Of a stretch of 64,000 nt of DNA, positions 1 to 64,000 are shown piece after piece. The notes under the pieces are model-generated. The model had not been told where the DNA came from. It worked only from the letters and a program-made list of their open reading frames with translations, and made no database searches. The stretch's first letter is position 1, and each line of letters starts with the position of its first letter. A program made the position numbers and the translations under genes. The DNA comes from an uncultured Clostridia bacterium (GTDB lineage: Bacteria; Bacillota; Clostridia; Oscillospirales; Acutalibacteraceae), in the NCBI GenBank assembly GCA_947170465.1, contig CAMVTS010000003.1:1-64000 (forward strand), in the 5' to 3' direction.

Positions 1-36
1 CACATGTAGACACATTTGTCAAGAAAAATATCCGAT

Positions 37-78
37 AAAAAAGCCACACCCAAAAAGCGTGAGGCTCTTAACGGAAAA
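37..78. repeat. Left terminal inverted repeat of the mobilizable element
   Basis: 14 outer nt identical and 11 inner nt identical to the reverse complement of 12398-12439. Confidence 0.75.
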
Positions 79-102
79 ATAAAAATCGAATAGGATAACA
101 AA

Positions 103-139
103 AATTGCTATAGATTCCCGTAACGAATCTATAGCAATT
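103..139 (-). terminator. Intrinsic terminator of the sigma/anti-sigma operon
   Basis: 15-bp perfect stem AATTGCTATAGATTC/GAATCTATAGCAATT, followed on the minus strand by TTTTTG. Confidence 0.8.
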
Positions 140-149
140 CTGTTTTCAA

Positions 150-1067
150 TTATTCAGTTATAGAATAGGTAACAAACACATCCGTATAATCCTTCAGTGC
201 CTTTTCTTCCTCTGTCAGCTGATTAAAGGATTCGGCGTGTGCCGTGCCGAAATTGGTAACAGTTGTGCCGATATGGATAGATTGCTTTTGTGCCGTTCCA
301 TCATCAAATGTTACGGTGCAGTAAAGAGTATTTCCTATCATTGAATCCAACTGCTTTGACTTAGCTTCGAGGCTTTCATCATCCGACACAGGTTCATTTG
401 TGCTCTTGCCGACAATTCCGATTGCACAACCGTCGGGATTCTGGTTGTTGTAAGCAAGCGTAATGGAGGAATACTTTTTGCCTTCATAACGATTCAATAT
501 TTCCTCTGCCGAGTGTTTTTCAAAGCCGCTTTGACGGTCATTCTCCGTTGCCGTTTCAAGCGCTTTTTGGTCGTCCTCGATATACTTGACATCAAACAAG
601 GTGTCAATGCTTTCACTTACAACATCGCCGTCAATAACGGGATTATTGTCCTTGCGGCAGTGGACGGCAATCGCGTCCTTATCCACAGAATAGGTAACGC
701 TCTTGATATTCTCGCCTTTTACGGAAAGAGGAAGGTCTATATAATACTCCATGCCGTCATCTTTTGTCGCAATACTCATGCCGCCTTCTCCTAATCCGAC
801 AGATACGGGATTGTCCTTTGTAATCTCAGCTGCATTGACCGTCATAACGAATGAATTAGCTTTGCTGCCAAACAGGTTAAATCCAATAATCGCTCCTGCT
901 GTGACCGCAACGGCAAGTGATGCCGCAACCGCACCCTTTATCCATTTTTTCATATGAATCACTTTCTCCTTCTTTTCAAATCTTTCTGCTGTTTTCAGCA
1001 TTTTTTCAACGGCTCCCTCGGGAGCTTTTATTTTGCTGACCGCTTGTGTGTATCGGTTATGATACAT
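150..1067 (-). CDS. Anti-sigma factor-like membrane protein (DUF4179-like)
   Basis: 305 aa, single TM segment after a short cytoplasmic N-terminus; overlaps the 3' end of an ECF sigma gene. Confidence 0.7.
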   Translation of the reverse strand: MYHNRYTQAVSKIKAPEGAVEKMLKTAERFEKKEKVIHMKKWIKGAVAASLAVAVTAGAIIGFNLFGSKANSFVMTVNAAEITKDNPVSVGLGEGGMSIATKDDGMEYYIDLPLSVKGENIKSVTYSVDKDAIAVHCRKDNNPVIDGDVVSESIDTLFDVKYIEDDQKALETATENDRQSGFEKHSAEEILNRYEGKKYSSITLAYNNQNPDGCAIGIVGKSTNEPVSDDESLEAKSKQLDSMIGNTLYCTVTFDDGTAQKQSIHIGTTVTNFGTAHAESFNQLTEEEKALKDYTDVFVTYSITE

Positions 1068-1545
1068 GAGAGTCCTCTCCTTCCGTAAGTAACGCCTTCA
1101 GCTTTTTTCTTGCGCGCTGTAAATATGAGCTGACAGTGTTAGGGTTTTTGCCGAGTATTTTTGCAATTTCCGCAATCGTGTAGGATTCATAATAATAGAG
1201 GTAAATAATATTGCGGTAGTCCTTTGGCAGCTGCCGGATTTCCTCCATTATTTCTGATTGTTCAGGAGCTTCTAAGTGGGTATAGTCCTCCAGTGATTCG
1301 CGCCGCCTGCGCCACGCAAGCCTGTGAAGGCTGTTGCATTTGTTGACCGTAACGCGAATCAGCCACGCCTTCAGGTGTTCGGGATCTCGCTGCTTGGGAC
1401 ATTTCGTCAGCAGAGAAATACACACGTCCTGCAAAATATCCTCCGCGTCTGCGATATTGCCTAAATTGTGAACGGCGATTCTGTATATCATGTCAGAATA
1501 CTGCCTGATGATTTGTTCTGCTTCTTCGGTACCGAGCTTAGACAT
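1057..1545 (-). CDS. RNA polymerase sigma factor, ECF/sigma-70 family
   Basis: 162 aa; region 2 (YRIAVHNLGNIADAEDILQDVCISLL) and region 4 (YYYESYTIAEIAKILGKNPNTVSSYLQRARKKLK). Confidence 0.9.
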   Translation of the reverse strand: MSKLGTEEAEQIIRQYSDMIYRIAVHNLGNIADAEDILQDVCISLLTKCPKQRDPEHLKAWLIRVTVNKCNSLHRLAWRRRRESLEDYTHLEAPEQSEIMEEIRQLPKDYRNIIYLYYYESYTIAEIAKILGKNPNTVSSYLQRARKKLKALLTEGEDSHVS

Positions 1546-1706
1546 AAGAACCTCCTTTTACCTATAACACGTTTGAGAGGGGTGGATTTCGTGCTGAAAA
1601 GGTGAAAAATTTTTGACACATTCATTATTTATAATATAATTGAAAATATAATGAATTAAAAGACTTTTTATCGCAAGCCAACAAAAATGTATTATTAGCG
1701 AAAAAA

Positions 1707-1749
1707 AACAAAACTGGTGAGGATAGTTTATATCTTCACCAGTTTTGTT
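1707..1749 (-). terminator. Intrinsic terminator downstream of the caspase-like gene
   Basis: AACAAAACTGGTGA/TCACCAGTTTTGTT 14-bp stem followed by TTTTTTT on the minus strand. Confidence 0.8.
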
Positions 1750-1756
1750 AATTTCT

Positions 1757-3274
1757 TTAAAATGATAGAGGGTTGAAGCTTTTTAGTCTTTCTAAGTCTT
1801 CCTCATATCTTTCAATTGTGTTTTGTACTAGCCAGTGCCGATTATCTGAACTCCAATTTTTCAGGTTATTTATATTATAAAAAAGAGATAAATCGTAAAT
1901 AGTATTGGCAAGTTGAATGTTTGCTTTTGCCCAATCATGTAAATCTATCGGTGCTACAGGTAAGTCGCTTTGAATAATGTACCATTTTAAAAACAGATTA
2001 TTTAACGGCTGTACTAATGCAATAAATGCTTCCTCGGAAAAAGTATGATTATCGAATTCGCGAAATAGTTGAATGTACTTTTCAGCAACGGATATAAGTT
2101 GTGATGTGCACTCTTTTGTTTTTTGGACAAAATCTTCTTTGCTCAAAGTACACCTATTCAACTCTTTTATGAGATGATAACTGCTATGTACATCAATTAA
2201 TATATCATTAATAAGTATTGAATTATTTTTTTCGTTATACCAATAGCTTTTATCCTGTGTATTGTCTACCCATGTAGTACGACAATAATAATTGCTATTC
2301 ACCATGTCTTCTTCGTCATATCCAAAATAACACCAGATAATGTTTGCTGGCTGAGATTGAAAAAATTTTTCAAAATTGATATTATCATACACTTCATAGT
2401 TTTTGGCTTTACAAATAATATCATTAGCGATGTTAGCAATCATAGAATATGTACATGGATGCTTTAACAAAACCATTATAGCATATCTTTTCGCTGAAAC
2501 AACATGCATTGGCTTTACAGCTGTAATGATGTATTCATCAGTATTTTCAATTATTTTATTCATTATATATGGTTCATATTCACCAACGTCAAAGAATACT
2601 GTACCTCCCATATTAGACCGGAAAATTGGTTCTTGCAATCGGACTCCCTTGCACTCGTTCCACACTTTATTATATAGACGTATTAATTTGTTTATATCTT
2701 CAAGTGATTTTTTGCCCTTTTTTATTATAAATTTATCTTCAATTGCGTCACATAAAAAACTGGTATATAAACTTATATTTCGTATTGGGTGGAATCCTGA
2801 TTCTTGACTTGCAGCACAAGAAGCCATAATTGTGCAACCTGTTCCAACAAATTCAGCAATAGAATCTTCAGTCGATAATTGAGCTACACCGTCTAATATG
2901 AAGTCACCGGAATGACAACAATCCAAGATTATTATTTTTCTTTTTGATTTAGAATTCTTTATTCTTTCAATAATAGAGTTAATTGAAATTTCTTTGTCGC
3001 TCAATAGAAAATTTCCATTTGAACCATGACCGGAAAAGTAAAAAATCATAGTATCATCTTCTGTTAATGATGATAAGAAACAGTCAAACATATAATCAAA
3101 ATATGCGAAAATAACTGTATTGTCGCACCCGATAAGTGTTATATTTTCCTCGTTGGCTTTAAGTCCTTTTATTAATGATTTGCGCAATTTAAAAATATCA
3201 TTCTTACAGTATGGTAAGTTCTCAGTATTCTCAATACAGTATTCACTTATACCTACTAAAAAAGCTTTTATCAC
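1757..3274 (-). CDS. Caspase family (peptidase C14) protein with a C-terminal domain of unknown function
   Basis: 505 aa, GTG start. Catalytic His in MIFYFSGHGSNGNF and Cys in KIIILDCCHSGDF; ~270-aa C-terminal region not recognised. Confidence 0.85.
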   Translation of the reverse strand: MIKAFLVGISEYCIENTENLPYCKNDIFKLRKSLIKGLKANEENITLIGCDNTVIFAYFDYMFDCFLSSLTEDDTMIFYFSGHGSNGNFLLSDKEISINSIIERIKNSKSKRKIIILDCCHSGDFILDGVAQLSTEDSIAEFVGTGCTIMASCAASQESGFHPIRNISLYTSFLCDAIEDKFIIKKGKKSLEDINKLIRLYNKVWNECKGVRLQEPIFRSNMGGTVFFDVGEYEPYIMNKIIENTDEYIITAVKPMHVVSAKRYAIMVLLKHPCTYSMIANIANDIICKAKNYEVYDNINFEKFFQSQPANIIWCYFGYDEEDMVNSNYYCRTTWVDNTQDKSYWYNEKNNSILINDILIDVHSSYHLIKELNRCTLSKEDFVQKTKECTSQLISVAEKYIQLFREFDNHTFSEEAFIALVQPLNNLFLKWYIIQSDLPVAPIDLHDWAKANIQLANTIYDLSLFYNINNLKNWSSDNRHWLVQNTIERYEEDLERLKSFNPLSF

Positions 3275-3297
3275 GAGTAGTCCCCCTTGTTAAATAA

Positions 3298-4197
3298 TTA
3301 ATTATCTATTGTTTGTTGGAATTCCTTTATCCTCTTTTCCACTGCTCTTTTCCTAAACTGCATAGGCGACAAGCCCGTTTTCTTTTTAAATGCTCTTGTG
3401 AAATACGACTGAGAGGAAAAACCGCATTTCAATGCCAATTCCTCGATAGAAATATTGGTAAACGCCAATATCTGCTTGCTCAAATCAATCCTCTTGTCCA
3501 AGACAAACTCATTGATTGTCTTTCCTGTTACACGCTTGAAGTCTGCCATCAGTGTAGTCCGGTTGGTGGAATACTCACGGCTGAGCCATTCGATGGTAAA
3601 TTGCTTTTCGAGGTTGAATTCGATAAAGGTAAGAATACAATCTACAAGCGTATCGCTTTCCTGATTAACGCCAAATAATCCTTCGTAGAGATTGGCGGCA
3701 TAGTCAAAGATGCGGATAACCGCCATTCTTGCACGGCAAGACCACATATTATCGGGCTGAACACTGAGCTGTTCAATGATACTGTCAAAGAGAAATTCCA
3801 CTTTGCCAAGCTCCTCCGATTCAAATGGTATGATACAATTGAAGGTATCATCGGTTTGATAGAATAAATCAAAGCTGGGGAAATCAAACAAACGGCAGTT
3901 CAACTCGTAATCATCGGCAGTGATCCGCTCAACAGACAGATTACGGTTGATAAATTCAGGTGCGAAAAAGATCGTTTTTATTTGGAGCTTTGCCGATCTG
4001 ATAATTTCCGCTTTTCTGTCGGGATTCAGACAAAGCAAAGCGGGTGCTGATAGATAGCATTTTATGCCGTCGATGGACACAACGGCATTTCCTCTCTTTA
4101 TCAGGCACAGCGAAAAATAACCCTCTGTGCTCTGCATATTCTCTAAGCTGTATTCAATTGGCAGATAACGGTTTTCCCAGAAACGGCACTTTGTCAT
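3298..4197 (-). CDS. AraC family transcriptional regulator
   Basis: C-terminal double HTH: EELALKCGFSSQSYFTRAFKKKTGLSPMQFRKRA. Confidence 0.9.
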   Translation of the reverse strand: MTKCRFWENRYLPIEYSLENMQSTEGYFSLCLIKRGNAVVSIDGIKCYLSAPALLCLNPDRKAEIIRSAKLQIKTIFFAPEFINRNLSVERITADDYELNCRLFDFPSFDLFYQTDDTFNCIIPFESEELGKVEFLFDSIIEQLSVQPDNMWSCRARMAVIRIFDYAANLYEGLFGVNQESDTLVDCILTFIEFNLEKQFTIEWLSREYSTNRTTLMADFKRVTGKTINEFVLDKRIDLSKQILAFTNISIEELALKCGFSSQSYFTRAFKKKTGLSPMQFRKRAVEKRIKEFQQTIDN

Positions 4198-4322
4198 AAC
4201 TCACCTATTGCAGATAGTGCTAAAATTATTGATAAAAATGTATGGCGCAATTTACGGATAATTGCTACAATTACAGTATAATCTCAGCTGAGAGAATTGT
4301 CAATTTGAAAAAGGAGTTTGTT

Positions 4323-5450
4323 ATGAAAAGATTATTTGCAATCATTATTATTTTAGTAATCACCATACAACTGTCCGCCTGCGGATTAACTGCCAACGAA
4401 AAGCAAAGCGGTAATTTGAAATTAAAAAACTATATTGATGAAAGCACGACAGAAATCAAGATAGATGCTGATAAAGCGTATTTTTCAAATGGGAGCACAC
4501 TTGCCTTTCAAAGCAAATTATCGGTTGATGATATGAGAAACTCTCTTGCCGAAAGCAATCCTGATTTCACATTCAATGTAATTGATGATAAACAGATACT
4601 GATGATGAGCAAAGCCAATTATCCGTATACACTGTTCAGTAAAAACGTGATAGACGGAAATAATAACTCGATTGATGATATATACGTTGTTATCAACGAA
4701 AGCGTGGCAGGTAACAGAAACAACGATAAAATCTGTCTGCCGTATCACCTGACGAAAAACGCTTTTGTTTTCAGCGAGAATGACGGACAGTATTCGCTCA
4801 ACGGTAATATCCACGATCCATATTACAATATCGTTGAATTGCAGTCCTCACCGACAATTTTTACGGATATTGCCGCGTTTTATCAGGACTGCGGCTACGA
4901 CATAGAATACGAGGGCGGCAACACGACAGGCGGCAGTATCAGCGTTTTTGAGAGTCATCAAAGCCCAAGACCGCTCTATCGTATTTTAGTGATGTCCGAC
5001 GGCAATAACCGCTTCGCCATGCAATTCTGCGAAGGGACTGATATATACGAGCTGAAAGCAGGAGAGGCTATTGGGAATTATGTTGAATCGCTTAACAAGA
5101 AAGATTTGGATGCATTTATAGGCTGTTATGAAAACGTTGAGAGCGAATCTGTCAACTCCTTCATCGAAAGCGTTAAAAGCTGTAAAGAGACAAGCAGTGA
5201 ATTGTTTTGGAGAGATCAGTCACGCGAAGAAACCGTCATAAAGGTGCATCGCACACTGATTTCAGAGGACGGAAAGCAGATGGGCAGTTATGGAACCGGC
5301 GAAGTGGATTGTACGGACTATTGGCTTGTCAAGTTGATTGGCGGAGAGCCGAAAATCATTTGTCAGTACGGATATTTTGGCGATACTGTTTCGGAGCTGG
5401 GGGTGTACAAGGAGTTTAAAAATCATGAAAAAGACGACCTTGTCAATTAG
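4323..5450 (+). CDS. Lipoprotein of unknown function
   Basis: Start trimmed to MKRLFAIIIILVITIQLSACG (lipobox LSAC) after an aaaaaggag RBS. Confidence 0.75.
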   Translation: MKRLFAIIIILVITIQLSACGLTANEKQSGNLKLKNYIDESTTEIKIDADKAYFSNGSTLAFQSKLSVDDMRNSLAESNPDFTFNVIDDKQILMMSKANYPYTLFSKNVIDGNNNSIDDIYVVINESVAGNRNNDKICLPYHLTKNAFVFSENDGQYSLNGNIHDPYYNIVELQSSPTIFTDIAAFYQDCGYDIEYEGGNTTGGSISVFESHQSPRPLYRILVMSDGNNRFAMQFCEGTDIYELKAGEAIGNYVESLNKKDLDAFIGCYENVESESVNSFIESVKSCKETSSELFWRDQSREETVIKVHRTLISEDGKQMGSYGTGEVDCTDYWLVKLIGGEPKIICQYGYFGDTVSELGVYKEFKNHEKDDLVN

Positions 5451-6075
5451 CTGTTTAGCATTGCTCCTACTGAGTAGTTTTCTCACTGCCTGCGGCGGTC
5501 AACACAATACAAATCATGTACATGCCATTGACCTGATTTCCGGTCATCGGTTAATGCTGGATTTGGAAGCACATAACTATGCCGATACAGGACACTTTTC
5601 CAATTTTACTTCACCATTGAATTTTAACGAAATGACCTTTGAGTTGAGGTCGCGAAAGGAGATAAAATCCACCACTCAAATTGGTGACTATCTGCAATTA
5701 ATCACCGACAGCGGTGAGTTCTATTTGAAATATAACGGTGTATCGGATAACGAATTTCGCTATTCTCTTTTTGCAGAGGTCGGACTGGCAGATGATTTTG
5801 GAGAAAACATCTATATACCGTTTCATATGCTGATATGGTTTGAAAATTGCGATTATCCGGCAATAGCAACACCGTTTAAGGGTCAGGTTTATTTCAGCAA
5901 ACAATTCAGTCTTGTTGACGTTCATGGTTATTATGAGAGCAAAGGCATTTACACCGTAGAACAGGTAAATGATAATACGCTTTTTGTTGATAGCAAGGAT
6001 GGTTATTCATTCAGCGTGCAACTGACTGATTACAATGATTATGTGTTATTTTCCTTAACAGAGAGAAAAAGCTGA
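5425..6075 (+). CDS. Lipoprotein of unknown function
   Basis: MKKTTLSISCLALLLLSSFLTACGG lipobox; start overlaps the end of the previous gene. Confidence 0.75.
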   Translation: MKKTTLSISCLALLLLSSFLTACGGQHNTNHVHAIDLISGHRLMLDLEAHNYADTGHFSNFTSPLNFNEMTFELRSRKEIKSTTQIGDYLQLITDSGEFYLKYNGVSDNEFRYSLFAEVGLADDFGENIYIPFHMLIWFENCDYPAIATPFKGQVYFSKQFSLVDVHGYYESKGIYTVEQVNDNTLFVDSKDGYSFSVQLTDYNDYVLFSLTERKS

Positions 6076-6505
6076 CGAGCCCTCTTTCGCCCTGTGTCGC
6101 GCAAAGTGAAAAATCGGGCAAGTACCCGACTACTCACAACAAAGCCCACACAGGCGATTTGTCGCAGTTTGTGGGCGAAAAAACACCGTCCGGCTGAATA
6201 CCGGGCGGTGAACGCGTTTTGTCACAATCTTTTAGGAAACGGTTTTGGGTCGTCACACGTTTTTACGGACTTTTTAAGATATTTGACATTGATATAGTAG
6301 GAGGGAAATATGTCGGTTGACGGTTTAAATTTGTCCGTGAAAAGTATAACTATGCATAGAATAATTCCACAATATTGGTGGAGTAGAATCTCCTATGCAA
6401 TTTCGACTGGTCACATTGAAAAAAGCCTTTGCTAACTTGTGCGCATTAACTGTAGACGCGGTTTTCAAAGCGCGGTATAATAAAACTGAAGAGAAAAAAA
6501 CAATT

Positions 6506-6545
6506 ATCCCTATAGCTTGGCAAATGACAAGTTATAGGGATTTTT
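6506..6545 (+). terminator. Intrinsic terminator/attenuator upstream of the ATPase gene
   Basis: ATCCCTATAGCTTG-gcaaatga-CAAGTTATAGGGAT (one G:U) followed by TTTTT. Confidence 0.7.
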
Positions 6546-6671
6546 CTATGCCAAAAAACTTAAAAGGAGCTGATGTTTATGATGGTTTGCAAATATGAAT
6601 ACTACTCCCACTTTTTAGTGTGGAAGCGTTGTGTTTCACAAAAAAATCTTACAAGAAAGGCTGTGACAACT

Positions 6672-8447
6672 ATGTCAATTACAAACGCAACAACTCAAGA
6701 AAGCCTTGTACAGTATCCGTCGCCGTACAAGGTAGTAGATGGCAACCTCTGCATGGAGGTTACCGAAAAGCACGGTAAGTACGACAAAAAGCTGGCGAAC
6801 TTCACGCCGTACATCAAAAGCGAGCTGACAGTTGATGATGGAGCGATGGAAACAAAGGTTCTGCGGCTGGCAGGTCAACATGCAAACGGCGAGGCTCTTC
6901 CCGAGATAGAAGTATCCGGCAAAGACTTTCCTTCCTTCAACTGGCTGTTTGAAAAATGGGGCGCCAAATGTATTTTGGAGGTCGGCAAGAACGTCAAAGA
7001 GCATGTACGCTATAGCATTCAGTCAACTTCCGAAAGTGCAGAACAGCAGTTTATTTATCAACAGACAGGCTGGAAGAAAATCGGAAACACTTGGTGTTAT
7101 CTTCTGCCCGGCGACAGCAAATTTAATGTCAACTTAAAGGGCAAGCTCGATAGTTACTGCGGAGAGCAGAATTTTTCAAAATCGGATTTGGAAACAGTCT
7201 ATTCGATGACGAAAACGCCGCTCGCTCCGAAAGAGATTGTTCTTGTTCTATTGGCGTTCACATTTCTCACTCCGCTGATTGAGTTTCTCAGGCAGGCGCA
7301 ATGTATGCCGAAATTTGTTTTGAACATCATCGGCAGAACCGGTACACGCAAGAGCACACTGGCGGCATTGTTCCTTTGCTTCTTCGGAATCTTCAATGCC
7401 GGCAATTTGCCGATGTCGTTTCGTGACACATCAAACAGTATAATTCAGAATGCGTTTGCATTGAAAGATGTATTAACCTGTATTGATGACTTCCACCCGT
7501 GCGGCAAAGATGACGAACGAAAACTGACTTCGACCATGCAGGCGCTTGTCCGTTCCTACGGCGACAGAACCGGTCGCGGCAGATTGCGAAAGGATTCCTC
7601 TCCGATGGAGTCGCGTCCACCGCTGGGCAATGCAATCGTCACCTCCGAGTTTCCGCCAGATATCGGCGAGAGCGGAACCGCGCGGTATTTTCTGTTGGAG
7701 TTGAAAGACGGCGACGTCAACTTAGATACTCTGTCCTTATTTCAACAGTATGCGGAGCAGGGCGTTCTTCGTAGAGCGATGTTTGCTTATACAGAATGGA
7801 TTAAGAAAAAGTTCCTCCAAGCAGAGAAAATCGAAAAAGGCTTTGTAAAAATGCTCAAAGAATCTTTTACCGCCTATCGAAGTGATTTTATTCAGACAGG
7901 AATTTCCTGCCATGGCAGAGTCCCTGAGATGACAGCGGAGTTGAGAATCGGTATGAAAATGCTCTTGTGGTTTTTAGAGGACAACAAGGTTATCGCCGAA
8001 TCTGCCGCGAAAAACCTTGACAACGAATTAAAACAAATCCTTTACCGCTTGGCACAGCGACAGAGCGAAAATATCAAGAGCGACAAGCCTTCGGTTGTTT
8101 TTGTCAAAAAGCTATACGCGCTGATTGAGTCCGGTGCGGTCGCGGTGACGCACAAGGAGCTGTCAATCGGTGAAGACCCGTATCCGAGAAACTTTATCGG
8201 ATTTGAGGATGAGCATTATCTTTATCTCAACAAGGATATCGCTTACCGCTATGTGAAGGTACTCTGCAATGAGCAAGGCGAAAATTTCAATCTGACAAGT
8301 AAGGCACTGTTGAAAACGCTTGCCGAAGATGGCTTGATAAAAACCTCTCCCGGCAGCAACACGGTCTCCGTTCGCTATGCAGGAAAGAACAGCCGCTATA
8401 TGGCACTCGACAAATACAAGGCTGAACAGATAGTAAACAGTACCTAA
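6672..8447 (+). CDS. DUF927-like primase/helicase ATPase of a mobile element
   Basis: Start trimmed to MSITNATTQ; Walker A IIGRTGTRKSTLAAL and CIDDFHP motif; sits upstream of the mobilization genes. Confidence 0.7.
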   Translation: MSITNATTQESLVQYPSPYKVVDGNLCMEVTEKHGKYDKKLANFTPYIKSELTVDDGAMETKVLRLAGQHANGEALPEIEVSGKDFPSFNWLFEKWGAKCILEVGKNVKEHVRYSIQSTSESAEQQFIYQQTGWKKIGNTWCYLLPGDSKFNVNLKGKLDSYCGEQNFSKSDLETVYSMTKTPLAPKEIVLVLLAFTFLTPLIEFLRQAQCMPKFVLNIIGRTGTRKSTLAALFLCFFGIFNAGNLPMSFRDTSNSIIQNAFALKDVLTCIDDFHPCGKDDERKLTSTMQALVRSYGDRTGRGRLRKDSSPMESRPPLGNAIVTSEFPPDIGESGTARYFLLELKDGDVNLDTLSLFQQYAEQGVLRRAMFAYTEWIKKKFLQAEKIEKGFVKMLKESFTAYRSDFIQTGISCHGRVPEMTAELRIGMKMLLWFLEDNKVIAESAAKNLDNELKQILYRLAQRQSENIKSDKPSVVFVKKLYALIESGAVAVTHKELSIGEDPYPRNFIGFEDEHYLYLNKDIAYRYVKVLCNEQGENFNLTSKALLKTLAEDGLIKTSPGSNTVSVRYAGKNSRYMALDKYKAEQIVNST

Positions 8448-8795
8448 TATTTTCTGTGACAACTGTGGCAGAGCTTTGAAAACAGCTTGTACACTGAGAA
8501 AAACCTTTTTCTTTTTCTGTTGTACAACTGTGGCACTGTTGCAGTTGCACCACTCTCTGTTGCGGAACGGAAACTCCCAATTTGGCTTATACGCTGGATT
8601 TTTCCGCGCTGTTGCAGAAGTTGCAGAAAATACAGTTCACCCACTGTTAGATACAAAAAACACATTCATGCGGGCTGAGAACGCTCACGTATTTTCTCGG
8701 CTCTGCAGAGGCAAGCAGAGCGTCCGGCTGTCCGCTCGGTCGCAAAAAGCCGGGCAGAAGCCCGGACCCACTTTTATCATAACACGGAGGTAACA

Positions 8796-9110
8796 ATTAC
8801 GACAAATAGAAAACGAAACCAAACCATATCCATCCGGTTAACACCGACAGAAAAGAAAGAGATTATCACAAAAGCGAAGCAGGCGCAGATGACCTTGACG
8901 GACTATCTGATTGAATGTTCACGCAACACGGAAATCAAGGTAACGGATTTGACGGAAGTGCTTGTAGAGCTGAAACGCATCGGCAACAACATCAACCAAA
9001 TCGCGCGGAAGGTGAATTCCAAGCGGTTCTTCTTCGGTAATTTCAATTTCGTTATCGAAGGTCAGCGCAAAATCTATGACGCGATTCTCAGCTTAACGGG
9101 AGGTGATTAA
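8796..9110 (+). CDS. MobC-like relaxosome protein
   Basis: Translation from ATT 8796: (M)TTNRKRNQTISIRLTPTEKKEIITKAKQAQMTLTDYLIECSRN...; typical MobC N-terminus. GGAGG at 8786-8790. No in-frame ATG/GTG/TTG between the upstream stop and 8889. Confidence 0.7.
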   Translation: MTTNRKRNQTISIRLTPTEKKEIITKAKQAQMTLTDYLIECSRNTEIKVTDLTEVLVELKRIGNNINQIARKVNSKRFFFGNFNFVIEGQRKIYDAILSLTGGD

Positions 9111-9112
9111 CG

Positions 9113-10324
9113 ATGGCAACGGTCATGTATATTCCCGAACATCGGCAAAACAGATTCGCCATGCGAGCGATTATCAACTACTGTATGCAGGAATACAAAA
9201 CCTACGACAGCAAATCCAAGCGCAAATTAGTAAGCGGAGTCAACTGCGACGGAGCAAATTCCTTCCGAGAGTTTATGGCAACGAAGAAGGTTTATGGTAA
9301 AGATAACGGATTTTTCTTCTACCATTACGCGCAATCCTTCTCACCAAAAGAAAAGATTACTCCTGAACAAGCGCATGAAATCGCACTGGAATTTGCGGAA
9401 AAGGCGTGGTCAGGTCACGAGGTTCTTTTTGCCACTCACTGCGACAGAGAGCATATCCACAGCCACTTCGTCATCAATTCCGTTGGCTTTGAGTCGGGAA
9501 AGAAACTGCGGCAATCGCCGTCTACGCTCAAACATTTGAGAAAACTCAGCGACGAAATCTGTATCGCTCACGGATTTTCCGTGTTACAACCGTACCAAGG
9601 TGGCAGAAAAAGTATGTCGTCCAGAGAGTACCGCACACGGCTATGGGGTAACAGTTGGAAAGAAAAATTGGCAAAAGATATCGGCACAGCGATGTCATAT
9701 AGCGGCAGCAAGGACGAGTTCATCCGCAACATGTCCATCCTCGGCTACCACATGACGTGGACGAATGAGAGAAAATATCTCACCTTCCACTGTCCTAACG
9801 GCAAAAGCTGCCGTGACATCAAGCTCCAAGACGAGAAATATCTCAAGGAAAACATTGAGCTCGAACTCCGACAAAGAGAGTTACCTGCCGGAGCAGAACA
9901 ACCGACAGGCTGGGAAGATTCGCGCAAATTATACGAGCAACATCTCAAAGAACGCGCCCAATCCAAGACTGAAACGCAGAGGATAGCTGACAGCTATTCC
10001 AATGTCGCTAGCGAAATCAACAGCCTTGCCGGAGCGGTTTCAAAAATCGTTGACAACGATTCCAAAGCCCCGGACGAGCGCAGAAAACGTATCGAAGCTG
10101 AAGAAAACGGTTCTACTCTTGGTTCGGTTCTCGGTTTAGGTATCGGCATAATTGCCAATGCAATAAATGAAACACCTGAGCAAGAGCTTGATTACGAACA
10201 AGAAGAATACAGAACCAGAGAAGAAATCCTCCAAGAAATCTTCGGGGCGGACGATTATGACTATGATAATTATGATGACAGTGAAGGAGATGATGAGGAC
10301 GAGGAATTCTCTATGACACTCTAA
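9113..10324 (+). CDS. Relaxase/mobilization nuclease
   Basis: 403 aa; HCDREHIHSHFVINSV three-histidine motif and N-terminal relaxase region. Confidence 0.9.
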   Translation: MATVMYIPEHRQNRFAMRAIINYCMQEYKTYDSKSKRKLVSGVNCDGANSFREFMATKKVYGKDNGFFFYHYAQSFSPKEKITPEQAHEIALEFAEKAWSGHEVLFATHCDREHIHSHFVINSVGFESGKKLRQSPSTLKHLRKLSDEICIAHGFSVLQPYQGGRKSMSSREYRTRLWGNSWKEKLAKDIGTAMSYSGSKDEFIRNMSILGYHMTWTNERKYLTFHCPNGKSCRDIKLQDEKYLKENIELELRQRELPAGAEQPTGWEDSRKLYEQHLKERAQSKTETQRIADSYSNVASEINSLAGAVSKIVDNDSKAPDERRKRIEAEENGSTLGSVLGLGIGIIANAINETPEQELDYEQEEYRTREEILQEIFGADDYDYDNYDDSEGDDEDEEFSMTL

Positions 10325-10445
10325 ACTATATAAAAACGAAAGGATTGATGTCAAATATGAACCGGTTTTGTTTCAAAACCAACTACCACATTATCAGATT
10401 AATAAAAACAATTCGCCGCATTTACTACGGCGAGGAAAGGACTCT

Positions 10446-10625
10446 ATGGACAAAGAATTCAGCACGATTACTCTAAATAACAACACCGATTTTTACAGAA
10501 GGAATCTCTTTAGCACCACTACCATGACGGTTAACGGCGCAACTTACGAGATTGTTTCTGTAAACCCTACCGCTGACGCACCAACCGTCAGTGACACTAT
10601 CAAATATTTAATCACTGGAAAGTAA
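10446..10625 (+). CDS. TnpW-family transposon-encoded small protein
   Basis: ~60 aa; position between relaxase and TnpX-type recombinase and the pattern TVNGATYEI...SDTIKYLITGK resemble TnpW proteins. Confidence 0.5.
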   Translation: MDKEFSTITLNNNTDFYRRNLFSTTTMTVNGATYEIVSVNPTADAPTVSDTIKYLITGK

Positions 10626-10734
10626 AAAAATACAGCTAAATCTCTGGACATTCAAGCCGAGTTAGGGTATCCTGTTGCTGTATCCTATTCGGTTTGAATT
10701 TCAGAGTGGCTGCATTCGGAAAGGAAGGTTCAAA

Positions 10735-12345
10735 TTGTTAACAACAAATTCAAACCAATTGATTACCGCTCTCTACTGCCGACTCTCACAAGAGGACGAG
10801 CGCGAGGGCGAATCCAACAGTATTTCCAATCAAAAAATCATTACCAAAAAGTTTGCTGATGACCATAATCTTCACAACTGTCAGTACTATGTTGACGACG
10901 GCTACTCCGGCGCAAACTTCAACCGTCCCGGCTATAAACAGATGATGGATGACGTTTACACGGGCAAGGTCGGAACGGTTATCGTCAAAGACCAGTCCCG
11001 TCTTGGCAGAGAATACCTCCAGACAGGTATGTTGATGGAGATTACTTTTCCACAGTATGACGTGCGCTTTATCGCAATCAACGACGGCGTTGACAGCCTT
11101 TATGGTGAGAGCGACTTCTCAGGTATAAAGAATTATTTCAATGACTTCTACGCCAGAGACACCAGCAAAAAGATAAGGGCAGTCCTTCGTTCAAAAGGTG
11201 AACGCGGCGAAAGAATCAGCACGACGGTACCTTACGGATATATGCGAAGCCCCGATAACCCAAAGGAATGGATTCCCGACCCCGAAACCGCGCCGATTGT
11301 GAAAGAAATCTTCGAGTTGTATGCAAGTGGAATCGGAATCAGAAAAATCTGTAATCAGCTTGCGGAGCGAGAAGTAATCTGTCCGAGCGTATATGCTTTC
11401 AAGAAAACAGGCAATAGAAGTGGACAACCGAACTTAAATAATCCATATATGTGGTCACAAAACAGTGTTAGGAGAATATTGTCTAACCAATTCTATATTG
11501 GAGATACGGTCAACTTCAAAACGTATTCCAAGTCGAACAAGCTTAAAAAGCGTATAAACAACTCATCCGAGAATATCATGGTGTTCGAGAATACTCACGA
11601 AGCGATTGTTGACAGAAAGACCTTTGATATTGTTCAAAAACACTTTAAGGGAAGAAAACGCCCTGACATTCAGGGAGAGCTGGATAAATACGCTGGTTAT
11701 CTCTACTGTGGGGACTGTGGAAAACGGATGTATCTTCATCGTTCAAAAACAATGCCGACTGAAAAAAACTACTTTCAATGCGGCGGTTATCAGCGAGGAA
11801 AATCAAGGTGTACCGTACACAACATCAAGGAACAGGTGCTTGATACAATCGTCCTCACGCAGTTGAAATCCATGATAGCGTTGGCGAACAACCATAGTGA
11901 TGAGTTTTACGCTATGGCAACCGAAAAAGGCAAAGTTGAAGCCAAGAAATACTATACTTCGGCAGAAAAAGAAAAATCACATTTAACCACTCGGCTACAT
12001 GAGCTTGACAACATTATACGTTGTCTCTATGAGGACAGAGTAGTTGGACGTATCACACCCGAACGCTATGATTTCCTCGCGTCAGGGTACGAGGAAGAAC
12101 AGGCGCAGATTCGCACTAAGCTGAACGAACTCAACGGGAAAATCAATGAGATCGATTTGCAGGAGAAATACGTTAAGGATTTCATCGCAAAAGCGAAAGA
12201 GTATATTAACATTGAAAAGCTCACTCCCGAAATTCTCCGTGCCTTCATCAAGCGGATTGATGTCTACGAAAAAGAAGTCAGATACTCGCGCACCTGTGGC
12301 AACACCATCGTCATCCAGTACACGTTTCAATTAGACAAAAACTAA
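10735..12345 (+). CDS. TnpX-type large serine recombinase
   Basis: Resolvase N-domain (ALYCRLSQEDEREGESNSISNQK, VKDQSRLGREYLQTG), recombinase domain and zinc ribbon (CGDCGKRM). TTG start 10735 preceded by ggaagg. Confidence 0.9.
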   Translation: MLTTNSNQLITALYCRLSQEDEREGESNSISNQKIITKKFADDHNLHNCQYYVDDGYSGANFNRPGYKQMMDDVYTGKVGTVIVKDQSRLGREYLQTGMLMEITFPQYDVRFIAINDGVDSLYGESDFSGIKNYFNDFYARDTSKKIRAVLRSKGERGERISTTVPYGYMRSPDNPKEWIPDPETAPIVKEIFELYASGIGIRKICNQLAEREVICPSVYAFKKTGNRSGQPNLNNPYMWSQNSVRRILSNQFYIGDTVNFKTYSKSNKLKKRINNSSENIMVFENTHEAIVDRKTFDIVQKHFKGRKRPDIQGELDKYAGYLYCGDCGKRMYLHRSKTMPTEKNYFQCGGYQRGKSRCTVHNIKEQVLDTIVLTQLKSMIALANNHSDEFYAMATEKGKVEAKKYYTSAEKEKSHLTTRLHELDNIIRCLYEDRVVGRITPERYDFLASGYEEEQAQIRTKLNELNGKINEIDLQEKYVKDFIAKAKEYINIEKLTPEILRAFIKRIDVYEKEVRYSRTCGNTIVIQYTFQLDKN

Positions 12346-12352
12346 ACAAAAA

Positions 12353-12382
12353 ACCCTGAAGGTAACTTCAAACCTTCAGGGT
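12353..12382 (-). terminator. Hairpin after the recombinase gene, T-tract on the minus strand
   Basis: 11-bp perfect stem ACCCTGAAGGT/ACCTTCAGGGT; minus strand continues TTTTTTG. Confidence 0.6.
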
Positions 12383-12397
12383 ATTACTGCCACCTAA

Positions 12398-12439
12398 TTT
12401 TCCGTTAAAAATATCACGGAAATCAGGTGTGGCTTTTTT
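12398..12439. repeat. Right terminal inverted repeat of the mobilizable element
   Basis: Reverse complement of the left end; also folds as a + strand hairpin ending in TTTTTT. Confidence 0.75.
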
Positions 12440-12446
12440 GTCTGGA

Positions 12447-14327
12447 TTACATCAGCGAGCAGACCAAATCGGTGTACTCGGACGGATTTTCAAGCGGCAA
12501 GCCCGCAATCAGAAGCGCCTGGCAATAGAGCACCTCGGCGTACTTTTTCGCCTTGTCGATATCGGTCTGAACCAGAGACTCCATGGTCTTGACGGCGCTG
12601 TGGTTCATGTTCAGCTCGAGCACGCGCTGTGCCTTCATGCCGCTGTCGGGCTGGACGGCGTTGAAGTACTTTTCCATCTCAAAGGAAATGCCGCCCTTTG
12701 CGGTCAGGCAGACCGGATGGGAAACCAGCTTCTTAGAGGCAGTGACCTCCGCCACCTTGTCGCCGAGGGTTTCCTTGACGAAAGTGAGCAGCGCGGTGCT
12801 TTCCTTCTCGTCGGCAGGCGCCTCGTCGGAATCAATGCCGAGGTCGTCGTTCATGGCGGAGCAGAAATTCTTCTCCTTGTAGCTCATGAGCGTCTGGATG
12901 GTGAACTCGTCTACGTCCTCGGTGCAGTAGAGAATTTCATAGCCCTTGGAGCGGAGCAGCTCGGTCTGGGGCAGCGCGTCAATCGCGGCGGCATTTTCGC
13001 CGGTAGCGAAGTAGATGAACTTCTGTTCCTCCTTCATGCGGTCAACATACTCGGCAAGGGTGACGGGCTTTTTCTCAGTGGAGGAGTAGAACATCAGCAG
13101 GTCAACCAGCTCGTCCTTGTGCATACCGTAGTCGGCAACGCAGCCGTATTTGAGCTGTCTGCCAAACGCCTTGAAGAACGTCTCGTAGTCCTCGCGCTTG
13201 TTTTTGAGCATGGAGGTCAGCTCGTTCTTGACCTTCTTTTCGAGGTTCTTGGCAATGGTGAGCAGGTGACGGTCATGCTGGAGCATTTCTCTGGAAATGT
13301 TCAGGGAAAGGTCGGCGGTGTCGACAATACCCTTGACAAAGCGGAAATGCTCGGGAACCAGCTCCTCGCAGTTGTCGGTAATCAGCACGCCGCTGGAATA
13401 GAGCTGCAAGCCCTTCTTGTATTCCTTGGTGTAGTAGTCGTAGGGCGTGGAGGTCGGAATGTAGAGCAGCGCCTTGTAGGTGACAACGCCCTCGACGGAG
13501 GTGACAATCGTGCGCAGAGGCTTCTCCATAGCGAAGAATTTCTCCTGATAGAACTTGTCGTACTCGTCCTGCGTGACGTCCTTCTTCGGTCTCTGCCAGA
13601 TGGGCACCATGCTGTTGAGGGTCTCGCGCTCGGTGTAGTCCTCATATTCGGGGTGCTCGCTATCCTTGGTCTCCTCCTTGACGCGGCTCTTGGTCATGTC
13701 CATGACAATCGGATAGCGGATGTAGTCGGAATAGCGCTTGACAAGTCCCTGCAGACGGTACTGCTCAAGGAACTCGTCGTAATTTTCCTCGTCGGTGTTG
13801 TCCTTGATTTCGAGAATAATCTTGGTGCCGAGACCGTCCTTTTCGGTCTCGGTGATGGTGTATCCGTCTGCGCCGGAGGATTCCCAGCAATAGGCGGTAT
13901 CGCAGCCGTATTTCTTGGTGATGACGGTGATTTTCTTCGCCACCATGAACGCGGAATAGAAGCCCACGCCGAACTGACCGATAATGTCGATATCGTCGGG
14001 CTTTTCCTCCATCTCCTGCTTGAACTTGTAGGAGCCGGAGGAGGCGATGGTGCCGAGGTTGTTTTCGAGGTCGTCCCTGTCCATGCCGATACCGTTGTCC
14101 TCAATGGTGAGAATACGGCTGTCCTTGTCGGCGTGAAGCTCAATTTTGAAATCGCTTCTCGTCATGCCGAGCTTGTCGTCGGTCAGGGCGATAAAGCAGA
14201 GCTTGTCAATCGCGTCGCTGGCATTGGAAATCAGCTCGCGCAGGAAGATTTCCTTGTGGGTGTAGATAGAGTTAATCATCAAATCCAGCAGGCGCTTGGA
14301 TTCGGACTTGAACTGTTTTTTAGCCAT
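12447..14327 (-). CDS. htpG: Molecular chaperone HtpG (Hsp90)
   Basis: 626 aa; FKSESKRLLDLMINSIYTHKEIFLRELISNASDAIDKL. Confidence 0.97.
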   Translation of the reverse strand: MAKKQFKSESKRLLDLMINSIYTHKEIFLRELISNASDAIDKLCFIALTDDKLGMTRSDFKIELHADKDSRILTIEDNGIGMDRDDLENNLGTIASSGSYKFKQEMEEKPDDIDIIGQFGVGFYSAFMVAKKITVITKKYGCDTAYCWESSGADGYTITETEKDGLGTKIILEIKDNTDEENYDEFLEQYRLQGLVKRYSDYIRYPIVMDMTKSRVKEETKDSEHPEYEDYTERETLNSMVPIWQRPKKDVTQDEYDKFYQEKFFAMEKPLRTIVTSVEGVVTYKALLYIPTSTPYDYYTKEYKKGLQLYSSGVLITDNCEELVPEHFRFVKGIVDTADLSLNISREMLQHDRHLLTIAKNLEKKVKNELTSMLKNKREDYETFFKAFGRQLKYGCVADYGMHKDELVDLLMFYSSTEKKPVTLAEYVDRMKEEQKFIYFATGENAAAIDALPQTELLRSKGYEILYCTEDVDEFTIQTLMSYKEKNFCSAMNDDLGIDSDEAPADEKESTALLTFVKETLGDKVAEVTASKKLVSHPVCLTAKGGISFEMEKYFNAVQPDSGMKAQRVLELNMNHSAVKTMESLVQTDIDKAKKYAEVLYCQALLIAGLPLENPSEYTDLVCSLM

Positions 14328-14385
14328 GTTATTACTTCCTTTGTTTATTATTCAACTATATATTGTAGTCCTTTTGACGGTTTTG

Positions 14386-15318
14386 TCAAGTTGCAGATTC
14401 TCCGATTTGTCTGAATATCGCCTTCGCCTGTTCACCGTCGCGCAGAATCGCGCCGCGCAAAGCATTGAGATTGTCAAATTTCTGTTCCGGACGGAGAAAT
14501 TTCAGCAGGCGCACGTCGGCTGTCTGACCGTAGATTTCGCCGCCGTGATAATCGGGCATCCAGGTTTCCCATAAGGGGACGGTGCCGCCGACGGTGGGCT
14601 TGATGCCGACGTTCGTCACGCCGCCGAAGCGCTCACCGCTTTCGAGGGTGACAAGCGAGGCGTATACGCCGAATTTCGGCAAAACCAAATCCTTTTCAAG
14701 CGGCATGTTGATGGTCGGGGTGCCAAGCTCTCTGCCGAGCCGTCTGCCGTGGGTAATCTCGGCAGAAAAGCCGAACCGCGCGCCCAAAAGCTGATTGGCG
14801 CGCTCGACCTCGCCGCCGGCAATCAGCCCGCGGATAAAGGTGGAGCAGACGACCTCGCCGTCGTTTGTCTCCGGCGGCACGACCGTCAGCACAATGCCCG
14901 ATTCGCCGCAAAGGCGCTGCAGCAGCGCGGAATCGCCCTCGGCGCTCTTGCCGAAATGGTAGTTGAAGCCGCAGAACAGCGCCTTGGCGCGGAGCTGTTT
15001 CACCAGAATATCGTGAAAGAACGCCTCCGGCGACAGGTGCATGATGGCGCGGAAATCCGCGAAGATGACCTGCTCCATGCCGATTGCTTCCAGCACCTTC
15101 ACCTTGTCGCGGCGCGTCATGAGGTAGAAAAATTCGCCGCCGTTCATCACGGCGCGCGGACTCTCGGAGAAGGTCAGGCAGACCGGTGTGAGTCCCTGCG
15201 CTTTTTGGGCAGCGCAAAGCGAGAGCACCCTGCGGTGCCCCCTGTGAACGCCATCAAAAAAGCCGAGCGCCACGGCGGTATTCTGTTGCTGCGGTGATAG
15301 AACGTTTGAAGTGAGCAT
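14386..15318 (-). CDS. ribF: Bifunctional riboflavin kinase/FAD synthetase
   Basis: VALGFFDGVHRGHRRVL and C-terminal flavokinase region RRLGRELGTPTINMP. Confidence 0.93.
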   Translation of the reverse strand: MLTSNVLSPQQQNTAVALGFFDGVHRGHRRVLSLCAAQKAQGLTPVCLTFSESPRAVMNGGEFFYLMTRRDKVKVLEAIGMEQVIFADFRAIMHLSPEAFFHDILVKQLRAKALFCGFNYHFGKSAEGDSALLQRLCGESGIVLTVVPPETNDGEVVCSTFIRGLIAGGEVERANQLLGARFGFSAEITHGRRLGRELGTPTINMPLEKDLVLPKFGVYASLVTLESGERFGGVTNVGIKPTVGGTVPLWETWMPDYHGGEIYGQTADVRLLKFLRPEQKFDNLNALRGAILRDGEQAKAIFRQIGESAT

Positions 15319-15473
15319 AGTATGTAGTGAAATAGTGGTAAGTGGCTAGTGGTAAGTGATAAGTGGTTTCGAGGAAAAGGATAACTGATAGCCATACGTT
15401 TACTTAGAGAATGACGCGCAGAAACTATTCTCTTTTTTCACTTGTCACTTACCACTTATCACTTGCCACTCCC

Positions 15474-16022
15474 TTATATCTTCCCGCTGTCGAGCAGGAG
15501 CTTGGTTTTGAGGACGGCTATCTGGGTTTTGGCGTCGGGGAGCTGGTTGTTGAGCACCATCTCCACCGCCTTGTTGAGCGGAATCTTCTCCACCGTGAGG
15601 AACTCGTCCTCGTCGGGACAGCTGTCGCCGACCGCCTGAATCCGGCAGGCGTAGAGGTGGATAATTTCGTCCGTGTAGCCCGGAGAAGGATAGACCTGTC
15701 CGAGCGATATGTAGGAATAGCCGACGGCGCCGGTTTCCTCCATCAGCTCGCGCTTGCCGTTTTCAAGCGGCGTGGAGCCTTTTTCCAGCTTGCCGGCAGG
15801 CAGCTCGAGCACGATTTCCTTGTAGGGATAGCGGAACTGCCGCACAAAGCAGAGGTTGTCGTCCTTGTCGAGCGCGGCAATACACACGCCGCCGGGGTGC
15901 CGGACAATCTCGCGCAGGGCGTGACCGCCGTCCGGCAGCGCCACCTCGTCGTGGAACATGCGAAGCACCTTGCCGTCGAAGATTTCTTTGCTGTTTAATG
16001 TCGTTTCTGTCAAATTCATCAT
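15474..16022 (-). CDS. NUDIX hydrolase, ADP-ribose pyrophosphatase type
   Basis: Nudix box GKLEKGSTPLENGKRELMEETGAV; start approximate (MMNLTETTLNSKEIF). Confidence 0.9.
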   Translation of the reverse strand: MMNLTETTLNSKEIFDGKVLRMFHDEVALPDGGHALREIVRHPGGVCIAALDKDDNLCFVRQFRYPYKEIVLELPAGKLEKGSTPLENGKRELMEETGAVGYSYISLGQVYPSPGYTDEIIHLYACRIQAVGDSCPDEDEFLTVEKIPLNKAVEMVLNNQLPDAKTQIAVLKTKLLLDSGKI

Positions 16023-16043
16023 GTCACCAACAGGAGTGTAGAT

Positions 16044-16943
16044 ATGGATTCTCTCTTTTTGCCCGATTGCCGCCACCGGGAACAGTTTTTGCGGCGGTTC
16101 TCACCGGCTGTCCGTCAGTATATCGGCAGGAGCATTTGCCGCCGTCCGATAGACGCGCTGCGGCTGGGCTGCGGCGAGCCGCGCGTCTTAATCGCCGCCG
16201 GCTTTCACGGCACGGAGTACCTCACCGTGCTGGCGGCTTTACAGTTTGCTATGGAATACGCCGGAAATCCCCGAAATGAGGTCTGGCTCGTGCCCTGCGT
16301 CAATCCCGACGGCACGGAAATCGCCCTTCACGGCTGTGAGAGCGCCGGAAAACGCACGGACTGCGTGCAGCGCATCTGCGCCGACCAAAATAAATGGCAG
16401 GCAAACGCGCGCGGCGTGGATATCAACCACAATTTTGACGCGTGCTGGGAGCAGGTGCGCCAAAGGGAACGCGCCATGGGCATTGACCGCCCGTCCTGTA
16501 CGCGCTTCGGCGGCGCTTTTCCGGAAAGCGAGCCGGAAACGCAGGCGCTCACGCGGCTGTGCCGCCGTTTGCGCTTTGAGCGCGTGCTGGCGCTGCACAG
16601 TCAGGGGCGCGAAATCTACTGGGATTTCGGCGAACACACGCCGTCCTGCTGCCGGACGCTTGCCGGCAAAATGGCGGAGGTCAGCGGCTACACGGTCGCC
16701 AGTCCGGAGCCGATTGCCACGGGCGGCGGCTTCAAGGACTGGTTTATTCAGTGCTTTCACCGGTGCGGCTATACGGTTGAAATGGGATTCGGAGAAAACC
16801 CCCTGCCGCTGTCGGATTTTCCGGAGGAATACCCGAGGGTGAGGGAGCTTCTGCGTGTATTTGTTAAGGCAATACCGCATAATTCAGGTGTGCGGATTGC
16901 GCAGCAAGATTTTTCGTCAGGTTGTACAAATAAATCAAGGTAA
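16044..16943 (+). CDS. M14 family zinc carboxypeptidase
   Basis: AAGFHGTEYLTV (HxxE) and GVDINHNFDACW; last ~21 residues are encoded by an inserted repeat. Confidence 0.85.
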   Translation: MDSLFLPDCRHREQFLRRFSPAVRQYIGRSICRRPIDALRLGCGEPRVLIAAGFHGTEYLTVLAALQFAMEYAGNPRNEVWLVPCVNPDGTEIALHGCESAGKRTDCVQRICADQNKWQANARGVDINHNFDACWEQVRQRERAMGIDRPSCTRFGGAFPESEPETQALTRLCRRLRFERVLALHSQGREIYWDFGEHTPSCCRTLAGKMAEVSGYTVASPEPIATGGGFKDWFIQCFHRCGYTVEMGFGENPLPLSDFPEEYPRVRELLRVFVKAIPHNSGVRIAQQDFSSGCTNKSR

Positions 16944-17028
16944 GGCTGACGCCTTGCCGAGATTTTTTGGGCAAGCTGACGGAATAATATTCAAGCAAGC
17001 CGTGCGCCTTGAATTGTGCGGTGTTGCC
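16868..17028. mobile_element. 161-bp MITE-like repeat, family 3, copy 1 (flanked by TTAA)
   Basis: TIRs GGCAATACCGCATAATTC.../...GAATTGTGCGGTGTTGCC with TTAA on both sides; second copy at 44247-44407 has the same length. Confidence 0.8.
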
Positions 17029-17035
17029 TTAAGGG

Positions 17036-19327
17036 TTAATTCTCGTCGTCGCTGAAAAATGAAATCTGGCTGACGATATTGTCAACCGCTTCGTCGGAAA
17101 TGACGTTCGGCTCGTCGAGGTACTTGGAGCGCTTTTCAATGCTGTCGAGCGCGTGCTGCATTTCCTCCCGGGGCGTCAGCGGACGCGGCGGCTGCTGATA
17201 GGTTTCCTCGCTCTGCGGATTCTGAATATCGACGTATTCCTCCGCGGCAGGCTGTTCTGGCACAGCAGGCTCCTCCTCGTTTTCTATCAGGGCAGGCATA
17301 CTGCCGTCGTCAGGCTGTTCTTCGGCGGCTGGCTGGCTCTTGTCCACGCCGAAATCGGGCGCGTCATATTCCTCGTCGATTTCCTCGGCGGCTGCCATAA
17401 TGACCTCGCCGGGCGCGTCAATCTGCTTTTCGCGGCGCGCTTCGGCGACCGCCCGCAGCTCCTCTAAGTGATTGACGGGTTTTTCGACCTTGGGATTCTT
17501 CTCGTCAAAATAGATGTCGTACCACACCAGGAACACATAGACTGTCCAGACGCGGCGGCTGTTGTCCTCCTTGCCGCTGTAGTGCTCGTCGAGCCAGCTC
17601 ACCAGCGCTTCGGTATTGAAGAACTTCTGCGCGGTTTCGCCCAGGAACTTCTTGCGGACAATATTGTAATATTTCTCGTCGCGCAGCCATACCCTGGTCG
17701 GCACCGGAAAACCGAGCTTTTCCTTCTCGGCGGTTTCTTCGGGAAGGTATCCGGCGGCAGCCTTGCGCATGGCGTACTTGGTATTCTGCTTGTTGACGCG
17801 CAGCTCGGACGGCAGTCTGGAAGCAATCTTGAACACCTCTTTGTCAAGGAAGGGCACGCGCAGCTCCAGCGAATTCGCCATGCTCATGCGGTCGGCTTTC
17901 AGGAGAATATCGCCGACCATCCACATGTTGATGTCGAGATACTGCATTTTTGTCACGTCGTCCAGACGGCGGCAGCGGTAGTAGTATTTTTTGGAGTGGG
18001 TATAAGGCTCCGTCGCAATGGACGGGTCTTTGAGAATCGCGCGTTTTTCGCGCAAATCATACATATAGGCGTTGCCGATATAGCGCTCCTCCAGCGGGTC
18101 GCAGGCACGGATTAAATAATCCCTGCCCTTGATGTCGGGCAGCTTGCGGCAGACGGCGCGGATTGCCTTGCGCAGGAAATGCGGCACAATCTTCTGGTAC
18201 ATGCGGAACACGCGCGGGTCGTTGTAGCAGGTGTAGCCGCCAAAGAGCTCGTCGGCGCCCTCGCCGGAGAGCACCACCTTGACATACTGGCTGGCAAGGC
18301 GCGAGACAAAGTACAGCGCGACGCAGGACGGGTCGGCAAGCGGCTGATCCATGTGGTACTGCACCGTGGGCACCGCGTCCCAGAACTCCTCGCTGGAAAT
18401 CAGGTGCGTGTAGTGCTTCACGCCGAGCTTTTCGCTGAGTCCCTCCGCCCAGCTAATTTCGTTGTATTTCTCGCCGAAGTCAAAGCCGACGGTGAAGGTT
18501 TTCTGGTCGGCAAAAAAGGCGGAAACATAGCTGGAATCCACGCCGGAGGACAAGAAGCAGCCGACCTCGACGTCAGCGATTTTATGGGCGCTGACGGAAT
18601 CGGTAAACGCCTTGTCAATCGCGGCAACCGCTTCTTCCTCGGTCATATTCTCGTCGGGCTGGAAGCGCGCCTCAAAATAGCGCGTCGTCTCAACCAGACC
18701 GTCGCGGTACCAGAGATAATGACCGGGCATGAGGCAGAACACATCCTCAAAGAAGGTCTCCGGCGGCACGGCGTACTGGAAGGACAGGTAGGTATCCAGT
18801 GCGCGCTTGTTGAAGCGCTTGACAAATTTCGGGTGCTCCAGGATACTCTTGATTTCACTCGCCCATACGAACTCGCCCTCAATCTGGGTGTAGTGCAGGG
18901 GCTTGATGCCGAAGAAATCACGCGCCAGAAAGACGGACTTGTCCACGGTGTTGTAAATCGCGAAGGCGAACATGCCGCGCAGACGCGTCAGCAAATCCTC
19001 GCGCCATTCCTCAAAGCCGTGCACCAGCACCTCGCTGTCGGAATCGGTCGTGAATTGATGACCGCGCCGGATCAGCTCGCGGCGCAAATCCTTGTAGTTA
19101 TAAATCTCTCCGTTGAAGGTGAGGACAAGCGTTTTGTCCTCGTTGTAAATCGGCTGATGACCTGCCTCCAGGTCAATGATGGACAGGCGGCGGAAGCCCA
19201 TATTCACGGTATCGTCCATGAACATGCCGTCGGAATCAGGTCCGCGGTGGGTGATGACCTCCGTCATTTTTTTCAATACGTCCTCACGGTTTTCCAGCTG
19301 ACCGGTAAAGCCGCAGATACCACACAT
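17036..19327 (-). CDS. asnB: Asparagine synthase (glutamine-hydrolyzing) with an acidic C-terminal extension
   Basis: MCGICGFTG class II amidotransferase start, SGVDSSYV PP-loop; ~140-aa Glu/Pro-rich tail. Confidence 0.93.
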   Translation of the reverse strand: MCGICGFTGQLENREDVLKKMTEVITHRGPDSDGMFMDDTVNMGFRRLSIIDLEAGHQPIYNEDKTLVLTFNGEIYNYKDLRRELIRRGHQFTTDSDSEVLVHGFEEWREDLLTRLRGMFAFAIYNTVDKSVFLARDFFGIKPLHYTQIEGEFVWASEIKSILEHPKFVKRFNKRALDTYLSFQYAVPPETFFEDVFCLMPGHYLWYRDGLVETTRYFEARFQPDENMTEEEAVAAIDKAFTDSVSAHKIADVEVGCFLSSGVDSSYVSAFFADQKTFTVGFDFGEKYNEISWAEGLSEKLGVKHYTHLISSEEFWDAVPTVQYHMDQPLADPSCVALYFVSRLASQYVKVVLSGEGADELFGGYTCYNDPRVFRMYQKIVPHFLRKAIRAVCRKLPDIKGRDYLIRACDPLEERYIGNAYMYDLREKRAILKDPSIATEPYTHSKKYYYRCRRLDDVTKMQYLDINMWMVGDILLKADRMSMANSLELRVPFLDKEVFKIASRLPSELRVNKQNTKYAMRKAAAGYLPEETAEKEKLGFPVPTRVWLRDEKYYNIVRKKFLGETAQKFFNTEALVSWLDEHYSGKEDNSRRVWTVYVFLVWYDIYFDEKNPKVEKPVNHLEELRAVAEARREKQIDAPGEVIMAAAEEIDEEYDAPDFGVDKSQPAAEEQPDDGSMPALIENEEEPAVPEQPAAEEYVDIQNPQSEETYQQPPRPLTPREEMQHALDSIEKRSKYLDEPNVISDEAVDNIVSQISFFSDDEN

Positions 19328-19541
19328 AGCACTCTCCCCTTTCAAGGATTTTCACATATTTATACATTATTTATTGTACCACAATTATATGGATAATTCA
19401 ATAAAATCAGCCGAATTTTCAGACGGCTGACACAAAAAGCTTCAAAGGCTTTTCTTTTTCGGCGATTTTCCAAAAATTCTTGCATGTTTTTGCAGTTTAT
19501 AGTAGAATAAAATTAATTATAATAATATTGGAGCTGATACC

Positions 19542-21446
19542 GTGATACAACGATTTACACTTGGAAATCCGATACAAACCGACGCGGTAACGCATAAAGT
19601 GCCGCCGCTGGATTTTGACCGGCTGCCCATCGCGCACCGGATAGAAAACGGCACGGTGACACTCTCCTTTGAAATGCAGCCGGACGATATCGTCTACGGA
19701 CTGGGAGAAGCGCCCAGAGGCATCAACAAGCGCGGCTGGGTGTATCAGAGCTACTGCAGCGACGACCCCTTTCACACCGAGACCAAGCAGTCGCTCTACG
19801 CGGCGCACAATTTTCTTCTGCACGCCGGAGAGGCCTGTCTCGGCATGTTCCTCGATTTTCCGGCGCGAATCCGCTGGGATATCGGCTACACAAAGGCTGA
19901 CCGGACGGAAATCACCGTCTGCGGCGACAACCTTGACCTCTACCTGATTTCGGGCAATACCCCGCTGGAGATTGTCAGAGAATTCCGAGGTTTAATCGGT
20001 CAGAGCTACATTCCGCCGTTCTGGGCGTTCGGCTTCCAGCAGAGCCGCTGGAGCTATCACAACGCCGTGGCAGTGGACGCGGTGATTGAAAACTACGACA
20101 AGGCGGATATTCCGCTGGACTGCGTGTACCTTGATATCGACTACATGGAGCGCTTCAAGGACTTCACCATCAACAGCGAAGCCTTTCCCGATTTTGAACA
20201 CTACGTTCAGCAGAAAAAAGCGCAGGGCATCCACCTGATTCCGATTATCGACGCCGGAATCAAGAAGGAGGAGGGCTATGCTGTCTATGAAGAAGGCAGA
20301 GACAAGGGCTACTTCTGCAAAAACGCCGACGGCACGGACTTTGAGGGCGGCGTATGGCCGGGTATCGTGGGCTTTCCGGACTTTCTGCGGCAGGACGTGC
20401 GCGCGTGGTTCGGCAGTCAGTACAAAACGCTGACCGACATGGGCATTGACGGCTTCTGGAACGACATGAACGAGCCTGCGATTTTCTACTCTGAAAAGGG
20501 CTTGCAGGACGCGCTTGACAAGGCGGTCGCGCTCAAGGGCAAGAACCTCGACCTCGACAAATTCTTCGGTCTGAAGGACGCGTTCATGGGCTTGTCCAAC
20601 CGTCAGGAGGATTACAGCGCGATTTACCACCGCATAGACGGCAGGCTTGTCAACCATCAGGAAGTTCACAACCTCTACGGCGCGTGCATGACGAGAGCCG
20701 CCGGCGAATATTTTGAAAAAACCTTCGGCAGGGAACAGATTCTGATGTTCTCGCGCGCTTCCTATATCGGCGCGCACCGCAGCAGCGGTATCTGGTTTGG
20801 CGACAACCATTCCTGGTGGTCGCACATTCTGCTCTGTCTGAAAATGCTGCCTTCCGCGAATATGTGCGGCTTCCTCTACTGCGGCGCGGATCTGGGCGGC
20901 TTCAACGAGAACGCCACCCGTGATTTGGTGCTGCGGTTCCTGGCGCTGGGCGTATTCACACCGCTCATGCGCAACCATTCGGCGCTCGGCACACGCGACC
21001 AGGAATGTTACCGGTTTGAACATCCGGAGGACTTCCGCGACGTGATTCAGGTGCGCTACCGCCTGATTCCCTATCTCTACCGCGTTTTCCGCGAGGCGAG
21101 CGAGCAAAACGACATGATATTCCGTCCGCTGTCCTTTGACTATCCCGGCGACAAGCTCGCCAGGGAATGTGAAACCCAGCTCATGCTCGGCAGCGAGTGT
21201 ATGATTGCGCCGGTCTATGAGCAGAACGCCGGCGGCAGAACCGTCTATCTGCCGGAGGACATGACCTTTGTCACCCTGAGCGGCAGCAAGGTGAAAACCC
21301 GGCCGCTTGAAAAAGGCCTGCATTACATCGAAGCAGCGCTCAATGAGGTGCCGCTGTTCATCAAAAAAGGAAAAACCATTCCGCTCTGTCAGCCGGCGCT
21401 GAGAACCGCTCAGCTGCGGACAGACGAGCTGGAATGGATTGGATAA
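19542..21446 (+). CDS. Glycoside hydrolase family 31 (alpha-glucosidase type)
   Basis: GIDGFWNDMNEPAIF nucleophile region. Confidence 0.93.
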   Translation: MIQRFTLGNPIQTDAVTHKVPPLDFDRLPIAHRIENGTVTLSFEMQPDDIVYGLGEAPRGINKRGWVYQSYCSDDPFHTETKQSLYAAHNFLLHAGEACLGMFLDFPARIRWDIGYTKADRTEITVCGDNLDLYLISGNTPLEIVREFRGLIGQSYIPPFWAFGFQQSRWSYHNAVAVDAVIENYDKADIPLDCVYLDIDYMERFKDFTINSEAFPDFEHYVQQKKAQGIHLIPIIDAGIKKEEGYAVYEEGRDKGYFCKNADGTDFEGGVWPGIVGFPDFLRQDVRAWFGSQYKTLTDMGIDGFWNDMNEPAIFYSEKGLQDALDKAVALKGKNLDLDKFFGLKDAFMGLSNRQEDYSAIYHRIDGRLVNHQEVHNLYGACMTRAAGEYFEKTFGREQILMFSRASYIGAHRSSGIWFGDNHSWWSHILLCLKMLPSANMCGFLYCGADLGGFNENATRDLVLRFLALGVFTPLMRNHSALGTRDQECYRFEHPEDFRDVIQVRYRLIPYLYRVFREASEQNDMIFRPLSFDYPGDKLARECETQLMLGSECMIAPVYEQNAGGRTVYLPEDMTFVTLSGSKVKTRPLEKGLHYIEAALNEVPLFIKKGKTIPLCQPALRTAQLRTDELEWIG

Positions 21447-21478
21447 TTCAGAGAAAGAAGAACCCTGATAAATCACAA

Positions 21479-21746
21479 AGGCTGGCTCCAAGAGCCAGCC
21501 CCAGTTTGTCGAAAAACGAATATTTAAAAAAGAAAAATGGCAGAATTTTAGGTTATGCGGTAGGGGCGGACCCATGTGTCCGCCCGAGCTGCGTTTTCCT
21601 ATCTAACCATATCTGCCGTGGAAACGTACGGTTTCCTATCCCGGGCGCACACGCGGGTGCGCCCCTACGATTTTGTCATACTTTATCCTGTAAAAACAAC
21701 ATTTGGACTTTTTCTACAGTCTGAGGCTGGCTCCAAGAGCCAGCCC
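21479..21746. repeat. Terminator-duplicating repeat, family 1, copy 1 (element 21502-21723 plus flanking hairpin duplicates)
   Basis: AGGCTGGCTCCAAGAGCCAGCCC is present at 21479-21501 and again at 21724-21746; the ~222-bp segment between matches the segments at 32663-32884 and 40187-40405. Confidence 0.9.
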
Positions 21747-21782
21747 TTATTTTTTCAATTGCCGCCGTTTTCCAGGCGTTCA

Positions 21783-21939
21783 TACTAATTCCTGATAGAA
21801 AGTAGACTTATATTTTGCGAGGATATTTTTCGCAAGACAAGGCGAAGGACGCGGCAAGGCTGGCGCCTTGCAAGGACGACAACGCAGTATTGCGGAAAAT
21901 AGACCGCAAAGATTGTCTACTTTTTATTAGGTATTAGTA
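21783..21939. mobile_element. 157-bp MITE, family 2, copy A
   Basis: TIR TACTAATTCCTGATAGAAAGTAGAC / GTCTACTTTTTATTAGGTATTAGTA; 3-bp TSD TCA (21780-21782, 21940-21942). Confidence 0.9.
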
Positions 21940-22217
21940 TCAAGCGCCTGCCGGGCAGCTTTCTCGGTTTTGAAAAAATCTTCGACGCTTTTCTCCGGTT
22001 CTATGTAGACCCTCCGATTGTAATAGGAGGACTCTGCCCAGATACCGACACCCTGCTCTGTAAAACAGACCGACATCACCATCAGCTCGTCCAGTGCCGG
22101 ATTGCTGCCGTCAAGCGGCTGAATCACGCGCCAGACGGGTTTGCCAATCTGAAAGAACGACACCATGCGCTCCTTCGGCTCAATGCGGTAGAAGGAAATA
22201 TATTCCTGCTGTTTCAT
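21927..22217 (-). CDS. Hypothetical protein, C-terminus altered by MITE insertion
   Basis: 96 aa; last residues (..ALDTNT) read into the MITE end. Removing the MITE restores ..ALERLENGGN*. Confidence 0.6.
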   Translation of the reverse strand: MKQQEYISFYRIEPKERMVSFFQIGKPVWRVIQPLDGSNPALDELMVMSVCFTEQGVGIWAESSYYNRRVYIEPEKSVEDFFKTEKAARQALDTNT

Positions 22218-22624
22218 TCGCTCAGCTCCCCGATTCCGTAGATATTTTCAATCCGTCCGGTTCCCATGCGGGGATGATCCGGCGGAAAATTCATGTAGCG
22301 CAGTTCGGTGAGCAGCTCCACCGCGTCCTCACGCGTATAGCAGGCAATCGTCCGGTAATCGCGGAGATTGATGTGAAAGACGCCGCGGCTTTTCATACAG
22401 CGCAGGGCTTCCTCTCTGGTGGAGCCGCCCTGAACGCTGTCAAACAGCAGCTCCAGCGTCACATTGTCGGGAAACCGGTAGCCGTGCAGATTATATGCCA
22501 TCAACGTACGGCGGACGATATACAGATTGCCGGTGAGCTTGTCCGCCTCGATAAGATAGACGTCGGTGCCGAGGTCGTCCACCGGATAACAGCAGTCGCC
22601 GAGCTTCAGAATTGCTTTTGCCAT
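22214..22624 (-). CDS. Hypothetical protein
   Basis: 136-aa ORF overlapping the next gene by 4 nt. Confidence 0.6.
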   Translation of the reverse strand: MAKAILKLGDCCYPVDDLGTDVYLIEADKLTGNLYIVRRTLMAYNLHGYRFPDNVTLELLFDSVQGGSTREEALRCMKSRGVFHINLRDYRTIACYTREDAVELLTELRYMNFPPDHPRMGTGRIENIYGIGELSE

Positions 22625-22677
22625 AAGTTCTCCTTCGGGAAAGCGCAGGGTTCAGCCAAAGCTGAACCCTGTAACAT

Positions 22678-24360
22678 TTATAACTCTACATTAAATAGGT
22701 TGCGCATGTGGTTGATTAAGTCCTCGGAGGTCGCGTTGATCAGCGAGGCTTCATTGATACCGCTGAGCCGCTTGAGCTCCCTTGTCGCCGTGGAATCGTC
22801 GCTGAGGTTGTAGCCGATGGTATAGACCGGAATTTTGAGGCCGCCGACAATCGGCGCCACCCTGTCAAGGCTGTAGCCGCGGTTCTGAGCGCCGTCAGAG
22901 AGCAGGAACAGCATCATCTTGGCGTTGGGAATTTCCTCTTTCTTGTCCATCATCATCTTGAGCGCAATCAGCACCGCGTCGTAGGTAGCGGTGTTGCCCT
23001 CGATATCCAGCGCCTTGACCGCGCCGGAGAAATACGCGCGCTGTTCGTCGTCAAACTTCTTGATGGGCAGGTTGACATGCACGTTGTCCGCATAGGAAAT
23101 CAGACCGATATAGTTGTCGGAGCTGATGTAGGACGAGGTGGCGAGCAGGCTCTCCTTCAGCGAATTGATGGGCGTGCCCGCCATACTGCCGGAGATGTCC
23201 GCGATAAAGACCGCGATAATCGGCTGACCGCCGTCCTTGCTCTGCTTCCAGATTTTCTGGGCGGCGAGGTAGCCTGCGCCGTCCAGTCCGCTGGGCTGGC
23301 TCTTGTAATCATTGTGCAGGTTGAAGCCGCGCTTGTCGGCAAGCGCCTGGGATTCGCTGTTCCGGCAGAACTCAGCAAAGAGCTTTGCCGCCTCCTGCTT
23401 TTCCTGAGACGCGTAGTCAAAGGTGTACAGCGGATGGTCGTGACGGATGCCTGCCGGCGTGTAGACGTAGTTTTTCAGCTCCGGCGTGTTGCGGTACGCC
23501 TGTTCCTCCATGACCATCGCCTTGATGATGCCCTTGGAAGCCTGGTCGCGGAGTACGCTGGTGGTATAGGCAACCGGCGGCGACTGCTTCTGATAGTCGA
23601 GCAGCTTCTGCTGTGCCGTTTCGGACAGCGGGTCGCTGCTGTCAAAGGCGTGGAGCATGGCGGTCAGGATATTGAGACCGGTGGAGGAGGTGTAGGGATT
23701 GGTGTAGGCAAAGGTCAGGTCGCCTGCGATGGAGGCTTCCAGCACGTTCTTGAGCGTGACCTCCTTGTACTTCTCCACAAAGGTGTCGTAGGTATTCTTT
23801 TCCATCAGGATTCCGGCGGTGTTGCCGGCGATTCTGTCGGCGATTTTGCGCACGCTCACACCCTTGGCGCTGAGCATTTCGCCCCACGCGTCCGAGCTGG
23901 GCGCGTAGACGTCAGGGCGGTAGTCGCTCTCGGTCATGTAGGTGAGCACCTCGCCGGAGGTGATTTTTCTCACCGTCACGCTGACGCTTTTGCCGCCTAT
24001 GGTTGCGCCGGACTTGTTGAAGTTTTCGGCAACCCGGTTCATCCAGTCGTCGGGCGCGGCGCTGCTCATTTCAGTTGCGGCGGCAACCTCAATATTGATA
24101 CTGCCGCTTCCCTGCACCGTCAGCGGAAAGGTGTCGATATTGGCGAGGGTTTTGGAAACCTCGTCGTTTTTGTAGATGTCGAGCTGAGGCTTGACATTGT
24201 CCGTCTGAATCTGATCCTGAAAGGCGTTGAGCTCCTTGATGGCTTCGTCATAGGTATAGACCTTTTCGTTGCCGGATTCGTATTTGGTACATCCCGATAC
24301 CACTCCCGCGAGCAGTACAAGGGACAGCAAACCGCAGATAATTCTCTTAATTTTTTTCAT
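22678..24360 (-). CDS. Lipoprotein with N-terminal solute-binding-like region and C-terminal von Willebrand A domain
   Basis: Lipobox LLAGVVSGC; MIDAS-like FIADISGSMAG. Confidence 0.85.
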   Translation of the reverse strand: MKKIKRIICGLLSLVLLAGVVSGCTKYESGNEKVYTYDEAIKELNAFQDQIQTDNVKPQLDIYKNDEVSKTLANIDTFPLTVQGSGSINIEVAAATEMSSAAPDDWMNRVAENFNKSGATIGGKSVSVTVRKITSGEVLTYMTESDYRPDVYAPSSDAWGEMLSAKGVSVRKIADRIAGNTAGILMEKNTYDTFVEKYKEVTLKNVLEASIAGDLTFAYTNPYTSSTGLNILTAMLHAFDSSDPLSETAQQKLLDYQKQSPPVAYTTSVLRDQASKGIIKAMVMEEQAYRNTPELKNYVYTPAGIRHDHPLYTFDYASQEKQEAAKLFAEFCRNSESQALADKRGFNLHNDYKSQPSGLDGAGYLAAQKIWKQSKDGGQPIIAVFIADISGSMAGTPINSLKESLLATSSYISSDNYIGLISYADNVHVNLPIKKFDDEQRAYFSGAVKALDIEGNTATYDAVLIALKMMMDKKEEIPNAKMMLFLLSDGAQNRGYSLDRVAPIVGGLKIPVYTIGYNLSDDSTATRELKRLSGINEASLINATSEDLINHMRNLFNVEL

Positions 24361-25096
24361 TGCTTCCTCCTGTGGATGCCTTCATAATCTTGAGCCACGC
24401 GTCAAGCTCCCGACGGTCGCTGACGCCGTTGCGGTTGTAGTTGTTGATGTAAGCGACGGAATAACGCAGCAGCGTTGCCACCGCGCCAAGCTCCTCCTCG
24501 TTGTCGGCAAGAGAGCCGGTGATGATGCTCTGATCCAGCTCATTGACGTCCTTGTCGGTGTCCTCAATCAAGATGCAGCAGTTGATGATGTTGCGGATAT
24601 TGCGGCACATGCGGCGCTCACTCTGGTCGAGAATCTCAATGGTGTCCTCCAGATAAATCGCCTCGTTCGCCTGCAAAAGCGCCCTGTGGCGCGCCTGGTA
24701 GGTATCCATGCGGTCAAGCTGCTCAATGCAGCGGTCAACCAGCTGGCTGAGGTTGGGGTTGTTGCGCCGCAGCTGTTCGAGCCGCACCCTGGTTTTCTCG
24801 GGATTGAGGCTGTCGTGCGCGTAATCCGTAAAATTCTTTCTGTCCTTTTCGCGGTCGGATTCCAGCAAGCGCCGGTCGTTCTGCAGGCGGATTTTTCCGG
24901 CAACCGCCGGTATGGCGCCGCCGAGGAACGTTGCCGCGCCGACGCCGGCAATCACATAGGAGAGTACCGAGAGCATGTTCAGCGCCCTCACGCCGATAGC
25001 GACCATCATGGCTGAGGTCGCGAAATGCGTCGCCGCTACGCCGGCAAGTCCGATGACAGCCAGCGCCGCGCCGATGATTCTGAGCGCTTTTAACAT
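24347..25096 (-). CDS. XpaC-like membrane protein
   Basis: Two N-terminal TM segments, coiled-coil C-terminus, next to telA as for xpaC-yaaN in Bacillus; homology not verified. Confidence 0.45.
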   Translation of the reverse strand: MLKALRIIGAALAVIGLAGVAATHFATSAMMVAIGVRALNMLSVLSYVIAGVGAATFLGGAIPAVAGKIRLQNDRRLLESDREKDRKNFTDYAHDSLNPEKTRVRLEQLRRNNPNLSQLVDRCIEQLDRMDTYQARHRALLQANEAIYLEDTIEILDQSERRMCRNIRNIINCCILIEDTDKDVNELDQSIITGSLADNEEELGAVATLLRYSVAYINNYNRNGVSDRRELDAWLKIMKASTGGSNEKN

Positions 25097-25123
25097 GATT
25101 TTGCACCTCCTCTGCTGTGATTT

Positions 25124-26263
25124 TTACTGTCCGTTCGCGGCGGACAGAATGCCCTGCACCAGCTCGCGCTCGGAATTGGCAATGACAGCGACAGCCGCTT
25201 TGCGGTCCTGCGCGCCCTTCTGCTCAATCGCGATGTAGTCGAGCACCGCGCCGGTGATTTCCTTATTGACGTAATCAATGGTTTCAATGTCGATAATGCT
25301 GCGCTGTGAAGCCTTGGCGGATTCGACCACGCCGGTGTGGAACTGCGCCGCCTGCTCACGGAGCATACGGTTTGTCAGATCGTCCACCGCGTTCGCGGCG
25401 TTCGCCGCCTGCAGGTTGTTCTGAATCGCGATTGCCATGGCGATTTTCTTGCGCCAGAGCGGCATGGTGTTGACAATACTGCTCTGCAGCTTAATCACCA
25501 TATCCTCGTCGTTGTGCTGCAGCATTTTAATCTGCGGCGCCGATTGCAGACAGCTTGTCCGCGTCAGGCGCAGGTTGTGAATCTGCTTTTCAAACTGGTC
25601 GAGCGTCTTGGCAAAGTTGTCCGCAATCATCGCGTCCTCCGGCAGTCCGGTTTCCTGCGCTCTGCGGTACAGCTCCTGCAGCTCGCCGGTTCTGGCGCGC
25701 TCCAGCGCGATTTCCGCCGCCTGAATATACATGGTCAGCGCCTTGAAGGTTTCCCAGTTCTCCTCATAGAGCGCTTCGAGCATGGCGATATCCTTCTGCA
25801 AGCCGAGCTTGTGACCTTCGAGCTGCTTTTCGATACGCTCCAAGGTCTTTTCGACGCTCTCGTTGCGCGCCTGAATACTCTTGGCGGAGACTCTCAGCTT
25901 TTTGAGCAGTCCGGACAAAAATCCGCCATGATCCTTTCCGCCTTCCATGCCGTCCATGGCGACGACCATCTGCACCAGCAGGTCGCTGACCTCGCCGGTG
26001 TTCTTGGTTTTGACGTCCTGCAGAGTCTTGGTCGCGATTGCCGCGCTCTGCTTCTGCACCGTCGCGCCGTAATTGGTGACGATTTCGGGCTTGTGCAAAT
26101 CAATGCGTGCCGCGAACGCCTCTACCTGTTCTCTCTCCTCCGGAGAAAGCTGTTCTACCTGGCTGAGCACCTGCTCCGCCGTAACGACAGGCTTATCGGA
26201 TTGGGGCGCTGCCGGAGCCTCGGGGGCGTCGGCGCCGTCAAGTACTAATTTGATTTCAGACAT
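25124..26263 (-). CDS. TelA/KlaA family toxic anion resistance protein
   Basis: 379 aa; TelA-like middle and C-terminal regions (QIKMLQHNDEDMVIKLQSSIVNTMPLWRKKIAMAI). Confidence 0.88.
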   Translation of the reverse strand: MSEIKLVLDGADAPEAPAAPQSDKPVVTAEQVLSQVEQLSPEEREQVEAFAARIDLHKPEIVTNYGATVQKQSAAIATKTLQDVKTKNTGEVSDLLVQMVVAMDGMEGGKDHGGFLSGLLKKLRVSAKSIQARNESVEKTLERIEKQLEGHKLGLQKDIAMLEALYEENWETFKALTMYIQAAEIALERARTGELQELYRRAQETGLPEDAMIADNFAKTLDQFEKQIHNLRLTRTSCLQSAPQIKMLQHNDEDMVIKLQSSIVNTMPLWRKKIAMAIAIQNNLQAANAANAVDDLTNRMLREQAAQFHTGVVESAKASQRSIIDIETIDYVNKEITGAVLDYIAIEQKGAQDRKAAVAVIANSERELVQGILSAANGQ

Positions 26264-26346
26264 AGGAAACCCTTCTTTCTGTTTTTGTTTTCAATGTATA
26301 TAACATCAATGCCCCGTCTTTTTTCGGGGACTTCGTTAAATTTTTA

Positions 26347-27750
26347 TCATGCTCTGAAAAATTCCAGGAACGCGCGGTACGCCATATAGACGTCGGTCTT
26401 GGAGACAATCTCAAACGGCGCGTGCATGGAAAGCACCGGCACACCGAGGTCGATGACGTCAACGTTCATGTTGGCGACGTACTTGGCAATCGTACCGCCG
26501 CCGCCGAGGTCAACCCTGCCCAGCTCGCCAATCTGCCAGAGGATATGGTTCTTCTCCAGCAGGGAACGCACCTTGCCCATGAACTCTGCGGAAGCGTCGG
26601 AGGTGTCGTACTTGCCGCCGTGACCGGTGTACTTGGAAATGACCACGCCGTTGTTGATATAGCAGCTGTTTTTCGCCTCAAACGCGGAAGCGTAGGTCGG
26701 GTCGAACGCCGCGTTGACGTCAGCGGACAGACAGGTGCTCTGCGAAATCGCGCGGTAGCCCTCTACACCGTCCTGCTTGGCGAGGTCGTAGATAAAGTAT
26801 CTGAGGAAGTCGCTCTGCATGCCGGTGTTGCCGTCGCTGCCGATTTCCTCCTTGTCGGTGAGGTAGGTAATGCAGGTCTGCTCAGGGGTTTCCACGTCAA
26901 GCGCCGCCATCAGCGCCGGATAGGCGCAAACCTTGTCGTCGTGGCCGTAGCCGCCAATCATGCTGCGGTCAAAGCCGATATCCTTCGCCTTGAAGGAAGG
27001 CACCAGGCACAGCTCAGCGGAGAGAAAATCGCTCTCGGTCATGCCGTATTTGTCGCGGAGAATCGCCATGACATTGAGCTTGACAAGCTCCTTATCGTCC
27101 TCCGCCTCCGGATAGGGACGGGAGCCGACCAGTACGTTCAAGTCCTCGCCGGTGAACGCCTTCGCCATGGGCTTTGTCACCTGCTCCTGTGCCAGATGCG
27201 GCAGCAGGTCGGTCACGCAGAAGCAGCTCTCGTCGGGCTGGTCGCCCCAGCTGATTTCGACAACGGTGCCGTCGAGCTTGACGACCACGCCGTGCAGGGT
27301 CAGTGGAATGGCTGTCCACTGGTATTTTTTCAGACCGCCGTAGTAGTGGGTCTTGAAGAGCGCCAGACCGTTTGCCTCGTACAAAGGACAGGGCTTGAGG
27401 TCAATGCGCGGTGAGTCAATATGCGCAATCGCCAGACGGGAGCCGGTTCTCACGCCGTTTTTGCCGATAACCGCCAGGGCAATCGCCTTGCCGCGGTTGA
27501 CGTAATACACCTTGTCGCCGGGCTGATAGCAAGCCTCGGGGTCAAAGGGAATGAAGCCGCGCTCCTCCGCCATCTGACGGGCGGTAGCGACTGCCTCGCG
27601 CTCTACCGGAGACGCGTCCAGGAAAATCTTGTAGCCCTCGCAGAAATTATCCGCCGCGGAGATTTCCTCTGCGGAAAGCGTCTTGATTCCTTTTTCCTCC
27701 ATCATCAGCTCCTCACGAAGAAGAGCGGTCTTTGTTTTTTCTTCTGCCAT
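26347..27750 (-). CDS. M18 family aminopeptidase
   Basis: IAHIDSPRIDLKP, DKEEIGSDGNTGMQS, GHGGKYDTSDASAEF. Confidence 0.9.
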   Translation of the reverse strand: MAEEKTKTALLREELMMEEKGIKTLSAEEISAADNFCEGYKIFLDASPVEREAVATARQMAEERGFIPFDPEACYQPGDKVYYVNRGKAIALAVIGKNGVRTGSRLAIAHIDSPRIDLKPCPLYEANGLALFKTHYYGGLKKYQWTAIPLTLHGVVVKLDGTVVEISWGDQPDESCFCVTDLLPHLAQEQVTKPMAKAFTGEDLNVLVGSRPYPEAEDDKELVKLNVMAILRDKYGMTESDFLSAELCLVPSFKAKDIGFDRSMIGGYGHDDKVCAYPALMAALDVETPEQTCITYLTDKEEIGSDGNTGMQSDFLRYFIYDLAKQDGVEGYRAISQSTCLSADVNAAFDPTYASAFEAKNSCYINNGVVISKYTGHGGKYDTSDASAEFMGKVRSLLEKNHILWQIGELGRVDLGGGGTIAKYVANMNVDVIDLGVPVLSMHAPFEIVSKTDVYMAYRAFLEFFRA

Positions 27751-27829
27751 AAATCATCTGTCCTTTCGCTTTGCAAATAATAAAACAAAATATCAACTTG
27801 AACCCGCAACAGCGCTGTCCAACTGATAA

Positions 27830-28462
27830 CTAATAATACAACTTGATGTACTGCTCCTTGGCGTCCTCCACCTTGTCAACATAGTCGCTGGTTTCAGGAT
27901 AAGGAATGACGGTCAGGGTTTTTCCGTCGGGACTGTATTCGGGATTTTCCAGCCATTCGCCGACCACAAAGCCGGCGTTATAGGCGGCAACGGCGGCTTG
28001 CTCGATGCCGTAGTAATCATAGAAATAGCGCAGCAGATAGCTGCCGTAGTCAATACAGACCGCCGGATTGAGCAGGTCGTCGCGGGTGTATTTGCCGGTT
28101 TCGCCGCGCTGATCCATGAGCCAGTCGAAGGTTTCGGGCATGACCTGCATGATGCCCATCGCGCCTACGCCGGATTGGGCTTCGGGATTGAAGCCGCTCT
28201 CGGTGCGGATAACGGCGTAAATCAGCGCCGGCTGCAAATTGTAATCACGCGCCGCCTTGTCGACGTATTCGCTGTACTTGCGCGGATAGCTGAGCTTTTT
28301 CAGCTCGTCGGCGGTGTTGCGGTGGAACAGCAGTACAAATATCACGGCTGCCACGGCAATTCCGGCGATAATGACTGTCCAGATCAGGACGTTTCTGCGC
28401 GTCTTTTTGCGCTCCGCCTTTTTGACGCTGCGGCTCTGGTAGCGACGGTAGTTGTCCGCCAT
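27830..28462 (-). CDS. Lytic transglycosylase (SLT domain)
   Basis: ALIYAVIRTESGFNPEAQSGVGAMGIMQVMPET. Confidence 0.93.
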   Translation of the reverse strand: MADNYRRYQSRSVKKAERKKTRRNVLIWTVIIAGIAVAAVIFVLLFHRNTADELKKLSYPRKYSEYVDKAARDYNLQPALIYAVIRTESGFNPEAQSGVGAMGIMQVMPETFDWLMDQRGETGKYTRDDLLNPAVCIDYGSYLLRYFYDYYGIEQAAVAAYNAGFVVGEWLENPEYSPDGKTLTVIPYPETSDYVDKVEDAKEQYIKLYY

Positions 28463-29067
28463 CACATCACCTCGGTTGTTATCGTATGAATCAGGTCGTC
28501 CAGCCGCGCGTATAGCTGCGGCAAGTCGGCGTTGTTTTCTATCAGGTAATCCGTGTGTTCACGGAAAAAGCGCTCGTCCAGCTGCGCGTTCATGCGCTCT
28601 CGCGCCTGTTCTGCGGTGATATTGTCGCGTTTGAGAATCCGGTCGAGGCGGATTTCCTCGGGAGCCGTCACGCTGACGATACAGTCGCACAGCACGTCCA
28701 TGCTGCTCTCAAAGAGCTGCGGCGCGTCGAGAACAACCATACCCCTGACGGTTTTGAGAAGCCGCAGGGTTTCGGCTATCACAAAGGGATGGACGATTTT
28801 GCCGAGGAGCGCGGTGTTTTCGGGTGAGGAAAAGGCGCGTTTCGCGAGCACCGGACGGTCAAGACTGCCGTCTGCTTTCAGAATATCCTCGCCGAAGCAA
28901 GCCGCGACGGCTTTCAGGCAGACAGGGCTTTCGCGGTAGACGTCCGCGACCATTTTGTCGGCGTTGAGGACGGTGAAGCCGCGCTGCGCAAGATAATCCG
29001 CGACGGCGCTTTTGCCGGCGCCGGTCTGTCCGGTCAGTCCCACCAGTCGATAGCTACGCAAGGTCAA
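28462..29067 (-). CDS. coaE: Dephospho-CoA kinase
   Basis: LVGLTGQTGAGKSAVADYL P-loop and CoaE architecture. Confidence 0.92.
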   Translation of the reverse strand: MTLRSYRLVGLTGQTGAGKSAVADYLAQRGFTVLNADKMVADVYRESPVCLKAVAACFGEDILKADGSLDRPVLAKRAFSSPENTALLGKIVHPFVIAETLRLLKTVRGMVVLDAPQLFESSMDVLCDCIVSVTAPEEIRLDRILKRDNITAEQARERMNAQLDERFFREHTDYLIENNADLPQLYARLDDLIHTITTEVM

Positions 29068-30085
29068 TCACCTCAAATCCTGCCGCGCGAATCAGGCGGT
29101 TGTAGACCGCCAAGCCCACGCCGCCGGTCTGCGGCAGGCGTGAATAGACGGTGAGCACGCCGCCGTAGCCGTCCACACGGCGCAGACAGTCAAAGAGCGC
29201 GTGCGCCTGCGCGTCATAGTCGCCGCGTTTGCCGAGAGAGAGCGTCTTGACGCCCCTGAGCAGCGGCAAATCCTCGTCGCAGCAGAGAGCGGCGACACCC
29301 ACGCCGGCGTTTTGGTTGACAAAGCGCACAAACTCGTCGTCGGTGCATTTCAGCAAAATCACATTCGCCTTTGGCGCGTAATGCTTGTATTTCATGCCGG
29401 GACTGGCGGCTTTTTCGCCTTCCTTCAATTGGTGCAGCACCGCGTCGTCCACGTCAACGCCGCCGAGCGCGTCGCTGAGCTGTTCCACGGTCACGCCGCC
29501 CGGCCGCAGTACGCGCGGCACCTTGGGAACCAAGGTAATAACGGTGCTTTCCACGCCGACCTCACAGCTGCCACCGTCGAGAACGGCTTCAATTCTGCCG
29601 TCCATGTCGTTCATAACGTGCTGCGCCGTCGTCGGGCTGGGTGAGCCGGAGAGATTGGCGGAAGGCGCTGCCAGCGGCGTTCCGGCTGACCGGATAATCG
29701 CCTGCGCCACCGGGTGGCTCGGAAACCGGACGGCAACCGTGTCCAGTCCGGCGGAAACCTCGTCGGGAATCGCCGCGCCCTTTTTCATAATCATGGTGAG
29801 CGGTCCCGGCCAGAATCGCTTGGCGAGCACATAGGCGATGTCGGGAATCTCGCGGACAAGGCGGAAGCGGCTGATGTCCTCAAAGGACGCGACGTGAACA
29901 ATCAGCGGATTGTCCATCGGTCTGCCCTTGGCTTCAAAAATCCGCGCGACTGCCTTGCCGTTGAGCGCGTCCGCCGCGAGTCCGTAGACCGTCTCGGTGG
30001 GAATTGCCACCAGACCGCCCTTCGCAAGAATCGCGCCGGCGGTTTCGATATCCGGCTGCGTATTTTTCAAAAATTGCGTCTGCAT
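29054..30085 (-). CDS. L-threonylcarbamoyladenylate synthase (Sua5/YwlC type)
   Basis: ILAKGGLVAIPTETVYGLAADAL and C-terminal Sua5 domain. Confidence 0.93.
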   Translation of the reverse strand: MQTQFLKNTQPDIETAGAILAKGGLVAIPTETVYGLAADALNGKAVARIFEAKGRPMDNPLIVHVASFEDISRFRLVREIPDIAYVLAKRFWPGPLTMIMKKGAAIPDEVSAGLDTVAVRFPSHPVAQAIIRSAGTPLAAPSANLSGSPSPTTAQHVMNDMDGRIEAVLDGGSCEVGVESTVITLVPKVPRVLRPGGVTVEQLSDALGGVDVDDAVLHQLKEGEKAASPGMKYKHYAPKANVILLKCTDDEFVRFVNQNAGVGVAALCCDEDLPLLRGVKTLSLGKRGDYDAQAHALFDCLRRVDGYGGVLTVYSRLPQTGGVGLAVYNRLIRAAGFEVIDLA

Positions 30086-30093
30086 GATTTGCC

Positions 30094-31170
30094 TCAGCTT
30101 TCCATGCTTTCCTTGAGCTTTTCGGCGCGGTCAGCGGTAATCAGCGCGTCAATCACCTCGTCGAGATTGCCGTTGAGAATGTCCTCCAGCTTGTAGAGCG
30201 TCAGACCAATCCGGTGGTCGGTCAGTCTGCCCTGCGGATAGTTATAGGTACGGATACGCTCGCTGCGGTCGCCGGTGCCGACCTGGGATTTGCGGTCGGC
30301 GGCGATTTCGCTCGCCTGCTTATCCTGCTTTTCTTTGAGAAGGCGGCTCTTGAGCACCTTGAGCGCCTTGTCCTTGTTCTTGTACTGGCTGCGCTCGTCC
30401 TGACATTCCACCACCGTGCCGGTCGGAATGTGCGTAATGCGAATCGCGGAGCTGGTCTTGTTGATATGCTGACCGCCTGCGCCGCTGGAACGGAAGGTGT
30501 CGATTTTCAAATCCTTCGGGTCAATTTCGAGCTCCACGTCCTCCGCCTCGGGAAGCACCGCGACGGTGGTGGTAGAGGTGTGGACGCGTCCCTGGCTCTC
30601 GGTCTCGGGTACGCGCTGGACGCGGTGCACGCCGCTCTCGTATTTGAAACGGGAGTACGCGCCCTCTCCCTCAATCATGAAGGAGATTTCCTTGTAGCCG
30701 CCCAGCTCGGTTTCGTTCATGTTGACGACCTCCACGTGGTAGCCGCGCTTTTCGGCGTACATGGTGTACATGCGATAGAGCACCGCGCTGAACAGGGCGC
30801 TTTCCTCGCCGCCTGCGCCGCCGCGGATTTCCACGATGACGTTGCGGTCGTCGTTGGGATCCTTGGGCAAGAGAAGAATTTTAAGCTGCTCGCTGAGCGT
30901 TTCGAGCGTTTCCTTCGCTTCGTCCAGCTCCATCTGCGCCAGCTCGCGCAGCTCCGGCTCGGTGCTGCCGTCGCCGAGGATTTCGAGGCTTTCCTGCTCG
31001 GTCTGCTGCGCCGTCTTATACGCGCGGTAGGTCAGGACAATTTCCTCGATGGACTTGATTTCCTTCATGATTTTCCGGTATTCCTCAGGATTTGCCGCCA
31101 CGTCCGGCTCATACAGCCGCCGGTTCAGCTCGGAATAGCGTTTATCAAAAATCTCAATTCGTTCAAACAT
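30094..31170 (-). CDS. prfA: Peptide chain release factor 1
   Basis: [19 protein letters not shown] motif; 358 aa. Confidence 0.97.
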
Positions 31171-31378
31171 GGCTGTCTCCTATGACCCTTCTGATGTTTT
31201 TCTCGAGCTTTTTGCGCGGCGCCATGACCTCTCTGCCGCAGGTCTCGCAGCGGATTTTGAAATCCATGCCAACGCGCAGCAGCGTAAAGACATTGCCGCC
31301 GCAGGGATGCGATTTCTTCATCTCCAGGCGGTCGCCTGCATGAAGCTCCATGAAAAACACCTCCGCATACTTTTTCAA
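31163..31378 (-). CDS. DUF951 family protein
   Basis: [52 protein letters not shown]. Confidence 0.85.
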
Positions 31379-31497
31379 TTTATTATACTACACTTCCCTC
31401 ATTTTATCAAGACCAAGTGATTGACACCGCACAAAAAATACGGTATACTGGAATGTGCAATTCTCACAAAACAATAAATGTCAAGAGGTTAAATCAT

Positions 31498-32619
31498 ATG
31501 AAATACGATTACCTGATTGTCGGGGCAGGACTGTTCGGCGCGGTATTCGCGCAGCAGGCTGCCGCCAAGGGCAAGCGCGTGCTTGTCGCGGAAAAGCGGG
31601 AGCATATCGCCGGCAATATCTATACCGAGAGCATAGAGGGCGTGAACGTGCACCGCTACGGCGCGCATATCTTCCACACCAACGACAAGCGCGTGTGGCA
31701 GTATATCACGCGTTTTGCGGACTTCAACCGCTACACCAACGCGCCTGTCGCCAACTACAAGGGTGAGCTGTATTCCCTGCCTTTCAACATGTACACCTTC
31801 AACAAGATGTGGGGCGTTATCACGCCGGAGGAAGCGCAGGCGAAAATTGAGGAACAGAAAGCCGCCTCCGGCATTACGGAACCGAAAAACTTAGAGGAAC
31901 AGGCGATTTCGCTGGTTGGCAGGGATATCTACGAAAAGCTCGTCAAGGGCTACACCGAAAAGCAGTGGGGACGTCCGTGCGCGGAGCTGCCGGCGTTCAT
32001 CATCAGGCGGCTGCCGGTGCGCCTGACCTTTGACAACAACTATTTCAACGCGCTGTACCAAGGGATTCCCATTGGCGGCTACACCAAAATGGTTGAGCGT
32101 ATGCTGGAAGGCGCGGACGTGCTGCTCAATACCGATTATCTTGAAGCCAAGGAAAGGCTGGACAGCTGCGCTGATAAGGTGATTTACACCGGCGCGATTG
32201 ACGCGTATTTCGGCTATCAGCTCGGTCATTTGCAGTACCGCTCCGTGCGTTTTGAGACGGAGGTGCTCGACAAACCGAATTTTCAGGGCAACGCCGTGGT
32301 GAATTACACTGACAGGGAAACGCCGTTCACCAGAATCATTGAGCACAAGTGGTTTGAGTTCGGCAAGGACGAAAACGGCAGGGATTTGCCCAAAACCGTC
32401 ATCAGCCGCGAGTTCAGCTCCGAATGGCAGCCCGGCGGCGAGCCGTATTATCCGGTCAACAACGCAGAAAACACGGCGCTGTACCGGCGATACAAGGCGC
32501 TCGCCGACAAGGACGGCAAGGTGCTGTTCGGCGGACGGCTGGGAGAATACCAATACTACGATATGGACGTGACAATTGCCGCCGCGCTGGATTTGGCGGA
32601 ACGAATTGTCAGTGACTAA
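31498..32619 (+). CDS. glf: UDP-galactopyranose mutase
   Basis: MKYDYLIVGAGLFGAVFAQQAAAKGKRVLV...HRYGAHIFHTND. Confidence 0.95.
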   Translation: MKYDYLIVGAGLFGAVFAQQAAAKGKRVLVAEKREHIAGNIYTESIEGVNVHRYGAHIFHTNDKRVWQYITRFADFNRYTNAPVANYKGELYSLPFNMYTFNKMWGVITPEEAQAKIEEQKAASGITEPKNLEEQAISLVGRDIYEKLVKGYTEKQWGRPCAELPAFIIRRLPVRLTFDNNYFNALYQGIPIGGYTKMVERMLEGADVLLNTDYLEAKERLDSCADKVIYTGAIDAYFGYQLGHLQYRSVRFETEVLDKPNFQGNAVVNYTDRETPFTRIIEHKWFEFGKDENGRDLPKTVISREFSSEWQPGGEPYYPVNNAENTALYRRYKALADKDGKVLFGGRLGEYQYYDMDVTIAAALDLAERIVSD

Positions 32620-32635
32620 TAGTATCAGCGCAAAA

Positions 32636-32912
32636 CGGCTGCCGGAAATCCGGACAGCCGTTAGTTTGTCGAAAAACTATATTTGCAAAAAATAGAATGG
32701 CAAAATATTTGGTTCTGACGTAGGGGCGGACCCATGTGTCCGCCCGAGCTGCGTTTTCCTATCTAACCATATCTGCCGTGGAAACGTACGGTTTCCTATC
32801 CCGGGCGCACACGCGGGTGCGCCCCTACGATTTTGTCATACTTTATCCTGTAAAAACAACATTTAGACTTTTTATACAGTCTGTCGGCTGCCCGGAAATC
32901 CGGACAGCCGTT
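32636..32912. repeat. Terminator-duplicating repeat, family 1, copy 2
   Basis: CGGCTGCCGGAAATCCGGACAGCCGTT at 32636-32662 and CGGCTGCCCGGAAATCCGGACAGCCGTT at 32885-32912 flank the ~220-bp family-1 core. Confidence 0.9.
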
Positions 32913-32944
32913 TTTTAGTATATTGATTTGTCCATTGCAGGCAC

Positions 32945-35900
32945 TTATACGGTTACTTCGCCTTCGTAGACGGTCTCGGCGTTGCCGGTCATGTAGACGG
33001 TTTCGTCGGTGTAGTTGACAATCAGGTCGCCGCCCTTGAGCTTGACCTTGATGTCCTCGCCCTTCTGACAGAAGCCGTTTTCGCAAGCCGCTACCGCCAC
33101 CGCGCAGGCGCCGGTACCGCAAGCCCAGGTCTCGCCGGAGCCGCGCTCCCAGACGCGCATTTTGATGGTGTGGTCGTTGAGGACGGTGACAAACTCAGTG
33201 TTGACGCGCTCCGGGAAAAGCGGATTATGCTCGAACAGCGGACCGATTTTTTCGAGGTCGATGTGGTCGATGTCGCTGTCAACAAACACCACGCAATGGG
33301 GATTTCCCATGGAAACGCAGGTGATGTTGTACTCCTTGTCACCGATGGTGACGGTTCTGTCAACAACCTTTTCGCCGCTGAGCTTCACGGGAATCTGCTT
33401 CGGGTCAAGAACCGCCTTGCCCATATCGACGCGCAGGGTGGTGACCTCGCCGTCAGTGGTGTATGCCTTCAGCTTCTTGATGCCGCTGAGGGTTTCGATG
33501 GTGATTTCGTCCTTTTCCTTGATGTCCACCATGCCGTGGTCATAGAGGAACTTGCCGACGCAGCGGATACCGTTGCCGCACATCTGACCCTCTGAGCCGT
33601 CGCGGTTGTACATCTTCATCTGCGCGTCAGCGACCTTGGAGGGCGCGACGAGAATCACGCCGTCAGCGCCTACGCCGAAATGACGGTCACTCAGACGGAC
33701 AGCCAGCGCCTCGGGGTTGTTAATCCACTGACCGAAGGTGGAGAAGTAGATATAGTCGTTGCCGATACCCTGCATTTTGGTGAATTTCAGCTTGACCTTA
33801 CTATCGCGCATCCGGTTGATGTCGACAAGCTCGGTGCTCTGCTGGGAATAGCGGCTGCGCAGGCAATCCGCGAGCGCGTTGGCGGTGTCGAGAGAGGTCA
33901 GGCAGGGAATGTTTCTCTCAACGGTCTTGCGGCGGATTTTAACGGAATCGCGGGAGGGAATTCTGCCCTTCGCGGAGGTGGAAATCACGTACTGAATCTT
34001 GCCGCTTTCAATCAGGGCGAGGGTGTTGTTGTGCTCGTCCTCGTGAATCTTGGGCACGTTCACAGCGTCAATGCCGTACTTCCTGAGCACCTTGGCGGTA
34101 CCGTTGGTGGCGTACAGCTTGAAGCCGAGGTCGTAGTACTTCTTGGCAATCTCGCCGATTTCCGCCTTGTCGGAATCACGGACGGTGATGAACACGCCGC
34201 CCTTCTTCTTCATCTTGTAGCCGGCGGCAATCAGGCCCTTGTAGAGCGCTTCCTCCAGCGTGCCGGCAATACCGAGCACCTCGCCGGTGGACTTCATCTC
34301 GGGACCGAGGTGGTTATCGACGTTAATCAGCTTTTCAAAGCTGAATACCGGCACCTTGACCGCGATATAGGGGCTCTTTCTGTAGAGACCGGTGCCGTAG
34401 CCCATGTCGGCAAGGCGCTCGCCGAGCATGGCTCTGGTAGCGAGGTCAACCATGGGAACGCCGGTGACCTTGCTGATATAGGGAATGGTACGCGAGGAAC
34501 GCGGATTGACCTCGATAACGTACAACTCGTTGTTGTAGATGAGGTACTGGATATTGACAAGACCCTTGGTGCGCAGGTCAATTGCCAGGTTGCGCGAGCT
34601 GGTGACGATAGTCTCGGTCATCTCGTCGGAGATGTTCCACGCCGGATAGACCGCAATCGAGTCTCCGGAGTGAACGCCGGCGCGCTCAACGTGCTCCATG
34701 ATACCGGGAATGAGGATATCCTCGCCGTCGCAGATAGCGTCCACCTCAATCTCGGTGCCCTGTAAGTATTTATCAATCAGAATCGGGTTTTCAATGTTCT
34801 GTGCCAGGATAATCGCCATGTACTCCCTGACGTCCGCCTCGTTGAAGGCGATAATCATGTTCTGACCGCCGAGCACGTAGGACGGACGGAGCAGAACGGG
34901 ATAGCCGATGGACTCCGCCACGTCGAGGGCTTCCTCGGTCGTCATGACGGTCACGCCCTTCGGGCGCTTGATGTGGTACTTCTCGAGCAGTTCGTCAAAG
35001 CGCTCTCTGTCCTCCGCCATGTCAATCGCGTCGTAGGAGGTACCGAGGATATTGACGTTGTTGTCGCTGAGGAACTTGGTCAGCTTGATAGCGGTCTGAC
35101 CGCCGAAGGCAACGACCACGCCGTAGGGATTCTCGGTCTTGATAATACCCATGACGTCCTCGGTAGTGAGGGGTTCAAAGTAGAGTCTGTCGGCGGTGTC
35201 AAAGTCGGTGGAAACCGTCTCGGGGTTGTTGTTGACGATAACCACGTCGTAGCCTGCCTTTTTCAGCGCCCATACGCAGTGAACGGAGGCGTAGTCGAAC
35301 TCGATGCCCTGACCGATACGGATAGGACCGGAGCCGAATACGATGATGGTCTTTTTGTCGCTCTTTCTCTCGGCGATAAACTCCTCCGCCTCGTTCTCCT
35401 TATCGAAGGTGGAATAGAAGTAAGGCGTCTCGGCGGCGAACTCAGCCGCGCAGGTGTCAACCATCTTGTAAACCGGGGTGAGCGGATTCTTGATTTCGCA
35501 GCCGGACAGCTCGACGATGGTCTTGTCGAGGAAGCCGGTCTTTTTGGCGGTCATGTACAGCTCGTCGGTCAGCTCGCCCTTTTTGAGGGCTTCGGTGACG
35601 TTGATGATGTTCTGCATTTTGTAGAGGAACCACTCGTCAATCATGGTGATGTCGTGGATTTTCTCTACGGAAATGCCGCGCTTGAGGGCTTCGTACACGC
35701 AGAAAATTCTTCTGTCGTCGCAGACGCTCAGGCGGTCGGCGACAGAGGCGTTGGAGAGCTGCTCAAACTCCTTGTCGTCGAGGGTGTTGTGGGAGATTTC
35801 AGCGCCGCGGACAGCCTTCATAATCGCCTGCTCAAAGGTCGGCGCAATCGCCATGACCTCGCCGGTCGCCTTCATCTGGGTGCCGAGTTCACGCTTGGCG

Positions 35901-37000
35901 TATACAAATTTATCGAAAGGCCATTTCGGGAACTTGACGACCACGTAGTCGATAGACGGCTCAAAGCAGGCGTAGGTCGTACCCGTTACGGCGTTCTTGA
36001 TTTCGTCGAGGTTGTAGCCGATAGCGATTTTCGCCGCTACCTTGGCAATGGGATAGCCGGTCGCCTTGGAAGCGAGGGCTGAGGAGCGCGATACACGGGG
36101 GTTGACCTCGATAACCGCGTATTCAAAGGACTCCGGATTGAGGGCAAACTGGCAGTTGCAGCCGCCTTCTACCTTCAGCGCGGAGATGATGTCAAGCGCC
36201 GCGGAACGGAGCATCTGATATTCCTTGTCGGAGAGGGTGACGGTCGGCGCGATAACGATGGAGTCGCCGGTGTGAACGCCGACGGGGTCAAAGTTCTCCA
36301 TGGAGCAAATCGTGATAACGTTGCCGGCGGAGTCGCGCATGACCTCGAACTCGATTTCCTTCCAGCCGGAGATGCACTTCTCAACCAATACCTGGGTAAT
36401 CGGCGAAAGCTCCAGACCGTTGGAGGTGATTTCGCGCAGCTCCTCCTCGTCGTTGACGATACCGCCGCCGGTGCCGCCGAGGGTAAACGCCGGACGGATA
36501 ATCACCGGATAGCCGATTTCCTCGGCAAAGGCAACCGCGGATTCCACATCGTTGACGACGGTAGACGGAATACAGGGCTGGTTGATGGACTCCATGGTGT
36601 CCTTGAAGAGCTGTCTGTCCTCTGCCTTATCAATGGTTTCGGGATTGGCGCCGAGGAGCTGAACGCCGTGCTTTTCGAGAAAGCCTTCCTTGGCGAGCTG
36701 CATGGAGAGCGTCAGACCGGTCTGACCGCCGAGGGTGGAGAGCAGGCTGTCGGGCTTCTCCTTGATGATAATGCGCTTCACTGTTTCGAGGGTAAGCGGT
36801 TCAATGTAGATTTTATCCGCCATGGCGTTGTCGGTCATGATGGTCGCGGGGTTGGAGTTGACGAGGATAACCTCCAGTCCTTCCTCCTTGAGCGCACGGC
36901 ACGCCTGGGTGCCGGCGTAGTCAAATTCGGCAGCCTGTCCGATGACGATAGGACCGGAGCCGATAACCATTACTCGTTTGATATCCTTTTTCAGTGGCAT
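32945..37000 (-). CDS. Fused carbamoyl-phosphate synthase large subunit / diaminopimelate epimerase
   Basis: 1351 aa continuous ORF: CarB domains to ~...LADCLRSRYSQQSTELVDINRMRDSKVK, then DapF (LKFTKMQGIGNDYIYF...GNGIRCVGKF...ACGTGACAVA). Confidence 0.92.
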   Translation of the reverse strand: MPLKKDIKRVMVIGSGPIVIGQAAEFDYAGTQACRALKEEGLEVILVNSNPATIMTDNAMADKIYIEPLTLETVKRIIIKEKPDSLLSTLGGQTGLTLSMQLAKEGFLEKHGVQLLGANPETIDKAEDRQLFKDTMESINQPCIPSTVVNDVESAVAFAEEIGYPVIIRPAFTLGGTGGGIVNDEEELREITSNGLELSPITQVLVEKCISGWKEIEFEVMRDSAGNVITICSMENFDPVGVHTGDSIVIAPTVTLSDKEYQMLRSAALDIISALKVEGGCNCQFALNPESFEYAVIEVNPRVSRSSALASKATGYPIAKVAAKIAIGYNLDEIKNAVTGTTYACFEPSIDYVVVKFPKWPFDKFVYAKRELGTQMKATGEVMAIAPTFEQAIMKAVRGAEISHNTLDDKEFEQLSNASVADRLSVCDDRRIFCVYEALKRGISVEKIHDITMIDEWFLYKMQNIINVTEALKKGELTDELYMTAKKTGFLDKTIVELSGCEIKNPLTPVYKMVDTCAAEFAAETPYFYSTFDKENEAEEFIAERKSDKKTIIVFGSGPIRIGQGIEFDYASVHCVWALKKAGYDVVIVNNNPETVSTDFDTADRLYFEPLTTEDVMGIIKTENPYGVVVAFGGQTAIKLTKFLSDNNVNILGTSYDAIDMAEDRERFDELLEKYHIKRPKGVTVMTTEEALDVAESIGYPVLLRPSYVLGGQNMIIAFNEADVREYMAIILAQNIENPILIDKYLQGTEIEVDAICDGEDILIPGIMEHVERAGVHSGDSIAVYPAWNISDEMTETIVTSSRNLAIDLRTKGLVNIQYLIYNNELYVIEVNPRSSRTIPYISKVTGVPMVDLATRAMLGERLADMGYGTGLYRKSPYIAVKVPVFSFEKLINVDNHLGPEMKSTGEVLGIAGTLEEALYKGLIAAGYKMKKKGGVFITVRDSDKAEIGEIAKKYYDLGFKLYATNGTAKVLRKYGIDAVNVPKIHEDEHNNTLALIESGKIQYVISTSAKGRIPSRDSVKIRRKTVERNIPCLTSLDTANALADCLRSRYSQQSTELVDINRMRDSKVKLKFTKMQGIGNDYIYFSTFGQWINNPEALAVRLSDRHFGVGADGVILVAPSKVADAQMKMYNRDGSEGQMCGNGIRCVGKFLYDHGMVDIKEKDEITIETLSGIKKLKAYTTDGEVTTLRVDMGKAVLDPKQIPVKLSGEKVVDRTVTIGDKEYNITCVSMGNPHCVVFVDSDIDHIDLEKIGPLFEHNPLFPERVNTEFVTVLNDHTIKMRVWERGSGETWACGTGACAVAVAACENGFCQKGEDIKVKLKGGDLIVNYTDETVYMTGNAETVYEGEVTV

Positions 37001-37026
37001 AGTATCAATCCTTATCTGTTATAGAA

Positions 37027-38118
37027 TCAGTTGTTTTCCTTGTATTCCTTCATCATACCGACAAAGCGGTCAAACATAAACGAAGTGTCCAGCGGACCGC
37101 CGCAGGCTTCGGGGTGGAACTGTACGGAGAACGCCGGAATATCGGTGTAGTCCACACCCTCGCAGGTGCCGTCGTTGCCGTTGGCGTAGCTCACTCTGGC
37201 GTCGGCAGGCAGGCTTTCGGAAACGACCGCGTAGCCGTGGTTCTGGGAGGTGATGTACACCTTGCCGGTGGTCGTGTCCTTGACGGGCTGGTTCGCGCCG
37301 CGGTGACCGTATTTGAGCTTTTCGGTCTGCGCGCCTCTGGCGAGGGCGAGCAGCTGATGACCGAGACAGATACCGAACATCGGCACGCCGCTGTCGGAGA
37401 GCTTTTTGAGCTCCTCAATCACGGCGGTATTCTCCGCCGGATCTCCGGGGCCGTTGGAAAGCATAATGCCGTCGGGATTGAGCGCCAGCACCTCCTCGGC
37501 GGTGGTGTGCGCCGGCACAACCGTCAGATTGCAGCCGCGCTTGTTGAGCTGTCTGCCGATATTGTGCTTCGCGCCAAAGTCCATGAGCACCACGTTCCAC
37601 TGCGGATTATCCTCCGCCGGAAAGAACTCGTTTTCGGTGATGGTCGTGCTCTCAACCGCCTTGGTGATGCGGTAGCTTCTGAGCTCCTCCAGCAGCGCGT
37701 CCGTTACCTCGGGCGTGTACTGAATCCGGCACGCCATGACGCCTGCCTCACGCACAATACGGGTGAGGGCGCGCGTGTCGATACCGCAGATGCCGGGGAC
37801 ATTTTTTTCTTTTAAAAAGGCGTCAAGATTACCCTCACAACGGAAGTTGGAAGGTTCCTGACACCACTCTCTGACAATATAACCCTTGAGGCAAGGGGAA
37901 TCTGTTTCAAAATCGGAGGTAATCACGCCGTAGTTGCCGATTAACGGGAAGGTCTGCAGAACCACCTGACCAAAATAGCTGGGGTCGGTGAGTGTTTCAA
38001 GATAGCCTGTCATCGCGGTCGTGAAAACAAGCTCTCCCGTTGTTTCTTTTTCGGCGCCAAATGCCTTGCCCTCGAAAACAGTTCCGTTTTCCAGAACTAA
38101 GTACGCAGAACGATTCAT
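37027..38118 (-). CDS. carA: Carbamoyl-phosphate synthase small subunit
   Basis: GICLGHQLLALARG amidotransferase motif; upstream of carB. Confidence 0.95.
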   Translation of the reverse strand: MNRSAYLVLENGTVFEGKAFGAEKETTGELVFTTAMTGYLETLTDPSYFGQVVLQTFPLIGNYGVITSDFETDSPCLKGYIVREWCQEPSNFRCEGNLDAFLKEKNVPGICGIDTRALTRIVREAGVMACRIQYTPEVTDALLEELRSYRITKAVESTTITENEFFPAEDNPQWNVVLMDFGAKHNIGRQLNKRGCNLTVVPAHTTAEEVLALNPDGIMLSNGPGDPAENTAVIEELKKLSDSGVPMFGICLGHQLLALARGAQTEKLKYGHRGANQPVKDTTTGKVYITSQNHGYAVVSESLPADARVSYANGNDGTCEGVDYTDIPAFSVQFHPEACGGPLDTSFMFDRFVGMMKEYKENN

Positions 38119-38211
38119 AGTAACATCCTTTCAGAGTTGGTATAGGTCTAAGTGATAAGTGGTAGGGTTCGGTCTTGACCGAACCGCTGATTGAACACCT
38201 GACACTTGCCA

Positions 38212-38781
38212 CTAATTCTCATACGTCTGTATCACCTGTTTGGCGACGTTCAGACGGGTGGTGCGCAAATCCATCGCCTGTTTTTCCAGGTAACGGTGCG
38301 CCTGCTCCTCGCTCATGTTCAGGCAGGTGACGAGAAGGAGCTTGGCACGGTCGATGATTTTCAAATCCTCCACCATGTGCCGAAGCCGCTCATTTTCCCG
38401 CTCGACGCGCAGCAGCCGGCTGCGGAAGCAGTCCGCAAAGAGAAGGTAGTGATGAAACAAATGCTTGTTGACCGGCTTGGCAATCACCATCACGCCGCGG
38501 CTGTTGAGCAGGTCGCTGAGCTCCTCGGCGTTCTTCTGCGGCGCAATCACCACCACGCTCGCGCGCGTGGTATCGGCAAAATGCTCCGCCAGCGCCACGC
38601 CGTTTTCATCAATCAGCGGCGCGTTAATCACAATCAGGTCGTAGGCGGTTTCCTCACTGCGCTCTCTCGCGCTGTAGGCGGCATACACCGTGGTGACGCT
38701 CGGATAACCCTCCTGCCGCAGCAGCTGCGCCAACGCCTTGGCACTCTGTTCTGAAGCGGACACCAGCAAGGTTTTTTTCAT
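38212..38781 (-). CDS. ANTAR domain-containing response regulator
   Basis: C-terminal DRAKLLLVTCLNMSEEQAHRYLEKQAMDLRTTRLNVAKQVI fits the ANTAR pattern; N-terminal receiver-like. Confidence 0.85.
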   Translation of the reverse strand: MKKTLLVSASEQSAKALAQLLRQEGYPSVTTVYAAYSARERSEETAYDLIVINAPLIDENGVALAEHFADTTRASVVVIAPQKNAEELSDLLNSRGVMVIAKPVNKHLFHHYLLFADCFRSRLLRVERENERLRHMVEDLKIIDRAKLLLVTCLNMSEEQAHRYLEKQAMDLRTTRLNVAKQVIQTYEN

Positions 38782-38911
38782 GTCATCACCACCGCAATGT
38801 CTTTTTCAACATATTATTTTAACCGATTTCGCCGCTTTCATATTTACTTTATGGAATTAAAATATTTTTTTTGTTTCAAAGGCAGAACACTGTCAACCAT
38901 GACAAATTTCT

Positions 38912-38940
38912 TGCAATTTTATACGCAATCGTGTATAATC
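38912..38940 (+). promoter_or_regulatory. Candidate sigma-70 type promoter
   Basis: TTGCAA-17 nt-TATAAT directly upstream of the nucleotidyltransferase-family gene. Confidence 0.55.
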
Positions 38941-38963
38941 ATAATGAAACTATTTGGAATCGA

Positions 38964-40142
38964 GTGATTGCATTGAATCAATTCTCTGATAACTTCTGCG
39001 CCATGGTCTATCTGACCGGATGCGCGCTCAACAAAACAAAGCCGGAGCGCGGACGTTTGGAAAGTATTTCCCCCGACGCGCTTCTCCGTGAATGCGAACA
39101 CAACGCAGCCGCAGCACTGGTCGCGTACGCGCTGAAGGACTGGCTCAAAGATGAATCGATATTCACTCCGGAACAAGCCGCGAAATGGACTTCCGTCTCC
39201 AACAACGCGCTTCGCCGCATGGTGCTTTTGCAGGGTGAACGTGAGCGTCTGCGCGCGTTTCTTGAAAAAAAACACATCTGGTACATGTTTCTCAAGGGAA
39301 CGCAGATGATGAAATACTATCCCACTCCCGCTCTGCGTGAGATGATGGACACCGACTTGCTGGTAGACGACACAAAAGCGGAAATCATTCATGATTTTAT
39401 GGTTCAAAACGGGTACGAGGTGCACGAATATATGCAGTCCAAGCACGACTGCTATCAGAAACCGCCGGTATATGAGGTGGAATTTCACCGTTCATTGTTT
39501 GGCACCCATCATCCGCGCCACGCGGCGTATTTTAAGGATATCAAATCGAGATTGCTGCCTGTCAAGGAAGGCTCCTATGAGTACCGCTTTTCTGACGATG
39601 ATTTCTATATCTATCTGATTGCTCATTCCATCAAGCACCTCGGCTGGCGCGGTTTGAGTATCAAGGCGCTCGCCGACACCTATCTCTATCTGCAGGCAAA
39701 AACACTTAACTGGGACTACATCACACAAGAGCTTGAAAAGCTGCAGATTTCACGTCAGGAGGAGCAGCTGCGTTCGCTGACATTGAAGCTGTTCGCGGCG
39801 GAATCGCAAACAAGCATACCGGAATTGACCGGCGCGGAACGCAGCATGCTTGCGATTATAGCGCAGGCAGGCGACTACGGCAGCGAGGAGGGCGATATCC
39901 GCAGTAAAATCCGCACCGACGAAACGATTGACTTCGACAACCAGCGCGCAAGTCATTCCGAAAAGCGCAAATATGTCCGCGCGAGAATCTTTCTGAGCAA
40001 GGAACAGGTGCAGAGATGGTATCCCTACTTCGCGGAGCACAAGGGAGCCAGACCGTTTTTGATTTTTTACCGCATTGGTCAGGCGCTCACCACCAAGCGC
40101 AAAAAGGTAACAAATGAAATCAAAACCATTTCGAGGTCATAA
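38964..40142 (+). CDS. Nucleotidyltransferase family protein (NTP_transf_5-like)
   Basis: FLKGTQMMKYYPTPALREMMDTDLLVDD; start placed downstream of the promoter (GTG), uncertain. Confidence 0.75.
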   Translation: MIALNQFSDNFCAMVYLTGCALNKTKPERGRLESISPDALLRECEHNAAAALVAYALKDWLKDESIFTPEQAAKWTSVSNNALRRMVLLQGERERLRAFLEKKHIWYMFLKGTQMMKYYPTPALREMMDTDLLVDDTKAEIIHDFMVQNGYEVHEYMQSKHDCYQKPPVYEVEFHRSLFGTHHPRHAAYFKDIKSRLLPVKEGSYEYRFSDDDFYIYLIAHSIKHLGWRGLSIKALADTYLYLQAKTLNWDYITQELEKLQISRQEEQLRSLTLKLFAAESQTSIPELTGAERSMLAIIAQAGDYGSEEGDIRSKIRTDETIDFDNQRASHSEKRKYVRARIFLSKEQVQRWYPYFAEHKGARPFLIFYRIGQALTTKRKKVTNEIKTISRS

Positions 40143-40158
40143 TTTATCGCATATAATA

Positions 40159-40433
40159 AGAGGGTTTGGCACATAGCCGAACCCTCAGACTGTAGAAAAA
40201 GTCTAAATGTTGTTTTTACAGGATAAAGTATGACAAAATCGTAGGGGCGCACCCGCGTGTGCGCCCGGGATAGGAAACCGTACGTTTCCACGGCAGATAT
40301 GGTTAGATAGGAAAACGCAGCTCGGGCGGACACATGGGTCCGCCCCTACGTCAGAACCTAATATTTTGCCATTCTATTTTTTGCAAATATAGTTTTTCGA
40401 CAAACAGAGGGTTTGGCACATAGCCGAACCCTC
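40159..40433. repeat. Terminator-duplicating repeat, family 1, copy 3 (inverted orientation)
   Basis: AGAGGGTTTGGCACATAGCCGAACCCTC at 40159-40186 and again at 40406-40433 flank a 219-bp core in reverse orientation. Confidence 0.9.
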
Positions 40434-40439
40434 TGTTTG

Positions 40440-41954
40440 TTATTTTTTTTCTTTTTTCTTCTTTTTTTTGAGAAAGGACTTGACGGTGTCGAGCATATAG
40501 GTATACGCCTCCATGTGGAAGAGTCTGGAGCCGCCAAGATAAATTCCGGCGCCGACGACGAGCTGCAGCAGCAGCGTGACAATCAGCGGAAGCGGCAAAA
40601 ACTCAAGGCAGTGCACGCAGACGCCCATGAATACCGCCAGCAGAATCGCGGGCAGGATATCCTTAAGCTGTTCCAGATAGCCGTAGCCCAGCAGCTTGCG
40701 GTTGGGATAGGCATTGATAATCTGGCTGATAAGGCTGACACCCAGCCAGCTCAGCGCAATAGCGTACACACCGAACCAGATGGTGGATAACAGCGCCACC
40801 ACGCCGACGATTTTCTTGATAATCTCAAATTTCAGGAACAGGTCGCTGCGTCCCATCGCCTTGATGGCGCTCTGGTTGGCGGACTGAATCGGGAAGAATA
40901 TCGAGGTGATGCAAAAGATGTACATAAACGGTACAATCGGCAGCCACTTTTCCGTCATCAGCAGGGTAATAATCGTGTTGCCGCAGAAGGCAAGTCCCAT
41001 CATCAGCGGCGCCATGAGGTAAGTGCTGACCATAATGGCGCGGCGCGTCATCGCCTTGACGCGGCTGCGGTCGTCCTGCTCAAGCGACAGCGTAGGAAAG
41101 AGCACCGAGTCAATTGACGTATTGATATTGGTGACAATCAAATCCGGCAGACGTTTTCCCTGGTTGTAGTAGGCAAGCTGAGAAGCGGCGTAGAATTTGC
41201 CGATAAGCACCTGACTGAGATTGTTGTAGAGCGCGTCCACCACAGACGGCACCATGATTTTCCAGCCGTAGGAGAGCAGTCCCTTGAGTCTCTTAAAGGA
41301 GAACATCAGCTTTGGGCGCCAGTCGATGATAAACCAGAGCACAATGGTATCCACCGCGAGATTGGTGAGCTTCTGCACCACCAGCGCCCAGGCACCGCCG
41401 CCCATAACGGCGACCGCAATGCCGGCAACACCGGAAAGCAATGTTCCGGCGAGCGTTGCCCAGAAAAATTTCTTGAACTGTAAATGCCGCGAGACATACG
41501 CCTGCTGGACGTTTTTCAGTCCCGAAATGATAATCATGATACACAGCACGCGCATAATCGGCGTGAGCGATTCGTCATGATAGAACGACGCGATAAACGG
41601 CGCGCCGAAGAAGGAAATCGCGTAGAGAAACAGGCACCACGCCATATAGAAATAGAACACCGAGGAGAAGTCGAGGTCATCGGCGTCCTTTTTCTGAATC
41701 AGGGCATTGCCGAGACCGCTCTCGACAAAGACCTGCAGCACCTGTGTAAAGATAAACACCAGCGCTACCGTGCCGTAGTCCTCCGGCAGCAGCAGTCGGG
41801 TGAGAACAATCGAAACAATAAACTGAATAATCTGCGCGCCGGCTCGTTCCGCCAAGCGCCAGATAAAATTGGAAACCGTGCGTTTGCGAACGCTTTTTGG
41901 CTTGTTTTCTTCCATAAAGTCAGCACTCCTCTCCGGCGTGAAGCGCTGCCTCAA
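40440..41954 (-). CDS. Polysaccharide flippase (MVF/Wzx-like)
   Basis: Multi-TM oligosaccharide exporter (GAQIIQFIVSIVLTRLLLPEDYGTVALVFI); lysine-rich C-terminus. Confidence 0.9.
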   Translation of the reverse strand: MRQRFTPERSADFMEENKPKSVRKRTVSNFIWRLAERAGAQIIQFIVSIVLTRLLLPEDYGTVALVFIFTQVLQVFVESGLGNALIQKKDADDLDFSSVFYFYMAWCLFLYAISFFGAPFIASFYHDESLTPIMRVLCIMIIISGLKNVQQAYVSRHLQFKKFFWATLAGTLLSGVAGIAVAVMGGGAWALVVQKLTNLAVDTIVLWFIIDWRPKLMFSFKRLKGLLSYGWKIMVPSVVDALYNNLSQVLIGKFYAASQLAYYNQGKRLPDLIVTNINTSIDSVLFPTLSLEQDDRSRVKAMTRRAIMVSTYLMAPLMMGLAFCGNTIITLLMTEKWLPIVPFMYIFCITSIFFPIQSANQSAIKAMGRSDLFLKFEIIKKIVGVVALLSTIWFGVYAIALSWLGVSLISQIINAYPNRKLLGYGYLEQLKDILPAILLAVFMGVCVHCLEFLPLPLIVTLLLQLVVGAGIYLGGSRLFHMEAYTYMLDTVKSFLKKKKKKEKK

Positions 41955-42993
41955 ACTGCCGGCTCGCCGCTTCTATGGAACGCTTCGCGGCAGTTTGGAC
42001 GCCGTTTTGGGAGATTTTCAGGCGCAGCGCCTCATCGTCAAACAGCCTGCCGATTTGGTCGGCAAGCCGCTGCGGAAGCGTGCTTCTGTCATCCAACGGC
42101 ACCAGCAGCGCGTTGACGCCGTCCTCGGCGTAGTCGTGTACCGCTTCATAATCTGTGGAAACCAGCGCGCAGCCGCACGCCATGGCTTCCAGTCCGGGAA
42201 GTCCAAAGCCCTCGCTGATACTGGAACAGAGAAATACCTGTGAGCGGTTGTTGACAGCGGCAACCTCCCGCGTGCTGAGGTGATGCTTGTAAACACAAGA
42301 TGACGGCAGGTTGTCCGGCGCGTCCTCAAGGCTCACAACCGTGACAGACAGGTCGGGATACCGCTTTTCAAGCAGCCTCACTGTCTCGAATGCCACCTTG
42401 GGTCCTTTGATGGCAGCGCTGCGGTAATGGAATACCAGCGAATGGTTTTTTCTCGGCTCATCAGTCAAGCGGAATACATCGGTATCTATCGGATTGGAAA
42501 CAAGAATAGAGGGTGAGCTGCTGCGGCTGTCCACAATTTCTGTCAGCCAGCGCGACACGGTAATATGCCGCAGAGGCAGCTCATAAGTACGCAGAACATC
42601 CTCGTCGCTGAGCACCCAGTTTTCATAGCCTTGCACAAACTGGAATTTCCTTCCCTTGCTGTCGGAAAGACGGCTGACCGGCTCCGCGGTTCTCACATCG
42701 GTCGCGATAATCACATCCGCGTCAGGCATCTCTGCGTCACTGACGTCAAACACCGCGATTTTTCTGACGCGCTCATCGAGTTCGAACCAGTTGGGACGGC
42801 GCGCGATTTCACGCCGCGCCAAAATCCGTCTGAGCGGCTCCGGGATTCCCTTATGCGAGAGAATCTGGTTGCCCATAAAGCAAATGGACACCTCATTGCC
42901 GTTTTTTGAGAGGGCATTGGCGTATTCATATATCATCTTGGGACCGCCGCCGACAAGACGGGGACTGGTATGCATCAGAAAGGTAATTTTCAT
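41920..42993 (-). CDS. Glycosyltransferase family 4-like
   Basis: Start trimmed to MKITFLMHTSPRLVGGGPKMIYEYANAL; SISEGFGLPGLEAMACG. Confidence 0.88.
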   Translation of the reverse strand: MKITFLMHTSPRLVGGGPKMIYEYANALSKNGNEVSICFMGNQILSHKGIPEPLRRILARREIARRPNWFELDERVRKIAVFDVSDAEMPDADVIIATDVRTAEPVSRLSDSKGRKFQFVQGYENWVLSDEDVLRTYELPLRHITVSRWLTEIVDSRSSSPSILVSNPIDTDVFRLTDEPRKNHSLVFHYRSAAIKGPKVAFETVRLLEKRYPDLSVTVVSLEDAPDNLPSSCVYKHHLSTREVAAVNNRSQVFLCSSISEGFGLPGLEAMACGCALVSTDYEAVHDYAEDGVNALLVPLDDRSTLPQRLADQIGRLFDDEALRLKISQNGVQTAAKRSIEAASRQFEAALHAGEEC

Positions 42994-44231
42994 AATGCTT
43001 CCTCCTGATGCAATTGTAAGGTATTCGGCGTCATATCCGCCGCGAAATACAAGGTAAAGAATATCATGCTGGACGGAAACAGATAGTACAGCACACATAA
43101 CTCACCCATGCCCGAAATGACATGCGAAACCAGTACGGCAAAGGTGAAGATATACACCACAAGCCGGGAATCTTTGTTTTCGGACGCATTCAGGATTTTT
43201 CTTCTGAGACGGATGCCCAGCCAGAAAAGAAGTACAATCAGCAGAATCATGCCGACCAGTCCGGTGGTGAGCAGATAGTACAGATAGGCGTTATCCACAT
43301 TATAATTTTCGTTAACAAAGAAGCCTGCGCCCACGGTTCCGATACCGAAAACCCATTTCAGCGGCGTATCGAGAATCGGAAGGTTATCGGTAAAGTTTTT
43401 CATACGATTAGAGCTGACGAACAGGCTGATGAGTTTTTCGCCCAGCGATGTTACCAGCAATAGTATAAAGGTCACCAGCACCAGCAGCCTCAGCCAGAAC
43501 CGCAAAGTCCGCGTAATCTTGCTGGAGACAGAGATGCGGTAATATAAAAAGACAACCAGGCAGATGATAAATGACAGAATCGAGTTGCGCGAACCGGTTG
43601 CCAGCAAAAACGTCAGAACAAAAAAATCCATAGCGGCAATCGTTACAAAGGTCAACACCCGAAGCCAAATCCGGGAAATACGCGGAATCAGGGAGGCAAA
43701 AACAAAAATTGAGAGCACCAAAACACAGGAACCCATACTTCCGGCGGAATTCACCTGAGTAAATCCGAAATCCATGCGGAAGCGCTCCTCGGAAAAAATG
43801 GAGCCGAGGTTAGCGTAAACCTCAAACGGCGATTCAGCCTTAAAGAACTGCACCAATACATAGATTGCCGATACCAAAAAGCTCACCCATACAAACCGGT
43901 CAAAGGTGTCCTTCCGTCTCACAAACGCCGCCATCAGGAACGACACAGAAAGAAACGCTATCATCTGCAAGCCTACCTGCAAATCCGAAGTAGAACGCAG
44001 CATGTTGAAGATAAACAACAGCATCAAAGAACCATACATGAGATAGCCGAATCCATCCCGACGTGTAATTTTCAGTTCCATGAGTCGGTTAGAAAAGAAC
44101 AGAATCACCAGCAAAACCGCCGAAAAAATATAGGTAACCGTAATCCTTCCGTTCAGCAGCGGCTCCGCCTTGGTCTGATCCAAACAAACATAAAGATAAG
44201 CGGCGTACAAAATGGTAACCAACCAACTCAT
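42990..44231 (-). CDS. O-antigen ligase/polymerase-like membrane protein
   Basis: Start trimmed to MSWLVTILYAAYL after AAGGAGG; multi-TM; upstream residues in the ORF track are repeat-derived. Confidence 0.75.
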   Translation of the reverse strand: MSWLVTILYAAYLYVCLDQTKAEPLLNGRITVTYIFSAVLLVILFFSNRLMELKITRRDGFGYLMYGSLMLLFIFNMLRSTSDLQVGLQMIAFLSVSFLMAAFVRRKDTFDRFVWVSFLVSAIYVLVQFFKAESPFEVYANLGSIFSEERFRMDFGFTQVNSAGSMGSCVLVLSIFVFASLIPRISRIWLRVLTFVTIAAMDFFVLTFLLATGSRNSILSFIICLVVFLYYRISVSSKITRTLRFWLRLLVLVTFILLLVTSLGEKLISLFVSSNRMKNFTDNLPILDTPLKWVFGIGTVGAGFFVNENYNVDNAYLYYLLTTGLVGMILLIVLLFWLGIRLRRKILNASENKDSRLVVYIFTFAVLVSHVISGMGELCVLYYLFPSSMIFFTLYFAADMTPNTLQLHQEEAL

Positions 44232-44246
44232 CTCATTCCTCCTTAA

Positions 44247-44407
44247 GGCAATACCGCATAATTTAGGTGTGCGGATTGTGTAGTAAGATTTTTCGTCAGG
44301 TTGGACAAAAAATCGAGGTAAGGCTGACGCCTTGCCGAGACTTTTTTGGGCAACATGACGGAACAATATTCAAGCAAGGCGTGCGCCGCAAATTGTGCGG
44401 TGTTACC
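44247..44407. mobile_element. 161-bp MITE-like repeat, family 3, copy 2 (flanked by TTAA)
   Basis: GGCAATACCGCATAATTT.../...AAATTGTGCGGTGTTACC, TTAA on both sides; strongly similar to 16868-17028. Confidence 0.8.
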
Positions 44408-44429
44408 TTAATGTTTTGTGCCGGCTTTA

Positions 44430-45320
44430 TCAAAAGGAGCCGGCGTACAGCTTAATTTTCAATTCCTTCTGCTTTTTTTTCGGAACTTCCAGTCGCCGCG
44501 CTGTTTGAAGAATCACTTTTTTAGCCTTGGCGCCGCGGTAATCGGCGCAGGCAGCGAGCAGACGGCAGTCGTCCTCCCTCATGCAGCCGCCGTATCCCTT
44601 GAGCATCTCACCGGCAAGCCGGCTGAAATGCTTTTCACGGCGCAAAAGTTTTCGAATCCTTTCAGACGCCGACCGGTCACGCTTGCCCACCACATTGCCG
44701 CCGTGCTGTCGGTAAAGAATATAGGGCGTGCTGTCGGCATAAACCTCGCCGCCAACCGCCAGACAAACGCGGTGCACCCAGCCGTCGTGCATAGTGAGGT
44801 AATCCGGCTCATACAGCCGCACCTCCTGCATCAACGCCCGGTTGAACACCATGGTACATCCGGCAATTTCGTCTCCGAACAGGCAGGAAGCCGCCAGCGA
44901 ACGGGTAAAGGACTCAGGACGGAAGTAGGCGCCGATGGGCTTCAGGTGCTCGTCAACCAACGTCATGGCGCAGTAATACATCGCCGGTTTGTCTGTCCGG
45001 CTGAGCGCCTTTACCGCCGCGGAAAGCTTGCCGCTGTCCCAGACGTCGTCCTGGTCGCAAAATGCGTAATAATCACAGTCCGGCGCCTGAAAAAGCAGGT
45101 GCATAAAGCTCCGTGCCGGCTTTAGATTGTCTCCGGTGTAGTAATCAAGCGGATATTTCACCCTGTATTCATCCAGGATAGCGAGGGTACTGTCCGAGGA
45201 ACCGTCATCGCGCACCAGCACCGACGCCTCAACTTCCTTCTGGGCAAACAGGCTGTCGAGCTGTTCACGGATAAATTTTTCACCGTTGTAGGTGGACATC
45301 AGCACCAAAACCTTGCGCAT
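44430..45320 (-). CDS. Glycosyltransferase family 2
   Basis: VLVLMSTYNGEKFIREQLDSLFAQ...DDGSSDST. Confidence 0.92.
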   Translation of the reverse strand: MRKVLVLMSTYNGEKFIREQLDSLFAQKEVEASVLVRDDGSSDSTLAILDEYRVKYPLDYYTGDNLKPARSFMHLLFQAPDCDYYAFCDQDDVWDSGKLSAAVKALSRTDKPAMYYCAMTLVDEHLKPIGAYFRPESFTRSLAASCLFGDEIAGCTMVFNRALMQEVRLYEPDYLTMHDGWVHRVCLAVGGEVYADSTPYILYRQHGGNVVGKRDRSASERIRKLLRREKHFSRLAGEMLKGYGGCMREDDCRLLAACADYRGAKAKKVILQTARRLEVPKKKQKELKIKLYAGSF

Positions 45321-45341
45321 ACTCTCCTCCGATAATCGCCG

Positions 45342-46085
45342 TTATTTTTTCAGGCACTTTGTTTTGTGAATCAGAATCGCGAAGGATACCAGATAATTCG
45401 CTCCGTAGAACAGGAAATAGAAAATGGAAAAAATATCCAGAAAACGAAAGATAGAGGCGAACAGCAGGAAGGGAAGCATCAAACCCGGAATACCAATCTC
45501 GCCCTGCATGCGGGTGTAAATCGCCTTCATACGCCAGATTTTCGCGTCCTCAGGCTGTTCGCTGCCGTCGGTAATACCATCGCGGCGCATTTTTTCATTG
45601 GCAAATTTCTGGAAATACAGACGTGCCAGCGCGTCGGCTATACCTCCCAGTGCGCCAATCAGAATAATCCACGGGCTTTCGTTGAAAAACACGCTGCCGT
45701 GGTTATATGCCGCAAATCCAACCGCCGGCAAAACCAACGCAACAATTGTGTAACTGCCGCAGGCGTCGATAAATTCACCGTACGGCTGTTTGGCAACACC
45801 GCGGGCAAGGTTGCCGTCGGCACAGTCCATAATCATCCAGAGGACGCACAGCACCGTTCCGGCGATCCAGCAACCGGTGAACGGAAATAAAAAAAGTCCC
45901 GCCGCCGCAAACGCCAGAATCGTACCTAAAAAAGACACACGGTTTGCCGTCAGCCCCATTTTATAAAACAGCGCCGAAAAATAAAACGACGCCTCACGAT
46001 AGAAAAAGCGTACCGCGACGGACGCTTCCTTTTTCTTGTATTCAGGCAGGTTATCCCTGAAATATTTAGGTGAATACCGCATTTT
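45342..46085 (-). CDS. CDP-alcohol phosphatidyltransferase family protein
   Basis: MDCADGNLARGVAKQPYGEFIDACG matches the CDP-alcohol phosphotransferase signature; start trimmed to MRYSPKYFRDNL. Confidence 0.85.
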   Translation of the reverse strand, partial: KMRYSPKYFRDNLPEYKKKEASVAVRFFYREASFYFSALFYKMGLTANRVSFLGTILAFAAAGLFLFPFTGCWIAGTVLCVLWMIMDCADGNLARGVAKQPYGEFIDACGSYTIVALVLPAVGFAAYNHGSVFFNESPWIILIGALGGIADALARLYFQKFANEKMRRDGITDGSEQPEDAKIWRMKAIYTRMQGEIGIPGLMLPFLLFASIFRFLDIFSIFYFLFYGANYLVSFAILIHKTKCLKK

Positions 46086-46095
46086 TCTCTCCTCA

Positions 46096-47046
46096 TTAAT
46101 TCCGTTTACTGGTCTTGAAAAAGAACAGATAAAGATCCAGATATAGTCCCTTTCTGCGGGGATAGCAGTCGGCATACCGCCGCCACAGGCACAGCCAGAT
46201 AAAGGGATTGTGGCCGGTGAGCAGCCTACGGCGCAGCGCGAGCGATTCACCGAAGCGGTCAATCGTTCGCAGCACCTCTTCCCCGGCGTTCCGGCTCACC
46301 GCGTAAGCGCGCAGCGAAGCGTTACATTCTGTCATCTCTCCGAGCTGACGGATACGCCAGTCACGCGTTCTGACTTTGATATTGGTCGCGTTGCCGCTAT
46401 GCATACGGCGGTGTGTGGTGACAATGTGTATCACGCCGCAGCCGCGTGTAACGCATGCCATTTTCCATACAAACTCGTCATGTCCCCAACCTGTGCGCCA
46501 GTACGAAATAATATCGTCATAAAACTGCCGGCGTATACACATCGTACAGCCGGAACGTCCGACATGAAAGGCGTCGGCGGTGCCAAATATCTCCAGCTCG
46601 CCGTTGTTTTTCATTTTTTCAAGATACGCCCTGTCGAGCTCGGCGGCGCCCTTTTCTACTGTAAATGGCGCCAAATCCGAAGAAAGCACCTGAAGCTCCG
46701 GGTGCTCGCGCAGCACATCCATCATGCGCTCAATTTTGTCAGGCTCCCAGATATCGTCCTGGTCGCTGAAAAAAATGACGCTGCCGGTGGTTTCCCCGCA
46801 GGTGTCCAAAAAGTTTTTGGCATAACCCTTGTTCTCCCTGTTACGAATCACCTTCCACGTCTCCAGACGGTGGGAAGCGATATATGCCTCAATCACCGCC
46901 ACGCCGTTGTCGGTGGAACCGTCATCTGCCACAACAACCTCAATTTCACCATAGCTCTGACAACGCAGTGAATCAAGCTGCTCTGTGATGAAACGCTCTC
47001 CGTTATACAGACAAAGTACCACGGAAACCGTGTTATCCTTGTTCAT
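46096..47046 (-). CDS. Glycosyltransferase family 2
   Basis: VSVVLCLYNGERFITEQLDSLRCQ...ADDGSTDNG. Confidence 0.92.
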   Translation of the reverse strand: MNKDNTVSVVLCLYNGERFITEQLDSLRCQSYGEIEVVVADDGSTDNGVAVIEAYIASHRLETWKVIRNRENKGYAKNFLDTCGETTGSVIFFSDQDDIWEPDKIERMMDVLREHPELQVLSSDLAPFTVEKGAAELDRAYLEKMKNNGELEIFGTADAFHVGRSGCTMCIRRQFYDDIISYWRTGWGHDEFVWKMACVTRGCGVIHIVTTHRRMHSGNATNIKVRTRDWRIRQLGEMTECNASLRAYAVSRNAGEEVLRTIDRFGESLALRRRLLTGHNPFIWLCLWRRYADCYPRRKGLYLDLYLFFFKTSKRN

Positions 47047-48251
47047 TGTCTCTCCTCTTTTGCCGGTGAAGGGTTTATATTTTTGCTCTTTACCAGCCGC
47101 TCAAACAGCCGGCTGTGCTCGTCGGCAACACGTTTGATATTATATTGCTCACGCGCGTCGCGCTCCGCCTGTGCTTTCAGGCGCTCACGCAAATTGCTGT
47201 CGCCAAGCAGGCGCAGCACTGCCTTCGCCGCCGCTTCGGGATTGTCAGGCGGCACGAGCAAGCCGTTGTGCCCGTCGCGGATAATCGTCGGAATTGCGTC
47301 CACCTTCGTCGCGACCACCGGCTTTTGCAGCAGCATGTATTCCGGCAGCACCAAGCCAAAGCCCTCCCACCGGCTGAGCAGCACGGCGACGTCGAACAAA
47401 TCGGCATAGCGCAGCGGCTCTGTTGTCCATTCGGTGATATGAACGCAAGCCTGCATACGGTTCTTCGCTATCCAGCCTTGCAGCTCCGAAATCATCTCGC
47501 CGCCGCCGACGAGGATAAAATGCGCGTCCGGACGCTGTTCGTGCACGCGCTTTGCCATTTTCAAAAACACGTCCGGCGCCTTCTGCCCGGAAAGCCTGCC
47601 GACCATGCCGATGACCGGCACTTTCTCCGGTATACCCAGCTGCGCGCGCGTGAAGGCAGCCGGACGGCTGTCAATCTTCGCAATGTCCACGCCGTTGACT
47701 ATCACGCTGAGCTTGCTGTCGCGGCAGATACGCGCGGCCAGGGCAGATTGGCGCTCCGCCTCGGAAACGCAAATAATCCTGTCGCACAACGGCGCGGTCA
47801 TGCGCTCGACAGCACGGTACAGCCGCTGTTTTTTTGCCGAACAGTGCATATTGAACGCCCAACCGTGGGGGTTGTACAGGCAGATATTGCGCACGCCTAC
47901 ATTTGCCATGCGCATAATTGCGCCCGCTTTGCTGGAATGGGCATAGACGATATCCGGACGATACTGCCGGATAAGCTTACGGACAGTCCGCGCCGCCTTC
48001 GCGTCCTTTCTGCCGACCTCGCGCTGCATTGGCACTACTTCGCAGTGACTGACAATGCCGTCAAAGCGCGACGGCGTAAAATCCTGCGAGCATACCAGAA
48101 TGTTATCAAACCGGTCGCGATTCATATATTTCAAAAGGCTCACCAGATATTGCTCCACGCCGCCGGCGGACTGGGCAACGTGCATTACCCGGATTTTTTG
48201 CTGATTCAAGGCACTGACCTCCGCAGACTCAGAATGTAAACGCTTCCTCAA
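47043..48251 (-). CDS. Glycosyltransferase family 4
   Basis: VPVIGMVGRLSGQKAPDVFLKMAK; SRWEGFGLVLPEYM. Confidence 0.9.
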   Translation of the reverse strand: MRKRLHSESAEVSALNQQKIRVMHVAQSAGGVEQYLVSLLKYMNRDRFDNILVCSQDFTPSRFDGIVSHCEVVPMQREVGRKDAKAARTVRKLIRQYRPDIVYAHSSKAGAIMRMANVGVRNICLYNPHGWAFNMHCSAKKQRLYRAVERMTAPLCDRIICVSEAERQSALAARICRDSKLSVIVNGVDIAKIDSRPAAFTRAQLGIPEKVPVIGMVGRLSGQKAPDVFLKMAKRVHEQRPDAHFILVGGGEMISELQGWIAKNRMQACVHITEWTTEPLRYADLFDVAVLLSRWEGFGLVLPEYMLLQKPVVATKVDAIPTIIRDGHNGLLVPPDNPEAAAKAVLRLLGDSNLRERLKAQAERDAREQYNIKRVADEHSRLFERLVKSKNINPSPAKEERQ

Positions 48252-48816
48252 GCGACGGCTGCGCCAAATCCTTTGCGCTCAGGTTCAGGGGAGTGCCGTC
48301 TATCATCTGATAGGAACCGCTTCCGTTTCTGACGACCTCCGGCCATTCGATGCTGACCGCCGGGTCGTTCCACATCAGTCCGCCCTCGTCCTCCGGATGA
48401 TAGAAGTCATCGCACTTATAGACGAACTCCGCTTCCTCCGAGAGCACCAGAAATCCGTGGGCAAAGCCCTTGGGAATGAAAAACTGTCTTTTATTTGCCG
48501 CTGACAAGAGCGCGCCGACGTACTTGCCGAAGGTTGGGCTGTCCTTACGCAAATCAACGGCGACGTCATAGACCTCGCCGGAAATCACGCGGACAAGCTT
48601 TGCCTGCGGAAAATTCTTCTGAAAATGGAGACCGCGCAGCACGCCTCTGGTCGATTTGGACTGGTTGTCCTGGATAAACTTGGCGGTAATGCCGCCGGCG
48701 GCGAACTTTTCCTCCTGATAGGTCTCCATAAAATAGCCGCGGTTGTCGCCGAACGCCATGGTTTCGACAATCACCACACCCTCAATGCCTGTTTTGATAA
48801 AATTAAAATTACCCAA
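48229..48816 (-). CDS. rfbC: dTDP-4-dehydrorhamnose 3,5-epimerase
   Basis: FIQDNQSKSTRGVLRGLHFQ. Confidence 0.95.
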   Translation of the reverse strand: MGNFNFIKTGIEGVVIVETMAFGDNRGYFMETYQEEKFAAGGITAKFIQDNQSKSTRGVLRGLHFQKNFPQAKLVRVISGEVYDVAVDLRKDSPTFGKYVGALLSAANKRQFFIPKGFAHGFLVLSEEAEFVYKCDDFYHPEDEGGLMWNDPAVSIEWPEVVRNGSGSYQMIDGTPLNLSAKDLAQPSLEEAFTF

Positions 48817-49699
48817 TTCTCTCTAACTCCGTTAAATATCGCTTCACCGCGTCCCTCCAGTCGGGCAGCGGTGTAAATCCCATTTCTGTCAGTTTGCTCT
48901 TGTCCAGCCGGCTGTTGAACGGACGCGCCGCCTTGCTCAGACCGTACTCGGCGGTGGTAACCGGGAGCACCTGCGTCGTCATGCCTGCCTGACGGTAAAA
49001 TTCGCGGCAGAAGTCGTACCAGCTGATATAACCGCCTTCGTTGGTGGCATGATAGCAGCCGTACTTCTCCGTTTCTATCATATCCGCCAGCAGACGCGCC
49101 AAATCAAAGGTATAAGTCGGCGTGCCAATCTGGTCGCAGACCACCCTGACGGTATCGTACTTTTTGCCAACGCTGAGCATGGTTTTGATGAAGTTCTTGC
49201 CGTTGAGACCGAACACCCACGCGATACGGACGATAAAGTAGTTGTCAAGCGCGGCGGCAACCGCCTGTTCGCCCCAGAGCTTCGTCTGACCGTAATAATT
49301 CAGGGGTGCAAAGTCCCGGCAGTCCGGCTTCCAGGGTTCTTCTCCCTGTCCGTTAAACACATAGTCGGTGCTGATATACATCATCTTGCAGCCAATCTCC
49401 CGGCAGGCTTCGGCAAGATTTTTCGTGCCGGTCACATTGACGGCACAGACCTTTTCTTTATTTTCCGCGTCCTCGGCGGCGTCGACCGCCGTCCACGCGG
49501 CACAGTGAATCACCGCATCGGGCGAAATCTCCTGCAGGATTCGTCCGACAGCGGCTTCATCGGTAATATCCAATTGTACGTCTTGTACGTCGGCGCTTCC
49601 GGCAATATCCGCGCCGATTGCTTCATGTCCGCGTCGCCTCAGCTCGTACATCACATCATAGCCGAGCTGACCGCCGACGCCGGTAACAAATATCTTCAT
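48809..49699 (-). CDS. rfbD: dTDP-4-dehydrorhamnose reductase
   Basis: MKIFVTGVGGQLGYDVMYEL; YISTDYVFNGQ. Confidence 0.95.
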   Translation of the reverse strand: MKIFVTGVGGQLGYDVMYELRRRGHEAIGADIAGSADVQDVQLDITDEAAVGRILQEISPDAVIHCAAWTAVDAAEDAENKEKVCAVNVTGTKNLAEACREIGCKMMYISTDYVFNGQGEEPWKPDCRDFAPLNYYGQTKLWGEQAVAAALDNYFIVRIAWVFGLNGKNFIKTMLSVGKKYDTVRVVCDQIGTPTYTFDLARLLADMIETEKYGCYHATNEGGYISWYDFCREFYRQAGMTTQVLPVTTAEYGLSKAARPFNSRLDKSKLTEMGFTPLPDWRDAVKRYLTELERIG

Positions 49700-50718
49700 T
49701 ATCGGTTACCGTACATTTTCTCGTAGTAATTCTGGTACTCGCCGCTGATGATTTCTTCCCACCAGTCCTTGTTGTCGAGATACCACTGAATGGTCTTTTT
49801 GATACCGTCCTCAAACTTGGTTTCGGGCAGCCAGCCTAATTCGTTGTGAATCTTGGTCGGGTCGATCGCGTAGCGCAGATCGTGACCCTTTCTGTCGGTA
49901 ACGTAGGTAATCAGACTCTCGGGCTTATGAAGCTCCTTGCAGATGAGCTTGACGATGTCGATATTCGCCATCTCGTTATGGCCGCCGACGTTGTAGACCT
50001 CGCCGACTCTGCCCTTGTGGATAATCAAGTCAATCGCCTTGCAGTGATCCTCGACATACAGCCAGTCGCGGACGTTCTCGCCCTTGCCGTAGACCGGCAG
50101 CGGCTTGTCGGCAAGCGCGTTGGCAATCATCAGCGGAATCAGCTTCTCAGGAAAGTGATAGGGGCCGTAGTTGTTGGAGCAGCGGCTGATGGTGACGGGC
50201 AGACCGTAGGTTCTGTGATAAGCCAGCACGAGCAAATCCGCGCCTGCCTTCGAGGAGGAATACGGGCTGCTGGTGTGAATCGGGGTTTCCTCGGTGAAGA
50301 AGAGGTCGGGTCTGTCAAGCGGCAAATCACCGTAAACCTCGTCGGTGGAAACCTGGTGATAGCGCTGAATACCGTACTTGCGGCAGGCGTCCATCAATAC
50401 CTGGGTGCCGAGAATGTTGGTAGTGAGGAAGATTTCGGGGTTCTCGATAGAGCGGTCAACATGGCTTTCCGCGGCGAAGTTGACGACAATATCGGGATGC
50501 TCCTCCTCAAAGAGCTTGTATACCGCCTCTCTGTCGGTAATGCTCTCCTTGACAAAGCGGAAATTCGGGTTGTCCATCACGGGAGCCAGGGTGGAGAGAT
50601 TGCCGGCGTAGGTCAGGCAATCCAGGCAGATAATCCGGTAGTCCGGATATTTGCCGAGCATGTGAAAGACGAAGTTGGAGCCGATAAAGCCGGCGCCGCC
50701 TGTAACGATAATAGTCAT
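49699..50718 (-). CDS. rfbB: dTDP-glucose 4,6-dehydratase
   Basis: MTIIVTGGAGFIGSNFVFHML; STDEVYGDL; start trimmed. Confidence 0.96.
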   Translation of the reverse strand: MTIIVTGGAGFIGSNFVFHMLGKYPDYRIICLDCLTYAGNLSTLAPVMDNPNFRFVKESITDREAVYKLFEEEHPDIVVNFAAESHVDRSIENPEIFLTTNILGTQVLMDACRKYGIQRYHQVSTDEVYGDLPLDRPDLFFTEETPIHTSSPYSSSKAGADLLVLAYHRTYGLPVTISRCSNNYGPYHFPEKLIPLMIANALADKPLPVYGKGENVRDWLYVEDHCKAIDLIIHKGRVGEVYNVGGHNEMANIDIVKLICKELHKPESLITYVTDRKGHDLRYAIDPTKIHNELGWLPETKFEDGIKKTIQWYLDNKDWWEEIISGEYQNYYEKMYGNR

Positions 50719-50728
50719 AGTGTTCTCC

Positions 50729-51619
50729 TTACGCGTCGATATATTTTCCGTCCAGCACGTCCTTGAGATACTGACCGTACTGGTTCTTTTTGAGCTCCTC
50801 ATACACGGCGAGGACGTCCTCCCTGGAAATCCAGCCGTTGAGGTAGGCGATTTCCTCCAGGCAGGCTATCTTGCGGTGCTGGTGATCCTCCATGGTCTTG
50901 ACGTAGTTGGTCGCGTCGACCAGGCTCTCGTGGGTGCCGGTATCAAGCCATGTGAAGCCCTGACCGAGCAGCTCCACGTTGAGGGCGTTATTCTCGAGGT
51001 AAATGCGGTTGAGGTCGGTGATTTCCAGCTCTCCTCTGGCGGAGGGCATGAGGTTTTTGGCATAGTCCACGACCTTGTTGTCGTAGAAGTATAAGCCCGT
51101 CACGCAGTAGTTGGACTTCGGCTTTTCGGGCTTTTCCTCGATGGAGACAGCCTTGCCGTCCTTGTCAAACTCCACAATGCCGAAGCGCTCCGGATCGTCG
51201 ACATAGTAGCCGAATACCGTGGCGCCCTCGCCGCTTGTCGCGTTTTCAACCGCGGCTTTCAGGCGCTTTTTGAGACCGTGTCCGGCAAAAATGTTGTCGC
51301 CGAGCACCATGGCAACGCAGTCGCCGCCGATGAAATCCGCGCCGATGATGAACGCCTGCGCCAGTCCGTCGGGAGAGGGCTGAACGGCATAGGTCAGGTG
51401 CAGACCAAACTGATGACCGTCGCCGAGCAGCTCCTCAAAGCGCGGCGTATCCTGCGGCGTGGAGATAATCAGAATCTCGCGGATACCGGCGCTCATGAGC
51501 ACCGACATGGGATAGTAAATCATCGGCTTGTCATAAACCGGCAGCAGTTGCTTGGAAGTCACCTTTGTCAGCGGATACAGGCGCGTGCCGGAGCCGCCTG
51601 CGAGAATAATACCTTTCAT
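50729..51619 (-). CDS. rfbA: Glucose-1-phosphate thymidylyltransferase
   Basis: [37 protein letters not shown]. Confidence 0.97.
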
Positions 51620-51815
51620 ATTATCAAATCCTCATTGATGTCAAAATTACGGTAAATACCGCATGATATGATTTGTCATTCTATATCATACACTATTTTT
51701 TGCGTGATTGCAAGTATAGCGGCAATTTTTCATGCGGCATTGCGGTGAATCGCCGCTCATACAAAACAAATGCAGGGTTTGGTCAAGACCAAACCCTACT
51801 GAAAGAATATCAAAA

Positions 51816-52481
51816 TTAATACGCGCCGTCTCCCCTGATGACAGCCGGAATGGTCTTTAACAGAATTTTCAAATCCGTCAGAATACCGCGTTCGCGGATA
51901 TAGCGTTCATCAAGCGCCAGCATGCCGTCAAAGTCAATCTTGCTTCGTCCGCTGATTTGCCAGTAGCAGGTCAGTCCGCCGATAATGGAAAGCCGCTGCA
52001 TTGCCTTCGGGGAATAATTTGCCACTTCGCGGGGAAGCGGTGAACGCGGTCCGACAAAGCTGATGTCACCCTTGAAAATATTGAATAGCTGCGGCAGCTC
52101 ATCCAGGCTGGTGCGCCTGAGGAATCTGCCGACCCGCGTAATCCGGGGATCGTCTTTAATCTTGAACAGATTGCCGCTCTGTTCATTTAATTTTTCTAAA
52201 TCCTTTATCAGGGATTCGGCGTCTGTTTGCATACTCCGGAACTTATAGAACCGGAATTTTCTGCCAAAACGTCCGACTCTGTCGTTCACGTAAAACACAG
52301 GACCGCCGTCATCCACTTTAATCGCAATCGCTATCGCCAGAAATACCCAGAAAAAGAGGACAAGAAACAGCAGCGATACAACGAGGTCAAACACACGCTT
52401 GACAAAGCTATAGACGCGTTTTTCCTCATACCGGTACTCTACGCCGTCTACAGTCCTTGTAGTCACAAAATCCCTCCGCAT
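51816..52481 (-). CDS. Initiating sugar transferase (undecaprenyl-phosphate phosphosugar transferase)
   Basis: KVDDGGPVFYVNDRVGRFGRKFRFYKFRSM...RRTSLDELPQLFNIFKGDISFVGPR. Confidence 0.95.
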   Translation of the reverse strand: MRRDFVTTRTVDGVEYRYEEKRVYSFVKRVFDLVVSLLFLVLFFWVFLAIAIAIKVDDGGPVFYVNDRVGRFGRKFRFYKFRSMQTDAESLIKDLEKLNEQSGNLFKIKDDPRITRVGRFLRRTSLDELPQLFNIFKGDISFVGPRSPLPREVANYSPKAMQRLSIIGGLTCYWQISGRSKIDFDGMLALDERYIRERGILTDLKILLKTIPAVIRGDGAY

Positions 52482-52500
52482 CTCATACTACAGAAGCTGT

Positions 52501-53250
52501 TTAATAATAGCCGTAACCGTATTTGTAATCGTATTTATAGTAATACTTCCTGCCGAATTTTCTGGTGTGGGTGGTATCGATACTGTTGATGATGGTGCCG
52601 AGAATCTTACCACCGTTGCGGTTGATAATACCAATAATCTTTTTGAGGTCAGGATAAGTGGTAACGTCATTTTTAATGACGATAACAACGCCGTCGGCGC
52701 TCTTGATAATCGGAATCGAGTCGATGACAACGCCGATAGGCGGCGTGTCAAAGATGATGAAATCAAAATCGTTTTCAACGCTCTTGATGAAGTCCTTCAT
52801 GCTGCCGCTCGCCATCAGCTCCGACGGGTTGGGCGGAATAGCGCCGTAGGTAACCGCCTTGAGGTTGTCAACCTTGGTAGAGCGGATAATCTCCTCCTGC
52901 GTCACCTCACCGTTGAGGAAGTTGGTCAGACCGGGAGCCGCGTCGATATTGAGCGCGTTGTGAAGCTGCGGACGGCGCAGGTCGCAGTCGATAATCAGCA
53001 CGCGGGTATTGACCTGCTGCGCCAGCGCGATGGCAACGTTGACCGAGGTAACGGTCTTGCCCTCGCCCTTGCTGCTGCTGGTGAACACAATCTTCTTGCA
53101 GCCCTTCTTAATGATGGAGTAGACGATGTTGGCGCGCGCCGTTTTATAGGATTCGCGAATCTGGAACGCGATGGTTTCAAGATCTATCGGGTTCTCCGGT
53201 CTTTTCTCTCTTGGTTTTTGGGTTCTTTTAGCCATAATATCTGCCTTCAC
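52501..53250 (-). CDS. CpsD/CapB family tyrosine-protein kinase (BY-kinase)
   Basis: Walker A TSSSKGEGKTVTSVNVA; tyrosine-rich tail YYYKYDYKYGYGYY. Confidence 0.93.
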   Translation of the reverse strand: MKADIMAKRTQKPREKRPENPIDLETIAFQIRESYKTARANIVYSIIKKGCKKIVFTSSSKGEGKTVTSVNVAIALAQQVNTRVLIIDCDLRRPQLHNALNIDAAPGLTNFLNGEVTQEEIIRSTKVDNLKAVTYGAIPPNPSELMASGSMKDFIKSVENDFDFIIFDTPPIGVVIDSIPIIKSADGVVIVIKNDVTTYPDLKKIIGIINRNGGKILGTIINSIDTTHTRKFGRKYYYKYDYKYGYGYY

Positions 53251-53252
53251 TT

Positions 53253-54023
53253 TCAGGATGACTTGCTTTCACTGCTTTTTTGCGCCGCGTTTTTCTGCGC
53301 GGTGCTCTTCTGACCGAGGTAACGGTCAAAGTTCGGAATCGCCGCCAGAATCGGTATTCCGTAAATCTCCGTCATTTCATCGTTGTAGCGGATGTTCTTA
53401 TCCATGAAATGGCGGACAAACGACACAATCAGCATCAGCACGACGCCAATCAGCGCAGCCAGAATGGCGGCACGGCCTGCCTGCGGATAAACCGGATTGA
53501 CCGGAAGCTCCGGCTCATCGGCAACCTTCAGTGTGGTATTGGCGTTGAGGTCTGAAATCACCTGAGGCGCCACGGTGCAATAGCATTGTGCAATCTCGAG
53601 CGCATCCTCCGGAGAACCGGCAGTCACATTGATGTCGAACACCTGCGTTTTTTCGTCGGTGGTGTAGGTAATCATTTTTTTGAGCGAATCCGGAGAGTAC
53701 TCGCCATTAAGCGCTGCTGACAGCCGCTTATAGCAGGTGGAGGTGTCGAGCAGACGGATATACGTATCTACCAGCTTGGTCGCGTAGTTCTGCATATTGA
53801 TCAGGCTGGCGATATTGTTGATGGTGTTCGGATCAATCGCGTCTATTTTTGTCTCAACGTAAACGGAAAAGGTCGTCGTATAACGCTTGGCGACAAAAAA
53901 TTTGTTATAGATAAACGCTGACGAGCCGAACACAACCGCAGCAATAAGGATAAAAATCAAATTCTTGCGAATAACCTCTACAATTAACTTTGCGGAAATA
54001 ATGACTTCATTTTTTTCTTCCAT
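53253..54023 (-). CDS. Chain-length/Wzz-CpsC family protein
   Basis: Two TM segments, Wzz-like; start trimmed to MEEKNEVIISAKLIVEVIRKN. Confidence 0.88.
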   Translation of the reverse strand: MEEKNEVIISAKLIVEVIRKNLIFILIAAVVFGSSAFIYNKFFVAKRYTTTFSVYVETKIDAIDPNTINNIASLINMQNYATKLVDTYIRLLDTSTCYKRLSAALNGEYSPDSLKKMITYTTDEKTQVFDINVTAGSPEDALEIAQCYCTVAPQVISDLNANTTLKVADEPELPVNPVYPQAGRAAILAALIGVVLMLIVSFVRHFMDKNIRYNDEMTEIYGIPILAAIPNFDRYLGQKSTAQKNAAQKSSESKSS

Positions 54024-54206
54024 CGAATCAACCTTTGCAAATGATAAAATAGCGCATAATAACGGATTATATGATTTATACCTTATTACTATACAACATT
54101 TTGACAGCGATTTCAAGATGTTTTTTGAATAAAAACCATTTTGTCAAAATTTGTCATGTCAAAACAAGGGCTTGACAAAACGTCAAGCCCTCTGTTTCTT
54201 TCTATT

Positions 54207-56297
54207 TTAAACGCTGAATAGCAAATCGGTGTAGGTTGGGAACGGCCAGTATTTGGTGGCGGTTTCGGTTTCCATGGAATCGCCGACAGCGCGCAGCTCC
54301 TGCATTTTAGCGAATACGTTCTCGCGGAAATACGCGGCGTGAGCGAGGTTGTCGCCGGCATAATCGTTCGCCTTGATCACGGCGTCCTCCAGCTCGGCGG
54401 TCTTGTTGACGAAGCAGACGAGCTTGTTGGAGAGACTCATAATCAGGTTTTCCTCCACAGAGGTCGGAATCGCCGCGGAAAGCGCTTTTTTGGCGAGCGC
54501 GGTGTCGGTCAGCTCGCGCACAAAGGCGGAGACTGCCGGGGTGATATCCTTGCGCGCCATGTCAATCATGGTGAGCGCCTCGATGTTAATCTGCTTGCAG
54601 TAGGTTTCCAGTTCAATTTCGCAGCGCGCGCGATACTCGGCTTCGGTGACGATGTTGTTCTTGACAAAGAGGTCAACGTTCTTCTGATCCATGAAGTGCG
54701 CGTAGGCTTCGGGAACGGATTTGAGGTTGAGGAGACCGCGCTTTTTGGCTTCCTCCACCCACTCGTCGGCGTAGTTGTCGCCGTTGAAGATAATCGCCTG
54801 GTGGTCGATGAAGGTCTTGCGGATCAGCTTTCTGACAGCGGTTTCGATATCCTCCGCGTCCTTGAGCGCCTCGTAGAACTGACCGAGCTCCTCGGCGACC
54901 ATGGTGTTGAGCATGTAGTTGGGACAGCCGATATTCAGCGCGGAGCCGAGGGCGCGAAACTCAAACTTGTTGCCGGTGAAGGCAAAGGGAGAGGTACGGT
55001 TGCGGTCAGAGGTGTCCTTCTTGAAATCCGCAAGCACGTCAACGCCGGTCTGCATGCGCTCCTTGCCGTGGCTGACGTATTCCTCGCCGTCGATGATGGA
55101 CTGCACCAGCTTGCCGAGATCGTCGCCGAGATACATGGAGATAATCGCCGGCGGCGCTTCGTTCGCACCTAAGCGGTGGTCGTTGCCGGCGGTCGCGACG
55201 GTGATGCGGAGCAAATCCTGGTACTCGTGCACCGCCTTGACGACAGCCGCGAGGAACAGCAGGAACTGGGTGTTTTCCTCGGGACGCTTGCCGGGGCTTA
55301 ACAGGTTTTCGCCGGTATTGGTGGAAAGCGACCAGTTGTTGTGCTTGCCGGAACCGTTCACGCCGGCAAAGGGCTTCTCGTGAAGCAGGCACACCAAGCC
55401 GTGGCGTTCGGCGGTTTTCTGCATGATTTCCATGGTCAGCTCGTTGTGGTCGGTCGCGATGTTGGAGGTGGTGAAAATCGGCGCGAGCTCATGCTGGGAG
55501 GGCGCTACCTCGTTGTGCTTGGTCTTGGCGAGAACACCGAGCTTCCACAGCTCCTCGTCCAGCTCCTTCATATAGGCGGCGACCCTGGTCTTGATAGAGC
55601 CGAAATAGTGGTCATCCAGCTCCTGACCCTTGGGCGCCTTCGCGCCGAACAGGGTTCTGCCGGTGAGCTTCAAATCCTCGCGCCGGTCATAGAGCGCCTT
55701 GTCAATGAGAAAGTACTCCTGCTCGGGGCCGACGGTGGTGATGACGCGCGTCACGTCGGTTTTGCCCAGCAGGTGGAGAATCCTGACCGCCTCGGCGCTC
55801 AGTCGCTCCATGGAACGGAGCAGGGGCGTCTTTTTGTCGAGCACCTCGCCGGTGTAGGAACAGAACGCGGTCGGAATATAGAGGGAGCCGTCTCTGACGA
55901 ACGCCGGAGAGGTCGGGTCCCAGGTGGTGTAACCTCTGGCTTCAAAGGTGGCGCGGATACCGCCTGACGGGAAGGAGGAAGCGTCCGGCTCGCCCTTGAT
56001 GAGCTCCTTGCCGGAGAATTCCATAATCACGCCGTCGCCGTTGGGCTGGATAAAGCTGTCGTGCTTCTCGGCGGTTACGCCGGTCATCGGCTGGAACCAG
56101 TGGGTGTAGTGGGTGCAGCCCATCTCAATCGCCCAGTCCTTCATGGCGCTCGCCACGACGTTCGCCACGCTAATATCCAGCGGCTCGCCGTCCTGAATGG
56201 TCTTTTTGAGCGCCTTGTAGGTGGATTTAGGCAGTCTCTCCTGCATTTTCTTGTCGTTGAACACCATGCAGCCGAACATTTCGGGTACCTTTGACAT
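54207..56297 (-). CDS. glnN: Glutamine synthetase type III
   Basis: 696 aa; GlnN architecture ([40 protein letters not shown]). Confidence 0.95.
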
Positions 56298-56332
56298 AAT
56301 CTTTCTCTCCCGTGAATAAATTTTGTAAGGTC

Positions 56333-56368
56333 AAAAAAACGGCGCTGCAGGACAATTCCTACAGCGCC
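56333..56368 (-). terminator. Intrinsic terminator in the 5' leader of the glutamine synthetase gene
   Basis: Minus strand GGCGCTGTAGG-AATTGT-CCTGCAGCGCC followed by GTTTTTTT, between promoter and start codon. Confidence 0.65.
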
Positions 56369-56387
56369 TTTGCTGTTTACTGATAGC

Positions 56388-56416
56388 AGTATATGCTTTT
56401 TTTCGGGATTTGTCAA
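56388..56416 (-). promoter_or_regulatory. Sigma-70 type promoter of the glutamine synthetase gene
   Basis: TTGACA-17 nt-TATACT on the minus strand. Confidence 0.7.
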
Positions 56417-56536
56417 GCGCGTCGGCAAGTTTTCAGAATTCACGACAGATTCCCTCAAAAACCGCCTTGTATTTTATCTCTTATGATGGTAAAATAAAAT
56501 GGATATATCATAATCATTTACACAACAGGTGATATC

Positions 56537-57745
56537 ATGACTGCAAAACCACAGCGCTGTCCCGTCTACAAGAAATGCGGCGGCTGTCAGCTCGACACCG
56601 ACTATCCGTCGCAGCTCGCCTTCAAGCAGCACCGCGTGGAAAAGCTGCTGCACGGCTTTGGCAAGGCGGCGCCGATTATCGGCATGGACAAGCCCTGCCA
56701 CTACCGCAACAAGGTGCAGGCGGCGTTCTACACCAACCGCTCCGGCAAGATTATCTCCGGCGTGTACCAGTCCGGCACGCACCACGTCGTCGGCATTGAC
56801 AGCTGCATGATTGAGGACGAGGTAGCCGACAGGATTATTGTCGGCGTGCGCAAGCTCATGCCGTCCTTCAAGATGACGACCTACAACGAGGACGCCGGCA
56901 AGGGCTTTCTGCGGCATATTCTGGTGCGCCGCGGCTTTGCGACAAATGAAGTCATGCTGGTGCTGGTCACCGGCACGCCGGTGTTCCCTTCCAAAAACAA
57001 TTTTGTCAAGGCGATTCGCGCGAAGTTTCCGGAAATCACCACGATTGTCCAGAATATCAACCACTACAACACCAACCTTGTCCTCGGCGACCGTCAGAAC
57101 GTGCTCTACGGCAAGGGCTACATTGAAGATATTCTCTGCGGCTGCCGTTTTCGGATTTCGCCGAAGAGCTTTTACCAGATCAATCCGGTGCAGACCGAGG
57201 TGCTCTACAACAAGGCGATGGAATTTGCCGGTCTCAAGGGCGACGAAACCGTGCTCGACGCGTACTGCGGTATCGGCACGATTGGCATTGTTGCCGCCAA
57301 GCGCGGCGCAGGCAGGGTCGTCGGCGTGGAGCTCAACGGCGACGCGGTGCGCGACGCGATCATCAACGCCAAGACCAACAAGCTCAGCAATATCCGCTTT
57401 TTCAAGGGCGACGCCGGCGAGTTTATGGAGGCCGCCGCCGAGGAGAATGAGCGCCCGGACGTGGTGTTCATGGATCCGCCAAGAGCCGGCAGCAGCGAGC
57501 AGTTCCTGCGCTCGCTGATAAAAATGTCTCCCAAAACCGTCGTCTACATCAGCTGCAACCCCGAAACCCTGGCGCGCGATTTGCGCTTTCTGACAAAAAA
57601 CAGCGCCTACCGCGTCCGCAAAATCCAGCCGGTAGACATGTTCCCTCACACGGAACATATTGAAACGGTATGCTGCTTGTACCACCAAAAGAAGGATTTC
57701 ATTTCAGTGCCGTACGAGCCGAAGAATGATGGCTATTTGAAATAG
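56537..57745 (+). CDS. 23S rRNA (uracil-C5)-methyltransferase, RlmD/RumA-like
   Basis: DAYCGIGTIGIVAAKRGAGRVVGVE; MDPPRAGSSEQFLRSL; YISCNPETLARDL. Confidence 0.92.
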   Translation: MTAKPQRCPVYKKCGGCQLDTDYPSQLAFKQHRVEKLLHGFGKAAPIIGMDKPCHYRNKVQAAFYTNRSGKIISGVYQSGTHHVVGIDSCMIEDEVADRIIVGVRKLMPSFKMTTYNEDAGKGFLRHILVRRGFATNEVMLVLVTGTPVFPSKNNFVKAIRAKFPEITTIVQNINHYNTNLVLGDRQNVLYGKGYIEDILCGCRFRISPKSFYQINPVQTEVLYNKAMEFAGLKGDETVLDAYCGIGTIGIVAAKRGAGRVVGVELNGDAVRDAIINAKTNKLSNIRFFKGDAGEFMEAAAEENERPDVVFMDPPRAGSSEQFLRSLIKMSPKTVVYISCNPETLARDLRFLTKNSAYRVRKIQPVDMFPHTEHIETVCCLYHQKKDFISVPYEPKNDGYLK

Positions 57746-57787
57746 TATGAATGATTTGATCTAATATGGATTACGTGAGGAAATCTG

Positions 57788-58288
57788 ATGATAAACGTCC
57801 TGGAATTTAGCAAAGAATATGAAGTGCGCAAAATGGGAGATTCGGATGCTGAAAACATTTTGAATCTATGTTGTGGCAATGGACAGTTTTATCGATACTG
57901 TGAGGCAAAGCCCACTATAGAACAGGTTCTTAATGATTTGCATATTACGCCACCGAACATCTCAATGTCTGATAAGTATTATGTGGGGTTCTACGAAGAT
58001 AAAGCATTAGTGGCAGTCATGGATCTGATTGACGGATATCCAAATGCAGATATTGCGTATATTGGATTCTTTATGATGAATCCGATATATCAAGGAAATC
58101 AGATAGGAACAGCTATAATCAGCGAAGTTATAGATTATTTGAGGTCGATTGGAAAAAAGGCTGTTCGGCTGGCAATAGATAAAGGAAATCCGCAATCAAC
58201 TCATTTCTGGAAGAAAAACGGATTTGAGATTATTTCAGAAGCTGATGTCAATGGCTGGACGAAACTGGTTGCTGAAAAACAACTATGA
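57788..58288 (+). CDS. GNAT family N-acetyltransferase
   Basis: FMMNPIYQGNQIGTAIISEVIDYLRSIGKKAVRLAI. Confidence 0.88.
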   Translation: MINVLEFSKEYEVRKMGDSDAENILNLCCGNGQFYRYCEAKPTIEQVLNDLHITPPNISMSDKYYVGFYEDKALVAVMDLIDGYPNADIAYIGFFMMNPIYQGNQIGTAIISEVIDYLRSIGKKAVRLAIDKGNPQSTHFWKKNGFEIISEADVNGWTKLVAEKQL

Positions 58289-58486
58289 TGTTTTCTATAC
58301 TGTTGACATGTTTCGTCTGCTTAATTCTGTTGAGACAACGGGAATGATGAAAACAGAAGGGTTTCATCATTCGGATATTGCAGTTGCTTTTCGTATCAGA
58401 ATAATAACGATTATACCTATAATGATTATTGGCATGTCTTGCGTGACCGCAGGAAAACCTGGATAAATATCTGATGTTCCAACATG

Positions 58487-58961
58487 TTAAATGATAGATT
58501 GTATATCTCTTTTGCTGTACAGAAATCGTCTGACTTCCATCACATCATCAATGACAACATAAAAAACCGCGTAACTGTTGACGTTAATCCGATAATACGG
58601 AGATTTGCGCTCTCTTTCAGAATGGATTGGCTGAAAGGAAAGCGGATTATTCAAGCGCGCGAGAATGGCTTGTTCAGTCAAATCAATCAGTTTCACAGCC
58701 GCCGTCGGATTCTGTAATACTAATTCCTGATAGAAAGTAGACTTATATTTTGCGAGGATATTTTTCGCAAGACAAGGCGAAGGACGCAGCAAGGCTGGCG
58801 CCTTGCAAGGACGACAACGCAGTATTGTGGAAAATAGACCGCAAAGATTGGCTACTTTTTATTAGGTATTAGTATAAGTCCTTGGATATATAATCTACGA
58901 TTTTTGCCATATCCTCATAAAAAATCGGCAAATATCTCAGCTGATACATGCTGTTATCCAT
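58487..58961 (-). pseudogene. RelE/ParE-superfamily toxin gene split by a 157-bp MITE
   Basis: N-terminal part MDNSMYQLRYLPIFYEDMAKIVDYISKDL (58961-58875) and C-terminal part QNPTAAVKLIDLTEQAI...FLYSKRDIQSII (58714-58487) rejoin in frame when the MITE and one TTA duplicate are removed. Confidence 0.88.
58718..58874. mobile_element. 157-bp MITE, family 2, copy B
   Basis: Near-identical to 21783-21939, same length; 3-bp TSD TAA (58715-58717, 58875-58877). Confidence 0.92.
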
Positions 58962-59211
58962 TTGTACGACCTCTCAGCTTATGAAACACCTCATCATGCG
59001 TGAGACGTTTGGAGGTGTTTTCTGCCTGATAGTCAGCTTCGTCCAGCTTCATGTCGAGCGCGTCTTTCAGCTTGCTGTACTGTTCGATGCTCATAACGAC
59101 CATGGTGCCATAGCCGTTTTTTGTGAGATAAACTTCCTCACCACCGAGAACAAGCTGTTCAATCTCAGGATATTTATTGCGTAAATCCGATACAGGTCTG
59201 ATGTTCAGCAT
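58954..59211 (-). CDS. Phd/YefM family antitoxin
   Basis: MLNIRPVSDLRNKYPEIEQLVLGGEEVYLTKNGYGTMVVMSIEQYSKL; 3' end overlaps the toxin ATG. Confidence 0.9.
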   Translation of the reverse strand: MLNIRPVSDLRNKYPEIEQLVLGGEEVYLTKNGYGTMVVMSIEQYSKLKDALDMKLDEADYQAENTSKRLTHDEVFHKLRGRTNG

Positions 59212-59317
59212 TGCATTTCATCTCCCATAGTTATTTTATCAATATTTTATCATAATATTATCATTTTGTCAACGCAGACGGTGCTGCTGACAAAATAAGA
59301 AAGGAAGGTATTTCCTC

Positions 59318-60487
59318 ATGAACAACGATAAACTTGATCCGGCGCTTTCCCTGATAGAGGAAGGCAAGGCGGCGCAGGAGCGCGGCGACTTCAACAACGC
59401 CTATGAGTGCTACCGCGAGGCGGCGCAGATGGGCAGCGATGAGGCAATGATGGCGATTGCCAGGCTCTTTCTGCACACCTGCTTCCGCCAGGAAAGCAGG
59501 AACGACTGGGCGCAAATCGCCCTGACCGGTGTGCCGGTACTGCCGTGGGACATGCACGGCGCAAACGGACAGAATTTCGAAGGCGCGCTCTACTGGGCAA
59601 AAAAAGCGGCTGAAACCGGCAACGCAGAGGGATGCTGTCTCGCCGGCAACATGCTCTGTGCAGGCGTAGGCTGTCAGGCAAATCCCGAAGCGGGCATTCT
59701 CTACCTCAAAACGGCGGTCAACAAAGGACTCGACCGCGCGCAGGATTTGCTCTACATCTTCCAGCCCGGCAAAATCAGCCTGGCGGATTCCGACTACACC
59801 GAGACCCTCGCCCAGCTGGAAACAGCGCTGAAAACCGAAAGCGCCGACGCGTTCCGCTTGTACTACGCGCTGAAAAAGGGCAACGAGCGCCAGCTGGCGA
59901 AGCTCGGCTATGTGCTGACCGCCGCCAAAAACCGCGGCAGCCTGAACGCCGCGCTGATTCCCACCATCGTCAGCCCTTCCGGTGTACCGAATCTTCCGGC
60001 TGCGCCCAAGCGCGGTCATTTTGCCACCCTTGTCCGCTTTAATTTTGAAGCGTTTTCCGACGAGCGGCCGCTGATTTTGTTTTCATCGGATATTGCCCCC
60101 GACAAGCTCATCACGCGGCTTCACCGCGCCGAGATTGTCGGCACCGCGAAGTACCTCTCCCCCGCCTTCGGCTGGCTTGAGAACGAAAAAAACGCGCTTC
60201 TGCTGCGGCTTGACCGCGCTCTGCCGGCTTCCGCCGAGGAGCTGAAAACGATTGCCGAGAGCTTCGGTCTTGCCGAGGAGGAGTATGAGCCCGACAATAT
60301 CGCCTTCTTCACGGAAGACGGTGAAAAGGAATACAGCGTCGAGATTGCCTGCCTGAACGGCCTGGACGTGGACGTGCTCTTCCGCTACACCATCGGCGGC
60401 AATAACGACGTCAAGCGTTATTTCGCGCCGCGCTTGCTCTCGCTTGCGCTCAGTGCGCCTGCGGAAGAACCGCTGTTCGGCGACTGA
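59318..60487 (+). CDS. Sel1/TPR-like repeat protein
   Basis: DFNNAYECYREAAQMGSDEAMMAIARLF; ALYWAKKAAETGNAEGCCLAGNML. Confidence 0.7.
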   Translation: MNNDKLDPALSLIEEGKAAQERGDFNNAYECYREAAQMGSDEAMMAIARLFLHTCFRQESRNDWAQIALTGVPVLPWDMHGANGQNFEGALYWAKKAAETGNAEGCCLAGNMLCAGVGCQANPEAGILYLKTAVNKGLDRAQDLLYIFQPGKISLADSDYTETLAQLETALKTESADAFRLYYALKKGNERQLAKLGYVLTAAKNRGSLNAALIPTIVSPSGVPNLPAAPKRGHFATLVRFNFEAFSDERPLILFSSDIAPDKLITRLHRAEIVGTAKYLSPAFGWLENEKNALLLRLDRALPASAEELKTIAESFGLAEEEYEPDNIAFFTEDGEKEYSVEIACLNGLDVDVLFRYTIGGNNDVKRYFAPRLLSLALSAPAEEPLFGD

Positions 60488-60500
60488 ACGGGGTGAAGTC

Positions 60501-61310
60501 ATGATAATCGACACACACGCCCATATCGGCACACTGCTCAACTTCAATATGACTGTCGGTCAGGTGCTGCGCTCCATGGAACGCTTCGGCATTGACTTTT
60601 CGCTTGTCAGCAATATCGAGGGCGCCGAGACTGACCACCGGGGCAAGCCGGTGCCGCCGGCGTTTTCTGTTCCGCAGAACGAGCTGCTGCGCAGAACGCT
60701 GGAAGCCACTGCCTGCGCGCCCGACAAAATCGGCGTACTGCCGTGGATGCGGATTCGCAACGAGCTGCCCGACAGGGAATTTATCAGGCTGATTGACGAG
60801 AACCGCTCCCGGATTTTCGGCTTGAAGCTGCACCCCTTCCACGCCAGAGTCGCGCCGGACGAGGAACGCCTGGAGCCGGTTTACAAGCTCGCCGCGGAAT
60901 ATAACCTGCCGGTGGTCTCCCACACCGGCGGCTGTGAGGAAGCCATGTCGCACCACCTCTATAACGCTGCCAAACGCCATCCGGAAATTGATTTCGTGAT
61001 GGTGCACATGGATTTGGGCACCGATAACCGCCGGGCGCTCGATTTGCTCGGCAAGCTGCCCAACCTCTACGGCGACACCACCTGGGTACCTGTCGCCACC
61101 ACCCTTGAAGCTATCCGCCGCTGGGGAAACGAAAAAATGCTGTTCGGCACCGACAATCCCATCGACGGCGAGGAAACACTCCTGCACAACCCCATCGGTG
61201 AGCGTTCGCTCTATCAGCAATACTTTCACGAATTGAAGGAGCAGCTCTCCGAGGACGACTATCAGCACCTGATGTACAAAAACGCAGAAAGGATTTTTCA
61301 CCTGAAATGA
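60501..61310 (+). CDS. Amidohydrolase family protein
   Basis: MIIDTHAHIGTLL metal-binding start; KMLFGTDNPIDG end motif. Confidence 0.88.
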   Translation: MIIDTHAHIGTLLNFNMTVGQVLRSMERFGIDFSLVSNIEGAETDHRGKPVPPAFSVPQNELLRRTLEATACAPDKIGVLPWMRIRNELPDREFIRLIDENRSRIFGLKLHPFHARVAPDEERLEPVYKLAAEYNLPVVSHTGGCEEAMSHHLYNAAKRHPEIDFVMVHMDLGTDNRRALDLLGKLPNLYGDTTWVPVATTLEAIRRWGNEKMLFGTDNPIDGEETLLHNPIGERSLYQQYFHELKEQLSEDDYQHLMYKNAERIFHLK

Positions 61311-62035
61311 TACGGCAATATTCGATTTTTCCCGATAAAATGAAGGTGTTCAGCGGCAGCATGCTCAAGGTGCTCGCCATGGTGACCATGATAATCGACC
61401 ATGTCGGCTTGCACCTGGTTGACCGCAGTATCATTCTCTTTGAAACCGAGACCTATACCCTGACGCTCTACCGCGTCATGCGCGATATCGGCAGACTGGC
61501 ATTTCCGCTGTTCTGCTTTCTGCTCATTGAGGGATACCTGCATACGCGCAGCAAGGTGCGCTACGGCGTGAGTCTGGGCGTGATGGCGCTGATTTCGGAA
61601 ATTCCCTATGACCTGGAACACACAAACAAGCTGATTGACCTGCGTGCCCAAAATATCTTCTTCACCCTCCTGCTGGGTTATCTGGCAATCTGTGCCGCGG
61701 AACACCTGCGGAAAAAGCATCCTGTCCTGACCATTCCGGTGCTGATTGGTATCATGCTTGCCGGCTATTACGGCAAAGTGGATTACAGCATAGGCGGTGT
61801 GGCATTCATCGTCGTGCTTTACGCCGCGAGAAAAAATGAATTTCTGCGGATTTTTACTTCCTTCCTGATTGGCAATCCCCGGTTTGTCATGGTCGCTTTC
61901 CTGCCAATGTCCCTCTACAACGGCAAACGCGGCTTCATCAAGGGAAAATTCCTCAAATACGCCTTCTACGCGATTTATCCGGTGCACATCTTCATCATCT
62001 ACCTGTTAAAGCTGCACTGGGGTTTGTTTCAATAA
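61307..62035 (+). CDS. TraX family membrane protein
   Basis: GSMLKVLAMVTMIIDHVGLHL; IGRLAFPLFCFLLIEGYLHTRS; YPVHIFIIYLL. Confidence 0.88.
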   Translation: MIRQYSIFPDKMKVFSGSMLKVLAMVTMIIDHVGLHLVDRSIILFETETYTLTLYRVMRDIGRLAFPLFCFLLIEGYLHTRSKVRYGVSLGVMALISEIPYDLEHTNKLIDLRAQNIFFTLLLGYLAICAAEHLRKKHPVLTIPVLIGIMLAGYYGKVDYSIGGVAFIVVLYAARKNEFLRIFTSFLIGNPRFVMVAFLPMSLYNGKRGFIKGKFLKYAFYAIYPVHIFIIYLLKLHWGLFQ

Positions 62036-62042
62036 AAAATCA

Positions 62043-62079
62043 AAACGGCTGATTCAGCGCTTGCCTGAATCAGCCGTTT
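62043..62079. terminator. Bidirectional intrinsic terminator
   Basis: AAACGGCTGATTCAG-cgcttgc-CTGAATCAGCCGTTT, 15-bp perfect stem. Confidence 0.85.
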
Positions 62080-62084
62080 AATTT

Positions 62085-62855
62085 TTACTTATATCTTCTG
62101 CCGCCGTTTGACTTGGGCTTGTCGTTTGCCTTGAAGCCGTCGCCGTAATCATTGGGCGCGTAATAGTCTCCCTGCGGAGCTGCCGCAGTCTCGGTCTTGA
62201 ACTTCTTTCTGCGCGAAATTGCCGAAGCAATCAGGTAGATAAAGCCCGCGAGACTCAGCGCTACACAAGCGCCGCCGGCAATGATAATCCAGTGACCATT
62301 GTCCTCCCTGGCGGTGTTGTTCTGAATGAAGGAGAAGTCGCCGCTGCCGTCGTCCTCCACGGTACCGGCGTTTTTGAGCTTAGCGGCAATGTCGCCCCAG
62401 TCGTTTTTGGAAAGCTCCTTGTCGTCAATCTTCTTGCTGTCGGTGTCGTAGAGCGCCGCGGAAGGCGCGATATTCTTGGGAGGCACATAGCTCTGACCGC
62501 CGCCGACGTAGATTTCCTGCGGATTGGACACAGCATTGCCCTCGCTGTCGTAGTAGTTGTTGTTGGTATTGCCGCCGTCGTCACTGCCGCCGTCCTGCGG
62601 CGTTACGGGGTCGGTGTAGACCGGCTCGTAGGGAGCTTCCGTATAATCGGGCACATAAGGCTCCTCGGTGACGACCGGATCGTCCGGAACATAGGGCTCC
62701 TCGGTGGCAACCGGTTCGGGATTTTCTCCGCCGCCCTGCTGCTCGGTAGGCGCCGGCTGTTCCTGCTGTTCCTGCTCGGCATACGCGGTAAAGCTGAAAA
62801 CGCTCAGCGCCATCAGCACCGCGGAAATGGCTGCAATGAATCTGATTTTCGTCAT
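62085..62855 (-). CDS. Secreted/membrane protein with Pro-rich EEPYVPD repeats
   Basis: Signal peptide, P/E-rich repeats, C-terminal TM segment. Confidence 0.65.
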   Translation of the reverse strand: MTKIRFIAAISAVLMALSVFSFTAYAEQEQQEQPAPTEQQGGGENPEPVATEEPYVPDDPVVTEEPYVPDYTEAPYEPVYTDPVTPQDGGSDDGGNTNNNYYDSEGNAVSNPQEIYVGGGQSYVPPKNIAPSAALYDTDSKKIDDKELSKNDWGDIAAKLKNAGTVEDDGSGDFSFIQNNTAREDNGHWIIIAGGACVALSLAGFIYLIASAISRRKKFKTETAAAPQGDYYAPNDYGDGFKANDKPKSNGGRRYK

Positions 62856-62879
62856 GCAATCCTCCTTATATCGAGGCGC

Positions 62880-64000
62880 TTACCCCTCAGACGCGGAGCT
62901 GTCGCTGCCCTCGGATCCGCTGCTTTCAGCGGTCGTGGTGGGCTTCTCTGCTACGAAGAACATCTTGGGATCGTAGCCGTCAACAGCCGCGTTCTTTTCG
63001 TATTTGAGTTCTTTAATCAGGTCTTTGATATAGCTCTGGAAGTCCTTGTTTTTCATGTTGCTCAGCACCTCGGAGCGGTTGGAAGCGCTCTCGAGATAAT
63101 CCTTGGCAATTGCCTTGGCGTCCTTCTTGTACACCAGGTAAATCATGGCGCTGTCGCCCTCGCCTACCTTGACGGTAGCCGCCTTGCCGCTGTCGAGCTT
63201 TTCAAGCTCCGCCTTGAGCTCGTCGCCTGCGGAGAATTTCTCCAGCAGCTCGGTGTTGCTGATGGAAGGATCGCTGTCGAGACCCTCCGACTCGGTGTAA
63301 GCCTTGGAAACGTCGTCAAACGCCTTGCCGCTGTTGAGCTCCTTGACCATGCCGTCAAACTTGTCGGTAATCTTCTTGACAGCGTCGTCGGAAAGCGCGA
63401 CGTTGGAGGACTGACCGGCTTCGTCGGTGGTGGACTCATAGAGGTTGGCGGACATGTAGCTGTAGTCGATATAGTTCTCGTCAAAGTACTTTTCGAGGTC
63501 AGCGTCGGAAACCTCCTGGGAGCCGCCCTTTTCGTAGAGCGCGTTGAAGAGCACCTGCTCCATGGCGGGCACCTCAAAGGCAGCGTACTTGTAGCTGTCA
63601 AAGGAAACGCCGTGGGGCTCCAGCTCCTTGCTCATGGGCATCACATAGCCCATGTTGGCATAGGGACCGACGTTCCAGTTGGTCTTTGCCTGCTCGTCCG
63701 CTGACTGCAGGGTCGCGGAATCCACGGTAGCGCCCTCGTCCTTGAGCGCCTTTTCAACTGCCAAAGCGGTGAGGGTCAGCTCCTGCGCCTTATCCTTGAT
63801 CCACTGACGGGCAACCGCCTTATTGCCGTCGTCGTCGGTGATTTCAAGGTCGAACCACTTGTCGTTGGTGCCGTCGTAGTCGTCGAGCTTCTTCGCATAG
63901 CTCTGCGCCTGCTGGAAGGCAACGTCGAGGTTGTAGATATATACGCCGATAGCCAGCTCCTTGTCGCCGGTTTTGTAGGACCACTGCTTTTGAAGGCTGC
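62880..64000 (-). CDS. SurA/PrsA-like foldase or peptidyl-prolyl isomerase-type protein (5' end outside the window)
   Basis: Frame is open to the window edge; SurA-N-like helical region and C-terminal low-complexity tail. Confidence 0.5.
   Translation of the reverse strand, partial: SLQKQWSYKTGDKELAIGVYIYNLDVAFQQAQSYAKKLDDYDGTNDKWFDLEITDDDGNKAVARQWIKDKAQELTLTALAVEKALKDEGATVDSATLQSADEQAKTNWNVGPYANMGYVMPMSKELEPHGVSFDSYKYAAFEVPAMEQVLFNALYEKGGSQEVSDADLEKYFDENYIDYSYMSANLYESTTDEAGQSSNVALSDDAVKKITDKFDGMVKELNSGKAFDDVSKAYTESEGLDSDPSISNTELLEKFSAGDELKAELEKLDSGKAATVKVGEGDSAMIYLVYKKDAKAIAKDYLESASNRSEVLSNMKNKDFQSYIKDLIKELKYEKNAAVDGYDPKMFFVAEKPTTTAESSGSEGSDSSASEG

Follow-up and report, generated by a model that had tools for sequence, protein, structure and literature searches.

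Mobile elements flanked by duplicated stem-loops point to an IS1182-family transposase that may read the shape of its target

A 222-bp repeat in the genome of an uncultured Clostridia bacterium is, with a probability of roughly 0.8, a MITE moved in trans by an IS1182-family DDE transposase whose insertion would duplicate the whole target stem-loop. The flanks of this element and its relatives show that insertion is precise and duplicates a complete stem-loop from base to base, whatever its sequence or length. Targets are perfect or near-perfect stem-loops, in most cases intrinsic terminators, and the length of the duplication (18–38 bp) varies with the hairpin rather than being fixed by the enzyme. 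An exact copy of the hairpin left on each side indicates that the enzyme would recognize the shape of its target and not its sequence.

The window, by which we mean the whole stretch of 64,000 nucleotides analysed here, holds three copies of the 222-bp core, each between convergent genes (Table 1). At copy 1, the hairpin AGGCTGGCTCCAAGAGCCAGCCC is repeated exactly on the far side of the core and is followed there by CTTATTTTTT; folded as single-stranded DNA, it reaches −10.8 kcal/mol (z = −4.2). Copies 2 and 3 stand between hairpins that differ in sequence from those of copy 1, and both the exact repeat and the two further loci are as the first-pass annotation had described them. The core has the features of a MITE: it is short, multicopy and without a transposase gene, and it has terminal inverted repeats and a target duplication. 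Its sole long open reading frame on the plus strand is a 96-amino-acid frame without known ends. About 12 near-full-length copies occur in the window's genome (2.9 Mb in 191 contigs, with many element copies at contig ends), and no copies of the MITE were found in the phage records searched.

Table 1. Positions of the three element copies and their flanking hairpins in the window
Feature	Position	Strand	Basis
Left duplicated terminator hairpin, copy 1, 23 bp	21479..21501		Exact direct repeat; DNA fold
MITE copy 1, 222 bp, probable non-autonomous IS1182-type	21502..21723	+	Multicopy; ends common to transposase-bearing IS1182-family elements
Left terminal inverted repeat CAGTTTGTCGAAAAA	21502..21516	+	Identical to IS left end in L127/L159
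Inner 109-bp GTAGGGGCG...CGCCCCTAC module	21560..21668		Independent repeat; alone or in other contexts in L013 and congeneric genomes
Right terminal inverted repeat TTTTTCTACAGTCTG	21709..21723	+	Within 18-bp motif found across genus
Right duplicated hairpin, copy 1, then T-tract	21724..21746		Exact repeat; scored terminator-like, + strand
Left hairpin, copy 2, 27 bp	32635..32661		Flank comparison
MITE copy 2, 93% identical	32662..32883	+	Core similarity
Right hairpin, copy 2, then TTTTT	32884..32911		Imperfect repeat of copy 2 left hairpin
Right-end hairpin, copy 3, 25 bp	40161..40185		Exact repeat
MITE copy 3, 94% identical	40186..40407	-	Core similarity
Left-end hairpin, copy 3, 25 bp	40408..40432		Exact repeat

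Duplicated hairpins flank every element with both ends recognizable in the window's genome (n = 25; 199–222, 270 and 437–439 bp), and each pair consists of two copies of a stem-loop peculiar to its locus. True flank pairs matched in 25/25 cases, compared with 0/600 pairs in which the flanks were swapped (lowest true score 11, highest swapped score 6), and this contrast rules out chance. The first-pass annotation had asked whether the flanks of other copies are direct repeats of a locus-specific hairpin, as they would be if the target duplication equals the hairpin; they are, without exception in this genome. By eye, the two hairpin copies at L002 and at L144 differ at stem positions where a change in one partner is matched by a change in the other, so that the bases still pair, as though selection or correction acted on the structure. 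At L006, L019 and L136, hairpins and elements alternate in arrays in which a further element lies directly behind a hairpin, and a duplicated hairpin seems to have been used again as a target.

The ends of the MITE lead to elements that carry a transposase. Among 100 genomes of the genus, 44 contain an 18-bp motif that includes the right terminal repeat (at most two mismatches), compared with few matches for a reversed control pattern. Two elements from congeneric genomes, each about 1.6 kb long, encode a transposase (L134:187-1784 and L127:3023-4653), the former with AGGGTGTCACCGAAGTGACACCCT on both flanks, and they score 470.8 and 422.8 bits, respectively, against the NCBIfam IS1182-family model NF033551 (cut-off 270), which is exceeded in 14 of the 100 genomes. 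An IS1634 profile gives these transposases only about 20 bits (cut-off 100). The relatives' transposases contain the Pfam DDE domains PF13751, PF05598 and PF01609, and in a six-member alignment D149, D299 and E426 are invariant, which we read as the catalytic triad. The window element ends in CAGTTTGTCGAAAAA and TTTTTCTACAGTCTG, the L127 element in CAGTTTGTCGAAAAA and TTTTTCTACAGCCTG, and the L222 element in CAGACTGTCGAAAAA and TTTTTCTACAGTCTG; the MITE also shares the end asymmetry of its autonomous relatives, with GTCGAAAAA on the left and TTTTTCTAC on the right. The full-length relative that the annotation had called for was thus found, with the same kind of ends and an IS1182-family DDE transposase. 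Within the window's genome itself we found no intact IS1182-family transposase gene, only a 187-amino-acid remnant, containing a stop, on contig C32. The assembly is so fragmented (191 contigs, with many of the element copies at contig ends) that a multicopy IS may have been lost from it. As a source, the remnant was rejected since matching ends are absent nearby, and a further transposase found with PF01609 (C5:48142-48906) was rejected as mobilizer because its ends differ.

Beyond this genome, public genomes and viral contigs were scanned with the six-member alignment, and plasmid and phage records supplied further cases. Both flanks were present for 67 distinct transposase-bearing elements with ends of the CAG type. 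In 52 of the 67 the flanks form a direct repeat 15 bp or longer; the repeats span 18–38 bp in all 52 (median 24), and almost every one is a complete stem-loop, symmetric about its axis. Only at L254 does the automatic repeat boundary run past its hairpin. Over the outermost six repeat positions, mirror pairing averages 5.54/6 on the axis compared with 1.6–2.3/6 when the axis is shifted by 1–4 bp. The palindrome is the sole feature common to the target sequences of duplicating elements; a T- or A-tract, as in terminators, accompanies 43 of the 52, and insertions show no orientation bias with respect to the T-tract (11 to 11). Among the 15 elements without a repeat, 14 abut two different complete hairpins, the outcome to be expected if copies had recombined or a repeat had been assembled chimerically, and several of these come from metagenome assemblies; the other, L256, has a 7-bp repeat only and no hairpin. 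Hairpins match in copies from complete genomes (L200-L202, L228, L239, L240 and L263). The flanks of the ISEfa7 plasmid copies L287-L289 and L334 do not match, having probably been altered by rearrangement, and for L285 the element limits were not drawn.

In a tree of 67 transposases, the hairpin elements form one group, split from ISCfr1-type elements with 100/100 support. The group is mostly from Bacillota and includes a member on a Providencia plasmid (L328) and one on a contig labelled Chloroflexota (L234), and on this evidence hairpin duplication runs through a deep clade. A subgroup with GGGGCTGTCGCA ends (L162-L168), in which a simple search did not find hairpin repeats, was left out of the tree.

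Unoccupied versions of three insertion sites record the state before insertion. In the linear plasmid pELF_AA94, ISEfa7 lies between two copies of AACGATGCCTATTTAGCATCGTT, and pELF_AA55, with one copy, is 100% identical to the joined flanks across 500 bp. Likewise, phage Javan87 carries an element and two copies of ACCGCTCTCTTAATCGAGGGCGGT, and phage Javan90 is 100% identical to the joined flanks with a single ACCGCTCTCTTAATCGAGGGCGGT. The third site, on the Acetobacterium wieringae chromosome, is occupied in DSM 1911 and empty, with one hairpin, in a metagenome-derived genome (85% identity). Each site thus has one hairpin when empty compared with two when occupied, and none of the three already held two. 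Together with the locus-specific flanks at 25/25 elements, hairpins standing without an element bear out the earlier proposal that the hairpin belongs to the target. A search for an empty site of the insertion in Streptococcus phage phiJH1301-3 found none. For the window copies, no empty site from the same species was found. Orthologues, in congeneric genomes, of the gene upstream of copy 1 lack the element at their 3′ ends, and several have there one terminator-like hairpin unrelated in sequence; they are too distant to serve as exact empty sites.

How one enzyme might duplicate targets of such different lengths can be pictured with a cruciform. The first-pass annotation had proposed that the enzyme cuts each strand at the foot of an extruded hairpin; cuts at these places fit the exact axial symmetry, and the extrusion itself we infer. 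A cruciform would be extruded from the target and its strands cut at the 5′ feet. The cut points, 18–38 bp apart in B-DNA, would then be adjacent at the four-way junction, and because the joints lie side by side there, one ordinary strand-transfer geometry would suit hairpins of any length; this neighbourhood of the joints would also be why duplication length varies and symmetry does not. Each strand's hairpin would remain with one flank, and gap repair would copy both to give hairpin–element–hairpin.

A related possibility, which we consider unlikely though not negligible, keeps the same family and outcome and makes the target a single-stranded hairpin at a replication fork or in a transcription bubble, with the second strand cut later. 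Terminators fold during transcription, the lagging strand forms hairpins, and the T- or A-tracts beside most targets agree with this; the lack of orientation bias relative to the T-tract speaks against it, as does the position of both duplication edges, precisely at the palindrome base, for which a symmetric four-way junction would account directly. The cuts might instead be a long stagger in ordinary duplex, with terminators merely tolerated and a stagger that happens to approximate hairpin length. Long target duplications do occur in other DDE elements, namely the IS1634/IS1549 and IS1202 groups, although we know of no hairpin duplication in either. A fixed stagger, however, would not track hairpin length, and with edges symmetric on the palindrome axis over the whole 18–38-bp range, axial symmetry refutes this account as a sole explanation and makes it highly improbable.

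Insertion between pre-existing tandem hairpins, or homologous recombination between similar terminators as the means of spread, could draw on the hairpin–element arrays and on the 14 elements with two different hairpins; with one hairpin at every empty site, and exact locus-specific duplication at 52 independent sites that requires no recombination, it is barely tenable. That the hairpins are part of the element, or were acquired at an earlier site and carried along, might be suggested by the hairpin abutting nearly every end and by several ISs that carry their own hairpin immediately within an end, but flanking hairpins are different at every locus and, at empty sites, the hairpin of the occupied site stands once with no element, which refutes this idea and leaves it a probability close to nil.

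Hairpin or terminator recognition is known from other bacterial mobile DNA that uses other enzymes (REP/RAYT, IS200/IS605, group IIC introns and integron attC), and to our knowledge none of these leaves a whole hairpin duplicated. An ISfinder-based review table reportedly gives IS1182 elements a wide range of target duplications, 0–60 bp, so ISfinder curators may have seen such repeats. Some IS1182 members have been remarked in the literature to target palindromes. The closest systems, IS1272 and TnSha1 of the IS1182 family, are reported to insert into stem-loops and delete all or part of them without target duplication, and duplication of a whole stem-loop was drawn by the IS1272 authors only as a hypothetical pathway (b, Fig. 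13) (PMC4923244, PMC5678879). They share with the elements described here the transposase family by name and a stem-loop target of no fixed sequence that is often a transcription terminator; in contrast to their deletion of the stem-loop, here the whole stem-loop is duplicated. IS1272-type replacement is not what the flanks record, with duplications at 52 of 67 elements and 25 of 25 MITEs and a change from one hairpin to two at the empty sites. In the full-text literature, with most subscription journals and ISfinder outside its scope, our search found no published report of whole-hairpin duplication.

By transposase tree and ends, ISEfa7, ISBspe1 and other named IS1182-family elements fall in the hairpin-duplicating clade; they carry a transposase, whereas the window element is a geneless 222-bp derivative. 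Elements of ISCfr1, Thioclava and Sinorhizobium, although annotated as IS1182 family or found by transposase similarity, have other ends and flanking repeats of at most 6 bp, and those of ISCfr1 and Thioclava form a clade apart from the hairpin duplicators. Elements L330-L332 have ends of the ATTCTGTTGAAAAAG and CTGTTGAAAAACTCG types; ISCfr1 is flanked by CGGCCG and a Sinorhizobium copy lies in the middle of GCGGATATCCGC, perhaps a different manner of exploiting palindromic targets.

Ordinarily the enzyme sets the length of a target duplication, and that length is constant. The duplications described here follow a structure of the target in their length, which is strong natural evidence of a transposase that reads DNA shape; they supply real cases for the pathway that had been hypothesized for IS1272 and allow stem-loop duplication to be compared with stem-loop deletion within one family. 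A possible reason for the abundance of such elements is also suggested: insertion occurs just past genes and leaves a hairpin and T-tract on the far side, so that the cost to the host may be small. Each insertion makes a second hairpin and therefore a new target, to judge by the arrays. For genome annotation, the hairpin-duplication signature offers a way to delimit these elements and their MITEs exactly in genomes.

Several neighbouring repeats are distinct from the mobilizing ends. An internal set of palindromes had been noted earlier as part of the core; it is present there, and the GTAGGGGCG...CGCCCCTAC block also occurs outside the 222-bp element and is a separate module, no part of the mobilizing ends. 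The module, which also stands in different surroundings in this genome (L013) and recurs in the congeneric genome G027 at 71–74% identity, has 27-bp arms that are 85% complementary and looks like an independent palindromic repeat family. A second element of 437–439 bp (L020, L021, L022, L026 and L136) also has duplicated hairpins on both sides; it has in common with the 222-bp MITE the right end only, that is, the final 52 bp of the core, which recurs at many further sites in the genome as the right end of the ~438-bp element. Adjoining the MITE is another repeat of about 159 bp (21782-21940 and 58717-58875, 98% identical), which shares about 70% identity with its own reverse complement and is probably a further palindromic repeat family.

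Follow-up and report, generated by a model that had tools for sequence, protein, structure and literature searches.

Hairpin targeting by members of the IS1182 family is known, and variable direct repeats of 0–60 bp are recorded for this family in ISfinder, so individual cases of hairpin duplication may already have been seen by specialists. Class C group II introns insert beside terminators as well; we know of no hairpin-length duplications made by group II introns or by REP/BIME repeats that are moved by a RAYT. Palindromic targets were attributed to some IS1182 members, without detailed data, in the review of Siguier et al. (2015), as it is quoted by Wan et al. (2017, PMC5678879). IS1272/TnSha1 of staphylococci, which belong to the same family, enter inverted repeats or terminator hairpins of any sequence and of varied size (PMC5678879, PMC4923244), and Furi et al. 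(2016, PMC4923244) also found hairpin deletion together with the terminator targets. For IS1272, an attack at the 3′ feet of the hairpin was proposed by Wan et al., beside which an attack at the 5′ feet (pathway b) was drawn as a possibility. In a large survey (PMC9208149), IS1182 elements were over-represented between convergent genes, which fits terminator targeting. Beyond the proposed pathway, no whole-hairpin duplication by IS1182 members was found in the open-access papers searched, nor did we find there a duplication length set by the target, a natural empty site or MITE families that exploit whole-hairpin duplication.

The element at positions 32662–32883 of the 64,000-nucleotide stretch of DNA that was analysed (the window), from an uncultured Clostridia bacterium, is a MITE of an IS1182-family insertion sequence (IS), and its whole target hairpin has been duplicated. 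Its termini, including their left/right asymmetry, match those of IS1182-family members of the same genus, with which it also shares the target and the type of duplication; it differs from them in having no transposase gene. IS1272 deletes or replaces the hairpin, wholly or in part, and leaves no duplication behind; the present element retains and doubles it, an outcome that equals pathway b in the model of Wan et al. The features of this locus (copy 2) and of the two other copies in the window are as follows, in the order of their coordinates.

21479–21746, no strand assigned: copy 1, a 23-bp hairpin duplication (21479–21501 and 21724–21746) around the element at 21502–21723
31417–32619, plus strand: glf (UDP-galactopyranose mutase), upstream of the copy 2 terminator, an ORF of 400 aa named from its sequence
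32636–32661, no strand assigned: left duplicated target of copy 2, hairpin CGGCTGCCGGAAATCCGGACAGCCG plus T, without one C, read directly
32662–32883, plus strand: copy 2 element, a non-coding MITE of 222 bp with the CAGnyTG...CAGnCTG termini common to the other copies and to IS1182 elements
32662–32677, plus strand: left terminal inverted repeat of copy 2, TAGTTTGTCGAAAAAC, of the IRL type TGTCGAAAA
32720–32828, no strand assigned: internal GTAG...CTAC palindrome pair, found in the 222-bp length class of the element
32866–32883, minus strand: right terminal inverted repeat of copy 2, CAGACTGTATAAAAAGTC (minus-strand reading), of the IRR type
32885–32911, no strand assigned: right duplicated target of copy 2, hairpin CGGCTGCCCGGAAATCCGGACAGCCG plus T, then a poly-T tail to 32916
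32945–37000, minus strand: carB-dapF fused reading frame, an ORF of 1351 aa, converging on the copy 2 terminator
40161–40432: copy 3, a 25-bp hairpin duplication (40161–40185 and 40408–40432) around the element at 40186–40407, which is in minus orientation

The left hairpin of copy 2 occupies 32636–32660 and the right one 32885–32910, the latter being followed by TTTTTT. Read directly, the two are near-identical, CGGCTGCC(C)GGAAATCCGGACAGCCG, and differ by the one C in brackets, which is missing from the left copy, as the initial annotation had reported. Folded alone, the left and right hairpins reach −18.4 and −18.3 kcal/mol, respectively. The duplicated unit consists of the hairpin and one T, 26 bp on the left and 27 bp on the right; of the lengths that had been given earlier, 23 bp stands for copy 1, while the approximate 27 bp for copy 2 is refined to these two values. 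The element, bounded by TAGTTTGTCGAAAAAC and GACTTTTTATACAGTCTG, most likely begins with the second T that had been counted in the left unit. Termini in the other copies read TAGTTTGTCG...CTACAGTCTG, where copy 2 has TATACAGTCTG instead. Its left repeat differs only in the outermost base from the IRL of a same-genus IS at locus L059 (CAGTTTGTCGAAAA), and its right repeat is one base off the usual CAGACTGTAGAAAAAGTC, the IRR of the same-genus IS at locus L060 being CAGACTGTAGAAAA. The common core, which had been described as about 220 bp long, was recovered at about 222 bp, with 92–99% identity to the window copies at 21503 and 40186. All three window copies sit between convergent genes and each of them duplicates a different hairpin; at copy 2, glf on the plus strand faces carB-dapF on the minus strand, in agreement with the initial annotation. 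The carB-dapF frame joins the large subunit of carbamoyl-phosphate synthase to diaminopimelate epimerase, and in nearly all of the 29 related loci that were read its junction, ...STELVDINRMRDSKVKLKFTKMQGIGNDY, is conserved and open.

The host draft genome (2.9 Mb, 191 contigs) holds about 20 copies of the element family, which are short and without a transposase gene. The core gave 24 matches of any length, some of them fragments, and the end motif TTTTTCnACArnCT gave 55 matches, compared with 6 for the reversed control. The family falls into several length classes with common ends (about 200, 222 and 437 bp, and others), which span about 200–440 bp and differ in their interiors. The genome-wide look at the flanks that had been proposed for these copies supported the hairpin reading, as a complete hairpin (stem score of at least 7) adjoins 50 of the 54 element ends that had enough flank, compared with 2.7% of random window positions. 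The hairpins of different host loci are unrelated in sequence, yet they match left to right within a locus, and clear duplications of 20–28 bp were detected by the ungapped script in 15 of the 19 host copies tested, copy 2 being left out of this count because of its 1-base indel. Tandem element-hairpin-element arrays were found at contigs C69 and C73 and are to be expected if the duplicated hairpin remains a target. At contigs C112 (locus L002) and C160 (locus L097), the left and right hairpins show paired differences in their two arms, and unlike hairpins may have been brought together in these own-genome pairs; at another locus, L180, the hairpin loop is reverse-complemented between left and right (GA versus TC). 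The paired arm changes and the loop flip suggest template switching within hairpins, inversion, or the joining of unlike hairpins.

The search of the host draft genome returned no intact IS1182 transposase, only a decayed IS1182-family fragment without the MITE ends; a repeated IS may have stayed unassembled in this 191-contig draft. Genomes of the same genus contain full ISs of about 1.6 kb with MITE-matching ends, also inserted in hairpins, and the ISs of the same genus and of the same order have CAGnyTGTnGAAAA ends. The transposases from the same genus and from one same-order relative scored 386–471 bits against NF033551, at a cut-off of 270 bits, and the three that were tested all match PF13751, PF05598 and PF01609. 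In the closest ISs, the transposase-proximal end is TGTCGAAAA and the distal end is TGTAGAAAA; the MITE ends CAGTTTGTCGAAAA and CAGACTGTAGAAAA equal the IRL of L059 and the IRR of L060, respectively, with the C/A asymmetry kept. Whole-hairpin duplication was found at the ISs of loci L056, L058 and L060, and likewise at L062, where the loop is changed, and target choice is the same for the MITE and for its partner IS, namely hairpins with dyad-centred duplications. An AlphaFold2 model of the transposase (pLDDT 80) had Tn5, mariner and piggyBac-type folds as its nearest neighbours, with no match at E ≤ 0.001, and the structure therefore says nothing on target choice.

Eighty related IS loci were found and 75 loci were analysed, with L056 from an earlier search among them. 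Duplications of 20–41 bp, flush with the termini, were identified in 45 of the 75 and were exactly dyad-centred in 42. Pooled with the 15 insertions from the host's own genome, this makes 60 insertions in which the local terminator hairpin is duplicated, as had been claimed for copy 2, with lengths of 20–41 bp and with exact centring on the dyad in 54. The duplication length is thus far from constant across insertions, and it does track the length of the hairpin, as the initial annotation had suspected (r = 0.70, n = 60 pooled, permutation p 5e-5; r = 0.75 with a stricter hairpin measure at 41 IS sites). In most of these 41 sites, the boundary of the duplication falls −1 to +2 bp from the stem foot. 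The duplications are 90% self-complementary (27% when shuffled), and they begin with A in 46 of the 60 and end with T in 51; the targets have no common sequence, their mean ungapped identity being 0.40. Chakrabartyella piscis, whose chromosome is complete, has near-identical IS copies of 1483–1484 bp that are flanked by exact duplications of 20, 22, 22, 23, 23, 25 and 31 bp, and therefore the enzyme alone does not set the length. Variable hairpin duplication was also found at ISs of Desulfosporosinus, Peribacillus and Sporosarcina (about 48–52% transposase identity), as well as at an IS copy in a Streptococcus phage (L244), which sits in a short hairpin and has a repeat of 18 bp.

Taken with the partner elements of the same genus, these data make it very probable that the MITE is mobilised in trans by a DDE transposase of the IS1182 family like those of that genus, with joining at the 5′ feet and copying of the hairpin on both sides. 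The transposase would join the element to the two strands of the palindrome at the feet of the stem, one strand per foot, and gap repair would then copy the whole hairpin on both sides. Presumably the target is extruded as a cruciform or folded in an equivalent way, and both 5′ feet, 20–41 bp apart in linear DNA, would then come to lie side by side at a four-way junction; given such a junction, a fixed spacing of the active sites could cut both feet whatever the stem length. Each insertion would leave two targets where one had been. The insertions are specific for hairpins but not for sequence, their duplications are dyad-centred and vary in length, and one natural empty site was observed (see below); from this we infer that the transposase recognises its target in the form of an extruded cruciform. 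We lean, with some reserve, towards a broader reading, in which a widespread IS1182 clade and its MITEs choose their targets purely by DNA secondary structure, with strand transfer at a four-way junction, a target-programmed duplication of 20–41 bp and a target that doubles itself.

It is possible, if clearly less probable, that the palindrome is not read as a cruciform but as a duplex, by two protomers with a half-site each, or as a single-stranded hairpin at the replication fork or behind RNA polymerase. Supercoiling is needed to extrude stems as short as those of terminators, and the bias of the end bases towards A at the start and T at the end hints at some contact with the local sequence, but the low mean identity of the targets and the spacings of 20–41 bp speak against a double-stranded footprint of fixed size. 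Far less can be said for an ordinary transposon with a fixed stagger that prefers palindromic surroundings. Duplications of fixed length are usual for DDE transposases, and for one Paracoccus member of the IS1182 family the duplication column of a published list gives a value of 4 bp (PMC3281130); however, the exact duplications of 20–31 bp among the near-identical ISs of one complete genome, together with the dyad-centred interval in 54 of the 60 insertions, leave this explanation with very little probability.

The natural empty site lies in the terminator of the fructose-bisphosphate aldolase gene (fba). In genome G006 (locus L060), the IS is inserted in this terminator between two identical copies of AGGCTGTCGCATAAGCGACAGCCT, and the T-tract is present only beyond the right-hand copy, which is expected if the hairpin alone was duplicated. 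In a related species (genome G121, locus L246), fba is followed by a single hairpin, AAGGCTGTCGCATAAGCGGCAGCCTCTTTTT, without the IS; the two loci are 91% identical over the aligned stretch and belong to different species, not to an isogenic pair. If the hairpins were part of the mobile unit, brought from the donor instead of being duplicated target, nearly every copy would have one at each end, as is indeed the case; yet their sequence and length differ among loci with 97–99% identical cores, they are matched left to right within a locus, and the fba empty site already holds a hairpin, so that we regard such carriage as most improbable.

Relatives have dapF without the element and, where a terminator hairpin is visible, with a single one; this hints, though only faintly given the different neighbouring genes, at an empty site for copy 2. 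The flank of copy 3 was not found in 14 close relatives, for L058 the match to relatives was confined to one of the flanking genes, and no phage with an empty site was found for the phage copy L244.

The script detected no duplication in 30 of the 75 IS loci, some of which are at contig ends; among these script-missed loci, L189 does have a hairpin duplication, with an IS end that differs from the motif. At L140, L141, L145, L151, L153 and L059, two different complete terminator hairpins are present, one per end of the IS, a pattern that would need, and is consistent with, copies that later recombined, a deletion next to the element or misassembled drafts. At locus L241, which is an ISEfa7-like IS1182 element on an Enterococcus faecium plasmid, a hairpin is found on the right side only, and the gene on the other side appears to take its stop codon from the element; this is either a different outcome from that of the present group or a rearranged copy. 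The unlike hairpins that flank several ISs mean that recombination between copies probably occurs. That a segmental or recombinational duplication, or slippage, made the hairpin pair itself, with the element later or incidental, is nevertheless hard to credit, as the duplications are flush with the termini and limited to the hairpin in dozens of unrelated loci and species, and the fba empty site has a single hairpin.

Duplication of the target hairpin by an IS1182-type transposase is likewise to be preferred to a repeat of the REP/BIME type with a Y1 (RAYT) transposase as its mobiliser, or to a terminator-entering group II intron, either of which is scarcely to be believed here. The core does hold GTAG-tagged palindromes like those catalogued in PMC3733652, which start with GTAG, end with CTAC, pair up and also stand alone, but the ends of the element match IS1182 elements, and its duplications belong to the same system. 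The catalogue in PMC3733652 names Proteobacteria, Cyanobacteria, Chloroflexi and the PVC group, not Firmicutes. The Y1 transposase (PF01797) was absent from the host genome, with controls positive in 5 of 14, and RAYT mobilisation was rejected on this basis; no Rfam family reached threshold anywhere in the window, and thus no group II intron RNA structure was found. The internal GTAG palindromes may be a separate repeat that was captured by the element. The GTAG...CTAC palindrome pair is also present alone at C23:4179-4287 and is common in some species of the genus.

Two further repeat families were seen in the window. The first is MITE-like, about 175 bp long, and lies at 16864–17037 and 44243–44416 with inverted ends TTAAGGCAAyACCGCAyAATTC; an end similar to these adjoins the IS1182 copy in locus L199. 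The other one lies at about 21780–21940 and 58717–58875 (98% identical) with inverted ends ATACTAATwCCTrATArAAAGTAGAC, and one of its copies follows copy 1 of the hairpin-duplicating element at a distance of about 35 bp.

At copies 1 and 2, the T-tract stays with the right hairpin and the upstream A-rich side stays with the left one. Beyond the element, convergent transcripts from either side would still find a complete terminator, and the insertion would be nearly harmless because a complete hairpin with its own T-tract remains for both directions. With DDE transposases, it is normally the enzyme that fixes how long the duplication is. In the present insertions the target does so, and this implies that the fold of the DNA is recognised. 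Cruciform extrusion in living cells has been hard to document; the insertions would record it on a genome-wide scale and, if the reading is true, form a large natural dataset for a whole-stem-loop duplication pathway that has so far been hypothetical. Annotation that seeks only short duplications will miss such repeats and ISs. For the elements themselves, a safe-harbour strategy is suggested, as intrinsic terminators are present throughout bacterial genomes and the doubling of the hairpin should keep termination in both directions.
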